Positions 1 to 64,000 of a stretch of 64,000 bases of DNA are shown here, piece after piece. The notes beneath the pieces were generated by a model. That model worked only from the letters and a program-made list of their open reading frames with translations. It had not been told where the DNA came from and ran no database searches. Position 1 is the stretch's first letter. Each line of letters begins with the position of its first letter. The DNA comes from Armatimonadetes bacterium Uphvl-Ar1 (GTDB lineage: Bacteria; Armatimonadota; Fimbriimonadia; Fimbriimonadales; Fimbriimonadaceae), in assembly GCA_002162075.1 (NCBI GenBank), contig CP021423.1:2108001-2172000 (forward strand), in the 5' to 3' direction. Position numbers and translations under genes: made by a program.

Positions 1-1123
1 CGCCATGGCTGAAGCCGACGTCGTCCTCTTCGTCGTGGATGCCATCGATGGCGTCCACACCGCCGACTGGGATCTCGCTGAATACCTGCGCGGATTCAAC
101 CGGCCAGTATTCATCGTCGTCAACAAAGCCGACAACCAAGACCGAGTAAACGCCAGCCCCGAATTCTATTCCCTGGGCGTGGGCGAAGAAGTTTTCCCCG
201 TCTCCGCCCTCCAAGACAAAGGCTTTGACAAACTCCTCGCCGCCGTGTTCGATGGCCTCGCCAAACACATGGCCCCCGAAGCCAACCCCGACGAAGAACT
301 CCGCCTCGCCATCATCGGCCGCCCTAACGTCGGAAAATCTTCAATGCTTAACGCTTTCAGCGGCGAGCAACGCGCCATCGTCAGCGACATCCCGGGAACA
401 ACCCGCGATGCCATCGACTCGCTCGTCGAATTCAAGGGCCATAAAATCCGCCTCATCGACACCGCCGGTATCCGCCGCCGTGGCAAAGTCCAAGGCAGTA
501 TCGAATTCTATATGGTGCTCCGCGCCCAACGCGCTCTCGAACGCGCCGAATGCGCCCTGCTCGTCATCGATGGCGAAGAGGGCCTCACCGATGGCGACAA
601 GCGAGTCGCAAAAATGTCTCTCGACATGGGCAAACCACTCGTCATCGCCGTCAATAAATGGGATCTCATCGAACCCCCAACCGGGCAACTCGGCAAAACA
701 ACCGACACCAAAAAAGAGTTCATGCGCCGAATCCACGACGAGCTCCCCGAAATGAGCTACGCCATCATTCGATTCACCAGCGCTCTCGAATCAAAAGGCA
801 TGGATGGCGTCATGAAAGCCGTCTTCACCGCCGTAGATAGCTGGAACTTCCGCCTCCCTACTGGCCCTCTCAACCGTTTGGTTCAAGATGCTCAGTTCGA
901 AAAGCCCCTCACTCGCAAGGGTCAGCCATTCCGCATCAAATTTGCCACCCAACCCCAGAGCCGTCCGCCCACATTCGTCATGTTCTGCAACAACCCCGAT
1001 CTGTTCCACTTTAGCTACCAACGCTACATCACCAATCAGATTCGCAAAAAATTCCCCCTCCCCGGCACCCCAATCACCGTCGTCGCCCGCAAATCCGGCG
1101 AAGACAAAGACGACAAAGAATAG
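1..1123 (+). CDS. der: Ribosome-assembly GTPase Der (EngA), 5' end missing
   Basis: Der is a tandem-GTPase protein needed for maturation of the 50S ribosomal subunit. About 373 codons are visible. The first G domain is represented only by its end, including the NKAD guanine-specificity motif near residue 40. The second G domain is complete, with GRPNVGKSS, the DIPGTTRD region, DTAG and NKWD. It is followed by the KH-like C-terminal domain and a charged tail. The frame is open to the left edge and the first P-loop is absent, so the true start lies upstream of the window. The first visible Met (position 5) is internal. Family membership is very secure because both G domains and the linker order are present. 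Confidence 0.95.
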   Translation, partial: AMAEADVVLFVVDAIDGVHTADWDLAEYLRGFNRPVFIVVNKADNQDRVNASPEFYSLGVGEEVFPVSALQDKGFDKLLAAVFDGLAKHMAPEANPDEELRLAIIGRPNVGKSSMLNAFSGEQRAIVSDIPGTTRDAIDSLVEFKGHKIRLIDTAGIRRRGKVQGSIEFYMVLRAQRALERAECALLVIDGEEGLTDGDKRVAKMSLDMGKPLVIAVNKWDLIEPPTGQLGKTTDTKKEFMRRIHDELPEMSYAIIRFTSALESKGMDGVMKAVFTAVDSWNFRLPTGPLNRLVQDAQFEKPLTRKGQPFRIKFATQPQSRPPTFVMFCNNPDLFHFSYQRYITNQIRKKFPLPGTPITVVARKSGEDKDDKE

Positions 1124-1358
1124 TTGCCAAGGGTGGCACTGGCAACGCTTGGACACACACCCGAGGTAGCGATGCAAAAGTAACTGCTGAATCGCCCGCC
1201 ACTTTCGCCGATACTTGGATCAATCAATCAATCATAATAGACAGACCATTATACCTATAGATTGATCAAGTTGAACCCGATTGGCGTGATGATTGGAGTC
1301 AAAACTCTTGGGGAAATTTCGCGTCCCCTCCAAATCAGGCTGAAGGTAAAATATTCCA
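1124..1358. other. Intergenic region with a hairpin and an inverted repeat
   Basis: Just after the der stop, TTGCCA and TGGCAA form a small hairpin (about 1125-1146) without a clear U-tract. Further on, CTTGGATCAATC near 1216 and GATTGATCAAG near 1260 form an imperfect inverted repeat around an AT-rich centre. This marks the change from the G/C-rich der gene to the more AT-rich SIR2 island. It could hold the promoter of the next gene. No open reading frame of interest is seen. Confidence 0.35.
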
Positions 1359-1874
1359 ATGGGTGAAAACAGAGAATTACCTGTTCAGCGTGTTAAAAGG
1401 ATTAAACCCCTTGCCGAACTAGCAGTAGAGCTAGTACCGTTATTGGCGGCATCGGATTCAGCTAGGTTAGAAACTGGCGCATACAATTCCGAGTATCCGA
1501 CCGATTCAGCGTTTAAAATGTATTTCGAGGACTTCAGAGACATCATTAGGCTAGTGTTTGATTACAAAGCATTGCTTCCTACCTCACTCCTAGAGTTAGG
1601 TGACGAGCTATTACAGTTTACAGATATTAAGTGTGACCCTAAGATCGGATATAGTAATATAGGATTGAAGTGTTGCCAGTTTGCAGTTGAACTGTATGAA
1701 CTCTGCTTTCTCATAAGCTCTCAAGAATATGGTGATACAAATCACTTCTATTCCAACAGCGAACTCTACAAAAAGCTGTTCGATGATGAAGGAGAATATG
1801 AGGGTTATCTTGACATTATTTTCAGACAGCGACTCAAAGAGTTAAGGGAACAAGAAGGGACTGATTCAGAATAG
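1359..1874 (+). CDS. Hypothetical 171-aa protein preceding a SIR2-like gene
   Basis: No family is recognised. The protein is acidic, probably helical and cytoplasmic: no signal peptide or membrane segment is visible, and the C-terminus is rich in E and D. It stops at 1874 and the next gene starts at 1875 with no spacer (TAG followed directly by ATG), so the two are almost certainly translated from one message. Its base composition is more AT-rich than the flanking core genes, as is that of the SIR2 gene. The tight coupling suggests a partner, regulator or antidote of the SIR2-like protein, but this is inferred from position only. A GAAGG stretch lies about a dozen bases before the ATG. Confidence 0.6.
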   Translation: MGENRELPVQRVKRIKPLAELAVELVPLLAASDSARLETGAYNSEYPTDSAFKMYFEDFRDIIRLVFDYKALLPTSLLELGDELLQFTDIKCDPKIGYSNIGLKCCQFAVELYELCFLISSQEYGDTNHFYSNSELYKKLFDDEGEYEGYLDIIFRQRLKELREQEGTDSE

Positions 1875-2882
1875 ATGAAGTCGGGATCTCTCTTCAAAAA
1901 TCGAACAGTATTGCTAGGCGCGGGATTCTCCAAGAACTTTGGAGGGTTCCTTGCGAGCGAATTTCGTGAGATATTGCTGTCCGATCCCAAGATTATGTTC
2001 AATAACAGTCTACGCCAGCTCCTAACGACGGAACCAAACTATGAGAGGGCCGTATCAAACATGCGAGAGCCTTTTAATTCCCAAAGTCCTAATAAACCCA
2101 TTTTTGAAGCGGCTGTACTTAAAGCATATCAGACGATGAATGAACACATTCATGCGACCATCAATGATCGGCGGCGATCAATTAAGACTTTCGCTATCAA
2201 CAACTTCATTCGCTGTCTATATCCTTTTAAGAACGGCGAAATAAATGGGAAATCTGCATACATCTTCACTTTGAACCAGGATTTACTTTTGGAGAGAATG
2301 CTCCAACACAGTGGTCATGCACCTTTTCAGACTGCAGCTGCCACGACAAACACTAGCTGGCACTACACGGAGTCCACAGACTTAATTCTGCCCAAACTCC
2401 ATGAATCAATCAAGATAAGAGACATAGATCAGAGCTTTGTGGATGGCATTGATCTGACAGGCAAGATCAGTATCATCAAGCTGCATGGATCATCTGAATG
2501 GATGAACGAGGAAGGCAACCTGCTCATCATCGGCGGCGATAAGCAAGACTCTGTAAGCCGGAGCGCACTTTTTACGGCCTTTCAGAAGCAATTCAGGGAT
2601 TCACTTGGGGCAGAGTCGCGTCTTCTAGTGATCGGCTATAGTTTCAATGATGACCATATCAACAAAATTATTAGTGAGAAGTTAGAACTGGGGTTGAAAC
2701 TTTGGGTTTGGGATCGTCCTGCAAGTCGAGAAGCTTGCTTTAGCGGAGCGTCCCTTTTTGCAAGGGAGAAAATTGAGCCTTCTGTTGCTGTATACATAAA
2801 CGTGCCTTTCGAGCAGGTGTTTAACACCGAGGATGTAAAGAATAGTTTTCATCCGACTATCGACTCCTTTTTGGCAGACTAA
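1875..2882 (+). CDS. SIR2-like domain protein, probable defence NADase
   Basis: The 335-aa protein is essentially one SIR2-like Rossmann domain. Near the N-terminus is LLGAGFSKN (residues about 13-21), the glycine-rich NAD-binding loop. FTLNQD near residue 133 takes the place of the sirtuin TQNID element, KLHGS near residue 200 supplies the conserved His, and LLVIGYSFNDDHIN near 250 is the typical C-terminal motif of SIR2_2-type proteins. Proteins of this type, as in Thoeris ThsA and the DSR systems, cleave NAD+ during phage infection. No further effector or membrane domain is present. The gene is coupled to the 171-aa gene upstream and ends in a 4-bp tail-to-tail overlap with a second, broken SIR2-like gene. 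Confidence 0.8.
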   Translation: MKSGSLFKNRTVLLGAGFSKNFGGFLASEFREILLSDPKIMFNNSLRQLLTTEPNYERAVSNMREPFNSQSPNKPIFEAAVLKAYQTMNEHIHATINDRRRSIKTFAINNFIRCLYPFKNGEINGKSAYIFTLNQDLLLERMLQHSGHAPFQTAAATTNTSWHYTESTDLILPKLHESIKIRDIDQSFVDGIDLTGKISIIKLHGSSEWMNEEGNLLIIGGDKQDSVSRSALFTAFQKQFRDSLGAESRLLVIGYSFNDDHINKIISEKLELGLKLWVWDRPASREACFSGASLFAREKIEPSVAVYINVPFEQVFNTEDVKNSFHPTIDSFLAD

Positions 2883-3895
2883 ACCCCTAAAAACTCGTTC
2901 AGATCAGCCCCAAAATCGAGTGTCGAACTAGGGTGGCCACCAAATACTGATTGGAAGGGTTCATTGATGTACCGCTCAATAGTTGATCGGAAGGCATGAC
3001 CATCGACGTGGCACTTGATGTATTGATCCCAACTCGGCCAGTCAAGATAGTCCCAAACCCAAACCCGAAGTCCGTGATTGTCAATGCCGTCATTTATGAT
3101 CGAGTTGATATGCGGATCACTGAAACTATATCCGATTACGAGCAACATCATATCATCCTGCGTCAAAACTTACTTGAATGCCGTTTGATAAGCCGTCAGA
3201 AGCGGGGACTTGCTGAGAAACGCTTGTTTATCGCCGCCTACCACTAGCAGATCGCCAGCCTCGTTCTTCCACTCTGCACTTCCGTGGAGCTTGATGTAGT
3301 TGATCGTCCCGTGAGCCCAGTTAATCTTGTCAACGGCATCAATAGAATCTTCAACTAGGATTTTCTTGTTGAGCTGTTGATCTGGCCGTAATTGCCCGCC
3401 ACCATTCTGGAAGTGCCACGATTCTTGCTTTATCCCTGGAATGCCGTAGGATGTTGGTCCGTTGGCATTTTGAATAACAAACTCTAAAAACGAATCCTGA
3501 TTTAGGGTGAAGAGGTTGCTGGATCGGTTCTTATCGTTGTGGAAGGTGGAACGGAAGAGGCGGTCAAAGAACTTTTGAAGGTTATAAAACGATTTGTAGT
3601 CGAATCGATTCAAATTCGGCTTGCATAGCTGTTCATTCTGTTTCCTGTAAACATTCGCTACCGCCTCTTCAAACTGCCTCACCTGTTCTATATTGCCCTC
3701 CTTACGAATCTGGGCCAAGGCATTCTCGTAGTTGTATTTCTCGCGTAAGGCGTCGGCGAACAGCTTATTTGACTTGATTCCTGGCTCAAAGAAGACCTTC
3801 GACGTCATTTCACTCGCCAAAAAGCCACCGAAGTTCTTTGAGAAGCCAGCTCCAAGTAGAGCAGTCCTGCCACTAGGCTGTGTCCCAATTTCCAC
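2879..3895 (-). pseudogene. Second SIR2-like gene, interrupted by an in-frame TAA
   Basis: The minus-strand frame from a GTG at 3895 reads GRTALLGAGFSKNFGG, FTLNQD and IKLHGSAEW, stops at TAA (3170-3172), then continues in the same frame with LLVIGYSFSDPHIN to 2879. The continuation aligns with the end of the intact neighbour at 1875-2882, including a YIN-PF motif. The break is therefore a nonsense substitution and not a frameshift. Both copies share the N-terminal GAGFSKNFGGFLASE segment, so they are paralogues lying tail to tail. A TTG at 3166 could in principle restart translation of a 95-aa C-terminal piece, but no good ribosome-binding site is seen. The N-terminal product of 241 aa would lack the final Rossmann strands. 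Confidence 0.75.
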
Positions 3896-4052
3896 AGGAT
3901 CATTCTACTGTGACCTGACATAATGCTGGAGGAGCAACGTCCGAGAAGATACCTAACTACAGATAATCAGCCTACTCACTATTTCTTCAAAATAAAACTG
4001 CCTATATTGTCGGGTGTAAAGCACAGACAAAAATCGCGGATATTATTTTGAA

Positions 4053-4129
4053 TGGTCGGGGCGACAGGATTCGAACCTGCGGCCTCATGCTCCCAAAGCA
4101 CGCGCTCTACCAAGCTGAGCTACGCCCCG
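4053..4129 (-). tRNA. tRNA-Pro (anticodon UGG)
   Basis: The reverse strand folds as a 77-nt cloverleaf: acceptor CGGGGCG pairs with CGCCCCG, the D arm is GCTC/GAGC, the anticodon stem is CGTGC/GCATG with loop TTTGGGA, and the T arm is GCAGG TTCGAAT CCTGT. Discriminator A and an encoded CCA follow. The anticodon at positions 34-36 is TGG, giving proline. The SIR2 island lies against its 3' end. Confidence 0.95.
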
Positions 4130-4221
4130 ATAACTCCACAATTATAGCCACCCAAAGCCCCCATCCCCAGGGGCCACCCACCACGGGAACCGAAAAACCC
4201 GATCCCCTGTTGAACCCCACA

Positions 4222-5582
4222 ATGAAAAAACTACTGGGGATCGCCGCCGCCGCCCTCCTCGCGGGAGTCATGTTCGCCCTCGCCCTCCCCCCGCGATCCT
4301 TCGGTTTCCTCGGATGGATATTCCTCGTCCCCCTTCTCCTCACCCTCCGAAACACCCGCTTTGTAACGGGCTTCATCGCCGGAATCACTGCCGCCATGAC
4401 CGCCGCAGTCATCAGCACAACTCCCCTGGTAGCCCCCAATGTCATCACCACCGGAGATGTCAGTTGGAACTACGTCGGGTTCGGACTCTACGGCGTAGTC
4501 CTCGCCCTCATGCTCGGGTTCGCTGCCGAACAAAAATACCTCACCCTCGGCCGCGCCGCAATTCTCGCGTGCCTTGGCGTCGTGATGGAATGCATCACAT
4601 TCATCAAACTCCCCGCCCACCTCGCCCTCACTCAATATGCCAGCACCCCCATGCTCGCCCTCGCCAGCATCACCGGAATCTGGGGCGTCAGCTGGCTCCT
4701 CTGGCTCAGCAACTTCGCCCTCGCTTCCGAATCAACCCAAAAACACTTCCGCCCCGCCATTGCCAGCGTCGCCCTCATCGCCCTGCTCTCAACAACCATC
4801 GGATGGCACACCCCCCAATCCCCCGACCGCGTCGTGGGCGCAGTCCAAACCGACCAATTCGGTAGCCAATCCATCCTCCCCATCAACGAATCCCTAGTCG
4901 CCCAAAATCCCGACCTTGCCGTCTGGCCCGAACTCAGCATCGCCGAACACGATATCGCCCCCATCCAATCCTTCGCCGCCCGCCCCGACGGGTTCCCCAT
5001 CGTCGCCACCCTCCACACCTCTCACGATCCCAAACCCCACAATACAGCCGTCTATATCGACAAATCCGGAGCCCAAGGCAGCTACCACAAACGCAAACCC
5101 TTCGCCGGAGAAGCCGACCAAATCACTCCCGGCACCCGCCCCATCGTCGTCCAAACTCTTCCCCTCAATGTCGGCCTCAACATCTGCTTCGATAGCTGCT
5201 ACCCCGGTGTCATGCGCGACACCGCCAATGCCGGAGAGCCCGACCTCATCGCCCTCCCACCCTCGACCCCGCCAGCCCGAACGGGTTCATCCAAGCCGCC
5301 CACGCCGCTTTCACCCCCTTCCGCGCCGCCGAACTCGGGATACCCATCGTCCGCGCCGAAGCCACCGCTTGGTCAATGATCGTTGACTCTCGGGGCCGCA
5401 TCACCGGCAAACTCCCAACCGGTCACGAAGGCACCCTCGCCCAATCTATCGACTCTCCCCAACCCCGCACCATCTACCGCACCCTCGGCGACTGGTTCCT
5501 CTGGATGTGCGCCGGAGTCCTCCTCGCGACAATAGGCAATTCTCTTTCTTCAAGATTTCTTCCCGCGCATCCCTCGCGGTGA
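4222..5582 (+). pseudogene. lnt: Apolipoprotein N-acyltransferase-like protein, frameshifted near the 3' end
   Basis: Lnt transfers a third acyl chain to the N-terminal cysteine of lipoproteins at the inner membrane. The N-terminal half has several hydrophobic segments, beginning with the typical ALALPP-type first helix. The second half is a nitrilase-like domain with WPE (catalytic Glu), HKRKPF (Lys) and ICFDSCYP (Cys). After about residue 349 the frame drifts into low-complexity sequence. The expected continuation (NGFIQAAHAAFTPFRAAELG, then DSRGRITGKL and a final membrane helix) is in the next frame and is restored by one extra C near 5256-5263. The start chosen is ATG 4222, since the longer open frame runs through the tRNA. 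The C-terminus meets RHS sequence at about 5545. Confidence 0.75.
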
Positions 5583-5904
5583 CCTGCTGACCAATCGCAT
5601 CATAACCAAATGTCGTCACCGCACCCCGAGCATCCATCGCCGTGATGACCTGCCCCCGCGCATCATAGCTCTGGGTGGTTCGGTTTCCTAGCTGGTCTTG
5701 ATACGCAATCGCCCGGGAAGCCGCATCATAGACCGTAGTGACCCGTGTTCCGTCGGGAGCAACTTGGGCAATGGTTCGGCCCGCGTTTTCATAAACCGAG
5801 GTCGAAGTCCGCCCCAGCGGATCGGTGACCGCAACATTCCGCCCCGCCGCATCATAGGAATAGGTGACGACTTGAAAAAACGAGGCCAACGACAACAATT
5901 TCAA
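5545..5904 (-). pseudogene. RHS YD-repeat fragment
   Basis: On the minus strand about 100 residues from roughly 5871 show tandem YD repeats: SYDAAGRNV, TDPLGRTS, VYDAASRAI, SYDARGQVI and FGYDAIGQQV. These belong to the beta-cage wall of RHS/YD proteins. There is no full RHS gene here. The fragment lies directly downstream of a candidate immunity gene and breaks off where the lnt-like gene ends on the other strand. This is the arrangement of displaced (orphan) RHS cassettes, where repeat remnants separate successive tip and immunity pairs. The first dozen codons of the open frame (from 5904) do not look RHS-like. Confidence 0.7.
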
Positions 5905-5909
5905 TCAAC

Positions 5910-6371
5910 TCATCTCGCAATCCAGTCACCAAGATGATGCTGGAAAATCTTCATGCCGTAAAAATTAGCTTGCTTCCAAGAAAAACCCCCTTTAAATTTA
6001 AAGAACCTGGTTGTGCAAATCATACCGAAGGATACGATGCCAAGAAAGGCAATAAAGGTAATAGCTGGATGTTGAATTCCGGTCGCCAAACTGAGAGCGA
6101 AAGCCGTTGGCGAGACAATAGCTACATTCACCATAGTTGACTTTATTGATTGGTCGTATAACAATCCGATTGGCCATCCAACTGCGCTAAACAACGCAAA
6201 CAATCCCACCATTTCAAGACTTCCCATGAAAATCATCATACTTGCGGTTAATCCCCAGACAATTGCACGAATCATTGCATTTACTATAATGAACACCTTG
6301 TGGTTATTGAGATCGAATGACTCCAGTTCCTTTTCTAGTTCTAATTCTAATTCACTCTTTTGTTCAAACAT
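5910..6371 (-). CDS. Small membrane protein, candidate immunity protein for the RHS tip
   Basis: The 153-aa protein has a highly charged Glu/Leu-rich N-terminus (about 20 residues) followed by roughly four hydrophobic segments at about 28-50, 52-72, 80-98 and 104-122. No known domain is recognised. It lies 41 bp downstream of, and on the same strand as, the RHS core and C-terminal tip, which is the usual place of the cognate immunity gene. The RHS tip itself carries glycine-rich hydrophobic stretches, so a membrane-embedded immunity protein would fit a membrane-acting toxin. That pairing is inference. Base composition is AT-rich like the rest of the cassette. Confidence 0.55.
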   Translation of the reverse strand: MFEQKSELELELEKELESFDLNNHKVFIIVNAMIRAIVWGLTASMMIFMGSLEMVGLFALFSAVGWPIGLLYDQSIKSTMVNVAIVSPTAFALSLATGIQHPAITFIAFLGIVSFGMICTTRFFKFKGGFSWKQANFYGMKIFQHHLGDWIAR

Positions 6372-6412
6372 CTCATCCTCCTAAATTCGCTGTTGCTCTT
6401 ATCCCAGAAGGC

Positions 6413-7309
6413 TCATCTTAGTCGAGGATAAATACGTGCCCAATCATCTCTAGTAGGCGAAGTGACACGCTCAATTACATCTCTTAAAGAAGGACCATGA
6501 CTTTTTCGCCTCTCACAGCAAAGACCGTCGCAAATAGAGGGGCAAATTTTTGCAGCGACTAACTCCCCAATTTTACTTCCTACTGAACCACCTAGAAATC
6601 CTCCAAGGACAGTTCCGATTCCACCCAGCAGTACTATTCCAAAGGCGGTACCAGTACCTGGAATAGGGGATCCGAGTACTGCCCCAACGAGGCCACCCAC
6701 ATAGCCACCTAAGTATGCACCAAGAATTGCGAATGGAATAGCAAAAAGCAACTTTATTGCTGCAGTACAACAATCGTTGCAAGCGTCTCTGCATGCTTCC
6801 GAACGGGAACCGCCACCAGCGACCGTTCCAAATGCACTTACAATCGATTTCAAGCAATCAAGACCAGCAGACATCTTATCCAATATATCTAAGATTTTAT
6901 TTACAGCTTGTCCAAATGACAATCGATCTAATCCACTCGGATCAACGTACATCGCCGGATTTCCGTCAACGTATTGATACGCCTTCTGCCAAGGCCATAT
7001 CGGATCAACACTACCCCAAGCTCCACTCACCCTCGAATACCAACGCGCTCTTACATAACTCGTCAAATGACTCCAACCAGTAGCAAAATATCCAAGCGCG
7101 CCAATAAACGTAAAAGGAGTCACACTCGTCCCAACATGCGTCACCTGACCATAAGGAGTGTACTCATAAGAATCAGTCACTCCATTAGAATCAACAAGGT
7201 AACTGGTATTCCCCATCTCATCATGAACATAAGTGCGCTCAACACCACCACGATCCTCATGAACCAACATCCCACCAAAATTCGTATACAAAACAGAAGC
7301 TGACATCAC
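6413..7309 (-). CDS. RHS core domain with variable C-terminal tip, possible toxin
   Basis: The first 125 or so residues are the RHS-associated core: YVHDEMGNTSYL, YEYTPYGQV, then RARWYSRVSGAWGSVDPI and the terminal VDPSGL, matching the DPxGL cleavage motif that ends RHS cores. The remaining ~170 residues are unique, with a Cys-rich stretch (ACRDACNDCC), a long glycine-zipper-like hydrophobic region, a second Cys cluster (CPSICDGLCC) and a basic tail. Such C-terminal tips are usually toxins delivered by contact-dependent or secretion systems, but this one is not recognised. The start is GTG 7309 or ATG 7306, preceded by a very strong AAGGAGG. RHS coding sequence continues upstream in another frame, so the tip may be an internal start or the product of a one-base frameshift. 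Confidence 0.7.
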   Translation of the reverse strand: MMSASVLYTNFGGMLVHEDRGGVERTYVHDEMGNTSYLVDSNGVTDSYEYTPYGQVTHVGTSVTPFTFIGALGYFATGWSHLTSYVRARWYSRVSGAWGSVDPIWPWQKAYQYVDGNPAMYVDPSGLDRLSFGQAVNKILDILDKMSAGLDCLKSIVSAFGTVAGGGSRSEACRDACNDCCTAAIKLLFAIPFAILGAYLGGYVGGLVGAVLGSPIPGTGTAFGIVLLGGIGTVLGGFLGGSVGSKIGELVAAKICPSICDGLCCERRKSHGPSLRDVIERVTSPTRDDWARIYPRLR

Positions 7310-7420
7310 TTCTCCTCCTTCAAATAGTCCGAACCATCATAAATCACTGTCGTCACCGCCCCGCTCGGAGCCAAAGTCAACCTCCTCAGCCCATCCGCAC
7401 CATAAGTATACGCAGTCAGC
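7306..7420 (-). pseudogene. Upstream RHS repeat remnant in a different frame
   Basis: Minus-strand translation upstream of the RHS core reads LTAYTYGADGLRRLTLAPSG and then VIYDGSDYLKEEK before a TGA that overlaps the downstream start (GTGATG). YDGSDYL is the usual element just before an RHS core, so this was once continuous with the 6413-7309 reading frame. One additional G (AAGGTGATG) would join them. The sequence loses RHS character at about 7420, close to tRNA-Cys, so the main RHS gene is missing. Confidence 0.6.
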
Positions 7421-7508
7421 CCGCAAATCCAAAAACTTCACTTCCCCATCCCAAACCGGACCCGCCAACCCCCCGACCCCCTCCAGGTACTATTCAACTC
7501 CCCGACGA

Positions 7509-7584
7509 GGCGACGTACCCAAGTGGTTAAGGGGAGGGACTGCAAATCCTTTATGCATCGGTTCGAATCCGATCGTCGCCTCCA
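7509..7584 (+). tRNA. tRNA-Cys (anticodon GCA)
   Basis: 76-nt cloverleaf: acceptor GGCGACG pairs with CGTCGCC, D arm CCC/GGG, anticodon stem AGGGA/TCCTT with loop CTGCAAA (anticodon GCA), T arm ATCGG TTCGAAT CCGAT, discriminator U and encoded CCA. U73 is a known identity element of tRNA-Cys. Confidence 0.95.
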
Positions 7585-7593
7585 ATATCTCTC

Positions 7594-8145
7594 TTATGCA
7601 AATAGCGAATCAAAAACCACGTCAATCTTCGCCGTCGCGTCAAACTTCTGGTTCGTCAAGTGCGCGACCGACATAAACCCAAAGAGCGTCGCCGCCAAAA
7701 GCTCAGGATCAGCAAACGGACTCCCCTTCTTCGTCTTCGCCTTGCCGACCGCCTCCGTCATCGCCGCCACCCACTCCAAATAAATCCCCAAAACTTCCTT
7801 CCGCAACTCGGCGTGCTCCACACTCGCCGCATAAAGGCTCAGCAAAACTTTCGCAAATCGGCTCTGCTTCTTGCAATAAGCCTCCGCCAAAGCAAGCTCC
7901 CCTTCTAGCTTTTCCGCATCCGAACCCAACGAAGCATAAAACTTCTCCCGATCCCCCGCAAATTGCGCCTTCGCAAATTCCGCCACTCCCATCAAAAGGT
8001 CAATCCGCTTCGGGAAGTAATAATGGATCGTCGCGTGGTTCATCCCCATCGCCGACGCAACCGTCCGCGCATGCAAACTCTCCAGTCCTTCGCTACCCAC
8101 CAAGTCATAACAAGTCTTCAAAATCTCTGGTCGTCGCTTTTGCAT
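7594..8145 (-). CDS. TetR-family transcriptional regulator
   Basis: The 183-aa length is typical for the family. The N-terminal ~50 residues form the TetR helix-turn-helix: ILKTCYDLVGSEGLESLHARTVASAMGM followed by the diagnostic ATIHYYFPKRIDLL recognition-helix end. The C-terminal ligand-binding half is diverged and does not reveal the inducer. The gene is divergent from alr, and a 20-bp imperfect palindrome resembling a TetR operator lies 12 bases upstream of its start. It therefore probably represses itself and perhaps alr. Its 3' end runs up to tRNA-Cys on the other strand. Confidence 0.88.
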   Translation of the reverse strand: MQKRRPEILKTCYDLVGSEGLESLHARTVASAMGMNHATIHYYFPKRIDLLMGVAEFAKAQFAGDREKFYASLGSDAEKLEGELALAEAYCKKQSRFAKVLLSLYAASVEHAELRKEVLGIYLEWVAAMTEAVGKAKTKKGSPFADPELLAATLFGFMSVAHLTNQKFDATAKIDVVFDSLFA

Positions 8146-8156
8146 AGTCCTATTTT

Positions 8157-8176
8157 AACCGTCCAGATGGTCAGTT
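8157..8176. promoter_or_regulatory. Candidate TetR operator between the TetR gene and alr
   Basis: The 20-bp sequence AACCGTCCAGATGGTCAGTT is an imperfect palindrome with half-sites AACnGnCCA and TGGnCnGTT. It lies between two divergent starts (8145 on the minus strand, about 8196 on the plus). Its size, symmetry and position are typical of TetR-family operators. No binding evidence is available. Confidence 0.5.
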
Positions 8177-8195
8177 TTCCACTCGTTCCCCAATT

Positions 8196-9308
8196 TTGAG
8201 TCAAAATAAACCCGTGGAACCCTACCCACGAACCTGGGCCGAGATCAACTTTCCCGCAATGGCGCACAATTTTCGCGTCATTCGCAACCACATCGGCCCA
8301 ACCCCAAAAATCGGACTCGTCTGCAAAGCCGATGCATACGGCCACGGCCTCGTCCCCGTCGGCAGGTTCGCCGCCCGCAATGGAGCCGACTGGCTGTGCG
8401 TCGCCAGCGTCCAAGAAGGCGTCGCCCTCCGCGACTCTGGTCTCGATTGCCCCATCATGGTCATGTCCCCCACCCTCCCTGTCGAAGCCGGACAAGCCAT
8501 CTTCTACAATCTTGACGTCTTCGTCGAATCATCCGCCGCAATTCACCACTACCAGGCCACCGCCGCCTCCCAAGACCGAATCGCCCGCCTCCACCTCAAG
8601 GTGGACACGGGACTTCACCGCTTTGGCTGCTCGCCCGATCAAATCCCCGCGCTCACCCGAGAAATCCAATCCCATCCCAACCTCCTCCTCGCCGGAGTCG
8701 CCCAACATTTCCTCAATTCCTCTTCCAATCCCGAAAGAACCAAAGCCCAGCTCAACACTTTCCACCAATCGCTCGAAAACCTCGAACTTCCTCCCCTAAC
8801 CCTCATCCATACCGCCAACTCCGCCGCCACCGCTCTCTACCCCGAATCCCGCCATTCACTCATCCGGGTCGGCATGCACGCATACGGAATTGACCCCGAT
8901 AATCTCTACCAGAATCAGCTCATTCCCGTCATGCGTTGGTTCACACGCATCACGTCACTCCGCAAAGTCGCCCCAGGTGAAACCGTTTCCTATAACGGCA
9001 CCTGGAAGGCCAAAACTCCATCAACCATCGCAACCCTCGGCGTCGGCTACGGCGATGGTTACCCTCGGGCCCTCAGCAATAAATCAGAGGTCTTTCTTCA
9101 GGGACAAACCGTCCCCCAAGTCGGCCTTGTCTGCATGGATCAAATCATGATCGATGTCACGAACGTGCCTGACCCCCAAATCGGCGACACTGTCGAACTC
9201 CTCGGTGAAAACATCCGCGTTCCCACCCTCGCCCGTGCCGCCGAAACAAATAGCCATGAAATCGTCACCCGACTCATGACCAGGGTCAACCGCCGTTACG
9301 TCTATTAA
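8196..9308 (+). CDS. alr: Alanine racemase
   Basis: A PLP-dependent enzyme that makes D-alanine for peptidoglycan. It has the PLP-lysine motif GLVCKADAYGHG near residue 45, TGLHRFG in the TIM-barrel domain, and VSYNGTW carrying the second catalytic Tyr near residue 265, followed by the VGYGDGYPR and VCMDQIMIDV elements of the C-terminal beta domain. At 370 aa the length is normal. The start is uncertain: TTG 8196 or the in-frame GTG 8214 (just before EPYPRTWAEI), neither with a clear ribosome-binding site. It overlaps serA by 4 bp tail to tail and faces the TetR gene, which may control it. Confidence 0.93.
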   Translation: MSQNKPVEPYPRTWAEINFPAMAHNFRVIRNHIGPTPKIGLVCKADAYGHGLVPVGRFAARNGADWLCVASVQEGVALRDSGLDCPIMVMSPTLPVEAGQAIFYNLDVFVESSAAIHHYQATAASQDRIARLHLKVDTGLHRFGCSPDQIPALTREIQSHPNLLLAGVAQHFLNSSSNPERTKAQLNTFHQSLENLELPPLTLIHTANSAATALYPESRHSLIRVGMHAYGIDPDNLYQNQLIPVMRWFTRITSLRKVAPGETVSYNGTWKAKTPSTIATLGVGYGDGYPRALSNKSEVFLQGQTVPQVGLVCMDQIMIDVTNVPDPQIGDTVELLGENIRVPTLARAAETNSHEIVTRLMTRVNRRYVY

Positions 9309-10519
9309 CCATTTGACGGAAGGTCAAAAATGCTCGCGTCAAAGATCGCTGGGTGCGTTTTCACCGCAAGCAATCCTGAAGCCGAAACCACTTTGTCCAG
9401 AGCAATCTGAGCAATCGCGCTCTGCGCTCCACCCAGGATAATGTTCTCCATTTCCTGAACGTTCACCCCCTCATCTCGCAGAACACCAAGAACATGCGAA
9501 AGAACCCCAACCTTGTCTTGGTGGCGCACCACCAAAAGGTGAGTCGCAACCGCACCCTTTGTCACATTGACAACATTGTGAACAATTCCCGTGCTCTTGT
9601 AATCAGCAACAATTCGGACAACCTCTGCCGCCACAGCTTCCTGTGCCTGTTCCGTCGATGCCCCAATATGATGAGTGCAAACAACCCCCTTCGCATCCGT
9701 CATCGGGCCGGAATACTCCGCTTCCGCCGCCGCCGGTTCACCATCAAATACATCCAATCCCGCCCGAATCCTCCCCGCCTGGCAGGCTTCAAGCAACGCC
9801 GCTTGGTCAACCACCTCCGATCGAGAAGTATTCACAAAAATTGCCCCCGGTCGCATCTTGCCAATCAACTCCGCCGAAATCATCCCTTTGGTCGAAGGGT
9901 TCAGAGCCGTATGAACACTCACGACGTCCGACTGGGAAACCAAATCCTCCAGTGACTCCGCCCGGGCAATCCCCAATGCCGCCGCCGCCTCCGGCTGCAT
10001 CCACCTGGAATAAGCGATAACATTCATCCCGAAAGCTTTTGCCCGGGGAATCATCTCCTGCGCAATGTTCCCCATCCCAATCAACCCAAGGGTTAAACCA
10101 TAAAGTCCGCGACCCTTCGAATATGCCTTCTTGTTCCACTTGCCATTCCGCAAATCAACTGCACAATCTGCAATGGAACGGTCAACCGCCAACATCAGCC
10201 CAAATGCCAATTCCGCTACCGCAATCGAGTTTTTCCCGGGACAATTCGCAACGTAAACCCCACGCTCACTCGCCGCCGCGATGTCAATCGTATTCACCCC
10301 CGCTCCCGCCCGAATCACGAGCGTCAAAGCATCCGCCGCCCCCATCGCATCTGCTTCGACTTTGGTAGAACGAACGACCAAAACTGCTGGCTTCTCTCGT
10401 TCTATCGCATCTCGCAAACTGTCCCCATTCAGGTCCGCATCCTGAACAACCTCACATCCAATCGCTTTCAAGCCGTCAAGAGCCGATTGTTCCAACTTAT
10501 CTGCAACCAAAACCTTCAT
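9305..10519 (-). CDS. serA: D-3-phosphoglycerate dehydrogenase
   Basis: Catalyses the first step of serine synthesis (3-phosphoglycerate to 3-phosphohydroxypyruvate, NAD-linked). The substrate-binding halves flank a Rossmann domain with GLIGMGNIAQ near residue 150. NTSRSEVVD, GLDVFDGEP (catalytic Glu region) and THHIGAST (catalytic His) follow. A C-terminal ACT-like regulatory domain (about 330-404) begins near HLLVVRHQDKVGVLSHVLG. The start is ATG 10519; a TTG two codons upstream (10525) has GAAGGG six bases before it and is also possible. It lies immediately downstream of the DUF255 gene, probably in one operon. Confidence 0.92.
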   Translation of the reverse strand: MKVLVADKLEQSALDGLKAIGCEVVQDADLNGDSLRDAIEREKPAVLVVRSTKVEADAMGAADALTLVIRAGAGVNTIDIAAASERGVYVANCPGKNSIAVAELAFGLMLAVDRSIADCAVDLRNGKWNKKAYSKGRGLYGLTLGLIGMGNIAQEMIPRAKAFGMNVIAYSRWMQPEAAAALGIARAESLEDLVSQSDVVSVHTALNPSTKGMISAELIGKMRPGAIFVNTSRSEVVDQAALLEACQAGRIRAGLDVFDGEPAAAEAEYSGPMTDAKGVVCTHHIGASTEQAQEAVAAEVVRIVADYKSTGIVHNVVNVTKGAVATHLLVVRHQDKVGVLSHVLGVLRDEGVNVQEMENIILGGAQSAIAQIALDKVVSASGLLAVKTHPAIFDASIFDLPSNG

Positions 10520-10528
10520 GCCCAAACT

Positions 10529-12625
10529 TTACCCTTCACGAACTCCGATGACATGTCCTTTAACCTCAATTTCATCTGGACGATAACATTCGGAATCCGA
10601 ACATACTTGATACCCAACCCGCACAACAAAGACACCGTTTTGACCAACCGGTTGGACCCGCAATCCAATTTCAACCGTCCCCGAAAGCTGCCCGGTCTCA
10701 CTCACCGGATAACTGACTTCCGCATATCCACCATCCACCGCCACCGTCATCGGAATCAACCAATCAGCTCCTGGATCGTTGGAGTTAATATGATAACCAT
10801 CAGGAATCCGAATAACCAAATGGGCATAAGCCCAACCATCCGGATCCATCTGAAGCGGCAATGGATCAAACCAAGCCTCAATCGCCACTCCTTGCCCAGC
10901 AACCGTCGAGACAACTTGCCGACCTAAGACCAACTGCTCCAAACATTCAAGCAAAATTGTTGCCGCCGCTTGCGGAGCCAGCTGCGCCCAGCCATATGCT
11001 GCAGTTAAATGCTCAAGTGCCTCATCGTTGCGCCCCACCCGCCGGAGCAAACCAATCGCGACCCCATTTGCGCTCGGTACCGCTTGATCCAAAAATGGCT
11101 TCTGCCGACCAATCAATTCCTCATGCCCCCAACCCGTGAAATAGAATCCTCTCTGATCAGCAAACTCTTCCACCATCCGGTCAACCACCTCAGATGCATC
11201 CCGTCCCAAATCCACTAAAGCCATGCCAAAGTAGGCATAATCATCGAGGAATCCGTCTACCGACTCATGTCCCTCCACCCACTGGTGGGGTAACTCCGCT
11301 CCATAACTCACAAAGAAATCCGCCACCCGATTCGCTAGGTCAAGACGGCCCGCTTCCACTAACCCTGAAATCACCAGCGCATTCCAGGCGAGCAGGCCCT
11401 TCTCGTCCCGCCCCGGTTGTTCACGATCCATTCGCCGCTCCAACATCTCATCCAGATCATCCAGTCGCCGGCCAACTGACTGGCGCGCGAACAGATTCAA
11501 GCCCAGATAAGCCCCCGTCGCCTCGTCCTGAAAGTTTCCTCCTTCCTCAAACCCATAAACTTCCGCCACCCCATCAGAAACCTCATCCCGTTTCCAGAGA
11601 TAAGTCAAACCCTCTTCTCCATCTGTGTCCGCGTCGAGTGCAGCCGCATAAACGTCCCCCACCTTCATTTCCCGTTCAAGCCATCCCACAATCCCGTCCG
11701 ACACTTCCTCAAACAGCCCCTTCAAATCCTCATCATCCACCATCCGCGCTGCCCGGGCATAAAGCCAAAGCATTTGCCCGTTGTCGCTTAGCATCTTCTC
11801 AAAGTGCGGCAAATGCCACTGCGCGTCGGTTGAATACCGGTGAAACCCACCGCCGACATGATCCCGAATCCCGCCCAAAGCCATCTGCTCCAGAGTCCGC
11901 ATCACCATATAAACCGCCGTATCAATCAGTCCCGCCGCATCCCCCGGCAAGTCCGCCCGGACTTCAATGTAGCGCATCAAAAATCGCAAAGCCGCAAAAG
12001 GCGGAAACTTGGGAGCTCCCCCAAACCCTCCATTCACTTCGTCAAAATCTTCCCGCATCGCCCGAACTGCCCCGTCCATCAACCCCACATCAATCTTGTC
12101 CGTCACCGGTGGAATTGTCCGCTCCAAGACTTGCCTTAACCCCTGAGCAAATTCTTCACTCTTGCGCCGAATGTCCGCTTCCTCCTCTCGCCAAGCCCCC
12201 GCAAGTGCCGCCAAAATCTGCAGAAACCCTGGATTCTCACCCCGCCCATTTTTCGGAAAGTACGTCCCCGCAAAGAACGGCTTTGCATCCGGGGTCAAAA
12301 AGACCGACATCGGCCACCCTCCGCGACCCGTCGCCAATTGCACCGCTGTCATATAGAGATCATCAATATCGGGTCGCTCCTCCCGGTCAAGCTTAATACA
12401 CACAAAATCCCGATTCAACGCCTCCGCAACTTCCAAATCCTCAAAACTCTCATGCGCCATAACATGGCACCAATGACAACTTGAGTAACCCACACTCAAA
12501 AAGACTGGCTTGTTCTCTCGCCTTGCCTCCTCCCAAGCCGCCTCGCCCCATTCCTGCCAATCCACCGGATTCTCCGCGTGCTGGCGCAAATACGGCGAAG
12601 AACTCAAAGCAAGACGATTCGGCAT
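10529..12625 (-). CDS. DUF255 thioredoxin-domain protein (YyaL/SSP411 family) with a DsbD-like C-terminus
   Basis: The N-terminal ~170 residues are the DUF255 thioredoxin-like domain: [13 protein letters not shown], then SCHWCHVM with the CxxC pair, [12 protein letters not shown] and [12 protein letters not shown]. The middle is an (alpha/alpha)6 barrel like that of GlcNAc 2-epimerases ([30 protein letters not shown]). From about residue 575 the usual family ending is replaced by a beta-rich segment with [13 protein letters not shown] and [12 protein letters not shown], which resembles the N-terminal domain of DsbD. Enzymatic activity is unknown, and a thiol-redox role is inferred. The start MPNRLALSS at 12625 fits the family; an open frame upstream is not conserved-looking. 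It is divergent from murJ. Confidence 0.85.
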
Positions 12626-12711
12626 TTCAATTTCAGCATACCGACCCACCTCCGGCCCGCACAGGGAACGAACCACCCCATCCCAAACGCTATACTTCCC
12701 CACAACTAATC

Positions 12712-14340
12712 GTGAGCAAGCCCGAAACTTCAAACAGCCTCACCCCAAATATCGCCAAGGGCGGCATCATCATGGCTGCCAGTATATTTCTATCGCGCAT
12801 CCTCGGCCTTGTCCGCGAAGCGGTCATCACCGGTCAATTCGGCAACTCCACGCTCACCGACGCCTATTTTGCCGCTTTCTCCATCCCAGACTTACTCTTT
12901 TATTTGGTCGCTGGCGGTGCCCTCAGTAGCGCTTTCATTCCTGTCTTCAGCGAATATCTCCACACCGACCGCGAAGATGAGGCTTGGCATATTTTCTCCG
13001 TAGTCCTCACTCTGATGTCCATCATCGTGGCCATCTTCATTGCCGTAGCGATGGTGTTCACGCCTCTTCTTATTCAAATCACCGCCCCTCAAACTGATCC
13101 CACCAAAGCCGCCGAGTTCTATCCCATGGCCGTGATGATGGCCCGGATCGTCCTTCCTGCTCAATTTGCATTCTTCATTGGTGGCATCCTTTTCGGCACC
13201 CTATACAGCCGCAACATTTTCACCGTCCCCGGGCTCGGGCCAAACATTTACAACATCGGCATCATATTTGGTGCTCTGGTTCTCAGCCAATTCATGCTCG
13301 TCCCCACCGCCGGCATGAGTTGGGGGGCAACGATTGGCGCATTCATTGGCAATCTATTGATTCCCCTCATCGCCATGCGCTCAATCGGTCTCAAATACAA
13401 ATTCAGCCTCGACACCAAACACCCGGGAGTAAGAAAAGTTTTCCGGCTCATGGCCCCGGTCGTCTTTGGACTATCTCTTCCTGGTGTGTTCGCCCTGTTC
13501 CTCGTCGCCTTTTCCAGCTGGGGATACGGCGAAGAATCCGGCTTCATCTCATCATTCCGGCAAGCCAACACCCTCATGCAAGCCCCTCTCGGAGTCTTTG
13601 GGCAAAGTATGGCCCTCGCTGTTTTCCCCGCCCTCAGCCAGTTTTTCGCTCAAAAGAACATGGATATGTTCCGCGACCAACTCATCAAAACTCTCCGCAG
13701 CGTCATCTACCTCACTGTCCCCGTCAGCTTCATCCTCATATTCGCCAGTTCTGATGTCATCCGCCTCGTCTACCAACACGGTCAATTCACTGCCGCTGAC
13801 ACCGCTCGAATGGCTCCACTCCTCACGGCATTCGCCATCGGAGTCCCCTTCTGGTGTCTCCAACCAATCCTCATGCGGGCCTTCTTCGCAATCCAGAACA
13901 CCCTCCGGCCCATCCTTCTCGGCACACTCGCCACTGCCATATTTCTCGCCATCAGCTTCGCCGTCGTAACCACCGACCAAGCACCTTACGCTCTTGCCCT
14001 TGGAGGCTCTGTCGCTGCAATTGCCCTCGTCATTCTCCTCATCAAATCGATTGCCAAAGAAGTTCCCGGCCTCAATACGGCCCCTCTGTTCAAAACTGCC
14101 GTCAAAGCCTCCGTCGCCGCAATTCCTTCAACTGCCGTCTTCTGGGGCATCTTCCGCCTCAGCGAGCAGTTCCCCACCCTCGACAACAAGTACGCCGCTC
14201 TCGCCCTCGGCCTCTTCTTTGGCCTCGTCAGCCTGTGGGTGTATTACTTCATCACGAAATTCTTCCGAATGCCCGAATCAGCTTATTTGGATAGAGTGGC
14301 CAACCGGATTAACAAAAAATCAAAAACGGAACCAAACTGA
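12712..14340 (+). CDS. murJ: Lipid II flippase MurJ
   Basis: Membrane protein of the MviN/MurJ family that flips the peptidoglycan precursor lipid II to the outer face. About 14 hydrophobic segments cover the protein. The opening [23 protein letters not shown] and [30 protein letters not shown] are diagnostic. The GTG at 12712 gives 542 aa, a normal length. The open frame extends further upstream, but that part is Pro/Arg-rich and antisense to the DUF255 gene. A later start at the Met in GGIIMAAS would be too short at the N-terminus. Spacing to the divergent DUF255 gene is about 85 bp. Confidence 0.93.
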
Positions 14341-14364
14341 TATTACAATTCGTAATAAAGCGGT

Positions 14365-15672
14365 ATGTCCCTGATCACTGCCCTCATCGCGCCCCTCGCT
14401 TTAACTTCCTCAGCTCCAATCCAATCAGGAGAACTCCCCCGAAAACCCGCGCTCGGCATCCAATTCCAAGCCGGAACCCTAATCGTAGCTGGAACTGTCC
14501 CCGGAGGCTCGGCTGAAAAAGACCTCAAACCCGGTGACATCCTCCTAAGCCTCAACAATGTCACTCTGGAAAATCCCCAACTGCTTGGCTCTGCAATTGC
14601 CCCGCTCAAAACTGGCGAGAAAATCCCCGTAGTCCTTCAAAGAGACGGCAAAGTCGTCAACTTGACGCTAACCCTAAAGGAACGACTCCGTGAAACTTCA
14701 CCCGACTACGACGTGATTTACAGCCATGTCGTCAGCAACGGCAATCGCATCCGCACCATCATCACTAAGCCGAAAAAAGCCGGTAAATTTCCCGTTTTCT
14801 TCATGATGCAAGGTCTCGGTCAGTTCAGCATGGATTACGCCCTCTCTGGCCCATCTGGACCATACAAGGAATTTGTCCAACACTTCGCTAAGCAAGATTT
14901 CGTGACCATACGGGTCGAAAAACCCGGCATGGGCGACGCCGAAGGTGGACCCTACCCCGAAACCGACTTTTTCACCGAAGGCGACGTCTACCTCCAAGCC
15001 CTCCGTGACATCAAAACCAAACCGTACGTCAATCCTGACCGCGTCTTCCTTTTCGGACACAGTATGGGCGGAACGTTTGGCCCCTGGGTCGTCAGCCAAG
15101 AACCCGTCTATGGGTTCATTCCTGCTTCGACCCTCTACAAAACATGGACCGAATATTGGGTTGAAAATGTACGTCGCCAGCAAGCACTGGCCGGTGCAAG
15201 TCCCCAAGAGCAAGATGCCGGTGCTCGAGCCGATGCCGTCATCCAACCTCTGGTATTGCTCCATAACTGGACTCCCGCACGAGTCGCCGAAGAGTTCCCT
15301 GTCTATAAACCATACATTGACGAATACTTCGGTCAGGACCCCACCAAGATGATGGGGCGAACCCTTGGGTTCTGGCGTCAACTCGCCGGGCTCAACCTGC
15401 CCGAACTCTGGAGCAAAGTCAATGCCCGCACCCTCGTCCTTTGGGGTCAATGGGATTACGTCAGCACCGAAGCTGATCACATGATGATCCGCGACCAGCT
15501 CAACGCCCAAAAACCCGGATCAGCCACCTATGTCCGCATTGACGATGCCTTCCATGGCTTCACCAAAGCCACCAGCTACGAAAACGCTCGAGCCGTCCCC
15601 AGCCAACCCTTTAACTTTAAAGTCATTGAAGTGATGGATGAGTGGATCAAAAAACAACTCGCCGAAAACTGA
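14365..15672 (+). CDS. Secreted alpha/beta hydrolase with an N-terminal PDZ domain
   Basis: A short signal-like N-terminus (residues 1-17, ending LALTSSA) is followed by a PDZ domain (about 25-105: GTVPGGSAEKDLKPGDILLS). An alpha/beta hydrolase domain follows with the nucleophile elbow GHSMGG near residue 233, a candidate Asp in WGQWDYVS near 362, and a His in DDAFHGF near 396. Substrate is not recognised. PDZ plus hydrolase suggests a periplasmic esterase or peptidase-like enzyme. It starts 24 bp after murJ on the same strand and may be cotranscribed with it. A strong stem-loop lies about 115 bp after its stop. Confidence 0.75.
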   Translation: MSLITALIAPLALTSSAPIQSGELPRKPALGIQFQAGTLIVAGTVPGGSAEKDLKPGDILLSLNNVTLENPQLLGSAIAPLKTGEKIPVVLQRDGKVVNLTLTLKERLRETSPDYDVIYSHVVSNGNRIRTIITKPKKAGKFPVFFMMQGLGQFSMDYALSGPSGPYKEFVQHFAKQDFVTIRVEKPGMGDAEGGPYPETDFFTEGDVYLQALRDIKTKPYVNPDRVFLFGHSMGGTFGPWVVSQEPVYGFIPASTLYKTWTEYWVENVRRQQALAGASPQEQDAGARADAVIQPLVLLHNWTPARVAEEFPVYKPYIDEYFGQDPTKMMGRTLGFWRQLAGLNLPELWSKVNARTLVLWGQWDYVSTEADHMMIRDQLNAQKPGSATYVRIDDAFHGFTKATSYENARAVPSQPFNFKVIEVMDEWIKKQLAEN

Positions 15673-15786
15673 ACAAACCCAAAAACCAAACGTCCCTAAA
15701 GCTGTTCGATCAACGTTCAATCGCAAAAACGTGGAACTCAAAGTTCCAGAAAGTCTGTAGTGAAGGACAGGCATGCGACAACGATC

Positions 15787-15825
15787 GCCGGCTCAAGACC
15801 CGCAAGTCTGAGCCGGCATTTTTTT
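15787..15825 (+). terminator. Rho-independent terminator
   Basis: The 9-bp stem GCCGGCTCA/TGAGCCGGC (15787-15795 and 15809-15817) with a 13-nt loop is followed by ATTTTTTT. It could end the hydrolase transcript. Because it lies ~115 bp downstream, it could also end a separate small RNA: the region before it contains a short GGAAC/GTTCC hairpin. Confidence 0.8.
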
Positions 15826-15946
15826 GTTTGAATGACTTTGCATGTTAAAACTCATACAAATCTCACAACTCCGCCGAACTCCGACATCAACACTAAGTCT
15901 CTACTCACCAAGGCAATCCCAAGAATTGCCAACAAAAAGGACAACC

Positions 15947-16435
15947 ATGAACAGTCTCAAAACAATTCTCGTCGCCGCAAGCCTCCTCGTCAGCGTCTTC
16001 GCTTTCGCCCAGGCCGAACATGGCAACCATACTGCCGGTAAAGGCGTCGCCAAAAATCAAGAGCAAACTGCTGAGTTTGAATTCCGCGCTGGACAAGTCC
16101 GAAATGGAGAAGTCAAAGGGAATTTCAGTATGACCGTCGGCGGACAAAATCTTCCGTCACGCGTCAAGATCGAACTCAAACGAATCGGCAACCTCGAAGT
16201 CGGTGAAGACCGCGCCTCATTCCAAGGTGCGGGAGTTCTGGTCGTCAACCGTAATGGACGACTAGAGCGTGTCGAGGGCCGAATCAAAGTCACGGTGTTC
16301 GACGTCACTGGACCGAACGAAAACGGCGAGGAACGACCGCATCGCGATCGAATCAAGGTCGAATTCAAAGCCGCCAATTCCAACCTCACGTTCGACTTCG
16401 AAGGGTTCGTCACTCGTGGCGATATCCGGGTCTGA
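15947..16435 (+). CDS. Secreted hypothetical protein
   Basis: A clear signal peptide (MNSLKTILVAASLLVSVFAFAQA) is followed by ~140 residues of beta-rich, charged sequence with no recognised domain. The ATG at 15947 is preceded by AAAAAGGACAACC, a good ribosome-binding site, so it is chosen over upstream in-frame codons. The pattern of alternating hydrophobic residues (KIELKRIGNL, GAGVLVVNRNGR, FDFEGFVTRGD) suggests a small beta-sandwich exported to the periplasm or outside. It is a single-gene unit, with a terminator on each side. Confidence 0.7.
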   Translation: MNSLKTILVAASLLVSVFAFAQAEHGNHTAGKGVAKNQEQTAEFEFRAGQVRNGEVKGNFSMTVGGQNLPSRVKIELKRIGNLEVGEDRASFQGAGVLVVNRNGRLERVEGRIKVTVFDVTGPNENGEERPHRDRIKVEFKAANSNLTFDFEGFVTRGDIRV

Positions 16436-16450
16436 CCAATATCAGAATGA

Positions 16451-16480
16451 AATGGCCCTCCCACCTGGGAGGGCCATTTT
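16451..16480. terminator. Bidirectional terminator between convergent genes
   Basis: A perfect 12-bp stem AATGGCCCTCCC/GGGAGGGCCATT around a 4-nt loop, with TT after it on the plus strand and a T-rich flank on the minus strand. It separates the secreted protein (plus) from the GyrI-like gene (minus), whose stop codon is at 16480-16482. Confidence 0.85.
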
Positions 16481-16941
16481 CACGAATTTTTAGCCGAGGC
16501 GACTAGCCGAGTTTGAAGATCAGCCTCTGGTACTTCCGTATGATCATTCAAATACTCTTCAAAACACCAATCCCAATCTGTCCCTCCCGCCAACTCCAAT
16601 GCCTGAGTGAATTCAGCCCATGCCGCTGGCAAACCTGAATAAGGGCCACTATAAATCGACACCAAAAAATCGCCCTCCGGTACATCAATTAAATGCAACT
16701 CCGGATGATCGATCTCAAAATCTAGCCCAACCTGAACCGCCGCATCGCTGACCAATTCCTCGACTGGCTTACTCTCCGGATCGTCGTACCAAAATCCCGC
16801 TGGTGGCCCAACCATCTCAATCCCCATCGGCCCAATGATCCCAAAGAGCCGGTCAAATGCTCCACCAATCTCTGGATATGCCCCAACATGCTGGATCGCA
16901 AGGTAACGCCTCGCCGGAAAGGAAATCTTCGTTACTTCCAT
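16480..16941 (-). CDS. GyrI-like small-molecule-binding domain protein
   Basis: The 153 residues match the stand-alone GyrI-like/AraC effector-binding fold: FPARRYLAIQHVGAYPEIGGAFDRLFG at the start, then PAGFWYDDPES, and two beta-alpha-beta repeats ending with EFTQALELAGGTDWDWCFEEYLND. There is no helix-turn-helix, so it is not a complete regulator. Stand-alone members bind small aromatic or cationic compounds, and some hydrolyse them. No ligand can be assigned. It is divergent from the aldo/keto reductase gene. Confidence 0.75.
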   Translation of the reverse strand: MEVTKISFPARRYLAIQHVGAYPEIGGAFDRLFGIIGPMGIEMVGPPAGFWYDDPESKPVEELVSDAAVQVGLDFEIDHPELHLIDVPEGDFLVSIYSGPYSGLPAAWAEFTQALELAGGTDWDWCFEEYLNDHTEVPEADLQTRLVASAKNS

Positions 16942-17026
16942 AGCTCATAGTATACACACCGCTCGTCGGAAAAATATAGACAAAATTCTACTTATAAGAA
17001 AACCTGCCAAACTCCAGTTGCCCGCC

Positions 17027-17965
17027 ATGAAAACCCAAACCCTTGGTCAATCCCCCCTCGCCGTATCACAAATTGCCTTCGGATGCATGCGGATATCCGG
17101 AACCTGGAACCCGTCCGATTTCACCCCCGCCCATGAAGAAATGGGCCGCCAAGCTCTCTACGCCGCTTACGAATCGGGATACACCCTTTTTGACCACGCA
17201 GACATTTATGGTCGTACCCTATGCGAGTTGATCCACGGACGCCTCCTCGCCGAATCCCCGGATCTCAGATCGAAAACCGTCATCGCTACAAAGTGCGGCA
17301 TTCGCTTCGGCGGCGATCCAAGTCCAAATTCTCCTCACCGTTGGGATTTCTCCAAGAGCCATATCATCGAATCCGCCGAACGCTCTCTGGAACGCCTCAA
17401 AATCAACCAGATTGATCTGTTCCAGCTCCACCGACCTGACCTCTTGATGGATCCCATGGAAATCGCCGAAGCCTTCCAGATCCTCGCCGATCGCAAACTG
17501 GTGAAATATTTCGGCGTCAGCAATTTCCGACCGAGCATGGTGGATCTCCTCAATTCAGGACTTCCCGATCCTCTGATCGTCAACCAAATCGAAATATCTC
17601 TCGACAACCTAGCACCCTTTGAAGACGGTCAACTCGATTCCCACCTCATTCATGACCTCACTCCCCTGGCTTGGTCACCGCTTGCGGGAGGATGGCTTGG
17701 ATCATCAAGTCTCGAACCTTCTCAATTCAGCGACCGCAACGCAAAACTCCACGCCCTACTCGGCGATCTCAGCAAAAAGTACAACACCTCGCGTCAAAAC
17801 ATCGCTCTCTCCTTCCTTCTCAAGCACCCAAGCCACATCATCCCGATCATCGGAACAACAAACCCCGAACGTATCAAAGACTCCGCCCTCGCCGCCGAAA
17901 TCGAACTCTCGCGAGAAGACTGGTACCAACTCTTCACCACCGCCAAAAACCAACCCCTGCCGTAA
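17027..17965 (+). CDS. Aldo/keto reductase
   Basis: An NADPH-dependent (beta/alpha)8-barrel oxidoreductase of 312 aa. The catalytic tetrad is visible: Asp and Tyr in FDHADIYG (about 55-62), Lys in IATKCGIR (about 92), and His in FQLHRPD (about 142). NADPH-binding elements are PLAWSPLAGG and PIIGTTNPERI near the C-terminus. The sequence resembles the YdhF-type subfamily. The ATG at 17027 is preferred to a TTG nine bases upstream. A family-A repeat lies just after the stop. Physiological substrate unknown. Confidence 0.88.
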   Translation: MKTQTLGQSPLAVSQIAFGCMRISGTWNPSDFTPAHEEMGRQALYAAYESGYTLFDHADIYGRTLCELIHGRLLAESPDLRSKTVIATKCGIRFGGDPSPNSPHRWDFSKSHIIESAERSLERLKINQIDLFQLHRPDLLMDPMEIAEAFQILADRKLVKYFGVSNFRPSMVDLLNSGLPDPLIVNQIEISLDNLAPFEDGQLDSHLIHDLTPLAWSPLAGGWLGSSSLEPSQFSDRNAKLHALLGDLSKKYNTSRQNIALSFLLKHPSHIIPIIGTTNPERIKDSALAAEIELSREDWYQLFTTAKNQPLP

Positions 17966-18006
17966 TTAATCCCCGTCGCAAATGCGTAGCAAAAATCGTC
18001 TGAATT

Positions 18007-18050
18007 CCCCCTCTCCGTATCAATGGAGAGGGGGCTAGGGGGTGAGGTCA
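18007..18050. repeat. Family-A palindromic repeat
   Basis: The stem CCCCCTCTCC/GGAGAGGGGG with loop GTATCAAT is followed by a conserved tail CTAGGGGGTGAGGTCA. Near-identical units lie at 41599-41642 and, in degraded form, at 51522-51602, each just downstream of a plus-strand gene. It could act as an mRNA 3' hairpin as well as being a dispersed element. Confidence 0.8.
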
Positions 18051-18126
18051 CCTCGCTATTCTTCTACATCGAAAATGATCCAGTCCCATATCTAGCCATG
18101 CAAGGTGCCGGACAAAATTAAAAAAC

Positions 18127-19170
18127 TCACTCACCAGTATCCGGCGGCTCAACGGCACTCCCAGGTCGAGTCGAAGCATCCAAATGCCAAGCGTTCGGAA
18201 ACGCCTTGACTCCCAGTTCATCCACCGGCGTATCACCTCCCGAAAGCCCCTGAACTTCGTCATAAGCCGACCGTTCAACCGATCCCACAAATGACACTCG
18301 CCCAGAGCTACCGATGATCCGAACCGTCGCGATCTTCGTCGCCGGACGGCCAACAAAAACATCGCCCGCCAGCATCAAAGCCGTCGTCTCAAACGGCACA
18401 TCCGCCTCGGCAACCGCGGTCAAAACCACTTCCTCTTGAGCTGGATTGACCAAAATTGTCTGAATGATCGCCCCCTTCTGAGCCTTGGCAAAAATGACTT
18501 GAACCGCTTCCGCATCATCTGCCGCATTGACCACCGAAGGTGCAGGAGCTGGCGGACTTTGCGCTGGTTCCGTTGTTGGCGTCACTGCTGCTTGTTCAGA
18601 TGCCGGAATTCGGATCGGCTCAGCCGGAGCCTGCTCTGCCACTTTCTCCGATTTCTTCCCCGCATTTTGCCCGACAAAGAAGCTTGCAATGCCCACCAAA
18701 AGAATCAAACCAACCATGGTCGCCCAGAGCAAAGTCAGGCCACTCTTGGGTTTGACTTCTAGGGTCTCAACTGAAGCTTGGTGATCTTTTCGCGCCAAAT
18801 CCTGTGTCACTCGATCCAGCATCTGCTTTTCTCGAACCGCCTTAGGATCCAAGTCAAGGGCCATCTCAAACCACTCCTTGGCCTGGGTTAACTCCCCGTG
18901 TTCCAGATAAATCTCACCGAGCAGCGAGTGTGCAGTCACATTGTTTGGAAACGCCCGCAAAATCTTCAGACACTGATCAATTGCCGCCTGCTTGTCTCCG
19001 CGCATCCGGCTCAAATTTGCCTGCGCCAAGTCCTGATAAACCTCAGTATCCGATCCCTCTCCTTTTCCCATCGTGTAACCACACTCCGGACAAAAGTCGT
19101 TCGCCGCCGCAATCACCGCAAAGCATCGCGGACAACTGATCTTATATTCACTTGAGCCCTGTACTGCCAA
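18127..19170 (-). CDS. Membrane-anchored zinc-ribbon and TPR protein
   Basis: The N-terminus carries a zinc ribbon, CPRC then CPEC 14 residues on. It is followed by about two tetratricopeptide repeats ([45 protein letters not shown]) and one membrane segment ([20 protein letters not shown]). A Pro/Ala-rich linker then leads to an extracytoplasmic C-terminal domain. The probable start is TTG 19170, preceded by GGAGAAGG, inside the end of dut (23-bp overlap). Upstream in-frame codons lie deeper inside dut. The function is unknown; the layout suggests a scaffold or sensing role. It is likely cotranscribed with dut. Confidence 0.65.
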
Positions 19171-19597
19171 AACCGCCTTCTCCTCGTTCCGTTTCGTCCA
19201 GCGAATCCACCACTTTGATCTCAGCCCGAGCAATCGGGCAAATCACGAGCTGTGCAATTCGCTCACCTGAATCCAATTGGACGACGGAATCACTCAAATT
19301 GATCAAAATCACCCCAATTTCTCCGCGATAATCGCTATCGATCGTTCCTGGTGAGTTCAAACAGGTGATTCCTTGTTTCAAAGCCAGACCGCTCCGGGGT
19401 CGAACCTGACCCTCATATCCTCTCGGAATTGCTGCCCGCAAACCAGTTTTAACAAGTGCTCGCTCCATCGGTTGCAGCGTCACTGCATGGGTGCTGCGCA
19501 AATCCATCCCTGCTGCTTCTTCCGTCGCATAAGCCGGAACCTGCCCGCCCTCCCCCACCGACAACCTCAAACTCACCCTCAACTCATCCTGCGCCAT
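19148..19597 (-). CDS. dut: dUTP diphosphatase
   Basis: Hydrolyses dUTP to dUMP, limiting uracil incorporation into DNA and feeding dTMP synthesis. The five trimeric-dUTPase motifs are all present: AAGMDLRS (motif 1), RSGLALK (2), [17 protein letters not shown] (3, catalytic Asp and Tyr), GERIAQLVI (4) and GEGGFGSTG (5, the P-loop-like tail). The length (149 aa) is normal. It is divergent from pxpB with only a 19-bp gap, and overlaps the zinc-ribbon gene downstream. Confidence 0.95.
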
Positions 19598-19616
19598 TTC
19601 CGCGTATCATAGCCCC

Positions 19617-20578
19617 ATGCGTGTGATCAGACTCAGCGAATCCTGCATCATTTTCAAAGAGTTATCCACCGACCCTGCCCCGATTGCCAATTCTCTCAAT
19701 CAAACTCCACCACCCGGTCTCATCGAAGCCGTCCCCGCCTTCAACCAACTCGCCCTGTATTTTGACCCAAACGACTTTGACACCTTGGCGTTGCGAGATT
19801 TCGTACCTAACAATTCACCCAACTCTGTTTCAGTGGAGAAGGAGTTGGGAGATCAAATGTTTGACCCTAATTTAGAAAGTGCCCCCCTCCCCCTTTGGGG
19901 GAGGACTTAGGAGGGGGACATCAGATTGAACCAACTACCTCAAAAGTCTTTCTTCCCTCCCCTGATGGGGAGGGGAAGGGGTGGGGAGACCAAACCAGAT
20001 TTAGCCCTGATTTAGAAAGCGCCCCCCCTACCCCTCTGGGGAAGGACTTAGGAGGGGGAATAAAAAATGAAACCCCAAACTCACACACAACTAATTCTGA
20101 CTTTAATTTGGAAAACTTGCCCCAATCTCCATCCGCACATGCAAGCAAAAGCGAAGACCCTTCATTGAAGCTAATCCCCGCCGTCTACAACGGCCCCGAC
20201 ATCGAAGCCGTCGCCTATACCCTAAATCTTACAATCGAAGAACTCATCCAAATCCATAGCCACACAATCTACACCGTCGAAGCCATCGGATTTTGCCCCG
20301 GATTCCCCTACCTCGCCGGACTCCCTCAACCCCTTCAAAACCTCCCCCGAAAATCAACTCCCCGAACCGCCGTAGAGCCCGGTTCGATCGGCATCACTGG
20401 CGATCAATGCTGTATTTATCCCTTAGCCCGACCTGGCGGTTGGAACTTGATCGCCCAGACCCCCCTCACCCTTGTCGACCCCGACTCAAGCTACTTCCCA
20501 CTTCAAGTCGGTGACAAAATCCAATTCCAACCGATCACCAATTCCCAGTTTCAAGAACTCAAAAATAAACGCTTATGA
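19617..20578 (+). pseudogene. pxpB: 5-oxoprolinase subunit B with a repeat insert and a frameshift
   Basis: PxpB (KipI family) works with PxpA and PxpC to open 5-oxoproline to glutamate using ATP. The N-terminal ~80 residues are in one frame. The C-terminal part (VEAIGFCPGFPYLAGLP, VEPGSIGITGDQCCIYP, RPGGWNLI, GDKIQFQPI) is in another. They are separated by repeat-derived sequence inserted in the linker before the IPAVYNG motif. The frames join if the C6 run at 19882-19887 had seven Cs, as in the second repeat copy at 20022-20028. That would give a ~320-aa protein with roughly 100 extra residues. It is either truly broken or whole with a homopolymer sequencing error. It overlaps pxpA by 4 bp. 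Confidence 0.8.
19863..20058 (+). repeat. Family-B palindromic repeat array inside pxpB
   Basis: The unit 19863-19917 (TTAGAAAG, C-run, palindromic CTCCCC/GGGGGAG, GGACTTAGGAGGGGG) recurs at about 20003-20058. The segment 19903-20058 aligns along its length with 21868-22027 in pxpC. In both genes the same frame is open across it and encodes related peptides (GGGHQIEPTTSKV and GGGNQIETTTSKV). It is inserted in the linker between the two PxpB domains. Confidence 0.8.
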
Positions 20579-21276
20579 AAATCATCGACCTCAACGCTGA
20601 CCTCGGCGAAGGCATGCCCCACGAGCAGGAAATTCTCCCTTTAATCAGCAGTGCCAACATCTGTTGTGGTGCCCACGCCGGCTCCCCCGAAATCACTCGT
20701 GCTACCGTCATTTCTTGTCTCCGACTCGGCATTCGGATCGGTGCCCACCCCGGCTATCCAGACCCCGAACACTTCGGCCGCCGATCAATCTCCGAACTCG
20801 ATCTCACCCCCCTCGAAATTCTAAGTTCCCTTGAAACACAAATCCTGTCTGTTCCTCAGGCCAGATATATCAAACCACACGGTGCGTTTTACACCGAGTC
20901 ATCGACAATGTGGCAAACGGACGAAGAACCCTGTTACACCAGTTGGCTCCTACTGCAAGACATCCTATTTTCGACCCAACTGCCTCTTCTCGGGCTCGCT
21001 GATACTCCACACGAAATCAACAGCAAAGCAACTTCTGTCAAGTTCATCCGAGAAGGATTCATCGACCGCCGATACGACAACAACCACCGACTCCTCCCCC
21101 GCAGCAACCCCGAAGCCATCATCCACGACCCACAAGAAGCAATCGACCAAGCCCTCCGCCTCGCCGAAACCTGTGACTCTCTCTGCGTCCACGGCGACAA
21201 TCCCAACGCCCCAGAACTCCTCACCAAAGTCCGCTCCGCCCTAGAATCGGGCGGCTACACCATCGCACCAAAATGA
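20575..21276 (+). CDS. pxpA: 5-oxoprolinase subunit A (LamB/YcsF family)
   Basis: PxpA is the third component of the bacterial 5-oxoprolinase and is thought to carry out ring opening after ATP-dependent activation by PxpBC. The family signature is clear: DLNADLGEG at the N-terminus, SANICCGAHAGSP near 28, GAHPGYPDPEHFGRR near 64, IKPHGAFY near 100 and CVHGDNP near 208. At 233 aa it is slightly shorter than the ~245-255 aa usual in the family. The gene is intact and lies between two interrupted partners, overlapping both by 4 bp (ATGA junctions), so the three are translationally coupled. Confidence 0.92.
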   Translation: MKIIDLNADLGEGMPHEQEILPLISSANICCGAHAGSPEITRATVISCLRLGIRIGAHPGYPDPEHFGRRSISELDLTPLEILSSLETQILSVPQARYIKPHGAFYTESSTMWQTDEEPCYTSWLLLQDILFSTQLPLLGLADTPHEINSKATSVKFIREGFIDRRYDNNHRLLPRSNPEAIIHDPQEAIDQALRLAETCDSLCVHGDNPNAPELLTKVRSALESGGYTIAPK

Positions 21277-22406
21277 TCACGGTCACCCAAACCTACGGCG
21301 GCAATTTCATCGTCCCCCTACTATTCCTAACCTCCGTCGTCAAGGCGTTCCCCCCGGCGGCCCCGCCGATCCCCTCCTCGCCAGACTCGTTTCGCACCTA
21401 TCCCAAAACCAGACCGTCCTCGAACTCACCACCCCAATAACTCTCGTCACCGATTGCCCCATTCAAATCGCCATCGCCGCACCTCGGAATTCCGCCAGCA
21501 TTCCGCATCACCCAACAATGTGCCTCGGCCTGATAACCGCTTCGCCCGACACGCCCCTCACCATCCATGCCCCCAAATCAGGCTTCCGTATCTACTTGTC
21601 CTGGTCAGGACTCGATTCACCATCTCGCCTCCCAACTCCGATTTCAACAGGCAAATCATTGGCAAGATCAAACAATCATGGTTCACGCGCTATCATCCTT
21701 GACCCTGACCTCATCTCACCACCTATAGAGACGATCCGCTACATACCCATCATCGAAAACGCTCCGCAAATCAACAGCCGAACAACCCCCTCGATTTCTC
21801 GCATTGGCACTCGTTTGAGCATAGAAACTCTCCATCTCAGCGAGAGCTTGCCCCGGACTCGATCCGGGGACTTTGGAGGGGGAAACCAGATTGAAACCAC
21901 AACCTCAAAAGTTGTTCCTCCCTACCCTGCTGGGGAGACCGGAGGGCAGGGATGGGGAGATCAACCTAGATTTAGCCCTGACTCAAAATTCGCCCCCCTC
22001 CCCCCTGGGGGAGGACTTAGGAGGGGGTCGCCAAGACACAAGCAAAATTAACCCAGAAAACCCGCCCGAGCCTGCGTCCGCAAATACTGGCTCTCACTTC
22101 TGGAACCACCTCACGCCCAACCTTCGCTCCGAACCCTCAACTCACGGCGCAATCCAAATCACACCCGACAATCAACTCCTGATCCACGGCCCCGATGGCC
22201 CTACCCTCGGCGGGTACCCAAAAATCGGCACAATCATCGAAGCTGACCTCCCAACCCTAGCCCAACTTCGCCCCGGCCAACCAATCCAACTCACCCCCAT
22301 ATCCCTCGAAGGAGCCCTCGACCTCCGCCAGGAATCCGCTCTTCAACTCCAAAAAACCCTGCTTCAAATCAACCAAGCTCTGCGCATTGCTCATAATTCG
22401 ACGTAG
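21273..22406 (+). pseudogene. pxpC: 5-oxoprolinase subunit C with a repeat insert and two frameshifts
   Basis: The KipA/PxpC N-terminal part reads MITVTQTYGG and then leaves frame. One extra C in the C5 run at 21314-21318 restores NLRRQGVPPGGPADPLLARLV, the normal PxpC continuation. The middle runs into a family-B repeat. After it the C-terminal part (GAIQITPDNQLLIHG, TLGGYPKIGTIIEADL, AQLRPGQPIQLTPIS) is in another frame, restored by removing one C near 21997-22006. All essential C-terminal motifs are therefore present, but no single open frame exists as sequenced. It is the last pxp gene and a DCC-family gene follows after 12 bp. Confidence 0.78.
21842..22027 (+). repeat. Family-B palindromic repeat inside pxpC
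   Basis: It begins with GCCCCGGACTCGATCCGGGG, a palindrome also seen as CCCCGGGCTTGAACCGGGG near 57285. It continues (21868-22027) with the ~160-bp segment shared with pxpB and ends with the GGACTTAGGAGGGGG unit. The insertion is in the coding sequence of pxpC, between its conserved middle part and the GAIQI motif. Confidence 0.78.
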
Positions 22407-22418
22407 AAAAGAAAAATC

Positions 22419-22796
22419 GTGCCGGAGAAACCCACCCTACTCTACGACGGAGACTGCGGCTTCTGCCAATTCTCAATCAACCAACTCAAAAAGCGCGATT
22501 CAAAACACCAATTTGATTACATCCCGGCCGTAGCGTATCATGCGCTTACCGAATCACTAAAATCCCAATCTCAACGCGAAGTCATCCTCGTTAACCAAAA
22601 CAAAACTCTTGGAGGAGCCGACGCTGCCCTAACCGTTTACTGCACCCTCAAACCGTGGAGCCCCTTGCAAATTTTCCGCATCCCACCCGGAATATGGATC
22701 GCTCGGATCATCTATCGAATTGTCGCAAATAACCGCCTCAAGATCAGCCGCATTCTTGGCATCCCTGCCACTTGCGAGATTCCAAAGCGCAATTAA
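22419..22796 (+). CDS. DCC-family (DUF393) thiol-disulfide oxidoreductase-like protein
   Basis: The 125-aa protein starts with a GTG and opens with TLLYDGDCGFCQFSI, the DxDCxxC signature of the DCC/DUF393 family (thioredoxin-like fold). The rest, including GGADAALTVYCTL and the basic tail, follows the family pattern. The proposed activity is thiol-disulfide exchange, but few members are characterised. It lies 12 bp after pxpC on the same strand and could be cotranscribed with it. It ends in a 4-bp tail-to-tail overlap with a hydrolase. Confidence 0.85.
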   Translation: MPEKPTLLYDGDCGFCQFSINQLKKRDSKHQFDYIPAVAYHALTESLKSQSQREVILVNQNKTLGGADAALTVYCTLKPWSPLQIFRIPPGIWIARIIYRIVANNRLKISRILGIPATCEIPKRN

Positions 22797-23518
22797 TTAC
22801 TAACTCGATCAAGCGCGAGAGCGCGCCCACCGACAGCCTCTGCCATCCGTTCCAGAGCTTGGGCAATCTGCTCCGGATGCGTGTAATTCAGGAGGTGACC
22901 TGCGTCCTCCCAAGTTTCATCCGCATGGCCCAACGGAATCGGAATAACATCGTCATTCTTTCCATGGACTTGCCAATAGGGAACATCTGTTTGATCTCCA
23001 TCCCATGGCAATCGATCCCAACCCGCACAAGCCTGCACCGCCCACCGGAAGAACGTCAAGTCACACTCATTCGCCATCGCCCGCAAAAGCATCCTTTGCC
23101 GATTTTCAAGCGAATCATGCGGCGAAAACCGCTCACTAAAAGTCACCAACCCAAGTCGCAGCAAACTGTCCGGCAAATACGCCAAAAGCTGAGCCCTCTT
23201 CTTGAATGCATTATCAATCGCCGTCTTGTCCCGGCAACTAGAGACGCTCAAAATCCCCCGGCACTGTCTCGCAAAACCTTCTTGCCGCATCGCCGCCTCC
23301 AATGCAACCATCCCCCCAAAGCTCATCCCAAAAACTATAAAGGGCTCCGAAAGATCAACCCGTTCCGCAAAGGCAACCGAGTACTCCCCGAGCGTCTCCT
23401 TCCCCCTTGCCGGAATCCATTCAGGACAAACCGGATCTGCCAAAAGCGGACTGACGTCCTGAAAAAGACGACAGTCAGCCCCCAAGCCGGGCAGGCAAAT
23501 CACGCGCAATGAGTCCAC
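22793..23518 (-). CDS. Alpha/beta hydrolase
   Basis: The 241-aa cytoplasmic protein has the compact alpha/beta-hydrolase fold: VICLPGLGADCRLF (oxyanion loop), nucleophile elbow GMSFGGMV near residue 84, a probable acid in VHGKNDDVIPIP near 190, and a catalytic His in DAGHLLNYTHPEQIA near 208. There is no signal peptide. Substrate unknown; size and motifs resemble small carboxylesterases or thioesterase-like enzymes. Confidence 0.8.
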   Translation of the reverse strand: MDSLRVICLPGLGADCRLFQDVSPLLADPVCPEWIPARGKETLGEYSVAFAERVDLSEPFIVFGMSFGGMVALEAAMRQEGFARQCRGILSVSSCRDKTAIDNAFKKRAQLLAYLPDSLLRLGLVTFSERFSPHDSLENRQRMLLRAMANECDLTFFRWAVQACAGWDRLPWDGDQTDVPYWQVHGKNDDVIPIPLGHADETWEDAGHLLNYTHPEQIAQALERMAEAVGGRALALDRVSN

Positions 23519-23558
23519 TACGACACTCTACGCAGCTAAATCAGACTTGTCTCAAAGG

Positions 23559-24836
23559 TTAACCTTGGGAACTCAAAAATGCCTTGATTGCTGCATCCAA
23601 TACAGGATCGCCTTCGATTCCACGCGTGACTTGCACTTCAATCGTCGGGGTAACGGGATCACCCTCCAACCGCTGACCTTTGATGGTCACATAATCACTG
23701 ACCGGAAACTGAAGCTCAAATCCACCCGCCAAGCGACCATAGGTCGATGCCAAAACCGCCCCTCTGGTCGCTTGACCTACAATATGCGCTCCCCGAAGTT
23801 CCTTCATCGCCGCCGAAAAAATTTCGCTCGCACTCGCAGATCCTCGATTGATCAAAACCGCAACTTTCCCTTCGTACCGCTTCACTGCCGGAGTCCGAGG
23901 GCGATACTTTGATTGCCCCCACTGAGCTATTTCCTTAACATCTCCCGACGTCACCTGCTTCTCAGTCAGATACGCTTGCATCATCTGCCGATTGACAAAA
24001 GTGCCGACTGGTTCATTGGCATCAATAAACAAACCCAGCAAGTGGGCCAGATTCGTCACCGCCCCACCCCCGTTGTTGCGCAGATCAATCACGATTCCTT
24101 CGGCTTTGCTCGCTTCTTCAACCATCTTGTCAAGAGCCGTTCGATCATAGCCGCGACTAAACGAATTGATCTTGATCACCGCGAATTTGTCGTCAACCCA
24201 CTTCAACTGATCCCGGACAACGACTTCATATCGTCCCGCCTTCACCGCAATCTCTCGCGGAGCCGTTTCTCCCCGAATAAACTTGAGCTTCAACTCCTCA
24301 TTCTCGCCCGCTTGCAATCGCGATTCAGCCGTAACAGCAGCCCCATTGATCTCGACAATCTTATCGCCAACGCTCAGTCCTGCTTGCGCCGCCGGACTAC
24401 CTTCCGCAACTGATCGCACAATCATAGCGCCATTTTCAAACTGTGCTCCGACTCCCAATCCCGTCGTCAAACCTGTCTGCCGGAACTCCCGCGATCGTGG
24501 CGTCCTCAAACCCACATGGCTGATGCCAAACTCACGCAAAAGCCGATTCACTCCACTTGCAAACGAATTCTCGTTTTCAACCTTCAAAAGCTGCTCGCGG
24601 TTCGTTTCTAAAAGCGTGTCCCACTTCGCAAAATCAAGCCCCGGAACAAACGCTCGTTCCTTTAGAATCAACGTAACACCATCTAATATCTCGCCTCGGA
24701 CTTCTTCGGTAAACGCTGGAGCCGCATTGGCCTTCGCCGCCGCTTCTCCATTATTAAATTGCGCAAAGCCGACAAGCGGAGCCAATGCCGCGAGCACAAC
24801 AAGCCCACGCACGAGCGAACGAACCGATCCAAACAT
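23559..24836 (-). CDS. S41-family (C-terminal-processing-like) protease
   Basis: A signal peptide (about residues 1-25, ending VGFAQ) is followed by a helical region. A PDZ domain follows (about 125-200: GLGVGAQFENGAMIVRSV, GLSVGDKIVEING), then the S41 catalytic domain with DLRNNGGGAVTNLAHLL and the nucleophile serine in INRGSASASEIF. The catalytic-lysine position of CtpA-type enzymes (TxGK) reads TRGA here, so the canonical Lys is missing. Either another residue takes its role or the enzyme follows the IRBP-like subgroup. It probably acts in the periplasm on protein C-termini. Confidence 0.85.
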   Translation of the reverse strand: MFGSVRSLVRGLVVLAALAPLVGFAQFNNGEAAAKANAAPAFTEEVRGEILDGVTLILKERAFVPGLDFAKWDTLLETNREQLLKVENENSFASGVNRLLREFGISHVGLRTPRSREFRQTGLTTGLGVGAQFENGAMIVRSVAEGSPAAQAGLSVGDKIVEINGAAVTAESRLQAGENEELKLKFIRGETAPREIAVKAGRYEVVVRDQLKWVDDKFAVIKINSFSRGYDRTALDKMVEEASKAEGIVIDLRNNGGGAVTNLAHLLGLFIDANEPVGTFVNRQMMQAYLTEKQVTSGDVKEIAQWGQSKYRPRTPAVKRYEGKVAVLINRGSASASEIFSAAMKELRGAHIVGQATRGAVLASTYGRLAGGFELQFPVSDYVTIKGQRLEGDPVTPTIEVQVTRGIEGDPVLDAAIKAFLSSQG

Positions 24837-24970
24837 AAACAGTCATAACGCACGCCACGCGCGAAAGTTCGCCACGATTTTCAATCCAGCACTTGACAAG
24901 AGACAAAACCCCAATATCCCCATCCCACTTGCACCCATCCGAGGTTCTCAGTCACAATAATGCCCCGAGT

Positions 24971-25046
<76 letters not shown>

Positions 25047-25343
25047 AATAATCTCTATTAGCTAGCCGACGTTTCAATTCGCCTCCGAAAATTTTCTCCA
25101 AACTCATGCTTTTAAACAATTAAGGCTTTCAGCTGATAACCTCACTACGTGACCAATTTAGCTCGCCTTGGGGAAAGAGCCAGAATATCCAGTTGTGAAA
25201 AACCATTTAGTGAGCGTCTACACCGTCAGTTTCACTATCCCAGGAGCGGACCCGCTTCCAACCATCCGATATACAATTTCGACAGCCCACAAATCTTCCC
25301 ATGCGTTATCCATCCTTGGGAATTCTTCAGGCACAATAGAGTT

Positions 25344-25730
25344 ATGATAAGACCAACTCTTGCTGCTCTCATTCTCGTCACAATTGCGGGATGTGGAGCA
25401 AGCGGCCCGGCTGGAACATATCACGCCGAGATACGACATACGGGCACCGTTACAAAGGAAAGAGCCGAGCAACTCCAATCCGAACCTCAGCAAATGCTCA
25501 ACCTCGACAATGGTGGAACCTTCACGACTACACGTGGAACACAAACTGTATGGAAAGGACGACGGAAAGTAGAAGCAAATAGGCTGCTGCTGCGAGCAGA
25601 GGAAGTGAACGGAGTCGCCGTTAGCTCAAATTTACAATCTGACGTCGCTTTCGAAATTCACAAGGACGGCAGTATCGTTGACAGCCGTACATCCGGTGAC
25701 GGATACGAACGCGTCTACCGCAGGCTCTAG
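25344..25730 (+). CDS. Small lipoprotein of unknown function
   Basis: 128 aa from ATG 25344. The N-terminus MIRPTLAALILVTIAGCGAS is a lipoprotein signal peptide with lipobox IAGC, cleaved before Cys17. The mature part is about 110 residues, polar, with a repeated G-T/T-R pattern and probably a small beta fold (TYHAEIRHTG, LNLDNGGTFTTTRGTQTVWKGRRKV). No family is recognised. Upstream in-frame codons reach back to 25149 but lack signal-peptide character. The ~300 bases between tRNA-Ala and this gene hold no other feature I can support. Confidence 0.7.
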   Translation: MIRPTLAALILVTIAGCGASGPAGTYHAEIRHTGTVTKERAEQLQSEPQQMLNLDNGGTFTTTRGTQTVWKGRRKVEANRLLLRAEEVNGVAVSSNLQSDVAFEIHKDGSIVDSRTSGDGYERVYRRL

Positions 25731-25939
25731 TACCTATGTCTGGACTCGCACACCGAGTTCGGGCCGGAGGCTGGATGGATTTCTGCATTTATTGTTTCGA
25801 TAGTTCGAATCAGCGTTAAATTGGAAATTTGCTTAGTGCCTTCGGGAAATCGCAATAGAACCTTTTGCTCTTTGAATCTCCTTAGTAATATCGAAATCTC
25901 AGAGCTATTTCCAGGTTCAACGCCGACTATGACTAGCAT
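25727..25939 (-). CDS. Possible 70-aa hypothetical protein
   Basis: An open frame on the minus strand from ATG 25939 encodes a polar peptide with no recognised domain or signal. It overlaps the end of the lipoprotein gene by 4 bp, tail to tail, and fills the gap before the beta-lactamase-like gene. No convincing ribosome-binding site is seen. It may be a chance frame or the relic of an older gene. Confidence 0.25.
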   Translation of the reverse strand: MLVIVGVEPGNSSEISILLRRFKEQKVLLRFPEGTKQISNLTLIRTIETINAEIHPASGPNSVCESRHRY

Positions 25940-25973
25940 ATCTCGGAACCTGAATGTTCATTGACTAAAAAGA

Positions 25974-27175
25974 TCATCTTGCATCGCCAACCTGTCTGGC
26001 TTCACGGGAGACATTCCGTTTCGACTCTGCGAACTTCCAAAACTCATCAAAAATTTCTCCCGAAATACGTCCCTCTTCTCCACTCAGGGAAGTGTTAATG
26101 AACAAAATCAACCCGACATCTTTGCTCAAATTACACAGCATTTCAGTTTGCAGCCCAGGATCATTTCCACCGTGCCCCATTCGAGTTCCGTTAAACTTGG
26201 TTCGCCAAAAAAGACCAGAGTTCCCATCCTCCGCAGGGAAATTCTCCGGTCGGTTCCCATCGCTAAACTGAAAACGAGTCATCTCCTGAATCGTTTTACG
26301 CTCCAAGAGCTGCCCCCCTGCAATCTCCCCATCATTGAGCAGGACAGCAAAAAACTTTGACAAGTCGGAAACTGACGTCCTAATTCCACCATCCGGATAA
26401 GTTGTCCCACTGTAATTCGGAATCGGAATAGTAAACCCATTCTGAGAAACGAAGAGAGTGGAATGCCTGGTCATGTCAATTTCTGACATAAACCAACCGG
26501 TATTCTTCAACCCCAACGGTTCAAAATGTGCCTCCGGGTGTACTCGTTGAGCGGCATTCCTGTAGCCCTTTCAACAATATAGCCGGCCAAAGCTGCCCCA
26601 ATATTTGAGTAATCACGAAGCTGACCCGGCTTTCCTTCATTGAAGTTTTCTTCTGAGTAGTCCCGACCATTCGGCGCAAAATACCCCTTCAAAAAGTCCC
26701 CCAACGACACCGGAGATTCTTCACCGTAGTGGTACTGCTTGGAATAAACCTCCCAACGATCCGTTATCCCAGAAGTGTGCGTAGCCAAATGACGAAGTGT
26801 AATCCTGGAGTTCGGTTGACGAGGATTAACCACCCGGAATGGCAAATAAATATTGATGTCAGCATCAAGCGATAACTTCCCATCCTGGACAGCTTTCATC
26901 ATTGCAACCCCGGTAAAAGTCTTTGCTATCGATCCAACATTCATGATCGTGTCTGGTGAAAACGGCACGGATTTCTTATAGTCTGAATAGCCGTACCCCT
27001 GTGACCAAACAACTTTCCCATCAACCAAAACCGCCGCGCCAATTCCCATAATTCCGGCTTCGGCCATCTTTGACGTCACAAATGCGTCAATCTCGCTCGA
27101 ATCCTGATTGCGCGCATTCCCAAAACACGAGGCGACAACCATTGCAATCGTACCAATCAAAATCGAAAATCTCAT
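25974..27175 (-). pseudogene. Beta-lactamase-related serine hydrolase, frameshifted
   Basis: A class C beta-lactamase/penicillin-binding-protein-like hydrolase. The N-terminal part has a signal- or lipoprotein-like peptide (MRFSILIGTIAMVVASC), then GSIAKTF near residue 80 (S-x-x-K nucleophile) and RDYSNIGA (Y-x-N). Near residue 220 the frame ends at RRHILNRWG. The normal continuation EPLGLKNTGW is in the next frame, followed by GGIRTSVSDLSKF and GHGGNDPG (the HxG motif). One extra base in the four-A run at 26523-26526 (four Ts on the coding strand) restores RHIFEPLG. All catalytic motifs are intact, so the gene may be functional if the indel is a sequencing error. The substrate may be a D-amino-acid peptide or an ester. 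Confidence 0.78.
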
Positions 27176-27365
27176 TGCTTTCTCAATCGCGATTACGCCC
27201 TTCCTACACTGCAGAGTTCCCGCATTTCAGAAGCAATCAACACAACCAAAGCCATAGGGCAATCTGAAATCCAACAAGCAGGCTGAAAAGCTCAAGTGAG
27301 TCAAATGAAACTTAAATACCAAAAGGGGTTTGGCACAACTTATGCGTCCGGTCACACAAGCCAAC

Positions 27366-27947
27366 ATGAAAAAAGTTCTCGCCTTCACAACTCTCCTCAC
27401 CCTCAGCGCACTCAGCCAAGCCGCATCATTCACGTTCGAGCCAGCGGACAAAGACCTTTACGATCTTGACCATTACGATGCCGTCAGTTGGGGCATCGCC
27501 CTCAACATCCCCAGCGATCAACGCATCACCAACGCCACGCTCGAAATCAAGAACATCTACGACTGGACGCAAGAAAACAACGACATTCTCCAAATCCGGC
27601 TCCTCGATTCCGCTCCCCTCGGAGTCAAAACCTATTACGACAACCAAGCGACTGGCGATTACTTTGGCAATAGAGGCGTTGCCGTCGGCACCTGGACCGA
27701 CCCCATCGGCGGAAAAGCACGCGGCGTCAACCTCAAGTTCGATTTCGCCCAACTTGGCCTTGTGGATGACCTGACAAATTACGTTAAGAACGACGGCAAA
27801 TTCGCCCTCACTTTCGATCCCGATTGCCACTATTTCAACGACGGCGTCAAGTTCACGGTTCACACCGAAGCCGTCCCCGAACCCGCAACCATGTCTGTTC
27901 TGGGCCTCTCCGCCCTCGTTGGACTCCGCAAGAAACTCAAGAAGTAA
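27366..27947 (+). CDS. PEP-CTERM sorting-domain protein
   Basis: Signal peptide (MKKVLAFTTLLTLSALSQA), then a ~150-residue beta-rich domain, then a C-terminal sorting signal: VPEPATMSVLGLSALVGL followed by RKKLKK. The order PEP motif, hydrophobic helix, basic cluster is the mark of PEP-CTERM proteins, which are processed by an exosortase and placed on the cell surface or in exopolymer. The exosortase gene is not in this window. ATG 27366 is chosen because the signal peptide starts there. A terminator follows the gene. Confidence 0.85.
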   Translation: MKKVLAFTTLLTLSALSQAASFTFEPADKDLYDLDHYDAVSWGIALNIPSDQRITNATLEIKNIYDWTQENNDILQIRLLDSAPLGVKTYYDNQATGDYFGNRGVAVGTWTDPIGGKARGVNLKFDFAQLGLVDDLTNYVKNDGKFALTFDPDCHYFNDGVKFTVHTEAVPEPATMSVLGLSALVGLRKKLKK

Positions 27948-27970
27948 ATTCGCCTGCCCCTCATAATCAC

Positions 27971-28002
27971 AAGCCGGGATTCTGCCATCCCGGCTTTTCT
28001 TG
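27971..28002 (+). terminator. Rho-independent terminator after the PEP-CTERM gene
   Basis: The stem AAGCCGGGAT/ATCCCGGCTT (27971-27980 and 27987-27996) with a 6-nt loop is followed by TTCTTG. It ends the PEP-CTERM transcript 24 bp after its stop codon and before rsmE. Confidence 0.85.
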
Positions 28003-28027
28003 TGTCTAAGCGACCAAAATAAAGCCG

Positions 28028-28726
28028 ATGATCCCCCTTCGCGCTCTCCCCCGCGCATTTGTCCAAATCCCGAACCTCAATCCCACCCAACCCATCCCCC
28101 TGCCCGAAGAAGAATTTAAGAAATTTCGCTCCGTCCTCCGCCTCAGTTCTGGCGACGAAGTCGCCCTCTTGCCCGGAGATGGTTCCGTCATCCGCGCTAC
28201 CCTCGACGGCAAACTAGCCATCCCTAGCGACGTTCAACATCCTCAAACTGAGTCGCCCATCGAGATCACTCTCGCCCTCGGTCTGCCCAAACCCGATTCG
28301 CTCGAAGATTCTGTTCGCATGGCTTCCGAACTTGGCGTAGCTCACATCATCCTTTTTACCGCTCGCCGATCCGTTGTCAAATGGGAACCTGCAAAACTCG
28401 ACAAAAAACTCCAACGCCTCCAAACGATTGCTCGCGAGGCCTGTGAAGTCGCCTACCGCACCAAACTCCCAACCTTTCAAGTCCTTCCCGAACTCAAAAC
28501 TGTCCTCGAACAAGCCCAAAATCCGTACGTCCTCAGCGAATCCGACCGCGCCGAAACCCCATTCCCCCAAATCACCAAACCCACTACCTTGGTTGTCGGA
28601 CCTGAAGGCGGCTGGGACCCGATCGAAACCAAGCTCATCATCAATCCCATCACTCTCGGCCCGCGCGTCCTCCGCGTAAGCACCGCTGTCGCAACCGCCT
28701 GTGCCCTCGCCTTGTCCAATCGGTAA
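28028..28726 (+). CDS. rsmE: 16S rRNA (uracil(1498)-N3)-methyltransferase
   Basis: SPOUT-class methyltransferase that methylates U1498 in the decoding region of 16S rRNA. The N-terminal PUA-like domain (HVLRL-type segment KKFRSVLRLSSGDEVALL) precedes the knotted domain, which shows LALGLPKPDSLEDSVRMASELGV, IAREACEVAYRTKLP, VVGPEGGWDP (SAM-binding knot) and LGPRVLRVSTAVATACAL. The length of 232 aa is normal. It is followed by rph with a 13-bp gap. Confidence 0.92.
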   Translation: MIPLRALPRAFVQIPNLNPTQPIPLPEEEFKKFRSVLRLSSGDEVALLPGDGSVIRATLDGKLAIPSDVQHPQTESPIEITLALGLPKPDSLEDSVRMASELGVAHIILFTARRSVVKWEPAKLDKKLQRLQTIAREACEVAYRTKLPTFQVLPELKTVLEQAQNPYVLSESDRAETPFPQITKPTTLVVGPEGGWDPIETKLIINPITLGPRVLRVSTAVATACALALSNR

Positions 28727-28739
28727 ACTCAATCCACTT

Positions 28740-29456
28740 ATGCGCAGCGACGGACGAGCCAACGACCAACTCCGCCCCATCATCTTGGAAGCCGGATTCT
28801 CAAAACATGCCGAAGGCTCTTGCCTCATCAAGATGGGCGATACCCACATGCACGTCACGGCAACCGTCGAAGACAACATCCCCCGCTGGCTCAAAGGCAA
28901 AGGCTCCGGATGGGTCACCGCCGAATACTCAATGCTCCCCCGATCCGGCAAACAACGCAACCAGCGCGATGCCATGCGCGGTGGCCCCAATGGTCGCACC
29001 ATGGAAATTCAGCGCCTCATCGGGCGCGCCCTCCGCAGCGTGATCGATCTGGAACGCATGGGCGAACGGACCATCACAATTGACTGCGATGCCCTCATGG
29101 CCGATGGCGGCACCCGAACCGCTTCTATCACCGCCGCTTATGTCGCCACCTATCAAGCCTTCGAGTGGATGAAAGCCAACCGCATGATCAAACAAAACCT
29201 CATGCGCGAACCCATGGCCGCGATCTCCGTCGGCGTAGTCCGGGGCCAAGAACTCCTCGACCTCAATTACGAAGAAGATTCAACCGCCCAAACCGACATG
29301 AACATCGTCATGACCGCCAGCGGCAAATTCATCGAAATCCAAGGCACCGCTGAATCCGATCCCTTCGGCCCGGACACCCTCGGCCGTATGCTCGCCCTCG
29401 GCAAAAAAGGCATCCTCGAACTCATCGAACTCCAAAAAGAGGCCCTGAGCAACTAA
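28740..29456 (+). CDS. rph: Ribonuclease PH
   Basis: A phosphorolytic 3'-5' exoribonuclease that trims tRNA 3' ends. It starts RSDGRANDQLRPI, contains EYSMLPRSGKQRNQRDA near residue 65, RLIGRALRSVIDL, DCDALMADGGTRTASI (the catalytic Asp region) and EIQGTAESDPF near the end. The length (238 aa) and all family blocks are normal. The start is ATG 28740, 13 bp after rsmE. Confidence 0.95.
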   Translation: MRSDGRANDQLRPIILEAGFSKHAEGSCLIKMGDTHMHVTATVEDNIPRWLKGKGSGWVTAEYSMLPRSGKQRNQRDAMRGGPNGRTMEIQRLIGRALRSVIDLERMGERTITIDCDALMADGGTRTASITAAYVATYQAFEWMKANRMIKQNLMREPMAAISVGVVRGQELLDLNYEEDSTAQTDMNIVMTASGKFIEIQGTAESDPFGPDTLGRMLALGKKGILELIELQKEALSN

Positions 29457-29582
29457 TCCCATCCGGAATTTAAAATAGCCCCCGGGTCAACTTCACCGCC
29501 CACCAAATCATCTCATCGCCCGCAGAGGCAAAATTTTCCTGAATTTGCAATTTGGTTAAAGGGAGTATTTTCGAGGTAAAAT

Positions 29583-31061
29583 TTGAACATGGTTCTGAGA
29601 TCGATTTCTTATGCAAATTTCTTATGCTTTCCAGAATTAACTATTGCCGAAATATCTCCAAGAATAACACTCATTGTTGGCAAAAACAATAGTGGAAAAT
29701 CTGCGGTCATTAAATCAATACTCAGACTTCAGTATGATATAACAAATTACAGCCCTACTAGAATATCATTTTCAGCACATGAAGTTATTTTTCAGTTTAC
29801 AGATACAGAAGATAGCCGATCGAGTAATCGGATTTTTTCATTTAGAGATAACGCGATACATTCTCCTGGCGGGAGTACAACTGGGGTGTATTTCCCAACA
29901 GAATACTCAAGTTGTTTTATTATTCCCTTTTTATCAACCAGAAACAATATGCAGTATGATGAGCAAGTCAGCCTGTCCCAACTTTCGAACGTAGGATTGG
30001 ATTACCGCAATCTCCCTGCTCAAATAGATCAGCTGAGAGAACCGGCACATCCGCAATTCAAAGACTTTGATGACTCTTGTAATAAGATACTGGGCATTTC
30101 ATTGAGCACATTTGCATCTACACACGGCAAAATACCTGGCCTTCGCGTTGATGGTGACACTACAATCAGAATTGAGTCTATGGGGTCTGGCGTTGCTCAG
30201 ATTGCCGCATTGATTGCGCGACTTCTTACAGCAAAAAATAAACTCTTCTTAATCGAAGAAGTGGAGAATGATTTGCATCCAAGAGCCCTCAAACAACTAT
30301 TGGATCTAATTGCTGAGTCCGCTAAACTTCGCTCAAATCAGTTTGTAATATCTACTCATTCAAATATTGTCGTGCGTCACCTAGGATCGTTGCCGGACAC
30401 AGGAATCCTGAATGTCTCCCAGAAAATTGTTGACGGTATCCCAACCTCCAGCATCACTTCAGTAGGAAATGACGTAGATTCAAGACAGACACTTCTTGCA
30501 GAGCTGGGTTATGAGCTTGCAGACTTCGATGTGTACAGTGCATGGCTCTTCTTCGAAGAATCTTCTGCCGAAAGAATCGTGCGTGACTTTCTAATCCCTT
30601 GGTTTATACCAGGTTTACAGGGCCAGATTCAAACAGTCGCCGCTAACGGCGCTTCAGGAGTGGAGCCCCAATTCAACGACTTTCATCGGCTTTTCTTGTT
30701 CGCTCATCTAGGAGAAATCTATTTCAACAAGGCTTGGGTTTTTGTAGATGGCGACAAGACCGGAATTGATGTTGTTTCCCAACTAAAAGACAAATATTGT
30801 CCAAAATGGGATGAGAACCGGTTTCGTCATTTTAACGAGCTCAATTTTGAGATGTATTATCCGCTACAGTTTCATGAGGAAGCGAAGCAAGCGTTCGTAA
30901 TGAATAAGAGGGAGAAGAAGACCGCCAAGAAGGCGTTGCTTGACAAGGTAATTGCATGGATAGCAGCCGATCAAGAAAGGGCAAAAGTAGCTTTTGCTGA
31001 GTCTGCTGCGGAAGTCATCAATTTACTGAAAGAAATTGAAGCCACACTTTTTCCCAAGTAG
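29583..31061 (+). CDS. OLD-family-like ATPase with a TOPRIM nuclease domain
   Basis: The N-terminal ABC-type ATPase starts with SYANFLCFPELTIAEI and has Walker A VGKNNSGKSA (about 33-42). A signature-like IRIESMGSGVAQIAALIARL follows near 198, then Walker B FLIEEVENDLHP near 222 and a D-loop or switch His in ISTHS near 259. The C-terminal TOPRIM-type domain begins WLFFEESSAERIV near 320 and has the acidic pair in AWVFVDGDKTGID. Such overcoming-lysogenization-defect (OLD) proteins are nucleases, and several take part in phage defence. No partner gene (for example a GajB-like helicase) is adjacent. It is strikingly more AT-rich than the core genes, suggesting transfer. The start is TTG 29583 (GAGGT five bases before it) or ATG 29589. 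Confidence 0.82.
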   Translation: MNMVLRSISYANFLCFPELTIAEISPRITLIVGKNNSGKSAVIKSILRLQYDITNYSPTRISFSAHEVIFQFTDTEDSRSSNRIFSFRDNAIHSPGGSTTGVYFPTEYSSCFIIPFLSTRNNMQYDEQVSLSQLSNVGLDYRNLPAQIDQLREPAHPQFKDFDDSCNKILGISLSTFASTHGKIPGLRVDGDTTIRIESMGSGVAQIAALIARLLTAKNKLFLIEEVENDLHPRALKQLLDLIAESAKLRSNQFVISTHSNIVVRHLGSLPDTGILNVSQKIVDGIPTSSITSVGNDVDSRQTLLAELGYELADFDVYSAWLFFEESSAERIVRDFLIPWFIPGLQGQIQTVAANGASGVEPQFNDFHRLFLFAHLGEIYFNKAWVFVDGDKTGIDVVSQLKDKYCPKWDENRFRHFNELNFEMYYPLQFHEEAKQAFVMNKREKKTAKKALLDKVIAWIAADQERAKVAFAESAAEVINLLKEIEATLFPK

Positions 31062-31208
31062 AAATGATTGATAACATAACTCTCCAAACCAAACCACTAC
31101 AGCATCTTAAATCGGCTCCGTTAGCCGACCTCTTAACCTATTCTGCTGCCTGGGATGATTACTTCCCAGCATTTAAATCTGCCTAGACTCCGGGAACGGG
31201 AGCAGGAA

Positions 31209-31260
31209 AGCGCCCATCCGAATTTCCCTCCCCAAGTTGGAGGACGGATTGGAGGGGGGG
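31209..31260. repeat. Diverged family-B repeat
   Basis: GCGCCCATCC, then CCCTCCCCAAGTTGGAGGACGG and a terminal GGATTGGAGGGGGGG match the layout of the family-B unit (C-run, palindrome, GGACTTAGGAGGGGG) with substitutions. It lies in the 364-bp gap (31062-31426) after the OLD-family gene. The rest of the gap shows no gene. Confidence 0.55.
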
Positions 31261-31361
31261 TTACTCCTAATAAACCAAGATGCTCTAACCCATATCCAAA
31301 CTTCGGAGCCCGTTCCCCCAACAACCAACGACACTCCGTGTACGCAATTCGTCCAGAATAA

Positions 31362-31399
31362 AATATGCCCCAGGGTCGCAACCACTCGACCCCAGGGCA
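31362..31399 (-). terminator. Rho-independent terminator of the 31.4-31.9 kb gene
   Basis: On the minus strand TGCCCTGGGGTCG and CGACCCTGGGGCA pair with a small internal mismatch around an 8-nt loop. ATATTTTATT follows on the same strand. It lies 28 bp beyond the stop codon of the secreted protein gene. Confidence 0.65.
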
Positions 31400-31426
31400 A
31401 AATCGTCCAAGCAGAACTGAGTAATC

Positions 31427-31927
31427 CTAGTTCCGCCGCGCCGCTGGATCCGGCTTAACCGAAACCAACCGCGACAAAAGCTCTTTCGCACTCGGCTCAC
31501 TCACCAAACCACCCACAAAAGCAATATCCATATCCCCGCGCTTCATCGAAACAAAGGTGTCCAAGTGGCTCACACCACCCTCAAAGTAGCCACCTTTCAA
31601 AAGCCATTCCATGTGCTTTGACGCATTGACCGACTTCGCGGTCGGAACCTGATAAATATCAAACGCCGTCGTCGTGTGCTTATTGATAAACCGCATCCGA
31701 ACCGCATGGCGCTCACCCAATCCCGAAAATCCCGCCGGAACTTTCGCCATCTCAATCGACCGCAGCGAGAACCCACGCGCTGTCTTATCTGGTGCCCAAA
31801 GAGCCGTGTTTACCATCGTTGCCACTTCCATCACCGCATCGTGCTGAGATTGCGGACCGTGGTCAACCACGTTGCTAACGCCCGTTGTTTGTGTGGCGAG
31901 GAGGCAAGATACCAAGAGTGTCGTCAT
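31427..31927 (-). CDS. Secreted hypothetical protein, weakly like DUF4367-type domains
   Basis: The 166-aa protein has a short hydrophobic N-terminus (MTTLLVSCLLATQ) consistent with export. The body includes FSLRSIEMAKVPAGF and FINKHTTTAFDIYQV, and ends with GDMDIAFVGGLVSEPSAKELLSRL. The last block resembles the end of DUF4367-like extracytoplasmic domains, which often occur in anti-sigma or outer-membrane-lipoprotein-like proteins. The resemblance is weak and no role is assigned. It is a single gene with its own terminator. Confidence 0.55.
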   Translation of the reverse strand: MTTLLVSCLLATQTTGVSNVVDHGPQSQHDAVMEVATMVNTALWAPDKTARGFSLRSIEMAKVPAGFSGLGERHAVRMRFINKHTTTAFDIYQVPTAKSVNASKHMEWLLKGGYFEGGVSHLDTFVSMKRGDMDIAFVGGLVSEPSAKELLSRLVSVKPDPAARRN

Positions 31928-32116
31928 GAGGGTGCTTCTTCCGTGAAATTGGAATGTTTAACATCAAGGCAATAAACCTCAAAACATCCACCCCAAAAGA
32001 TACCAGGATTGCAAATCCCCATAAAAATACAGTGGAGCCATCCCTGGCTCGTCCTCCGTTACCACCATCCGTGGTCTCACCGTACAGTGAGTTTAACGTC
32101 CAACCATCTCTAACCA

Positions 32117-33097
32117 TTACCGCCGAGTCAAAACGTCCCGAATCATCCGCGCATATTCCTGCACGCATCGATCAAGAGCCAAATAATCTTCCGCTCTTGC
32201 CCGAGCCGCCATCCCCAAACTTTCCTGATAAACCGGAGCCGAAATCAAATCCAGGAGTTGGTAGTATGCGTCCCCATCATTCTCAAAAAATTCCATGCTC
32301 ACATCCGGCACCCCCATCTCCCTCAACGAAGACAATTCGCGCGCCATCACCGGTTTCCCCAACGCCATCCCCATCGCCACTGCCATCTTGAACCCCGCCC
32401 GCCGATCCGGACAGAAAACAACGTCCGCCGCTTGAATCAAAACCCACGGGTCAACCTCCTTCACTACTTTCGAATGCTCAAATTTTCGCTTGCCTGGCTC
32501 TGTCAGAACCCAACTCTCCGTACCCGGAATCTCATCGCTGATCATCTCCGCAACATCTTCAAAAACGTCTAACCCCGAATCATAAACCGCCCGACCCATC
32601 CCCACAATCAATCGCTCACCCGTAAACCCAATCTGCTCCCGAGCAACATCCTTACTTGGCAATCCCGCCGGAACTGCCACTCCCGGAACGATCACCTCCA
32701 GGTTCACCCCATCCGCATCATCCAGAATCCGACGCGTCGATCGTGAACAGCAAATCCCCGTTCGTGCCGCTCCCAGCCGCCCAATGAGCTGATCATGCGT
32801 AGTCTTCGGCGTGTCATAAGCAACATAAATCCAAGGCTTTTTCAAATAAAACGCCTCCGAACACGCCCACGCCGCTCTGTACCCCCAAGCAACAACTAAG
32901 TCAAATCCCTTCCCCGCATCTCGGACAAGTCGGCTAACCTTCCGATCAACCGCCCATCCCGTTTTCTCCGGGATCCAATCGTCCGCCGTGTCCGTAATGA
33001 CTTCAATTCCCTCTGATTCCAATCGTTCCGCTAAGGAGTCTGCAAATGTTCTTGCCCCCCCAAATTTCTGCCTCGTCAAAAACAAGACGCGAATCAT
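32117..33097 (-). CDS. Glycosyltransferase, GT4-like
   Basis: 326 aa with a two-Rossmann GT-B layout. The N-terminal half opens VLFLTRQKFGGARTFADSLAERLESEG, a glycine-rich acceptor loop, and contains CCSRSTRRILDD. The C-terminal half has LIVGMGRAVYDSGLDVF, AADVVFCPDRRAGFKMAVAMGMALGKPVMA (the E/x7/E region of GT4 enzymes, here degenerate), and a C-terminal helix. There is no membrane segment. Donor and acceptor sugars are unknown. It lies 7 bp downstream of the moxR-like gene on the same strand. Confidence 0.7.
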   Translation of the reverse strand: MIRVLFLTRQKFGGARTFADSLAERLESEGIEVITDTADDWIPEKTGWAVDRKVSRLVRDAGKGFDLVVAWGYRAAWACSEAFYLKKPWIYVAYDTPKTTHDQLIGRLGAARTGICCSRSTRRILDDADGVNLEVIVPGVAVPAGLPSKDVAREQIGFTGERLIVGMGRAVYDSGLDVFEDVAEMISDEIPGTESWVLTEPGKRKFEHSKVVKEVDPWVLIQAADVVFCPDRRAGFKMAVAMGMALGKPVMARELSSLREMGVPDVSMEFFENDGDAYYQLLDLISAPVYQESLGMAARARAEDYLALDRCVQEYARMIRDVLTRR

Positions 33098-33103
33098 GTC
33101 CTC

Positions 33104-34051
33104 TTACCTCGGAACAACTTGAGCATCAAGCAACCGCTGAAGAACTTGCTCAACTCCAAAGCCTTCGATCTCCGCTTCCGGCCGCATAAGAACCCGATGA
33201 CGAAGAACCGGCATCGCTAACTCCTTGATGTCATCCGGAATCACATAATCGCGACCCCGAATCGCCGCCAAAGCCTGCGAAGCTGCAACCAAAGCCAGCC
33301 CCGCCCGCGGTGATCCTCCCACCATCAAATCTCCACTGCTCCGAGTCGAACGAACAATATCATAGATGTATCGGAACATCCGATCTTCCATCTTGACTGC
33401 ACGAACCTGACTCCGCACTAATTCCAATCCTTCCAAATCAAGCACCGGCTGAATCTGAACTTGCTCCAAATTCTGGCTCCGGAAACCCGCATGAAACCTC
33501 CGAAAAACATCAATCTCCTGCTCATCCCCCGGATAATCCATCACGATCTTAAACAAAAACCGGTCTTGCTGAGCTTCCGGCAGGGGATAGGTTCCCTCAT
33601 ATTCAATCGGGTTCTGCGTTGCAAAAACCATAAACGGCTTGGGCAACGCATACCGAATTCCGTCAATCGTTGCGTGTCGCTCTTCCATCGCCTCCAACAA
33701 AGCCGACTGTGTCTTGGGCGGAGTCCGGTTGATTTCGTCTGCTAGCAGAATGGATGTAAAAATCGGCCCTTGCCGCAGTGAAAAGTCAGAGCTACGTTGA
33801 TCAAATATATTGGTCCCAATCACGTCGCTTGGCATCAAATCCGGAGTGAATTGAATCCGCTTGAATTGCAAATTCAGAGCCTGCGAAAAACTCCGAACCA
33901 TCAACGTTTTTCCGAGCCCCGGCACCCCTTGCAACAAACAGTGACCGTCAGCAAAAAGGGCGACAAGTGCCTGCTCCAAAGCCCGGCTCTGACCCACAAT
34001 CGCCTTGCCGACTTCAGAATAAATCCGGCTCGCTACATCCGCAACCTGCAT
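33104..34051 (-). CDS. MoxR-family AAA+ ATPase
   Basis: AAA+ chaperone of the MoxR branch: Walker A QGVPGLGKTLMV near residue 42, Walker B LLADEINRTPPKTQSALLEAMEE near 103, sensor 1 VFATQNPIEYEGTYPLPEAQQDRF, and the arginine-containing GGSPRAGLALVAASQALA in the lid domain. MoxR proteins activate target enzymes, often with VWA-domain proteins, but no VWA gene is adjacent here. ATG 34051 is preferred over a GTG at 34072. It is divergent from the SecD-P1-like gene. Confidence 0.9.
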   Translation of the reverse strand: MQVADVASRIYSEVGKAIVGQSRALEQALVALFADGHCLLQGVPGLGKTLMVRSFSQALNLQFKRIQFTPDLMPSDVIGTNIFDQRSSDFSLRQGPIFTSILLADEINRTPPKTQSALLEAMEERHATIDGIRYALPKPFMVFATQNPIEYEGTYPLPEAQQDRFLFKIVMDYPGDEQEIDVFRRFHAGFRSQNLEQVQIQPVLDLEGLELVRSQVRAVKMEDRMFRYIYDIVRSTRSSGDLMVGGSPRAGLALVAASQALAAIRGRDYVIPDDIKELAMPVLRHRVLMRPEAEIEGFGVEQVLQRLLDAQVVPR

Positions 34052-34174
34052 CCCTGCATCGTACCTGCCCACAAACCCCCAAACTCTCTTGTCCTTATTC
34101 GAACTTCAAACCTAAGTCGGAACCATCTCGCCCGGTAAACTGTTCAATCAGACAGGAACCACCCTGTCCTCCTC

Positions 34175-35287
34175 ATGAAACCGTCCATCAAAGTTGGCCT
34201 GATCGTTGCCGCCGCCGGAGCAGCTCTTGGCGGGGCTTACTGGGGCTTTGGCGAATTTCAACTCCAAAATTTCAACCCACAACCCATAAAGCCGGACGAA
34301 GTCGCCCTCGTCGCCGTCAATACCGATCTCGGATTCAGCATTCGGGTTGCTAATTCCGTCGCCCAACTCGTACAAGTCGAGGGCCAACAACAAGGATTCC
34401 AGGCCCCAGATAGTAACGAACAAGGGTCAGACGCTCGCCGCATACCCATGCGCGAGCTGCTCGAATCACTCCAAGGAAACGAAGAATCCCTTGTCCGCCT
34501 CGTCGCTGTCCTCAACAAAATTGATCTCGACGAATTGCAACCTGGCATGACCACCTGGACCGAAGCCGATCTCAGAAAAGCCCTGGGCGGCGACGTTACC
34601 CTAGAAAAAAAGCTAACCGAAGACCTCAATATCCAACTGGATGGAACACCACTTTCCGAAATCCGACTGAAATCCATCTTGAACGGAATCCAGGTGATCT
34701 GCGAAGTGCCGGTCAAAGTCAGCATAGAAGGCACCCCTCAAACCCTCATCGCCAAACTCCCCCTCTCCTATCAACCGACTCTTTCAAAAGAAGTCAGCAC
34801 GATCATTGAAAAGAAATTCGAGCCCTCAACCGCTGAAATCACCGGACACTATCAAGAAATCGCATTCAAAATCACAAAGGGCAATCAGCCTAAGGAAAAT
34901 GTCCGGGCTGCCCTCGAAAGTCTCATATCCGAAAGCAAAAAATCGGGCCTAGCCCGCCGACCGGAACAAGTCTTGCAGGGTGCAGTTGTGCTCGTGAACA
35001 AAAGCATGGTCGAAAGCGCGACCACGTCACAACGCAAAGACGAAAAAGGAAACCCGATATACACTGTCCATCTCAATATGACCGAAGATGGCCGGAAGCG
35101 ACTGTGGAAATACAGCCGCAATCAACAAGGATCAAACCTCCTCGTCGTTGTGAATGGAATCGCCATCGCCGCGCCCAAAATTACGACCGAACTCGCCGGG
35201 CGTCAACTCGACTTGACCGACCTCAGAGAGAAACGACTTGTCGAAGATGCCGTCAAAACCATCAACGAACTCAAAAAAACAAATTAA
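34175..35287 (+). CDS. Membrane-anchored protein with a SecD-P1-like C-terminus
   Basis: The first ~25 residues form one hydrophobic anchor (VGLIVAAAGAALGGAYWGF). The remaining ~345 residues are extracytoplasmic. The last ~80 (YTVHLNMTEDGRKRLW, NLLVVVNGIAIAAPKITTELAGRQLDL) resemble the head of the SecD P1 periplasmic domain, including the conserved aaP. It is not SecD itself: there are no transport helices. A role in secretion or envelope assistance is possible but unproven. It is the first gene of a plus-strand run of four secreted proteins, rodA and ftsK. Confidence 0.6.
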   Translation: MKPSIKVGLIVAAAGAALGGAYWGFGEFQLQNFNPQPIKPDEVALVAVNTDLGFSIRVANSVAQLVQVEGQQQGFQAPDSNEQGSDARRIPMRELLESLQGNEESLVRLVAVLNKIDLDELQPGMTTWTEADLRKALGGDVTLEKKLTEDLNIQLDGTPLSEIRLKSILNGIQVICEVPVKVSIEGTPQTLIAKLPLSYQPTLSKEVSTIIEKKFEPSTAEITGHYQEIAFKITKGNQPKENVRAALESLISESKKSGLARRPEQVLQGAVVLVNKSMVESATTSQRKDEKGNPIYTVHLNMTEDGRKRLWKYSRNQQGSNLLVVVNGIAIAAPKITTELAGRQLDLTDLREKRLVEDAVKTINELKKTN

Positions 35288-35309
35288 AAGGGAATCAGGA
35301 TACACACCA

Positions 35310-36029
35310 ATGAATACCAAAACAATCGCACTCATCGCGCTTTGCTGCACCTCAATCGCTCTTGTCGGATGCGGCGACAAAGGAGGCTCAGCCCCAGTGG
35401 GTGAGGCAACCAAAGTCGAAAAATTCCCCGAAGGAGCCAACGTTACCGAACTGTTCCCTTCATCAGTCGGAACCCAATCAACTTACGAAAGTACAAACTC
35501 CAACTCCAATACAAAAGGCGAGCTCAGCCTCCGCGTATCGAATTCCCAAAAAGTGGGCGACGTGACCAAAATCAAAATTGAAGTCCTCGACAAGGACAAA
35601 GTCACTGATGTCGTTGACTGGGAAATCGGCCCTAAAGGAATTTTCCAAACGACCGCTCGAAAAGGCGTAGCCTATAATCCGCCCCAACTTGCCGTCTCCC
35701 CCGACTTCAAGAGCCTCGAAGAAATCAAGTACAAAGGCACCGGACCCTATCCGTCTGTCGAAACCGGAAAGGAAACCCAGGGCCCAATTGAAGGAATGCT
35801 CCGCAATCGGGGAATCGAAACCGTTGATACCGCAATGGGCCAAATCGAAGCCCTCGCCGTTGAAAGCGTCTACGGCTACAAAGCCGGCGGAAAGCAGTAC
35901 CGAACGCAGATCACAACCTGGTTTGCCCCCAAGTACGGAATTGTCCGACTCGTCCAAATGATCCAACGAGAAGACATGCCCGCCCCCCAAACAACAACTC
36001 TGAAACTCAAAGCCTTCAGAACCAAGTAA
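35310..36029 (+). CDS. Lipoprotein, first of a tandem set
   Basis: 239 aa from ATG 35310. The lipobox is LVGC after MNTKTIALIALCCTSIA. The mature protein is all-beta in appearance: VTELFPSSVGTQSTYES, KIKIEVLDKDKVTDVVDWEIG, then a repeat-like core ending TTWFAPKYGIVRLVQMI. The WFAPKYGIVRL ending is echoed in the next genes (FAAGIGTVKLTV, YARGLGLVEYEE, WFKPGEGLIRRE), so the set looks paralogous. No named family is recognised. It probably sits in the outer or inner membrane. It is 22 bp after the SecD-P1-like gene. Confidence 0.65.
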   Translation: MNTKTIALIALCCTSIALVGCGDKGGSAPVGEATKVEKFPEGANVTELFPSSVGTQSTYESTNSNSNTKGELSLRVSNSQKVGDVTKIKIEVLDKDKVTDVVDWEIGPKGIFQTTARKGVAYNPPQLAVSPDFKSLEEIKYKGTGPYPSVETGKETQGPIEGMLRNRGIETVDTAMGQIEALAVESVYGYKAGGKQYRTQITTWFAPKYGIVRLVQMIQREDMPAPQTTTLKLKAFRTK

Positions 36030-36047
36030 AATCACTAAGACACAGAC

Positions 36048-36794
36048 ATGCGTAGGTTCACTCAATTCCTGATTCTTTCCGCCGCCCTCTTCGCCGTGAC
36101 CGCCTGTAACAACGGCGGTGACGTCAAACCAGTCACCAAACCCGATTCACAGACGACGACCGAAGATAAGGGACCGGACAAAGAAACCCCAATTCCTGAT
36201 TCCCTCAAGCACGAAGGATTCAAGTATTACGGGTTAGACTCAGAAAAAGAAAATACCTACGAAGTCAAGCTCAACACCGACACTCAAACCGGCGGTCAAA
36301 AGACGATCTATCTCGGTATGGTTGACGGTAAACCACGCTATCAAACCGACCGATCCGAGGGCCTCGCCCAGCTGGGAACCGAAATCATTGAAGTCCGCGA
36401 AGATGGTGTTTACACCGTCTCCGCTCGAGAACAAACCCTCGAAGCACCAATGCTTGGCCTCCCCGCAAAAATTGAAACGGGCAAAACCTGGGAAATCAAA
36501 GAAAAACTGAAAGATCCCAACGGCAACGATGTCGAAGTCACCGCGACCAACAAAATCGAAGCACCGGAAAAAATCACCGTCGGAGGTCAAACCTACGATT
36601 GCATCGTCATCTCGATGAAAGGAAAAATGACCACCCAAGGCAAAAGCCAAGACGTGGATGGCAAAACCTACTTCGCCGCCGGAATCGGAACCGTCAAGCT
36701 CACGGTCAATTACACCGCAACTGACGGAACCAAAAACACTTATCAAATCCAACTCAAAAAGGCTAGCGGAACCGCCGAAAAGCCCGCTGAGTAA
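36048..36794 (+). CDS. Lipoprotein, second of the tandem set
   Basis: 248 aa with lipobox VTAC (MRRFTQFLILSAALFAVTAC), a Lys/Asp/Thr-rich linker of about 30 residues, then a beta-rich domain. ETGKTWEIKEKLKDPNG, VGGQTYDCIVISMKG and YFAAGIGTVKLTVNY match the pattern of the neighbouring genes (a loading step, a conversion step and a final FAxGxGxV strand). Function unknown. It abuts the next gene with no gap (TAA followed by ATG). Confidence 0.65.
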   Translation: MRRFTQFLILSAALFAVTACNNGGDVKPVTKPDSQTTTEDKGPDKETPIPDSLKHEGFKYYGLDSEKENTYEVKLNTDTQTGGQKTIYLGMVDGKPRYQTDRSEGLAQLGTEIIEVREDGVYTVSAREQTLEAPMLGLPAKIETGKTWEIKEKLKDPNGNDVEVTATNKIEAPEKITVGGQTYDCIVISMKGKMTTQGKSQDVDGKTYFAAGIGTVKLTVNYTATDGTKNTYQIQLKKASGTAEKPAE

Positions 36795-37481
36795 ATGATT
36801 ACCACCCTCGCCACCTTTGTCCTCCTCGGCCAACAAGAACTGATGGTCGAGGAGTATTTTCCGCTCCAGCCCGGCATCATCCGGTTCTACGACGAAGATT
36901 TCGAACACAAAGGGAAGCGCAGCAAATTCACAATTATCGAAAAAATCATCGGGTCATCGGAGCTCAAACGGTACGAAAAATATATTGACGAGACCGAACT
37001 CGATCCAAATCTCAAAGAAAAAATCCGACCCGTGATCGGCGAAGGAATTGAAGTCACAACATCAGTCGAAGGGCAAACACCCGCCTCCACGTTCTACAAA
37101 ATCGACGGGAGAACCGTCTTCATTGTCGGAGTTGAAAAAGGAGCCCTTCTCGTTAATGCCTATCCCATCGTGTCCGTCGGCCGTAATCCCGAAACCTGGG
37201 TCTACTCCGGCCCTATCGACGTCATGGGCGCCCCCGCTCCCGCCATTATCGAAGGCGAAACCAAAGTCATCCGCGACTATAAATTTAACAACAAAACCTA
37301 TCCCGCCATCGAAGCTAAAGTCAAATACACCATCAATCTGGAACCAGCGGGAATCGCCGAATCTCAACAACGGGCCATCTACGCCCGAGGCCTCGGATTA
37401 GTCGAATATGAAGAAACTGGCAAAGTAGGAGATAACGTAACGAAAAGAAAGCGTAAACTCTCACGCATTCAACTCCCCTGA
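36795..37481 (+). CDS. Exported protein, third of the tandem set
   Basis: 228 aa from ATG 36795, directly after the previous stop. A short hydrophobic start (MITTLATFVLLGQQ) suggests export without a lipobox. The body shows EEYFPLQPGIIRFYDEDF, then a charged alpha/beta-like middle and the family ending AIYARGLGLVEYEE. It is the only member of the set without a lipid-attachment cysteine, so it may be soluble in the periplasm. No known domain is recognised. Confidence 0.6.
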   Translation: MITTLATFVLLGQQELMVEEYFPLQPGIIRFYDEDFEHKGKRSKFTIIEKIIGSSELKRYEKYIDETELDPNLKEKIRPVIGEGIEVTTSVEGQTPASTFYKIDGRTVFIVGVEKGALLVNAYPIVSVGRNPETWVYSGPIDVMGAPAPAIIEGETKVIRDYKFNNKTYPAIEAKVKYTINLEPAGIAESQQRAIYARGLGLVEYEETGKVGDNVTKRKRKLSRIQLP

Positions 37482-37491
37482 AATCATCACT

Positions 37492-38172
37492 ATGAAATTC
37501 ACCACCGCTCTCCTCCTCATTTCGATCTTCGCGGTGGTCGGATGCGATAAATTGTCGGTCTCCCCATCAAAAACCGAACCCGATCAAAACCCCCAGCCCG
37601 TAAGCTCGCTCGCCAAGCTCTTCCAAAAGCAAGCCGACCTGAAACCAGAAGTTGCCCCTCCTCGCGAAGCCAATCTCATCCTCAACGGCACCGTGATCCC
37701 CGTCACCCTCAAAGAAACTCGGAAAGAGAACTCCATCATTTACCAATGGCTTGTTGATGACGCTGAAGAAAGCGGCAAACCCGTCGAAGCCGAATCCGAA
37801 AAGTATTTTTCAACTTCCGACGTCTTCTCATTTTCCGCCACCGCTCACGAACAGTACGACCCCGCCATCAACCTCATCAAGTACCCCCTGAATGTCGGCG
37901 ATTCATGGGATTGGGCGGGTGATGTCATCGTCGGCAAAACCCGCCGCAAGGCAACCGCCAAAGTCACAACCTCCGCCGACCCCCTGAACCTTCCCAATGA
38001 CAAAATCAGCGCGCTCCTCGTCAAAGTAGACCTCGTCTACGGCGGAACCGCCAACCCCGCCGCCCGCGAACTCAAATTCTGGTTCAAACCCGGTGAAGGA
38101 CTCATCCGCCGCGAACTCTGGGCCAGCTCAACCCGCGAGCCACGATCCGCAACCAATAAGTCTTCGGACTAG
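37492..38172 (+). CDS. Lipoprotein, fourth of the tandem set
   Basis: 226 aa with lipobox VVGC (MKFTTALLLISIFAVVGC) and a Pro/Ser/Glu linker. A beta-rich domain follows with YPLNVGDSWDWAGDV and the ending LKFWFKPGEGLIRREL. It aligns in outline with the previous three secreted proteins, but sequence similarity by eye is modest. Its stop lies 6 bp before rodA, so rodA may be cotranscribed with it. Confidence 0.62.
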   Translation: MKFTTALLLISIFAVVGCDKLSVSPSKTEPDQNPQPVSSLAKLFQKQADLKPEVAPPREANLILNGTVIPVTLKETRKENSIIYQWLVDDAEESGKPVEAESEKYFSTSDVFSFSATAHEQYDPAINLIKYPLNVGDSWDWAGDVIVGKTRRKATAKVTTSADPLNLPNDKISALLVKVDLVYGGTANPAARELKFWFKPGEGLIRRELWASSTREPRSATNKSSD

Positions 38173-38178
38173 TCTCCC

Positions 38179-39297
38179 ATGGCCACCGCCGCCCGTAATC
38201 AAGGCATCCTCCTCGAAAAAACCGATCTCAGAGGTCACGACTGGGGACTCATCCTCTCCGCCATCGCCCTCATGATCGTCGGAATTTTTAGCATTTACAG
38301 CATCGACTCCGACCGCAATTCAAGTTTCGCTACTCGCCAACTCATTTTCTCCGCCATCGGCGTTGTCGTCTTCTACATCTGCAACAAAGTCAAACTCGAA
38401 TTCCTCAAGTCCGCCGCCCCCTTCCTCTATGTCGTCAATCTCGGAATCCTGGTCGCAACCATCCTCGTCGGGAAATCGCGTGGAATCACCTCCCGCTGGA
38501 TCGAAATTGGCCCCATGCAGTTCCAGCCGTCCGAGGTCACCAAGCTCATTCTCGCCATCACCCTTGCTGCCTACTTCGCGAAACGAGAAGACAAAGTCCA
38601 CGAAATCGGAACCTACCTGGGTGCCCTCCTCCATGCCGCCCCGATCCTCTGCCTCGTGCTTCTCCAGCCCCATCTTGGCGCAACCCTGGCCCTCCTCTTT
38701 CTCACTCTAATTGGCTGTACGTCAGCCGGTGTCCCCGGAAAGTTCTTCCCCGCAACCCTCGTCGCCATCACCGCCCTCGGCGGAGCCGCCTGGTTCACCC
38801 CCGGTCTCATGCCCGATTACATGCGCGCACGCGTCGATCAAAAAGTCCAGGAACTCGTCTTCGGTGAGCGCGATCCCCGAGGCGCCGGATATCAACAACA
38901 CCAAGCCATGCTCGCCATAGGGTCAGGCGGAACGACTGGCACCGGCTTCTTCCGCGGGGAACAAAAAGCCGGCGGGGTCATCCCCGAGCAGGAATCCGAC
39001 TTCATCTTCTCCGTGATCGGCGAGGAAGGCGGATTCTTCGGCTCCGTTCTCGTCATCGTTCTGTTTGGCATCTTCTTTTTCTTCGTCTGGCGTCGAATGT
39101 TTCTTGCTCAAACCATGATGGGCCGTGTCGTCGCGGGCGGACTCTTCGCCGTCCTCGCATTCCACACCATCGTCAACCTCGCCATGGTCCTCAGCTTCGG
39201 CCCCGTCGTCGGCCTCTGGCTCCCCTTCATGAGCCACGGCGGCACCGCCCTCTGGATGTGCATGGGCGCCGTCGGCTTCCTTGATCAATGTGAGTAG
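38179..39297 (+). CDS. rodA: Rod-shape SEDS peptidoglycan glycosyltransferase RodA
   Basis: A SEDS-family membrane enzyme that polymerises lipid II in the elongasome. About ten hydrophobic segments are present. Family landmarks include SRGITSRWIEIGPMQFQPSEVTKLILAITLAAYF (the WI..G...QPSE.. block), LLQPHLGATLALLFLTLI, and IPEQESDFIFSVIGEEGGFFGS. The final helix includes PFMSHGGTALWM. The length (372 aa) is normal for RodA and shorter than most FtsW. It lies 6 bp after the fourth lipoprotein-type gene and 53 bp before ftsK. Confidence 0.92.
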   Translation: MATAARNQGILLEKTDLRGHDWGLILSAIALMIVGIFSIYSIDSDRNSSFATRQLIFSAIGVVVFYICNKVKLEFLKSAAPFLYVVNLGILVATILVGKSRGITSRWIEIGPMQFQPSEVTKLILAITLAAYFAKREDKVHEIGTYLGALLHAAPILCLVLLQPHLGATLALLFLTLIGCTSAGVPGKFFPATLVAITALGGAAWFTPGLMPDYMRARVDQKVQELVFGERDPRGAGYQQHQAMLAIGSGGTTGTGFFRGEQKAGGVIPEQESDFIFSVIGEEGGFFGSVLVIVLFGIFFFFVWRRMFLAQTMMGRVVAGGLFAVLAFHTIVNLAMVLSFGPVVGLWLPFMSHGGTALWMCMGAVGFLDQCE

Positions 39298-39350
39298 TCA
39301 TCCGTTTCTGCTATACTTGAACCAAGTTCAGTTGAACGCAGAGTCCAAGG

Positions 39351-41582
39351 ATGGGCAAAACACAACCTAAGTCAATGGCAAGAAGCCGCAAGACCAAGGA
39401 ACCGCAAAAATCCCAGCGCGTTCCCGATATCGCCGGAATCCTCCTCCTCGCCCTCGCGTTCGTCCTCCTCATTGGCCTCGCTCTCCGCCAAGGCGGACTC
39501 ATCGGCGACTCCCTTGCCGGATTCTTCTCTCTGCTCTTCGGTCGCGGAGCCTGGATCGTCCCGATCATTCTTGGCGGCGTCGGCATCGGCCTCATCACCG
39601 GAAAAACCCAATCCCGCGCCCAACACCTCGTCTGGGGTGCAACCCTCATATTCCTCGGAATCCTCGGCGGACTTGCCAAACCTGAAGCAGGCGATTTCTT
39701 CACCAACACCGCCATGCAATCGTCCGGCGGCTACTTCGGGGCCATCGTCGCCTGGGGGCTCCAATCCCTCCTAGGCACCGGGAAAATCATCGCCATCATC
39801 GCAATGGTCGCCATCGGGTTTGTCCTAAGCATCGATCTCCCCCTTCGCGAACTTCTCAGCAAAATCACCCCAACCCTCCGCGAACCCGAAGACCAAAAAG
39901 CGAAAACACGAAAGCCAATCGCCCTTGAAGATTCCAACCCCGAATCCCTTCGCGACAAAACCTTGCGCATGCTCACCGGCAACCCCGACGCCGAAGAGCA
40001 AACCGACACAGAAAAACCCGTACGCCAAAAAGCCGTCATCCGCGAACCTTCCGAACGCGTCCGATCTCAAGCCGAACTCGACTTCAACTCCCAAGCCAAA
40101 CCCCCAAAGGACGGCTACATCCTCCCCCCACTCGATCTCCTTGTCACCCCCGAATCCAAAAAGAAGCGCGACCCCAAAGAAGTCCAGCGAAACATCGAAA
40201 TTCTCGAAGACACTCTCGAGCAATTCGGAATCCAAGCCAACGTCATGGAAGTCGCCAACGGCCCAACGATCACCCGTTACGAAGTCGCCCTGGGTGCTGG
40301 AATCCGTGTCAACAAAATCAAGAATCTCGCCGACAACGTCGCCCTTTCCCTCGCCGCTCAATCTGTTCGTGTGGAAGCCCCCATCCCCGGAAAATCGGCC
40401 ATCGGTTTCGAAATCCCTTCCGCCCAACGCCAGATGGTCTATCTCCGCGAGATGTGCGACAGCCTGGAATTCCACGACAATTCCAGCAAGCTCACCATCG
40501 CCCTCGGTCAAGACGTCGCCGGAGTCGCTAAATACACCGACCTCACCCGGATGCCCCACCTCCTTGTCGCCGGGGCAACTAATTCCGGAAAATCAATCTG
40601 TCTCGCCACCATCATCATGTCGCTCATCCTGCGCATGACCCCCAAAGATCTTCGCATGGTCATGATCGACCCCAAGCGGGTTGAACTCACCCTTTTCGAG
40701 AGCCTCCCGCACCTCATGTGCCCCGTCGTCAAAGATGTCAAAGAGGCCGCGGGAGTCCTCCGCGCTGTTGTCCGAGAAATGGACCGCCGCTACGATCAAT
40801 TTTCCGAAGCCGGAGTGCGCAACATTGATGGCTGGAACGCCAAAGCTTCTTTCGCCGACCGCCTCCCCTACCTCGTTGTCATCGTAGATGAACTCGCCGA
40901 TCTCATGATCCAATGCCGCAACGAGGTCGAAACGAGTATCACTCGCCTCGCCCAGCTTGCCCGAGCGACCGGAATCCACCTCATCATCGCCACCCAACGC
41001 CCCAGCGTGGACGTCATCACCGGAACGATCAAGAACAACATCAGCAGCCGCATCTCCTTTGCTGTCAGCTCCGGAATCGACTCCCGCACCATCCTCGATA
41101 CCGTCGGTGCCGAAGACCTCATCGGCAAAGGCGACATGCTTTTCCTCCCCATCGACGCTACCAAACCACTCCGTGTCCAAGGCTGCTACGTCTCCGAAAA
41201 AGAAATCGAAGACGTCTGCAAATTCTGGTCAGACCAAGAAAAACCGAGCTACGTCATTAATCCCGTCGAAGTCGCCATCCGCGATAAAGAAGACCAGATG
41301 CGCGACCAATCCGACTCCGACGAGCACTGGGATGACGCCGTCCGTTGGGTCGTCGAGCGCGGCTCTGCCAGCACTTCAATGCTCCAGCGCCGATTCAGCA
41401 TCGGATTTCAGCGCGCCTCCCGCCTTCTCGACCAAATGGAAGAGCGCGGCATCGTTGGCCCACGCGACGGCCCCCGCCCCCGCGAAGTCCTCGTCGATCC
41501 CATGCAGGTCGAAGCCGTCCTCGGCAACGCCGAATACCAAACCCCTATGCCCGACGGTGCCTACCTGGAAGACGAAGACTAA
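39351..41582 (+). CDS. ftsK: DNA translocase FtsK/SpoIIIE
   Basis: 743 aa. Four N-terminal membrane segments (about 27-170) are followed by a charged linker and the alpha/beta motor domain. Walker A reads GATNSGKSI near residue 410, with VMIDPKRVELTLFESLPHL and VVIVDELADLM (Walker B) after it, then IIATQRPSVDVITG and FAVSSGIDSRTILD. The C-terminal winged-helix gamma domain (ASTSMLQRRFSIGFQRASRLLDQMEERGIVG) recognises KOPS-like sites. FtsK resolves and pumps chromosome termini at division. It stands beside rodA in the same orientation, and a family-A repeat lies 17 bp after the stop. Confidence 0.95.
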   Translation: MGKTQPKSMARSRKTKEPQKSQRVPDIAGILLLALAFVLLIGLALRQGGLIGDSLAGFFSLLFGRGAWIVPIILGGVGIGLITGKTQSRAQHLVWGATLIFLGILGGLAKPEAGDFFTNTAMQSSGGYFGAIVAWGLQSLLGTGKIIAIIAMVAIGFVLSIDLPLRELLSKITPTLREPEDQKAKTRKPIALEDSNPESLRDKTLRMLTGNPDAEEQTDTEKPVRQKAVIREPSERVRSQAELDFNSQAKPPKDGYILPPLDLLVTPESKKKRDPKEVQRNIEILEDTLEQFGIQANVMEVANGPTITRYEVALGAGIRVNKIKNLADNVALSLAAQSVRVEAPIPGKSAIGFEIPSAQRQMVYLREMCDSLEFHDNSSKLTIALGQDVAGVAKYTDLTRMPHLLVAGATNSGKSICLATIIMSLILRMTPKDLRMVMIDPKRVELTLFESLPHLMCPVVKDVKEAAGVLRAVVREMDRRYDQFSEAGVRNIDGWNAKASFADRLPYLVVIVDELADLMIQCRNEVETSITRLAQLARATGIHLIIATQRPSVDVITGTIKNNISSRISFAVSSGIDSRTILDTVGAEDLIGKGDMLFLPIDATKPLRVQGCYVSEKEIEDVCKFWSDQEKPSYVINPVEVAIRDKEDQMRDQSDSDEHWDDAVRWVVERGSASTSMLQRRFSIGFQRASRLLDQMEERGIVGPRDGPRPREVLVDPMQVEAVLGNAEYQTPMPDGAYLEDED

Positions 41583-41598
41583 GCCACAGTCGCCGATC

Positions 41599-41642
41599 CC
41601 CCCTCTCCGTTTCAATGGAGAGGGGGTTAGGGGGTGAGGTCA
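41599..41642. repeat. Family-A palindromic repeat
   Basis: The stem CCCCCTCTCC/GGAGAGGGGG with loop GTTTCAAT, followed by TTAGGGGGTGAGGTCA, is nearly identical to 18007-18050. It lies 17 bp after the ftsK stop. The 347-bp gap here (41583-41930) holds only this and family-C repeats. Confidence 0.8.
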
Positions 41643-41760
41643 CATTTCAACGTGAATCCTTCAACAAAGTCTTCATGTTGGAACAAAACGCCGCCAGCTC
41701 GTCTCATCGATCCTATCAGTTAGTGCAACGGGTAACGCCGGTGGAACTCAAGGTCTCTGC

Positions 41761-41870
41761 CGTCATTCCGGGCGTGACCCGGAATCTCAACAAGAGAGAA
41801 TAGCTTGCAAACCTGGTGAAGTGAATCAAAAATCACGATCGTCTTCCCCGCTCAAGCGGGGATCCAGCTT
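41761..41870. repeat. Two family-C palindromic repeats
   Basis: CGTCATTCCGGGCGTGACCC GGAATCTCA (41761-41789) is a hairpin with stem ATTCCGGG/CCCGGAAT, repeated at about 57349-57376 and 57491-57519. Next to it, CGTCTTCCCCGCTCAAGCGG GGATCCAGC (41841-41869) is a related unit with stem CCCCGCT/AGCGGGG. Palindromes of this type are common extragenic elements. Nothing coding is seen around them. Confidence 0.7.
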
Positions 41871-41930
41871 TTCAAGAAACAATGCCATGCATGATGAACT
41901 TCCATCATGCAGGAACTTTATTCGCGCAAA

Positions 41931-43472
41931 CTAGCGCGCGCTCACATACACCGAGTACGTGTACTCAAAAGTCCGCTTCGCGCCCCTCGCCAGCTTCGGC
42001 CGCCACTCAATCACGCTCGTCGGATTCACCTGGTTCAACCGCTTCGCCGTCTTGAACGTCCGCTCCGAACCTTCTGCCGAAACTACCTCACCTTCAACCT
42101 GCTTGGAAATCTTCATCTGAATCTCCAATCCCTTGTAGTTGATCAACTCCATCGTCCCCTTAACCGTGACCAAATCGTGTGTGGCATTGTTGAACCGATC
42201 CTTGATCGCCCCCCGCTCCCGCGAAACCTCCTCTTCCCGAACATCCGCCGCAACGTCGAGCGCCTTACTGATCTTCAAGTAAGCCTTCGTCCCCGGCGTC
42301 GTGTATTTCAACTCATCCGTTCCGAGCATCTCGCCATTCTGCATCACCAAAGCCGTCCCCGTTGTCCAAGGCTGCTTCATCGTGTTATCAAATTCGATCT
42401 CATGCCAGACCGGCAACTCATCACTCGAGTAATCCCGGTTTCCTTCTTCTGCACTGCTCGGCGGCAAACCGAGCGTGTAAAGGTGAGAATAAGGACTCTC
42501 TGTTTGGAACAGAACGTAGTAACCACGCTCACCTCTTTTCAAAAGTAAATCCTTCAGCGGAGTAAAGAACAAATCCTCACCACTAAATCCCTCACCAACA
42601 TTAGGTTCAAAACTCTCAAATGAGGAATCACTCGCGGATTCCCGCCGCATCGGTGCCGCATTCTGTGTCATTGCCGCCCCCGGTGCCATCCCACCTCCTC
42701 GAAAGAACCCATCTGGATATCCGGCTAGATACGTCAGTGGATCCCACTGCCCCATCGTCGTCAAATTCGGAAAACCCGTCACAAGCCGCGCCGTCACCCC
42801 ATCCAAGTCGCCCAGGTCATTGACAACCGTCGCCTTGCTCACCATCTTCAACTTAGTCTTGTCTGAAATATCCACCTGATAAGCAGGCACCCAAGTCATT
42901 CCCACCTGCAAACCCATGAGATTTACTTTCGCCCCTGGCGTCGCTTTGACCCGAAGAGCCGGAACCATCGTCGTGTCTTTCACCACTCGCGTATAGGTCA
43001 ACTCCCCATCCCCTCTAAAGCTTAAAATCGAACCCAAAGCCAAAAAGACGCGCTTCTCTTGCGCATCTGCGAAAATCGCCAATGAACCAGAAACTTCCAA
43101 AAGCGTTCCCGCGAGCGTCTTCACAACCCCTCCCTCCGAATAAATAATCTCCATTGCCTTACCGGCATTCAATGCCAAGGCACCCCCAATCGAATCCGGT
43201 CGAATCGTCCTCTCCGATTCTCCCTTGACCTGAGTCATCACAACTGAGCTAATCTTCGCATTCCCGCCCGCATAAATCCACAGCGTCCCCAGTGCCGCTA
43301 TCGGTGGCTCTTCAATCAAAACTTCACCCGAACTAGGCACAGTAACTTGGTGGATTGTCACCGCCGATCCATTCTTGAAAATCGTAGCATCCACAATCTT
43401 CGTCTTCGTCAGCTCCGGCTCCGCCGTCCAACCCAAAACCGCACTCGCTGCCAATGTCGCTAAAGTCATCAT
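41931..43472 (-). CDS. DUF4139-like protein
   Basis: 513 aa with a signal-like start (MMTLATLAASAVLGWTA). The N-terminal part is a beta-rich domain (KNGSAVTIHQVTVPSSGEVLIEEPP). The middle shows GLQVGMTWVPAYQVDIS, like the GxxWxPxYxvdl block of the DUF4139/mucoidy-inhibitor family. The C-terminus, with VIEWRPKLARGAKRTFEYTYSVYV, matches the strand that closes those proteins. It is probably exported. No enzyme activity is known for the family. It has no close operon partners: nifS begins over 90 bp upstream on the same strand. Confidence 0.75.
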   Translation of the reverse strand: MMTLATLAASAVLGWTAEPELTKTKIVDATIFKNGSAVTIHQVTVPSSGEVLIEEPPIAALGTLWIYAGGNAKISSVVMTQVKGESERTIRPDSIGGALALNAGKAMEIIYSEGGVVKTLAGTLLEVSGSLAIFADAQEKRVFLALGSILSFRGDGELTYTRVVKDTTMVPALRVKATPGAKVNLMGLQVGMTWVPAYQVDISDKTKLKMVSKATVVNDLGDLDGVTARLVTGFPNLTTMGQWDPLTYLAGYPDGFFRGGGMAPGAAMTQNAAPMRRESASDSSFESFEPNVGEGFSGEDLFFTPLKDLLLKRGERGYYVLFQTESPYSHLYTLGLPPSSAEEGNRDYSSDELPVWHEIEFDNTMKQPWTTGTALVMQNGEMLGTDELKYTTPGTKAYLKISKALDVAADVREEEVSRERGAIKDRFNNATHDLVTVKGTMELINYKGLEIQMKISKQVEGEVVSAEGSERTFKTAKRLNQVNPTSVIEWRPKLARGAKRTFEYTYSVYVSAR

Positions 43473-43570
43473 GTGTTACCTAAGGGCATTCCGCCCATCC
43501 AGAAGTCAAGACGAACGGCTATCCCAGAGATTACACGCTCATCACCCAACCGCCCCACGAAACCTGGTAA

Positions 43571-44719
43571 TTAGCTTTTAGCCCGCCGTTCCGCAATCTC
43601 TCGGCAAACTCGCCCGACGATCTCCGCCCCCTGCTCTGCCTCTTCCAAAGTATTCCCTCGCCCAAAGGTAAACCGAAGGCCTTCCTTAGCTTCCTTTTCG
43701 GAATAACCACAAGCCGCCAAAACGTGAGAAGGTTCCAAACTCCCGCTGGAACACGCCGCCCCACTACTCGCACTCACCCCCTCTCGATCCAATCGGATCA
43801 AAGCATGTTCCGCATCCACCCCTGGAAAACGCACGTGGCAGTGCCCGGGCAAAACCTGACTCCCCGCTCCAACCGAAAACTCAAAGCCATCTCCCAACCC
43901 CGCCGCAAAACAATCTCGCACTTCTCGAATGCACTCCTTCCATCCCAAATCAGCCCCCAAAATACGCGCCGCAACCCCCGCACCCACAATTCCCGCCGTA
44001 TTCTCTGTCCCTGCCCTCACCTCGCGTTCCTGGCCACCCCCAACCATCAATGCCATCGGCTTCACCCCGCTTCGCGCATAAAGAACCCCAACACCTTTCG
44101 GCCCATAAAATTTGTGCGGGGCCAAAGTCAGCAGATCAGCTTCAAAGTCATCCACCCGCCAGTCACCCGGAAAAGTCTGAACCGCATCCACATGGAAAAA
44201 CGCCGCATGTTCCCGGCAAAACCGACCAATCTCCACGACACTATTAAATGTCCCCAACTCGTTATTTGCGTGCATCACGCTGACTAATGCCGTCCTTCCC
44301 CGAACATGTTCTTTGATCCAGTCCACAACTACACGGGCCTCCCGATCTACCGGCGCAACCAAAACCGTGAATCCCAACAACTCCAAAAACTTCTGCGTAT
44401 GCAAAACACAATGGTGTTCCGCCGCCCCCAGAATCACCTCCCAACTCCCGTTCTGATCACGAGCACTCAAAGCCCCGCCGATCACGCCCAAATTCGCCGC
44501 CTCCGTCCCGCTACTCGTAAAAACAACCTCCCCAAACAAGCATCCCAGTCGATCCGCAAAAATCTCCCTCGACTGATCAATCGCCGCTTTCGCTGCCCTC
44601 CCTTCCGCATGCAATGAACTCGGATTTCCAAATCCTCCCGAGAGCCAGGGCTCCATAGCAACCACAACTTCCGGAAGCATCGGAGTCGTCGCCGCATGGT
44701 CAAGATAAATCCGTTTCAT
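43571..44719 (-). CDS. Cysteine desulfurase (NifS/IscS type)
   Basis: PLP enzyme that removes sulfur from cysteine for Fe-S clusters and tRNA thiolation. It opens with YLDHAATTPMLP, has SSGTEAANLG, HHCVLH and HANNELG, and the PLP-lysine motif LAPHKFYGPKGVG near residue 200. The loop with catalytic Cys reads SSGAACSSG near residue 322, the NifS/IscS-type loop. The length of 382 aa is normal. The ATG at 44719 overlaps the stop codon of the CPBP gene (ATGA-type junction), so the two are coupled. Confidence 0.9.
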   Translation of the reverse strand: MKRIYLDHAATTPMLPEVVVAMEPWLSGGFGNPSSLHAEGRAAKAAIDQSREIFADRLGCLFGEVVFTSSGTEAANLGVIGGALSARDQNGSWEVILGAAEHHCVLHTQKFLELLGFTVLVAPVDREARVVVDWIKEHVRGRTALVSVMHANNELGTFNSVVEIGRFCREHAAFFHVDAVQTFPGDWRVDDFEADLLTLAPHKFYGPKGVGVLYARSGVKPMALMVGGGQEREVRAGTENTAGIVGAGVAARILGADLGWKECIREVRDCFAAGLGDGFEFSVGAGSQVLPGHCHVRFPGVDAEHALIRLDREGVSASSGAACSSGSLEPSHVLAACGYSEKEAKEGLRFTFGRGNTLEEAEQGAEIVGRVCREIAERRAKS

Positions 44720-46089
44720 CACCGAATCACAATGTTCAATCCAAAAATCGTCGCGTTATGCAAGAAGTGCATCAAGATTGCCGGAATCAATGAACCTGTT
44801 TGGCGAGTCAAGACCGCTGCCGTCATCCCAATACAAGCCAACGCTGGCCAAAGCAACGGCCCCTGCGGGTGAATCACGGCAAAGATCACACCCTGCAAAA
44901 CAATCGCCGTTGTCGGACTTCGGAAAATCTTCTGGAAAGCCGGGAAAAGCACCCCCCGAAACATCGGCTCTTCAACCAACGGTGCGCCCACCGCCGCAAT
45001 AAAGAACAACAAGGCCATTGATGTCGGCCCACTCCCCATTATTTGTTCAATCAATTCGTGGCTGGGTGTCGGCAAGTACTTCGCAATGGGCGAAACCAAG
45101 ACCGTCACTCCAATCGCCAGTGGAAAATTCGCCATGTATCCCGCAAAACCCCAACCCAGCTTGCCAAAAATCCCCTTCGTATCACCCAAAATCTCGCCAA
45201 ATTTTTTCTTAAACCCAAAGAGGGAAACCGTCGAGAAAACCGGAATCAAACCAATCAAAACCACAAAGAGAACCGCCTGCATAACCGCCATATCGAGATT
45301 CAAATCAGGAAAGGCAAAGACCGGAATTGCAATCAAGGTTGACAGAAGGAGGAACGCCGCAAAGTAAATCGCCATGCGACCGCCATAAGCATCCGTCTCC
45401 GGCAATGACAACCCCGTCTGATACCCTTTCGCAACGAGCCCACCCGAGAGTTTTAACCCTGCATACAGCACCAAAGCGACAACTCCCCCTATCGCAACAA
45501 ATCCCATCCATCCTAAAAATCCAAAGAACAACAGCGGATTCACGGCTATTCCCAATGCCGAAACGGGAAACTCCGTCACACCTGGATTCGCAACTTTCCA
45601 AGTCGCCACTTTCGCCGGTACATCATCGCCCTCAATCGCAAGCGGACGGCTAATCTCCCCCGCAAAAGCATCTCCCATGTCCACGGAGTCCTCCTGATCG
45701 CTCAATTGCAGTCGGTCAAGCGCATCCTGGTTGAGTTCATTCCCCAAAATCGTATCAATTGCCAAAACCCATTCCGCCGCTTCATCGCTTTCACCAACCT
45801 TCTCCTCAAACTGATCCCTCGTCTGAACCAACGTCGTCGAAGCCGTCGAATCCAGCTGATCCGTACCGAGCATTTCCCCAAGCTCCAAAAACGTTGCGTA
45901 TTGCTTCAAAGCCACCGGAGCCGTGGTTTTCAACTCACCGAGCGGATCTTTTTCTCCCGAATCCATCGCAAACATCCCCACCATATTCGTGGCAATAAAG
46001 AAACCCGCCAGACCCGCAAACACCAACCAAGTCCACCACTGCCGAGCCGGCCCGGTCTGAATTTGAACTGGCGGAGGAGTAATTTCCAT
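44719..46089 (-). CDS. CPBP-family intramembrane metalloprotease
   Basis: 456 aa with at least eight hydrophobic segments and a soluble N-terminal region. The CPBP motifs near the C-terminus are intact: LVEEPMFRG (EExxxR), FAVIHPQG (FxxxH) and HFLHN (HxxxN). Family members, such as bacterial Abi proteins and eukaryotic Rce1, act on membrane or prenylated substrates. No substrate is known here. It is upstream of, and coupled to, the cysteine desulfurase gene and divergent from dinB. Confidence 0.85.
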   Translation of the reverse strand: MEITPPPVQIQTGPARQWWTWLVFAGLAGFFIATNMVGMFAMDSGEKDPLGELKTTAPVALKQYATFLELGEMLGTDQLDSTASTTLVQTRDQFEEKVGESDEAAEWVLAIDTILGNELNQDALDRLQLSDQEDSVDMGDAFAGEISRPLAIEGDDVPAKVATWKVANPGVTEFPVSALGIAVNPLLFFGFLGWMGFVAIGGVVALVLYAGLKLSGGLVAKGYQTGLSLPETDAYGGRMAIYFAAFLLLSTLIAIPVFAFPDLNLDMAVMQAVLFVVLIGLIPVFSTVSLFGFKKKFGEILGDTKGIFGKLGWGFAGYMANFPLAIGVTVLVSPIAKYLPTPSHELIEQIMGSGPTSMALLFFIAAVGAPLVEEPMFRGVLFPAFQKIFRSPTTAIVLQGVIFAVIHPQGPLLWPALACIGMTAAVLTRQTGSLIPAILMHFLHNATIFGLNIVIR

Positions 46090-46174
46090 AATCTCTGCCT
46101 CACTTTACGCCTTCTCATCCTGCAAAGGATTCCCGGACCCACCAAATTCAACAAAACCAGTTACAATAGTAGAC

Positions 46175-47464
46175 ATGGAACTACCATTGAAATACGATGG
46201 CTCACTTCGCTGGTTGTTCCTTGACCTCAACGCTTACTTCGCAAGTGTCGAACAAGCCGAAAACCCCGAACTCCTCGGCAAGCCCGTTGCTGTTTGCCCC
46301 ACCCATGGCGACAGTGCCACCATCATCGCCGCAAGTTACGAAGCCAAACCGTTTGGCATCAGAACCGGCACCCGCGTTGGCGAGGCCAAACAGATGTGCC
46401 CGGACATCATTCTTGTCCCCGCAACGCCCGCCCTTTATGTAGCCTACCATCGGGCCGTTCTCGCCGCCGTCGAATCCGTCCTTCCGATAGACAAAGTCTG
46501 TAGCATTGACGAACTCCGAATCCGCCTCCTCGGCGAAGAACGAACGCCCGAAAACGCTACCCGACTCGCTCATCAGCTCAAACAAGCCATCCGCGATCAC
46601 GTCGCCCCCAGCCTGCAGTGCAGTATCGGAATCGCCCCCAATGCCTGGCTCGCCAAACTCGCCACCGAATTCCAAAAACCCGACGGCCTCGTCTTCATCC
46701 ATCCCCAAGACCTCCCCGACCGACTCAAAGGTCTCAAGCTAACCGAATTCCCTGGCATCAACAAGCGCATGCAAGCCCGGCTCAATGCCTCGGGAGTATT
46801 CACGAGCGACGATCTGATCCGCCAAAACCCCAAGCAACTATCCAAAGCTTTCGGCAGTGTGATCGGAGAGCGGTGGTACTACCTGCTCCGGGGATATGAC
46901 GTCCAGTTCGAGAATGAAACCGGCAAAACCCTCGGACATTCCCACGTTCTGCCTCCCGATATGCGGACAGACCAAGATTCTCGCGCCGTCCTCCTCCGCC
47001 TCACCCACAAGGCCTGCGCCAGACTCCGCGCAACTGGTGTTTGGGCCACCCACGTCACCGTTTCCGTAACCGGAAGAATACGTTCTTGGCACGCAGAATC
47101 CCGAATCCCTCCCACTCAAGATGCCATCTCACTCGCTCCTACTATCGAACGCCTCTGGCGCGACCGCGACTTCTCTCAACCAACTAAAGTCAGTATTACA
47201 TTCCACAATCTCAAAAAAGGCCCCGAAACAACCCCCTCACTCTTTGAGCCAACAAAAGACTATGCCGAACTAGGCCATGCTGTGGACAACGTCAACAATA
47301 AATTTGGCAAGAATTCCGTCTTCCTTGCCAGCCTCGATAAAGCCAAGAACACCGCCACCGAAAAAATAGCTTTTAATAAAACCTGGCTCTTCAGCGAAGG
47401 CAAAGACGACCACGCTTGGCCCGACACCTTTCGAGGATTGCAACCGGAAAGAGATGATGAATAA
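46175..47464 (+). CDS. dinB: Y-family DNA polymerase (DNA polymerase IV-like)
   Basis: A translesion polymerase. The palm domain has FLDLNAYFASVEQAENPEL near residue 16 (first acidic residue, with the FAxVE block) and VCSIDELRI near 108 (the second acidic pair). A thumb with FPGINKRMQARLNASGVFTSDDL and a little-finger domain follow. The first motif reads DLNAYF rather than the usual DMDAFF, leaving only one Asp there, but the second acidic pair is present. The C-terminal ~100 residues are charged and lack the usual beta-clamp motif as far as can be seen. No SOS box is obvious upstream. Confidence 0.88.
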   Translation: MELPLKYDGSLRWLFLDLNAYFASVEQAENPELLGKPVAVCPTHGDSATIIAASYEAKPFGIRTGTRVGEAKQMCPDIILVPATPALYVAYHRAVLAAVESVLPIDKVCSIDELRIRLLGEERTPENATRLAHQLKQAIRDHVAPSLQCSIGIAPNAWLAKLATEFQKPDGLVFIHPQDLPDRLKGLKLTEFPGINKRMQARLNASGVFTSDDLIRQNPKQLSKAFGSVIGERWYYLLRGYDVQFENETGKTLGHSHVLPPDMRTDQDSRAVLLRLTHKACARLRATGVWATHVTVSVTGRIRSWHAESRIPPTQDAISLAPTIERLWRDRDFSQPTKVSITFHNLKKGPETTPSLFEPTKDYAELGHAVDNVNNKFGKNSVFLASLDKAKNTATEKIAFNKTWLFSEGKDDHAWPDTFRGLQPERDDE

Positions 47465-48235
47465 TTATTCCACATCTTCGCGGGGAACGTATTCCCGCTG
47501 ACCAAACCACCACACCCCTAGCCCCCCCAAAACCACAACCAACCCCAACAAAACTGCCCAACTTGCCGCCACCGGAACCCCCATCCCTGTCACCTGACCC
47601 GCCAAAACATCCATCATCCCCTTGGCTTCTCGCTCAATCTCCGCATGGCCGGCAATCGACTTCAAATAAGGATAAATCGACAAGTAATACAAATCTCCCG
47701 GCATATTCGGCACAAACGTTTCCCATCCAAATGCAAACAGCAGGCAGTAAATCATCGCCTTATTCAGCACCAAACTCACGAAGATAAACAGAGTTCCATA
47801 AGCCAAAACGCCGAGCAAAATCACAACTGCATCCCACCAAAAACCTGGAGTCTGGAAAGCTCTCGGACCAAGAACTCCGAGGCCTGCAGCCAGCCACGCC
47901 GCCCAGCTTGCCCCCAAAACCGCCGCAAAGCTCGCCAAACTCCGACCGATCAACAGCGAAGGTCTGGGAATTGATCGCGTCAACAAATACACAATCGTCT
48001 TCTGCTCGACTTCCGCCGCCAAAACTTGCATCCCAAAAATCGCCGCCGCTAATGCTAAGACTCGGAACACTAAGACCTCAACGACCTGTCCATAAGTCGC
48101 CAGTTCTTGGCCCGGCTGAAATCCAACCCAAATCCGCCCTACAATCCCGACAACAACCGCGATCAAAAGCCAAGTCACAATCCGACCCGGTCGGACAAAA
48201 TCTCTTAACGCTCCCGTAAATGCGACGCCGATCAT
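47465..48235 (-). CDS. ABC-2-type exporter permease
   Basis: 256 aa with about six hydrophobic segments (VTWLLIAVVVGIVG, ALAAAIFGMQVLAA, GVLAYGTLFIFVSLVLN, AVLLGLVVVLGGLGVWWFG). The architecture is that of ABC-2-like permeases without a conserved sequence motif. It overlaps the ATPase gene upstream by 4 bp, and the group of four genes reads ATPase, permease, ATPase, permease. This permease is paired with the ATPase at 48232-49149. Substrate unknown. It ends immediately beside the 3' end of dinB. Confidence 0.75.
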   Translation of the reverse strand: MIGVAFTGALRDFVRPGRIVTWLLIAVVVGIVGRIWVGFQPGQELATYGQVVEVLVFRVLALAAAIFGMQVLAAEVEQKTIVYLLTRSIPRPSLLIGRSLASFAAVLGASWAAWLAAGLGVLGPRAFQTPGFWWDAVVILLGVLAYGTLFIFVSLVLNKAMIYCLLFAFGWETFVPNMPGDLYYLSIYPYLKSIAGHAEIEREAKGMMDVLAGQVTGMGVPVAASWAVLLGLVVVLGGLGVWWFGQREYVPREDVE

Positions 48236-49149
48236 TGCGCACCTACCAAGTACTCATAAACCGATTCCAAGTTGTTATCCGGACTTTCAATCTCCCAAAT
48301 CCCAAATCCTTCCGCCGCCAAATCACCAACTACCGCATAAAAGTCACCCGCCTGCCGAGTCTGGACTTCCACTTCGTCCAGCGCCTCATTCACTGACAAG
48401 CTCACAACAAACGGCAATTCTGCAAAACGCCCCGCCATCTCCCTCGCCCGATCCCCCCGAATCTTGATCCTGTGCGGATACCGATCAATCAAATCTCGAA
48501 TTTCGCTCACGTCCCCACTCGCCAGCAACCGACCTCGATGTAACAAAAGAATGGACCGCGTCATCTGCTCCACTTCAAAGAGAATGTGGCTACTAACAAC
48601 AATCGCCTTTCCACGCATCGCAAGCCCCTGCAAAACATCCATAAACTCTCGCCGTCCCACCGGGTCGAGTCCGTTCAGTGGTTCATCCAAGAGCAACAAA
48701 TCCGGATCATGGAAAATCGCTTGAGCAAGCTTAATCCGTTGGCGCATCCCCTTGGAATAGCCTTTCACCGAGCGGTCAGCCCGGTCGGACATCCCCACCT
48801 GTTGCAAAACATCCTCTGTTCGCCGAACCCCGGTTTCGTGGTCGTACCCCATCATCCGCCCCATCCGGTAAACAAACTCGCGACCGCTCAAATGCTCTGG
48901 AAAACTATCAATGTCCGGGCAATAGCCTAGCTTTTCAAAAACTTGCGTATTCGAAAACGGATCATTTCCAAAAACCCGAACCTCACCTGTCGTGGGACGA
49001 ATCTGACCCGTAATCAACTTCATCAAAGTGGACTTTCCCGCCCCGTTCTGACCAAGCAAAGCTGTCACACCCGAACCGATCCGGCAATTCACGTCATTCA
49101 GTCCAATCACATCGCCATACCAGCGGCTCACCCCGGTCAGTTCAATCAC
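48232..49149 (-). CDS. ABC transporter ATP-binding protein (exporter type)
   Basis: 305 aa. Walker A GQNGAGKSTLMK near residue 35, signature YSKGMRQRIKLAQAIFHDPDLLLLDEPLNGLDP combining the C-loop and Walker B near 130-160, and an H-loop in SSHILFEVEQMT. The C-terminal extension (about 225-305) is typical of CcmA/NatA-type exporter ATPases. Overlap with both neighbours suggests one transcript. It probably drives the adjacent permease. Confidence 0.9.
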   Translation of the reverse strand: MIELTGVSRWYGDVIGLNDVNCRIGSGVTALLGQNGAGKSTLMKLITGQIRPTTGEVRVFGNDPFSNTQVFEKLGYCPDIDSFPEHLSGREFVYRMGRMMGYDHETGVRRTEDVLQQVGMSDRADRSVKGYSKGMRQRIKLAQAIFHDPDLLLLDEPLNGLDPVGRREFMDVLQGLAMRGKAIVVSSHILFEVEQMTRSILLLHRGRLLASGDVSEIRDLIDRYPHRIKIRGDRAREMAGRFAELPFVVSLSVNEALDEVEVQTRQAGDFYAVVGDLAAEGFGIWEIESPDNNLESVYEYLVGAQ

Positions 49150-50099
49150 GAAACCACCTCAACCGCTCGAACTTTCCGCAACGCCAATCCCCAGCAAGCA
49201 ATCACTGGCAAGACGACCATCACCAATAACAACCACAGATCGGGCCTCGGCACAATTGCCTCCGCCGCTCCCTGATTGTCCCGAACAAAGAAACTCCCAT
49301 CCGTTCCAAGAATTGTCTTCAACAATCCTTCACTCGCACCATAAAGCGATAAGTAATGAATCGTATCCAAAACCCCCTGGATACCTGCGACATCTCGTGT
49401 TTCCGCGACGAGCCGCGCGAGCTGAGCAAAAACTCCGCTCAGAACATAAATTCCTGCGTAGGTCGCCCCCGCAAGCCGCCCCTGATTAAACAAAGAGCTC
49501 ACACCCAAGATCACACTCGCCTGAAAAGCACACACGGCAAAAATTCCCGCCAAAGCCCGCGGAATCATCATCGGATCATCCGTCAAAAATCCATGTTCGC
49601 GGAAGTTCATCGCCCCGTAAAACATAAAGAAAACCGCCGGAATCAGCATCGCAATCGCCAGCATCAAAAATATCCCAACGAATTTTCCAACCAGATAATC
49701 CAACTTCGAGCAAGGCTTACTGAAATAAACCAGCAACGCATTTGATCGATTGTCGTTGGCGATCGACCCCGCCCCCACCATCAGCAAAATCGCCATCAAA
49801 AGGAAGTGACCAAACTGGAATCCATTCAGAAATTGATCCTTCCAAACAATCTGTTCAAAGAACTGTCCCGCAAAATCTGCACCTCCCATGTTCGCCGCAA
49901 AACTATCGATGAAGTAAGTCACCGCCGCAAGAATCAAGAAGTGTCCACCGCTCAAAACCGTCAAAACCCAAAACGACCGGAGTTTAACGACCCGTTGCAT
50001 CAATTGCCGTGCAATCACCCACCAATTTCCTCCTTTCCGCAAAGGAGAATCCGTCACATTGCGATAGCTAAGGTCAGCAATCGGGCCACTAGTTGACAT
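49146..50099 (-). CDS. ABC-2-type exporter permease with longer N-terminus
   Basis: About 317 aa, with roughly six hydrophobic segments after a ~25-residue polar start; ATG 50099 is preferred over a TTG one codon upstream. Hydrophobic blocks such as GIFLMLAIAMLIPAVFFMFYG and ALAGIFAVCAFQASVILGVSSLF fit ABC-2 permeases. A soluble loop between the first two helices includes FFEQIVWKDQFLN. It overlaps the next ATPase by 11 bp and is presumably its partner. Substrate unknown. Confidence 0.7.
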   Translation of the reverse strand: MSTSGPIADLSYRNVTDSPLRKGGNWWVIARQLMQRVVKLRSFWVLTVLSGGHFLILAAVTYFIDSFAANMGGADFAGQFFEQIVWKDQFLNGFQFGHFLLMAILLMVGAGSIANDNRSNALLVYFSKPCSKLDYLVGKFVGIFLMLAIAMLIPAVFFMFYGAMNFREHGFLTDDPMMIPRALAGIFAVCAFQASVILGVSSLFNQGRLAGATYAGIYVLSGVFAQLARLVAETRDVAGIQGVLDTIHYLSLYGASEGLLKTILGTDGSFFVRDNQGAAEAIVPRPDLWLLLVMVVLPVIACWGLALRKVRAVEVVS

Positions 50100-51009
50100 C
50101 AATTGCCTCCATAAACGCCTCTTCCAAACTCCTCGCCCCCGGCTTCAAACCGCGAATCTGCGCCCCCGCCTCTCGTGAAGCTAAGAAAACCTTCTTGCTC
50201 AACTCTTCGTGCCCACCCACCGCCGCCAACCTATACCAAGTCCCCTTTGCGCTAACCAGCTCAAACCCGTGCCGCGCCGCCGCTTGCAAAAACTCTCCAC
50301 TTTTCTCCCTCAATTCGACATCCACCGCATTCGAGTTCAATCCGCGCAAATCGCTCACACTCCCCTGCAATTTCATTTGCCCCCCCGCAATCACCACCAC
50401 CGAATCGCAAGTTCGCTCAATGTCCGGAAGTAAGTGAGAACAAACCAAAACGTTCACTCCCTTGTTCTGAGAAATATCCCGCACCAAATCAAGCATTTCG
50501 TGCCGACCCTTCGGGTCAAGACCATTCGTCGGCTCGTCCAACAGCAGTAATTTCGGCCCATGTACCAAGGCCTGAGCAAACTTGATTCTCTGCTTCATCC
50601 CCGTCGAGTAACTCTCAATTGCCCGGTACCGCGCTTCCCCCAAACCCGCATATTCCAAAACCTCGTGCGCTCGTCGAACCGCATGATTGCGCGGCATCCC
50701 CGCCAACTCCCCTGCATAGGCCACAAACTGAACCGCATTCATCCCCGGGATATGACAATCCTGCTCGGGCATGTACCCCACCGCCTGGCGTATCGCCATC
50801 CCGTCGCGCCCGACTTCCAGACCCAAAACATCCCCACGACCCCCCGCTGGCTTAATGAAGCCCAGCATCGTCTTGAGCATCGTCGTTTTCCCCGCCCCGT
50901 TCGGCCCCAAAAGACCAACGCACCCCTCAGGAACTGCCACCGAAAAATCCCGCAAAGCCGTGAACCGACCGTACTGGACTGTTAAGTTTTCGAGTGTGAC
51001 AACCGCCAA
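50089..51009 (-). CDS. ABC transporter ATP-binding protein (exporter type), second copy
   Basis: 306 aa. Walker A GPNGAGKTTMLK near 35, signature YSTGMKQRIKFAQALVHGPKLLLLDEPTNGLDP, H-loop in CSHLLPDIE. The C-terminal extension contains a SLEEAF-type ending as in NatA-like exporters. It is the first gene of the minus-strand operon, with its start only 97 bp from the divergent ndk. Its permease is probably 49146-50099. The two ATPases are clear paralogues, so the operon may form one composite or two separate exporters. Confidence 0.9.
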   Translation of the reverse strand: MAVVTLENLTVQYGRFTALRDFSVAVPEGCVGLLGPNGAGKTTMLKTMLGFIKPAGGRGDVLGLEVGRDGMAIRQAVGYMPEQDCHIPGMNAVQFVAYAGELAGMPRNHAVRRAHEVLEYAGLGEARYRAIESYSTGMKQRIKFAQALVHGPKLLLLDEPTNGLDPKGRHEMLDLVRDISQNKGVNVLVCSHLLPDIERTCDSVVVIAGGQMKLQGSVSDLRGLNSNAVDVELREKSGEFLQAAARHGFELVSAKGTWYRLAAVGGHEELSKKVFLASREAGAQIRGLKPGARSLEEAFMEAIDVN

Positions 51010-51106
51010 AGTAGAGATACTTTACTCAGCCCGCTTCCTGAGGTTTCAGCCGCCCGGTATTAAGGCCCCGAACCCGCCCCCTTCGCCCGGTAACCTCCCA
51101 TCAATC

Positions 51107-51520
51107 ATGGAAACAACTCTGGTTCTCATCAAGCCCGGCGGAGTCGCCCGCAACCTCAACGGTGAAATCATTCGCCGCATCGAACTTCGCGGCCTCAAAG
51201 TCACTGGTCTCAAGCTCATCAATGCCCCCCGCGAAACCGTCGAAGCTCACTACGCCGAGCACCGCGAGCGCCCCTTCTTCAACGATGTTGTCAATTATTT
51301 GGTGAGCGGCCCGGTAGTCGCCCTCGCCGTCACCGGCCCCAACGCCACCAAAGCGATCAGAATGATGATGGGCGCCACCAACCCCGTCGAAGCTGAACCC
51401 GGCACCGTCCGTGGCGACATGGCCCTCACGATTGACGACAACCTCGTCCACAGCAGCTCCGATCCCGAAGCCGCCGCCAACGAACTCAAACTCTGGTTCC
51501 CCGAAGGCACCGTCGACTAA
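51107..51520 (+). CDS. ndk: Nucleoside diphosphate kinase
   Basis: Transfers phosphate between nucleoside tri- and diphosphates through a phosphohistidine. 137 aa. It opens ETTLVLIKPGGVARNLNGEIIRRIELRG, has RPFF and GPVVALAVTGPNATKAIRMMMGATNP, then the active-site His in DDNLVHSSSDPEAAANELKLWF. The start motif has KPGG instead of the near-invariant KPDG, and the usual RxxIH reads DDNLVH. The frame open upstream is antisense to the ABC operon. The start is ATG 51107. A repeat lies after the stop. Confidence 0.9.
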   Translation: METTLVLIKPGGVARNLNGEIIRRIELRGLKVTGLKLINAPRETVEAHYAEHRERPFFNDVVNYLVSGPVVALAVTGPNATKAIRMMMGATNPVEAEPGTVRGDMALTIDDNLVHSSSDPEAAANELKLWFPEGTVD

Positions 51521-51521
51521 T

Positions 51522-51602
51522 CCCCCTCTCCATCTCAATCGAGTTTTAAGTCTTTTCCCCCTCCCCGTTTCAATCGAGAGGGGGATCAAGGGGGTGAGGT
51601 GA
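51522..51602. repeat. Degraded family-A repeats
   Basis: A truncated copy (CCCCCTCTCCATCTCAATCG, 51522-51541) is followed by a fuller one at 51557-51602: stem CCCCCTC..GAGGGGG, loop CCCGTTTCAATC, tail ATCAAGGGGGTGAGGT. Both are diverged from the copies at 18.0 and 41.6 kb. The gap runs to 51674 without a gene. Confidence 0.65.
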
Positions 51603-51674
51603 ATTTTTCCGAATGAATTGATCTCAGACTTCAAGAAATGCCACTCGGATCCGATTCGTTCTGGCTCGAACGAG

Positions 51675-53411
51675 TCACCGACCACCCAACCCACTTAACG
51701 AAACCCCCTCAATAAAATACTTCTGCGCAAAGAAGAACAACAACAGCACCGGAATCGTCGACATCGTCGCAAACGCCATCATCAACGCCTGATCCGTCCC
51801 CCGGTCCGAAGCAAACAAACCCATCGCATAACTCATCGGCATCTTCGCCGGAGTATTCACATAAATCAGCGGACCCATAAAGTTGTTCCAAGCCCCCATA
51901 AACGTCCAGATCGCAATCACCGCCAGAGCTGGCTTCACCAGCGGCAACATGATCTGCCAAAACGTCCGCCAATAACCACACCCGTCAATCCGCGCCGCTT
52001 CTTCCAGCTCCATGGGGATCGTCCCAAAAAATTGCCGCAAGAGAAACACATTAAACGCACCCGCAAAGAATGTCGGCACCCAAATCGGCAAGAGCGAATC
52101 CATCCACCCCAAATTTGAGAAAATCAAGAACTGCGGCAACATCGTCACCGCCCCCGGCAACATCATCGTCATCAGCATCACGAAGAACAACTGATCCCGC
52201 CCCGGGAACCGCAAACGCGCAAATCCATAAGCCACAATTGAACAACTCAAAACCGTCCCCAAAACACTCATCCCCGCCAACCAAAGCGTATTCATCAAGT
52301 AAGCCAATCCAAACCCTGTCTCCAGCGGCATCCACTCCAAAGCGTCTGAGTAGTTCTGCCACCGCAAACCGCGCTCGCGCACTGGCTCAACATCCTCTGG
52401 CATCACTGTGATTCGCTGGCCCTTCATGTCCCCCGGCTCCAAAACTTCCAAAAGCCGCGACCCGTCCTCCTGATCCTTCACCGTGAACGCCGTAAAAGCC
52501 GTCCCATTCTCGATCCTGCTCCAAATAGGCTGATCTCGCGGAATCTCCTTGAGCGATCCTGCCGGAACTTCAAATCTCCGCCCCCTCAAGCCATAGGGCC
52601 GCTCGACCTCAACCAACCACTTCCCGCCTGCAACCTCCGAATCCTTTTTGACTTTAACTGCCCGACCGTCGTATCGCGCGGCAAACTGCGGAATTTCCGG
52701 ATCCAAGAAAGCGTGAGTCTTCTGCACCTGCGGCACCCAAACAATCCCGTCCGTATTCGCCAAATCCCGCTCCTCCTTAAACGAAGTGGTCAAAAGCCAA
52801 ACGAACGGGATACTAAAAATAACCGCCCCTGCCAGCAATCCCAACTGAGCGGAGATTTTCTTCGTAATCCCCCGTGCCGCCGTCGTCCGTTCCGCCAAAA
52901 TCATCCCCACCATCGCCGCAACGAGCAGTCCCAAAAGTCCAAAAATCGCCGGCCAATGGAGCGGAATCGCCCCCCTCAGAATCGAAATCTGCCCCTCCAT
53001 CCCCCGCAACCACAAGAACGAGCCAACCCCAACCCCCGCCCAAATCAATGCCGCCAAGTACCGTCCCCGACCCTCTTCCGCATTCAAAGCCGTCCTCCCT
53101 TGAATCAGCCGCGAACCCACCATGAACACCGAGAGCAACAGCATCCAACCCGGAAATGGCGTGTAAATCCAGACCAGCGGCAACCAGCTCCCCACCGCTT
53201 CTCGCCCAAGCTCTTTGGGCATAAACGATCCCACCAACAGCAACAATCCACCAATCCCCGCCGAAATCCCAATTTGCTTAACCATTCCCGCGCGGTCAAC
53301 ACCCGGCAAACCAACAGCGAGACGCATCCCCAAAAAAACTGCTCGGAATCCCAAAACCATGCCCACCCACAAGCAAACTGTGAGGATCAAAAACAGAACT
53401 TCGGCCGTCAC
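51675..53411 (-). CDS. CUT1-family sugar ABC transporter permease (MalG-like) with extra domains
   Basis: 578 aa. The C-terminal ~235 residues are MalG-like, with an EAA-type coupling loop ELEEAARIDGCGYWRTFWQIMLPLVKP near residue 475. The N-terminal ~185 residues add about five hydrophobic segments that ordinary MalG proteins lack. After the first MalG helix (IPFVWLLTTSFKEERDL) an extra ~120 residues (about 229-350) of polar beta-like sequence are inserted, presumably outside the membrane, before the RWQNYSDAL block. The start is a GTG overlapping the upstream gene by 4 bp. It pairs with the fused binding-protein/permease gene. No ATPase of this type is present nearby, so a shared ATPase is likely. 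Confidence 0.8.
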   Translation of the reverse strand: MTAEVLFLILTVCLWVGMVLGFRAVFLGMRLAVGLPGVDRAGMVKQIGISAGIGGLLLLVGSFMPKELGREAVGSWLPLVWIYTPFPGWMLLLSVFMVGSRLIQGRTALNAEEGRGRYLAALIWAGVGVGSFLWLRGMEGQISILRGAIPLHWPAIFGLLGLLVAAMVGMILAERTTAARGITKKISAQLGLLAGAVIFSIPFVWLLTTSFKEERDLANTDGIVWVPQVQKTHAFLDPEIPQFAARYDGRAVKVKKDSEVAGGKWLVEVERPYGLRGRRFEVPAGSLKEIPRDQPIWSRIENGTAFTAFTVKDQEDGSRLLEVLEPGDMKGQRITVMPEDVEPVRERGLRWQNYSDALEWMPLETGFGLAYLMNTLWLAGMSVLGTVLSCSIVAYGFARLRFPGRDQLFFVMLMTMMLPGAVTMLPQFLIFSNLGWMDSLLPIWVPTFFAGAFNVFLLRQFFGTIPMELEEAARIDGCGYWRTFWQIMLPLVKPALAVIAIWTFMGAWNNFMGPLIYVNTPAKMPMSYAMGLFASDRGTDQALMMAFATMSTIPVLLLFFFAQKYFIEGVSLSGLGGR

Positions 53412-55915
53412 TTATCCACCTCCGAATGCACCCACCGAGGCGCCAGCTTAAACTGAATCAAAGTCACCGCCACAACAATGAAGAAAATCATCCACGCAAT
53501 CGCACTTGCATAACCCATCCGGAAATAAGCAAATCCGTTGTTAAAGAGCATATAGACCGGAGTCGCCAAGCTATCATTCGGTCCCATATTCTCCCCTTTC
53601 GTAATCAGATAAACCCCATCAAAAGTCTGCAGAACGCCGATAAATCCCATGACTGAGTTAAAAAACACCAGCGGACTGAGCTGTGGCAACGTCACACTCC
53701 AAAACTGACGCCATCCCGATGCCCCGTCAATATCTGCCGCCTCATAGAGCGTCTTGGAAATCCCCTTTAATCCCGCTAGCCACAAAATCATCGCTCCCCC
53801 CGCTCCCCACAATCCCATCAAAATCAGGGCCGGTTTCGCCCAAGGCTCAACCGTAAACCATCCCGGGGCATTGACGCCAAACCACTGGGCAATGGTGTTC
53901 GTCCAAAAATTGTTCAGCAACCCCCGTTGATTATCCGGAGTCAAAATCCACATCCACAAAAACGTCGAAGCCACCGTCGGCGCAATAGCGGGCATATAGT
54001 AAACCGTCCGATAGAACCGAATCCCTTTCGCCCCCGTGTTCAAAAGCAAAGCGATAACAAGCCCTGTGGTCAAACCAAGCGGAATACCAATCACCGCCAG
54101 ATACGCAACATTTCCAAGGGCTTTCAAAAGCAAATCCCGGTCAACCACAAACACATCAACAAAATTCTTTCCCCCCACAAAGTGCGCCGGATTCAATACA
54201 TCGTAATTCATGAAGGCAAAAACGAGCGAAGCAATCATTGGCCCCAAAGTAAAGACCAAAAAGCCAATTATCCAAGGCGATATGAACGCATAACCCGCCC
54301 GCGTCTCCTGTGGTGAAACTCGTCCCGTTCCCCGCCGAATCAACAGCGCCACCCAAGTGACAAGTCCGGCGACAACCACCCCAAAAACTCCCAAAACCCA
54401 GCCCAAAATGTTGACTCGAGGATAATCCTCTTTTGAAAAATATTCATCCAAAATCTGCTGAACTCGCGTCTGACCGCTCACCAGAGCTTCTTCACTTGAC
54501 TGCGCCCCCCGACAGGCCTGCTCAATCGCCCGGACATGCTCATCCCAAAGTTTCAATCCCACAAACGTCGCCGGTCGCAACCGCGCAAACGGCATCATAT
54601 CCACGTGCTGGCGTAACGCCAACTCGTAAGTGCTGTTCCCGCTCGCATAAGTGTCCACTAGCCATTCATTGGCCTCAATATTCGCCGCCATCCGAGGAAT
54701 AAACCGACGCCCCCGTGACTGCTCCAAATCTGCCTGACCCCGCGCATAAAGCTGTCGCCCTTCCAAACTCTGAACAAATTTGATGAATTTCCAACTCGCC
54801 TCAACGTTCCTCGCCCCTCGCGGAATCGCATAAGCAAACCCTCCGGACCAAGTAATGAACTTATCCTTCTCGTCCGCAAATCGACCCCGCTGGTAGTAGC
54901 GATCATCCGGAACCGGTGCCGGAGCCGTTAAGAATTTTGCCTTCGGAGAATAACGAGCATAACTGGCAATCATCCAGTCCCCATTGATAATCATCGCAAT
55001 CTGCCCAATCGCAAACGGATCATTTTCACCCCCCCTCGTTCCAGATTTGAACTTGAGGGTGTTCTCGTACCCCCCCAAAATGTCATATCCCGCCTTCATG
55101 AAATCAAGTGCTTCGACTGCCGCCGGAGTATTCAAGGTGCATTTCCGACCATCCTCGCTCATGAAGTTCGCATTGTTCTGAAACGCGAACATATAAAGCC
55201 AAGAATTCCCCTCGTTTGGTATGAACCCCGCACGCTTGATCGTTCCGTCAGCATTGAACTCTGTCAAAACCTTGCTATAAGCAAGCACCTCACTCCAAGT
55301 CCTGGGCGGCCTGGTCGGATCAAGCCCGGCTTCCTTCAGCTCATCCGCTTTCTCCGCAAAAACCTCCGTGTTGTAGTACAAAACTCGGTTATCCGCCCCA
55401 ATCGGAATCCCGTACAACTTTCCGTCGTAAATCGCTTCGTTCCAAGTCGCCGGATAGTACTGATCGGCCGTTGGCGTGCGCGGATCGCTGCCCCGATCTC
55501 GCTCAATCAAGTCGTCAAGCGGTCGAAACGCCCCCCGGCTCGCCCAGTCAGAAATCGTAAACCGATCCTGCTGAATCACATCCGGCGGAGCCCCCCCGAC
55601 AATCGCCGTCATCAACTTTTGCGGATTCATCGCCCCCGCCCCCATCCCCAAAAGCTTCACCTTAATATCCGGATTTTCACGCTCAAATTGGCGGACGATC
55701 AGATCGTTCCCTTTTTCATCCGGAGTAATCGCCAGTCCCCAAACCGTAATCTCCGTCTTTGCCGCCAAGCACAAACACGACAAGACCGCCAGTGACAACA
55801 ACGCCACCATTCGCACAACAACTCTGTTCACGCGCAGTCCAACCACTTTCAATAAAACGCCCCTCGTCGGGCAATGATTCATCCTACACCATAAAACCCG
55901 TGAATACGTATACAT
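53408..55915 (-). CDS. Fused sugar-binding protein and MalF-like permease
   Basis: 835 aa. Residues about 36-51 are a hydrophobic export signal. Residues about 55-490 are a type-1 extracellular solute-binding protein (ITVWGLAITPDEKG, PPDVIQQDRFTISDW, LYGIPIGADNRVLYYN, GQIAMIINGDWMIASYA). After a membrane segment near 515-530 comes a MalF-like permease with FYRTVYYMPAIAPTVASTF and the EAA loop TLYEAADIDGASGWRQFWSVTLPQLSP. Binding protein and permease are normally separate in CUT1 systems. The start is ATG 55915, preceded by AGGGA; Met 12 (55882) is an alternative. The substrate sugar is unknown. Confidence 0.85.
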   Translation of the reverse strand: MYTYSRVLWCRMNHCPTRGVLLKVVGLRVNRVVVRMVALLSLAVLSCLCLAAKTEITVWGLAITPDEKGNDLIVRQFERENPDIKVKLLGMGAGAMNPQKLMTAIVGGAPPDVIQQDRFTISDWASRGAFRPLDDLIERDRGSDPRTPTADQYYPATWNEAIYDGKLYGIPIGADNRVLYYNTEVFAEKADELKEAGLDPTRPPRTWSEVLAYSKVLTEFNADGTIKRAGFIPNEGNSWLYMFAFQNNANFMSEDGRKCTLNTPAAVEALDFMKAGYDILGGYENTLKFKSGTRGGENDPFAIGQIAMIINGDWMIASYARYSPKAKFLTAPAPVPDDRYYQRGRFADEKDKFITWSGGFAYAIPRGARNVEASWKFIKFVQSLEGRQLYARGQADLEQSRGRRFIPRMAANIEANEWLVDTYASGNSTYELALRQHVDMMPFARLRPATFVGLKLWDEHVRAIEQACRGAQSSEEALVSGQTRVQQILDEYFSKEDYPRVNILGWVLGVFGVVVAGLVTWVALLIRRGTGRVSPQETRAGYAFISPWIIGFLVFTLGPMIASLVFAFMNYDVLNPAHFVGGKNFVDVFVVDRDLLLKALGNVAYLAVIGIPLGLTTGLVIALLLNTGAKGIRFYRTVYYMPAIAPTVASTFLWMWILTPDNQRGLLNNFWTNTIAQWFGVNAPGWFTVEPWAKPALILMGLWGAGGAMILWLAGLKGISKTLYEAADIDGASGWRQFWSVTLPQLSPLVFFNSVMGFIGVLQTFDGVYLITKGENMGPNDSLATPVYMLFNNGFAYFRMGYASAIAWMIFFIVVAVTLIQFKLAPRWVHSEVDK

Positions 55916-55961
55916 AAAAATCCCTACACCACAATATTTTTGCTTTCATAATGAAAATATC

Positions 55962-57185
55962 ATGCCGGGAAAAAAGCCACTCACCGCCATTTTTATCACG
56001 GTTTTTCTCGATATGCTTAGCTTTGGCACCGTCATCCCCGACGTCCAACTCCGGTCAAAAGAACTCGTCGAATCTGCGACCTGGCTCCCCCACAATCCCA
56101 CCACCGAAGGCTTCGTCATCGGCCTCTCAATCGCCCTCTTCAGCATCGCGCAGTTCCTCATCGCTCCATGGCTGGGAAAAATGTCCGACGACAAAGGCCG
56201 TCGCCCCGTTCTCCTCATCACCTGCACTCTCGCCGTCTTTGCCAGCCTCCTTTATGGATTCAGCGGAACTCTCATCATCCTGTGGCTCTCCCGGGTCCTC
56301 CATGGCCTCGCCGGAGCCAATCTCGGCGTCGCTTATGCCTATATCGCCGACGTCACGACCGATCAAGACCGGGCCAAATCAATGGGTCTCATCGGTGCCG
56401 CATTCGGCCTCGGGTTTATTTTCGGACCACCGCTTGGCTCAATCCTCATCGAACTGAACAACGGACAACCCCTCTATCTTGGCCTTGCCTCAGCCCTCTT
56501 CGCGCTCATCAACCTCATTTGGGTCTACCTCCATCTCCCAGAATCCCGCATCCCAGGAAACGAACCTGCCCGTCCCAAAGAGAACCGCTTCCGCGCTCTG
56601 ACCAACGCCCTCATGACTCCCACTCTCGGCATCCTACTCGCCCTTTTCTTCGTTGCTAGTTTCGCCTTCACCCACCTCGAAACAACCTACTACCGCCTCG
56701 GCGAAGATGTCTATAAGTTCAATCAAGTCCAAACTTCCATGGTGCTTGTCACCGTCGGGATCGTCGCGGCCGTTGTCCAAGGTGGTCTGATCCGAATCCT
56801 CGAACCAAAATTTGGCGAACGCAACCTCCTTCGCGTCGGCTACCTCCTTCAAGCCCCCATCCTTGCGTCGATGCCCTTTGTTACCCCCTGGTGGCCCATC
56901 ATTGTCGGAGCAATCCTCCTCGGAACAAGTAGTGGCATCGCCCAACCCAGCCTCAGCAGCATCATTTCCAAGAACGCCCCAGCGGACATTCGAGGATCAA
57001 TCTTCGGCATCAATCAATCCCTTGGCTCACTCGCCCGAATCATCGGCCCATTCACCGCCAATATCGCCTACGCCTACTCCCCCGCCGCCCCGTACCTCAT
57101 CGCCGCCGCAATCATGATCCTCCCCACAATCGCCGTCTGGATGATCAATCTCAACACCAACGAACCAAACCTGGAACCCAGTTGA
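55962..57185 (+). CDS. MFS transporter, TetA-like
   Basis: 407 aa with 12 predicted hydrophobic segments. The loop between helices 2 and 3 has GKMSDDKGRRPVLLITCTL, the MFS motif A seen in TetA-type drug exporters, and RVLHGLAGANLGVAYAYIADVT follows. The central loop is short and basic (RPKENRFRAL). It may export a drug or metabolite, but specificity cannot be read from sequence. It is divergent from the sugar transporter operon across ~50 bp. The gene is followed by a repeat mosaic. Confidence 0.85.
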   Translation: MPGKKPLTAIFITVFLDMLSFGTVIPDVQLRSKELVESATWLPHNPTTEGFVIGLSIALFSIAQFLIAPWLGKMSDDKGRRPVLLITCTLAVFASLLYGFSGTLIILWLSRVLHGLAGANLGVAYAYIADVTTDQDRAKSMGLIGAAFGLGFIFGPPLGSILIELNNGQPLYLGLASALFALINLIWVYLHLPESRIPGNEPARPKENRFRALTNALMTPTLGILLALFFVASFAFTHLETTYYRLGEDVYKFNQVQTSMVLVTVGIVAAVVQGGLIRILEPKFGERNLLRVGYLLQAPILASMPFVTPWWPIIVGAILLGTSSGIAQPSLSSIISKNAPADIRGSIFGINQSLGSLARIIGPFTANIAYAYSPAAPYLIAAAIMILPTIAVWMINLNTNEPNLEPS

Positions 57186-57207
57186 AACTAATATCCCTTC
57201 CAACACC

Positions 57208-57580
57208 ATCGTTCCGGACGTAACCCGAAATCACTCTTGGAGATTTTTGCCTTCACCCTCCCCCACTGGGGGAGAGCCTGCCCCGGGCTTGAACCGGGGA
57301 CTTAGGAGAGGGCTATCCACGGCTAAATCCTCAGAAAGGCTCCCACATCGTCATTCCGGGCATGACCCGGAATCTCCACTCGCATGATACGAGCAACTTA
57401 TCTTCAAGGCTCAAAGTCGTCATCCCAGCGAATGCTGGAACCCATTCAATAACTAAAGAAACTTAACTCTAGAAACACCACGCCCCACATCGTCATTCCG
57501 GGCGTGACCCGGAATCTCATCCTATAAATCATTATCGTTTACTCCCTCCCCCTTTGGGGGAGAACTTAAGAGGGGGCTAA
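57208..57580. repeat. Mosaic of family-B and family-C repeats
   Basis: In order there are: a diverged C unit (CATCGTTCCGGACGTAACCC, about 57208); a B unit with CCCTCCCCCACTGGGGGAG and CCCCGGGCTTGAACCGGGG (57257-57313); C units at 57349-57376 and 57491-57519 (stem ATTCCGGG/CCCGGAAT); a variant CATCCCAGCGAATGCTGGAA (about 57421); and a B unit CTCCCCCTTTGGGGGAGAAC (57544-57580). The whole interval between the MFS gene and the next gene (57186-57723) is non-coding and built from these elements. Confidence 0.75.
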
Positions 57581-57723
57581 CCAAGGCTCAAGCTCCGCGA
57601 GCACTGGGGTGACATTGGTGAACCCATCGTTCTCCATAAGAACCCTCTCCAAAAATGCATTCACCACTCCGAAACTCCATAAAAGCAATCCGCACCCCCC
57701 TTCGCGGTATCCTCCCCCGCATC

Positions 57724-58061
57724 ATGAATCGGCAAGGAGGCGGAATCCATCGGCGTGGCTCAGCTCCCATCGGCCTCCTTGTCTTCGTCCTCGGCGTCGC
57801 CATGATCGGCTTCGCCTTTTATCTTGCCTACCAAATCTTCCTCGTCCCCCCAGCGTCCGACTGGAAGCAGAGCCCGGTAAACCTATCGACATCGGAACCG
57901 CTACCGAATCTCTTACAACCGTCCTCGTCCGACTTCTTCTCCTGGTTGCCATGGCCGGATTTGGCTCAATGATCGCGAACCGAGGAATCAAACTCTACGC
58001 CAGCAATTCCGAAAGAAACAAGAAACCAAAGCAAGAAAAATCAGAGACAGTCGATAAATAA
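57724..58061 (+). pseudogene. Small two-helix membrane protein, frameshifted
   Basis: From ATG 57724 the frame reads a basic start (MNRQGGGIHRRGS) and one hydrophobic helix (IGLLVFVLGVAMIGFAFYLAY), then drifts after VPPASDW. In the other frame EAEPGKPIDIGTATES continues into a second helix (TVLVRLLLLVAMAGFGSMIA) and a charged tail (KKPKQEKSETVDK). One extra C in the C6 run at 57846-57851 joins them into about 112 residues. No family is recognised. The gene ends just before tRNA-Pro on the other strand. Confidence 0.55.
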
Positions 58062-58066
58062 ACTTT

Positions 58067-58143
58067 TGGTCGGGATGATAGGATTCGAACCTACGACCTC
58101 CTCGTTCCGAACAAGGCGCTCTACCAAGCTGAGCCACATCCCG
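58067..58143 (-). tRNA. tRNA-Pro (anticodon CGG)
   Basis: The minus strand folds as a 77-nt cloverleaf: acceptor CGGGATG/CATCCCG, D arm GCTC/GAGC, anticodon stem CCTTG/CGAGG with loop TTCGGAA (anticodon CGG), T arm GTAGG TTCGAAT CCTAT, discriminator A and encoded CCA. It is the second proline tRNA in the window. Confidence 0.95.
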
Positions 58144-58237
58144 AAGCTCTAACCCCAAAATAATACCTCCCCCTCCCTCACCGCTTTCACTCAGGTCCCG
58201 CAAACTCCCAGAAAACCCGCCAAACTCATCCCAAGCC

Positions 58238-59056
58238 ATGACCCACCAAACCCTGATCGAACAAGCATGGGAAAACCGCGCCGAATTCTCTCCCTCCTCT
58301 CACCCCGCCGATCTCGCCGGAGCCATCGGAGTCACCCTCAACCAACTCGACAAAGGCGAAATACGAGTCGCCGATAAAATCAACAACGCATGGCAAACCC
58401 ACGAATGGGTCAAAAAAGCCGTCCTTCTCAGCTTCCGTATCAACGATAACCATTTGGTCGAACACGGCCCTGCCCGCTACTTCGACAAAGTCCCCCTCAA
58501 ATTTGAAAACTACTCTGAACAAGACTTCAAACAAGCCGGATTCAGAGTCGTCCCCAACGCCATGGTGCGACACGGTGCCCACATCGCCAAAAATGTCGTT
58601 CTCATGCCAAGCTATGTCAATCTTGGTGCCTATGTAGACGAAGGCACAATGGTGGACACCTGGGCTACCGTCGGCTCCTGTGCCCAAATCGGCAAAAACG
58701 TGCACCTCAGTGGAGGGGTCGGAATCGGCGGAGTCCTTGAGCCCATTCAGGCCACCCCCACAATCATCGAAGACAACTGCTTCATCGGTGCCCGATCCGA
58801 AATCGTCGAAGGCGTCATCGTCGAAGAAAACTCGGTCATCAGCATGGGCGTCTTCATCGGCCAATCCACCCGAATCTACAACCGTCAGACTGGCGAAATC
58901 ACCTACGGTCGCGTCCCCGCTGGCTCCGTCGTCGTCCCCGGTTCCCTCCCTGCACCAAATGGTGCATATTCCCTCGCCTGCGCCATCATCGTCAAACAAG
59001 TCGACGCCCAAACGCGAAGCAAAACATCCATCAACGAACTTCTCCGAGAAAGTTGA
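58238..59056 (+). CDS. dapD: Tetrahydrodipicolinate N-succinyltransferase
   Basis: Adds succinate from succinyl-CoA to tetrahydrodipicolinate in the lysine/meso-diaminopimelate pathway. After an N-terminal helical region ([12 protein letters not shown]) the protein is a left-handed beta-helix of hexapeptide repeats: [64 protein letters not shown]. The closing segment has [28 protein letters not shown]. The length (272 aa) is normal. dapE lies two genes downstream, so both succinyl-route steps are encoded together. Confidence 0.94.
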
Positions 59057-59062
59057 TCCACC

Positions 59063-59503
59063 ATGAAGAACATAATCGTAACGACAACCATTAACAAACC
59101 TCGCGAACCGGTCTTTGCCGCCTTCACCGATTTCGACCAACTCGCCCGCGTCCTTCACTCCGCTATCGAAGTCACATTCGTCACCCCCGAGCGAACCGGT
59201 CTTGGCACCAAATGGGTTCAAGTCACCCAAGAAGGCGATGAAACATCATCCGGAACTCACCACATCATCGAATTTTCTGGAAATCAGTCATTCACAATGA
59301 TCAGTCTTGACTCAACATCCAAAGAAACAATGACCTTCACATTCACCGATCAAGGTCAATCCACCAACGTCGAGTTCCGCAATGATGGCATCCCCATCTC
59401 CGGGCTCGCCAAACTCGCCAGCCCCTTCCTTTCCAAGTTCATCAAGAAAGCCATGCAAGAAGACCTCGACCGCATGAAAACTCACATCGAATCCCAATCA
59501 TGA
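59063..59503 (+). CDS. SRPBCC-family (START-like) protein
   Basis: 146 aa. The opening VTTTINKPREPVFAAFTDFDQLARVLHSAIEVTFVTPERTGLGTKWVQV and the long C-terminal helix (PFLSKFIKKAMQEDLDRMKTHIES) match the SRPBCC fold, which binds hydrophobic ligands in a deep pocket. No ligand is known. It lies 6 bp after dapD and overlaps dapE by 4 bp, so it is part of this operon, although a direct link to lysine synthesis is not evident. Confidence 0.8.
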   Translation: MKNIIVTTTINKPREPVFAAFTDFDQLARVLHSAIEVTFVTPERTGLGTKWVQVTQEGDETSSGTHHIIEFSGNQSFTMISLDSTSKETMTFTFTDQGQSTNVEFRNDGIPISGLAKLASPFLSKFIKKAMQEDLDRMKTHIESQS

Positions 59504-60627
59504 CCACTCGCCAACTCCTCGAGTCCCTCATCGCAATCCCGTCCCTCACCCCCGGTGACGCCGGATCCATTGACATTCTCGAAAACCTCCTCCAAAAGAA
59601 CAACTTCCAAACCCAAATTCTCACCGCCAACAATCTCCGCTCCCTCTATGCCACTCACGGAACCCAAAATCCAAACATCTGCTTCTCCGGTCACGTGGAT
59701 GTTGTCCCCCCCGGCCCCCTCGAAGCCTGGAACTCCGACCCTTTCCAACTGACCGAAATAAACGCCAACCTCTATGGGCGCGGAACTGCCGATATGAAAG
59801 CAGGCGTCGCCGCCATGACCACCGCCGCGATCAACTACGTCACCCAAAACCCCAATCATCCCGGCACCATTTCCCTCCTCTTCACCAGTGACGAAGAAGA
59901 CTCATCTCGCTTTGGCACGCCCTACTGTCTCGATCAAATTCACCCAAAGCCCACTGCCGCTCTTGTCGGGGAACCTACATCAATCAACCATTTGGGTGAT
60001 GAATTCAAAGTTGGGCGTCGTGGATCGCTCAACGGAATCCTTACGTTTTCCGGAAAACAAGGCCACACCGCCTACGCCCACCTCGCCATCAATCCCATCC
60101 ACCAAGTCCTCCCATTCCTTACCGAACTCAGCCAAATCATCTGGGACACCGGACACGGACCATTCCCTCCAACCACTCTCCAAATCGCAAACCTCAACAG
60201 CGGAGTCGGTACGTTCAATGTCACCCCCGGCGAACTCAAAGTCCAGTTTAACGTGCGCAACAATCCCGCAACTCCCCACGAAAAAGTCATCCAAACGGTC
60301 GAAGAACTGTTGCTCAAGCACAACCTCAATCCCACAATAATCTGGGACGACTCCGCCCAAGGATTTTTGACCGACAATCAGCATCTCCAAAACACCCTTA
60401 GTCAATCAATCCAGGAGAACACCTCACAAATCCCCAAACCATCAACCTCCGGAGGCACATCTGACGCGCGCTTCTTCGCCCTCCAAAACATCCCCGTCAT
60501 CGAGTTCGGCCCCATCAACGCAACGATCCATGCCGCCAACGAATGTATCCCGTCTGCCGATCTCGCACCCCTTACTTCCATCTATCAAACTTTCCTCCGC
60601 AACTATCTCGAAAACCCCAACTCTTAA
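59500..60627 (+). CDS. dapE: Succinyl-diaminopimelate desuccinylase
   Basis: A M20-family zinc hydrolase that removes succinate from N-succinyl-L,L-diaminopimelate. Metal ligands are visible in SGHVDVVPPG (His, Asp), GRGTADMKAG (Asp), TSDEEDSS (Glu pair) and NATIHAANE (His). A dimerisation domain (RRGSLNGILTFSGKQGHTAYAHLAINPIHQV) lies between. The length is 375 aa. Together with dapD it places the succinylase branch of lysine and diaminopimelate synthesis in this strain, consistent with a DAP-type cell wall. Confidence 0.9.
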   Translation: MTTRQLLESLIAIPSLTPGDAGSIDILENLLQKNNFQTQILTANNLRSLYATHGTQNPNICFSGHVDVVPPGPLEAWNSDPFQLTEINANLYGRGTADMKAGVAAMTTAAINYVTQNPNHPGTISLLFTSDEEDSSRFGTPYCLDQIHPKPTAALVGEPTSINHLGDEFKVGRRGSLNGILTFSGKQGHTAYAHLAINPIHQVLPFLTELSQIIWDTGHGPFPPTTLQIANLNSGVGTFNVTPGELKVQFNVRNNPATPHEKVIQTVEELLLKHNLNPTIIWDDSAQGFLTDNQHLQNTLSQSIQENTSQIPKPSTSGGTSDARFFALQNIPVIEFGPINATIHAANECIPSADLAPLTSIYQTFLRNYLENPNS

Positions 60628-60683
60628 CAGATCAAACCAGATAAAATCCGCCTCAGAACCAAAAGCGTTCAGGAAAACAACCC

Positions 60684-61088
60684 ATGGCAAACATCAAAGA
60701 TATTGAAGGGATCGGCCCCGCATACGGCGAAAAGCTAGAAGCCGCCGGAGTCAAGACCGATTCCGCTCTTCTCGAACAGGGTGCATCAAAAAAAGGCCGA
60801 CAAGAACTCGCTGAAAAAACTGGGATATCCGAAACCCACATCCTCAACTGGGTCAACCGCGCCGACCTCGCCCGAATCAAAGGCATCGGATCCGAATACG
60901 CTGACCTCCTTGAAGCCGCCGGAGTCGATAGCGTCCCTGAACTCGGCCAGCGCAATGCCGCCAATCTCCACGCAAAAATGACCGAAGTCAACGCCGAAAA
61001 GAACCTCGTTCGATCCCTTCCCAGCGAAAGTATGGTCGAAGGCTGGGTCGAGCAGGCCAAGGGTCTCGACCGAGTCGTTACTCACTAA
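60684..61088 (+). CDS. DUF4332-type helix-hairpin-helix protein
   Basis: 134 aa made of two repeated helix-hairpin-helix units: KDIEGIGPAYGEKLEAAGV and ARIKGIGSEYADLLEAAGVDSVPELGQRN. The repeated IxGIG...Y...LEAAGV pattern defines DUF4332 proteins, which resemble DNA-binding HhH modules. A function in DNA or RNA binding is suggested by the fold, but is unproven. It stands alone after dapE. Confidence 0.85.
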   Translation: MANIKDIEGIGPAYGEKLEAAGVKTDSALLEQGASKKGRQELAEKTGISETHILNWVNRADLARIKGIGSEYADLLEAAGVDSVPELGQRNAANLHAKMTEVNAEKNLVRSLPSESMVEGWVEQAKGLDRVVTH

Positions 61089-61171
61089 CAACTATTCCTC
61101 AAACAACTAAGCGATATCTGGAGCAAAATTTTCCAGATATCGCTTCTCAATTCATGTATTCTGGAAAAGAA

Positions 61172-61363
61172 ATGGAACAACTCATCAACCTACTCAAAGA
61201 AAAAACGGGCATCGACGACGCTACCGCTGAAAAAATCGCGAATTTCATCCAGGAACACGCCGCCGAACTCCCCGCAATGCTCATGGGCAACGGGGACAAT
61301 AAAGACAATCCAGTGGAAGGATTGATGGATGCCGCTAAAGGTTTCCTCGGCAACAAAGACTAA
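61172..61363 (+). CDS. Small helical protein of unknown function
   Basis: 63 aa from ATG 61172 (an upstream ATG at 61154 would add six residues). It is mostly amphipathic helix (LINLLKEKTGIDDATAEKIANFIQEHAAELPAMLMG) with a Gly/Lys-rich end. No signal or membrane segment is visible. The pattern of a short helical bundle resembles small DUF2780/DUF2267-like proteins only loosely. It precedes mscL on the same strand. Confidence 0.6.
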   Translation: MEQLINLLKEKTGIDDATAEKIANFIQEHAAELPAMLMGNGDNKDNPVEGLMDAAKGFLGNKD

Positions 61364-61428
61364 AAAAACATCGAAAGGCATAACTCCTGCGTCTTTCTTA
61401 ACAACCCAACTGGGACAAAAACAAAATC

Positions 61429-61824
61429 ATGTCAATGGCATCAGAATTCAAAGAATTCATCGCAAAAGGAAATGTGATGGATCTCGCCGTCGGGGTCATT
61501 ATTGGCGGTGCCTTCGGCAAAATTGTTGACTCGCTCGTCAACGACGTCATCATGCCTCCCATCGGACTCCTCCTCGGCGGAGTCAACTTCGATAGCTTGC
61601 AACTCGTACTAAAGCCAGCAGAAGGCGAAACCGCCGCCGTCGCAATAAAGTACGGCAGCTTCATCGGCGGAGTCATCAACTTTCTCATCATTGCATTCGT
61701 CATTTTTATGCTCGTGAAAGCAGTTAACAAAATGCGAGAGCCCGCCCCCGAACCAGAGGCCGCACCTGCTGGCCCCACCCAAGAGGAACTCCTCACTGAA
61801 ATTCGAGATTTGCTGAAAAAGTAA
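61429..61824 (+). CDS. mscL: Large-conductance mechanosensitive channel
   Basis: MscL opens under strong membrane tension to relieve osmotic shock. 131 aa: the amphipathic N-terminal helix ([46 protein letters not shown]) contains the pore-lining M1 motif, and M2 ([23 protein letters not shown]) follows a shorter periplasmic loop. The C-terminal tail has the helical coiled-coil segment ending [14 protein letters not shown] strong terminator lies 20 bp after the stop. Confidence 0.95.
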
Positions 61825-61844
61825 GCAGTCTCGATCAGTCCATC

Positions 61845-61880
61845 AATTCCCTGACATCAACTGTCAGGGAATTTTTTTGA
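61845..61880 (+). terminator. Rho-independent terminator after mscL
   Basis: Stem AATTCCCTGACA/TGTCAGGGAATT (61845-61856 and 61862-61873) with a 5-nt loop and a run of Ts through 61878. A perfect 12-bp stem makes this a secure call. Confidence 0.9.
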
Positions 61881-61948
61881 CCCCCTGTTAAAAATGCCTG
61901 TCTCAACCGAAGATTCAAACCGGAATCCCTCCATTCGCAGGCGAGCAA

Positions 61949-63133
61949 ATGAAGAACAGGCAAATTGGCGCACTCTTTCTCCGTCCAAAAGGCGGCAGGG
62001 CCGCAACCGCAAACTCTGTCGGAGAAACACCACTCCGCAAGTGCCTTCGCCTTGCCACATCTGCCGGCGATATCAACGAGATCCTAAACGAAATCCTCCG
62101 GGAAGCAACCCTTGCCGTCGGCGCCGATGGAGCCTATGCCCTCAGCATTGATCCTTACGATCCCGGGAGTCTTTCCGCCATATCCGCATATTCACCAAGT
62201 GGCACTTTCAACTTTCCCCACCAAGTACCAATTCCAACCACAATTTCCGGGCAAGCCAAAACTAATCGCCAAACAATCGTCGTCCGTTCAACAGATTCAG
62301 AAGCTTTTGGACAAATCGAATTTGGCCAAGAAATAGAAGCGGTTCTCGCCGTACCCCTGTTCGCCAGGTCTAGCACTGCCTCCCTCAATGGATCAGTTGA
62401 AACCGCTCAAGGAACCCTGACATTCATCTCTCAAACAAAGTCACTGATTTTCGATGAGGCGGCCAGATCAACTGCCGAAGACTTCGCGCACATCTTCAGC
62501 ATGGCCCTTGCCAATGCCCAAAACGAGCTGTTCCGCCGAACCACGCTGATCGACTCGCTCGAACAGATCTCAACTTACATCGAATCAAAAGATCAGAATC
62601 GCCGCGAGCACGCCGCCCGAACCGCGCAGATCGCCGCCAAAATTGGAGAAAAACTCGGACTCGCCAGCGAGACCATTGAAGAAATCCGAATTGCCGCAAC
62701 TTTGATGGATATCGGATACATTGCCATTCCCGAATCCATACTGCAAAAACCCGAGGCTCTCACCGCCGAAGAGTTTGCAATGGTGCAAATGCACCAGGTC
62801 ATCAGCTACGAGATTTGCAAAAAGCTTGGACTTCCCGACCCCATTCTCGAATTGATCCGCACCCATCACGAAAAACTCGACGGCTCCGGATATCCCAGCC
62901 AAATCACAAATAACGAAATCTCACTCGCTTCTCGAATTCTCATGGTCGCCGATGCATTCGACGCCATGCGATGCAAGCGAGCCCATCGCGACGGTCTCAC
63001 CCAAAAAGAAGCCCTCAAACAACTCCTGATCGAAGCCGGATCAAAATTCGACCCAGAAGTGGTTCAAGCCCTTCGATTGGTCGTCGATGAACGAGCCCTT
63101 GATTACATTTATGGAGACGCCGAAGCCGCATGA
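61949..63133 (+). CDS. GAF-like and degenerate HD-GYP domain protein
   Basis: 394 aa. The N-terminal ~190 residues form a GAF-like sensory domain (LATSAGDINEILNEILREATLAVGADGAYAL, AVLAVPLFARS). The C-terminal ~170 residues follow HD-GYP order: REHAARTAQIAAKIG, then ATLMDIGYIAIPESILQKPEALT where the canonical HDIGK should be, HQVISYEICKKLG, HHEKLDGSGYP and SLASRILMVADAFDAM. The HD pair is replaced by Met253-Asp254 and the Lys by Tyr, so a metal ligand is lost and c-di-GMP phosphodiesterase activity is doubtful. It overlaps the next (pilM-like) gene by 4 bp, so a role in type IV pilus control is plausible. Confidence 0.82.
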   Translation: MKNRQIGALFLRPKGGRAATANSVGETPLRKCLRLATSAGDINEILNEILREATLAVGADGAYALSIDPYDPGSLSAISAYSPSGTFNFPHQVPIPTTISGQAKTNRQTIVVRSTDSEAFGQIEFGQEIEAVLAVPLFARSSTASLNGSVETAQGTLTFISQTKSLIFDEAARSTAEDFAHIFSMALANAQNELFRRTTLIDSLEQISTYIESKDQNRREHAARTAQIAAKIGEKLGLASETIEEIRIAATLMDIGYIAIPESILQKPEALTAEEFAMVQMHQVISYEICKKLGLPDPILELIRTHHEKLDGSGYPSQITNNEISLASRILMVADAFDAMRCKRAHRDGLTQKEALKQLLIEAGSKFDPEVVQALRLVVDERALDYIYGDAEAA

Positions 63134-64000
63134 ACAGAAACCTTCAAATCGGGATCCAATTCAAAGCTTCAACGGCGCGACTCGCTTCAGTGCGCCAATC
63201 CCCAAATCCAATTCTTACTTTGACGGACACCCTTAATCTCCCCGGGGGCATCGACTCCACTGGGTTGTTCGTTGACCCTAAATCAGTCATTCAAATCCTG
63301 GCTGACTGGGTAACCAAAAACGAATTGCGAGGTCAACCCGCCGTCTTCTCCGTTCCCAACAACTCAGCTTTCATTTCGTGGACAAAACTCCCCGAAGACA
63401 CTGGACAAGAACTCCTCAGCGTTGCCCGCTACCGTCTCCGAAAACAGTTCCCAAAGATGGGTGACCATGCTGTTGTCGCCGTAGCCCAGCCCAGCGGCTC
63501 CAACGAAGAATCCCTTGCCATCGGCGTGAATCGAGAACTGATTGATCAACGCGCCGACATCATTGACCAAGCCGGACTCAACCCCCTTGCAGCCGAAGTC
63601 GAAGCCCAAGCAATGCTCCGAATCGTTGACCACGGTGTCCGTTCCAGCGGAAATTTCGATCCCAACGCCAACTACTGCATTGTTCAAATCGAATCCCTAT
63701 CAACCAATTTCATCGTCATCCGCAGCGGCAAACTTAGCTTTATGCGAACTGTCCGTGTCGGAAGTCGCGCCATCGAGGAAGTCGTGAACTCCGCCCTAAG
63801 TGAGTCAGAGAAATCCCTCGAAGAAATTCTTTATGCCCCCACAACCTGGTTCTTCAACCGACAATTTCTCTCATGCCTCAATTCAACCTTTGAGCCTATC
63901 GACATCGGCGAACCAACCAATGCCCTCGTCAAGGAGTTTCGGCTCCTCCTCAACTATTTCCGAAGCCTCTACCCAGAAAGAAGTTATGAAGGAGTCATCA
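63130..64000 (+). CDS. pilM: PilM-like type IV pilus assembly ATPase, 3' end missing
   Basis: The frame from ATG 63130 is open to the window edge (290 codons). The visible part has an actin-like start (LQIGIQFKASTARLASVRQ). DQAGLNPLAAEVEAQAMLR follows near 160, VIRSGKLSFMRTVRVGSRAIEEVV near 205, and LVKEFRLLLNYFRSLYPERSYEGV at the end. These match the PilM order (AGL..xxE...ALxR, FxRxI..G, E.RxxxxYF..xxP). PilM is a cytoplasmic ATP-binding scaffold of the type IV pilus machine. The call is probable rather than certain because the C-terminus lies beyond the window. Confidence 0.75.
   Translation, partial: MNRNLQIGIQFKASTARLASVRQSPNPILTLTDTLNLPGGIDSTGLFVDPKSVIQILADWVTKNELRGQPAVFSVPNNSAFISWTKLPEDTGQELLSVARYRLRKQFPKMGDHAVVAVAQPSGSNEESLAIGVNRELIDQRADIIDQAGLNPLAAEVEAQAMLRIVDHGVRSSGNFDPNANYCIVQIESLSTNFIVIRSGKLSFMRTVRVGSRAIEEVVNSALSESEKSLEEILYAPTTWFFNRQFLSCLNSTFEPIDIGEPTNALVKEFRLLLNYFRSLYPERSYEGVI

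Follow-up and report, generated by a model that had tools for sequence, protein, structure and literature searches.

The DNA analysed here (the window, 64,000 nucleotides at G000:C1:2108001-2172000) belongs to a single-contig genome of 2.99 Mb, G000, from a member of the Fimbriimonadaceae (Armatimonadota), and carries pxpB, pxpA and pxpC, with palindromic units of two kinds, E1 and E2, in the first and the last of these genes. The features of the locus are:

19617-19910, plus strand: N-terminal half of pxpB, ending at the TAG of 19908-19910 within the first E1 and matching CT_C_D positions 29-72
19882-19917, plus strand: first E1 of the pxpB composite, with a C-rich arm, a loop and a G-rich arm followed by the ACTTA spacer and a G-rich tail
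19895-20578, plus strand: open reading frame that takes in the greater part of the insert together with the C-terminal half of pxpB (CT_C_D positions 77-196, E=7e-41)
19955-19987, plus strand: E2 copy of the pxpB composite (CCCTCCCC TGAT GGGGAGGG GAAGGGGTGGGGA)
20023-20058, plus strand: second E1 copy of the pxpB composite
20575-21276, plus strand: pxpA, one open frame without an insert
21299-22051, plus strand: body frame of pxpC, which is out of frame with the start codon at 21273, enters the insert and stops past it
21850-22027, plus strand: composite palindromic insert of pxpC (E1-like, E2-like, E1)
21873-22406, plus strand: C-terminal part of pxpC, in a frame different from that of the body (CT_A_B positions 201-260)

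The units are all built alike: a loop joins a C-rich arm to a complementary G-rich arm, and a spacer of 3-5 bases (usually YTR or ACTTA) leads to a second G-rich stretch, the tail. E1 reads CCCCCTCCCCC-loop-GGGGGAGG-ACTTA-GGAGGGGG, and E2 reads CCCTCCCC-TGAT-GGGGAGGG-GAA-GGGGTGGGGA. An earlier note on this DNA had described a segment of about 160 bp common to pxpB (19903-20058) and pxpC (21868-22027), and this is borne out by self-blastn, which aligns the two copies at 80.2% identity over 162 columns (E=2e-35). The segment is made up of G/C-rich hairpin units joined into a composite in the order E1-E2-E1. Its inner peptides are related, as had also been noted, and lie in one repeat phase in both genes (LGGGHQIEPTTSKVFLPSPDGEGKGWGDQTRFSPD in pxpB, FGGGNQIETTTSKVVPPYPAGETGGQGWGDQPRFSPD in pxpC); in pxpC, the final E1 is read in a different phase. 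Because no other site in G000 matches the whole composite at the level seen between pxpB and pxpC (blastn), it was probably copied between the two neighbours. The composite is missing from the pxpC orthologue of the nearest relative, G006, and comparison with that orthologue resolved no target-site duplication at the insert. A clean empty site was not resolved for the elements, and no movement of units was observed.

Both genes had been taken to be read through the insert, and in this respect the earlier note was mistaken. The C-terminal half of pxpB (20081-20578) is in a frame other than that of the N-terminal half, and the C-terminal coding sequence of pxpC (22050-22406) is in a frame other than that of the body. 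The inserts do fall between conserved blocks, with matches to Pfam CT_C_D (pxpB) and CT_A_B (pxpC) on either side, but the two halves of each domain lie in different frames. The earlier note had held that dead pxpB and pxpC genes would speak against its interpretation; in the present assembly, pxpB is frame-broken and pxpC is frame-broken twice. In related species of the genus (L122-L126), each of the two genes occupies a single frame. Since they are frame-broken as assembled, the window copies of pxpB and pxpC are poor examples of in-frame elements.

Either pxpB and pxpC are broken as they stand in the assembly, or the assembly is wrong at homopolymer runs. Under ordinary decay, the two genes would be pseudogenes in which REP-like units inserted without any frame constraint, and the common open peptide would be the product of chance and local duplication. 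We regard this as a serious possibility, a little short of probable. Both genes are broken in G000, pxpC has an additional break near its start codon and outside the element, and the composite was probably copied from one neighbour to the other. However, pxpA, which lies between them, is open and has conserved motifs, the breaks at the inserts are located in homopolymer-rich arms, the same elements occur in other genes that are intact, and PxpB of G006 has a related in-frame element.

In pxpB and at the insert of pxpC, the frame changes inside the G/C homopolymer-rich arms of E1, and two further G000 genes, that of the CCA-adding enzyme and purK, also change frame at elements. The G006 orthologues are intact (the frames of pxpC and purK in G006 were concluded from tblastn). 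CCA-adding enzyme and PurK are normally important enzymes. These coincidences suggest that all four genes could be intact, with in-frame elements, and that the lengths of G/C homopolymers in the repeats were miscalled; this is possible, although we lean against it. Outside the elements, 157 of 160 homopolymers of 5-7 C or G agree between G000 and G006 (54 kb compared, 90% identity), and this low level of disagreement (3 of 160) weakly favours real frame breaks. One of the pxpC breaks and a window break near 57846 are, moreover, outside elements. At the latter place (57846-57876), a gene is split between two frames, compared with G006, at a run of C. Real slippage, gene decay or local assembly error may have caused the breaks, and all are compatible with the assembly alone.

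Relatives of the element also lie between genes elsewhere in the window, as had been reported (at about 18009, 41601, 57256 and 57545), and a third repeat family, E3, is found near some of them:

18009-18046, plus strand: intergenic element of a related type (CCCTCTCCGTATCAATGGAGAGGG GGCTAGGGGGTGAG)
41601-41638, plus strand: intergenic element of the same related type as at 18009
41761-41786, plus strand: E3 (CGTCATTCCGGGCGTGACCCGGAATC), in the same polarity as E1 and E2
57491-57516, plus strand: E3 copy, in the same polarity as E1 and E2
57542-57576, plus strand: intergenic E1 copy

E3 begins with CGTC and therefore fits the CGTC-tagged type of REP; it is not the element that pxpB and pxpC share. 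CGT(C/T) precedes many, although not all, E1 copies, and the GTAG tetranucleotide was not found at the ends of E1 or E2 units. The window also holds a 99-column repeat with 76% identity (4053-4146 and 58067-58165) that is apparently unrelated to E1 and E2.

Counted genome-wide, as the earlier note had proposed, the element gives 45 blastn matches in G000, a figure obtained from searches and sampled stretches rather than from an exhaustive scan. Exact E1 (two mismatches or fewer) occurs only in G000 (28 copies), G006 (9) and G011 (4) among 61 genomes of the order. Copies of E1 and E2 are mostly intergenic, and at least six genes carry them, all in the sense orientation. Sense phases 0 and 2 of E1 are open, and phase 1 runs into a stop. 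Random placement in all frames, which the earlier note had considered damaging to its case, is not what the genic copies display: they are sense-oriented, with E1 nearly always in one of the two open phases. Most of them read PPPPLGEDLGGG-like peptides, and a variant unit in RqcH gives another peptide. A stretch of 120 kb of G006, picked on the basis of synteny and not of its elements, holds six units, of which one is genic, and in frame; the coding fraction there is 0.84. This suggests that genes are depleted of units and that those in tolerant places are retained.

In-frame elements are found in other genes. The earlier note had suggested an equivalent of the in-frame palindromic elements of Rickettsia (RPEs), and an RPE-like element is supported for the genus by these genes, although not by pxpB and pxpC of G000. 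The palindromic repeat is in frame within several unrelated intact genes, namely those for RqcH, ADP-ribosylglycohydrolase, the CCA-adding enzyme and PxpB. In G000, the intact open reading frames with in-frame elements encode RqcH (612 aa) and ADP-ribosylglycohydrolase (696 aa). In G006, they encode PxpB (245 aa), with a related unit in the linker that also holds the insert in the window pxpB, the CCA-adding enzyme (728 aa), RqcH (602 aa) and ADP-ribosylglycohydrolase (663 aa). The CCA-adding enzyme has elements at three sites in both genomes, and the G006 copy is one open reading frame throughout. A further G006 open reading frame of 351 aa (L239), which we take to resemble glutamate formiminotransferase, reads through an E2-like unit.

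RqcH (NFACT) of G000 has an insert of roughly 70-80 residues made of three variant units; RqcH of G006 has a different unit at the same site (SLPPLMGRGRGGE, an E2 phase), and the insert is absent in six other species of the genus. The G000 insert is predicted to be disordered, since AlphaFold2, with an alignment of only eight sequences, gave a pLDDT of about 25 for residues 192-276, flanked by folded parts. Similarly, ADP-ribosylglycohydrolase has PPPPLGEDSGGG-type units at one place shared by G000 and G006, and none in other species. Between the two genomes, pN is.34 and pS.58 in the element region, compared with.05 and.33 in the rest of the gene, and the frame is kept. The element peptide thus evolves almost freely, which suggests no function for the peptide. 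In-frame palindromes are real in this genus: intact genes of G000 and G006 read them as a low-complexity peptide, at sites that are empty in its other species.

The copies are strictly oriented with respect to replication. All 45 matches in G000 follow one rule: those between 2.96 Mb and 0.96 Mb, across position 0, are on the minus strand, and those at 1.26-2.59 Mb are on the plus strand. Grouped into clusters, 31 of 31 agree in replication polarity (p=9e-10 with the breakpoints given, the switch between 0.96 and 1.26 Mb being derived from the same data). The dnaA gene is at 2.912 Mb. The leading strand is rich in G, and the G-rich strand of each element lies opposite it. GC skew, taken from the sampled loci L090-L119 and the window, is very strong in G000 (about +0.3 and -0.25) and reverses near dnaA and between 0.96 and 1.26 Mb. 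Strict polarity would be expected if insertion used one strand of the replication fork, by analogy with elements of the IS200/IS605 type.

Polarity of this kind is the outcome expected of single-strand transposition, and G000 has two Y1_Tnp genes, so that RAYT transposases might mobilise E1 and E2 as they do the classical GTAG REPs. We consider this improbable, given that each Y1_Tnp gene (L119:3006-3124 and L117:2216-3106) adjoins its own distinct palindromes (TGACCCCTCCGGGGTCA and CATTGGTCACAGACCAATG, respectively), that no E1 or E2 lies near either gene, and that E1 and E2 have no GTAG tag.

A different candidate is suggested by the only DUF559 match in G000, which lies directly upstream of the CCA-adding enzyme and adjoins E1 copies on one side only. 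We also observed a DUF559 domain fused in frame ahead of CCA tRNA nucleotidyltransferase, at L208:6580-8766 in G006 and L094:2994-4115 in G000. The comparison was extended to DUF559 loci of other genomes (L132-L161, L252-L271 and L272-L297). Among relatives in the order, G/C-rich purine/pyrimidine hairpins were found at 16 of 30 DUF559 loci compared with 1 of 30 pxpB loci (p=2e-5), with 41 hairpins within 400 bp of the former and 2 within that distance of the latter. Another 26 loci of the phylum, most of them from other families and none reused, were scored with the identical hairpin finder. Hairpins were present at 12 of these loci, on both sides at seven of them, and their density was 1.06 per kb close to the gene compared with 0.04 per kb at greater distance. 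Annotated plasmid records likewise have a hairpin in 14 of 22 gaps next to DUF559, compared with 2 of 19 other intergenic gaps (p=0.001).

The unit design recurs beside DUF559 in Sinorhizobium, Sphingomonas, Azospirillum, Neisseria, Photobacterium, Deinococcus, Synechocystis, Qipengyuania and Pseudanabaena; palindromes of this design flank DUF559 in Armatimonadota, Proteobacteria, Deinococcus and Cyanobacteria. Units on the upstream side mostly mirror those on the downstream side, their G-rich tails facing the DUF559 gene. The ends of two DUF559 reading frames, at L254:3001-3411 in Sphingomonas (PHPNPSPEGEG) and L262:2968-3435 in Synechocystis (LLPSPVGEGPGVR), appear to enter the flanking palindrome. 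The DUF559 proteins conserve D53, E64, D66 and H70 and match PDB 3hrl; this structure and the Caulobacter VsrA (PMC12907096) belong to the DUF559/Vsr-like family and have the same conserved acidic and histidine residues. The work on Caulobacter VsrA treated it as mismatch-repair-like (PMC12907096). A viral origin of DUF559 was also considered and set aside, as no relative was confirmed among viral contigs.

The mirror-image flanking units, the enrichment across phyla and the association of Y1_Tnp with other palindromes make DUF559 a reasonable, although unproven, candidate for the mobiliser; homing or hitch-hiking would look similar. EDxHD homing endonucleases are Vsr-like. Such homing endonucleases exist (PMC3943268), and DUF559 could be merely cargo that homes into, or is tolerated next to, palindromes spread by another route, a possible reading that we rather doubt. 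DUF559 is indeed found between genes of conserved operons, for example between sufB and sufC, and adjoins paa and hpa genes, and many DUF559 loci have no palindromes (about half of the loci in the sets of 30 and 26 lack a flanking hairpin). The inverted units, whose tails face the gene from either side, and the local enrichment of about 25-fold are harder to reconcile with cargo.

Palindromes within genes are known from other bacteria. RPEs, according to the account of Ogata et al. summarised in PMC10969869, are short palindromic repeats that lie in frame in unrelated protein genes and encode a conserved peptide. The elements described here are likewise short palindromes, also intergenic, in frame in unrelated genes, with a conserved peptide. 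They differ from RPEs in the phylum of the host, in being hairpin-tail modules of about 35 bp arranged in tandem composites, in their strict orientation to replication, and in that related hairpin-tail units elsewhere flank DUF559. We call them RPE-like on the basis of this description rather than of a comparison with RPE sequences, and we do not claim membership of an RPE or REP family. GTAG and CGTC REPs have also been reported inside open reading frames of many bacteria, where they occur singly, as dimers or in groups, the dimers and groups encoding 20-80 aa, sometimes twice per gene (PMC3733652). That study classed RPE-4 and RPE-6 with the CGTC repeats, found no dedicated transposase for CGTC repeats and makes no mention of DUF or Vsr. 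Because in-frame REPs outside Rickettsia had already been reported there, in-frame elements are less exceptional than first thought. Compared with these intragenic REPs, E1 and E2 are without GTAG, whereas E3 (CGTC-ATTCCGGG...) fits the CGTC type.

RAYT/REPIN systems also consist of non-autonomous palindromes and an endonuclease gene bracketed by copies, but their enzyme is a Y1 tyrosine transposase, whereas the candidate here is a Vsr-like DUF559 nuclease. MITEs are defined by terminal inverted repeats and a target-site duplication; inverted units are present at DUF559 loci, but, as stated above, no duplication was resolved at pxpC against G006. The literature searched, in which subscription titles were mostly beyond reach, reported no association of DUF559 or Vsr-like endonucleases with palindromic repeats.

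We suggest the following scenario, which taken as a whole we consider probable. E1 and E2 units would have spread through the genome as non-autonomous mobile DNA, by insertion tied to replicating or single-stranded DNA. Units that landed in genes would have been lost unless they were in frame in a tolerant loop, and those that survive may be nearly neutral translated spacers, as was proposed for Rickettsia RPEs and intragenic REPs. The frames of pxpB and pxpC would then have been broken within the homopolymer-rich arms by slippage of G/C runs (gene decay), or appear broken through assembly error. Less certain is the identity of the partner acting in trans, which may be the DUF559 Vsr-like endonuclease; in several phyla its gene frequently has inverted units of this design on either side. 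Our tentative extension, which we put forward as quite possible, is that these endonucleases could serve a widespread superfamily of hairpin-plus-G-tail units (C-arm, loop, G-arm, YTR, G-tail), of which in-frame genic copies would be a by-product.

Palindromic repeats are among the commonest repeats of bacteria, and some classes have no known mobilising enzyme, such as the CGTC repeats (PMC3733652). Given that one palindrome design is repeatedly linked to a DUF559 nuclease in several phyla, the question of the mobiliser becomes testable. Intragenic REPs were already known, and the in-frame palindromes resemble these and RPEs; the association between DUF559 and palindromes is new with respect to the literature searched and is the most novel part of the results. 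The genus offers a clean comparative case, in which palindromes have turned into translated loops of important enzymes and near relatives are without them. If the proposed role of DUF559 is true, there would be a class of mobile elements driven by a Vsr-like nuclease instead of a tyrosine transposase.
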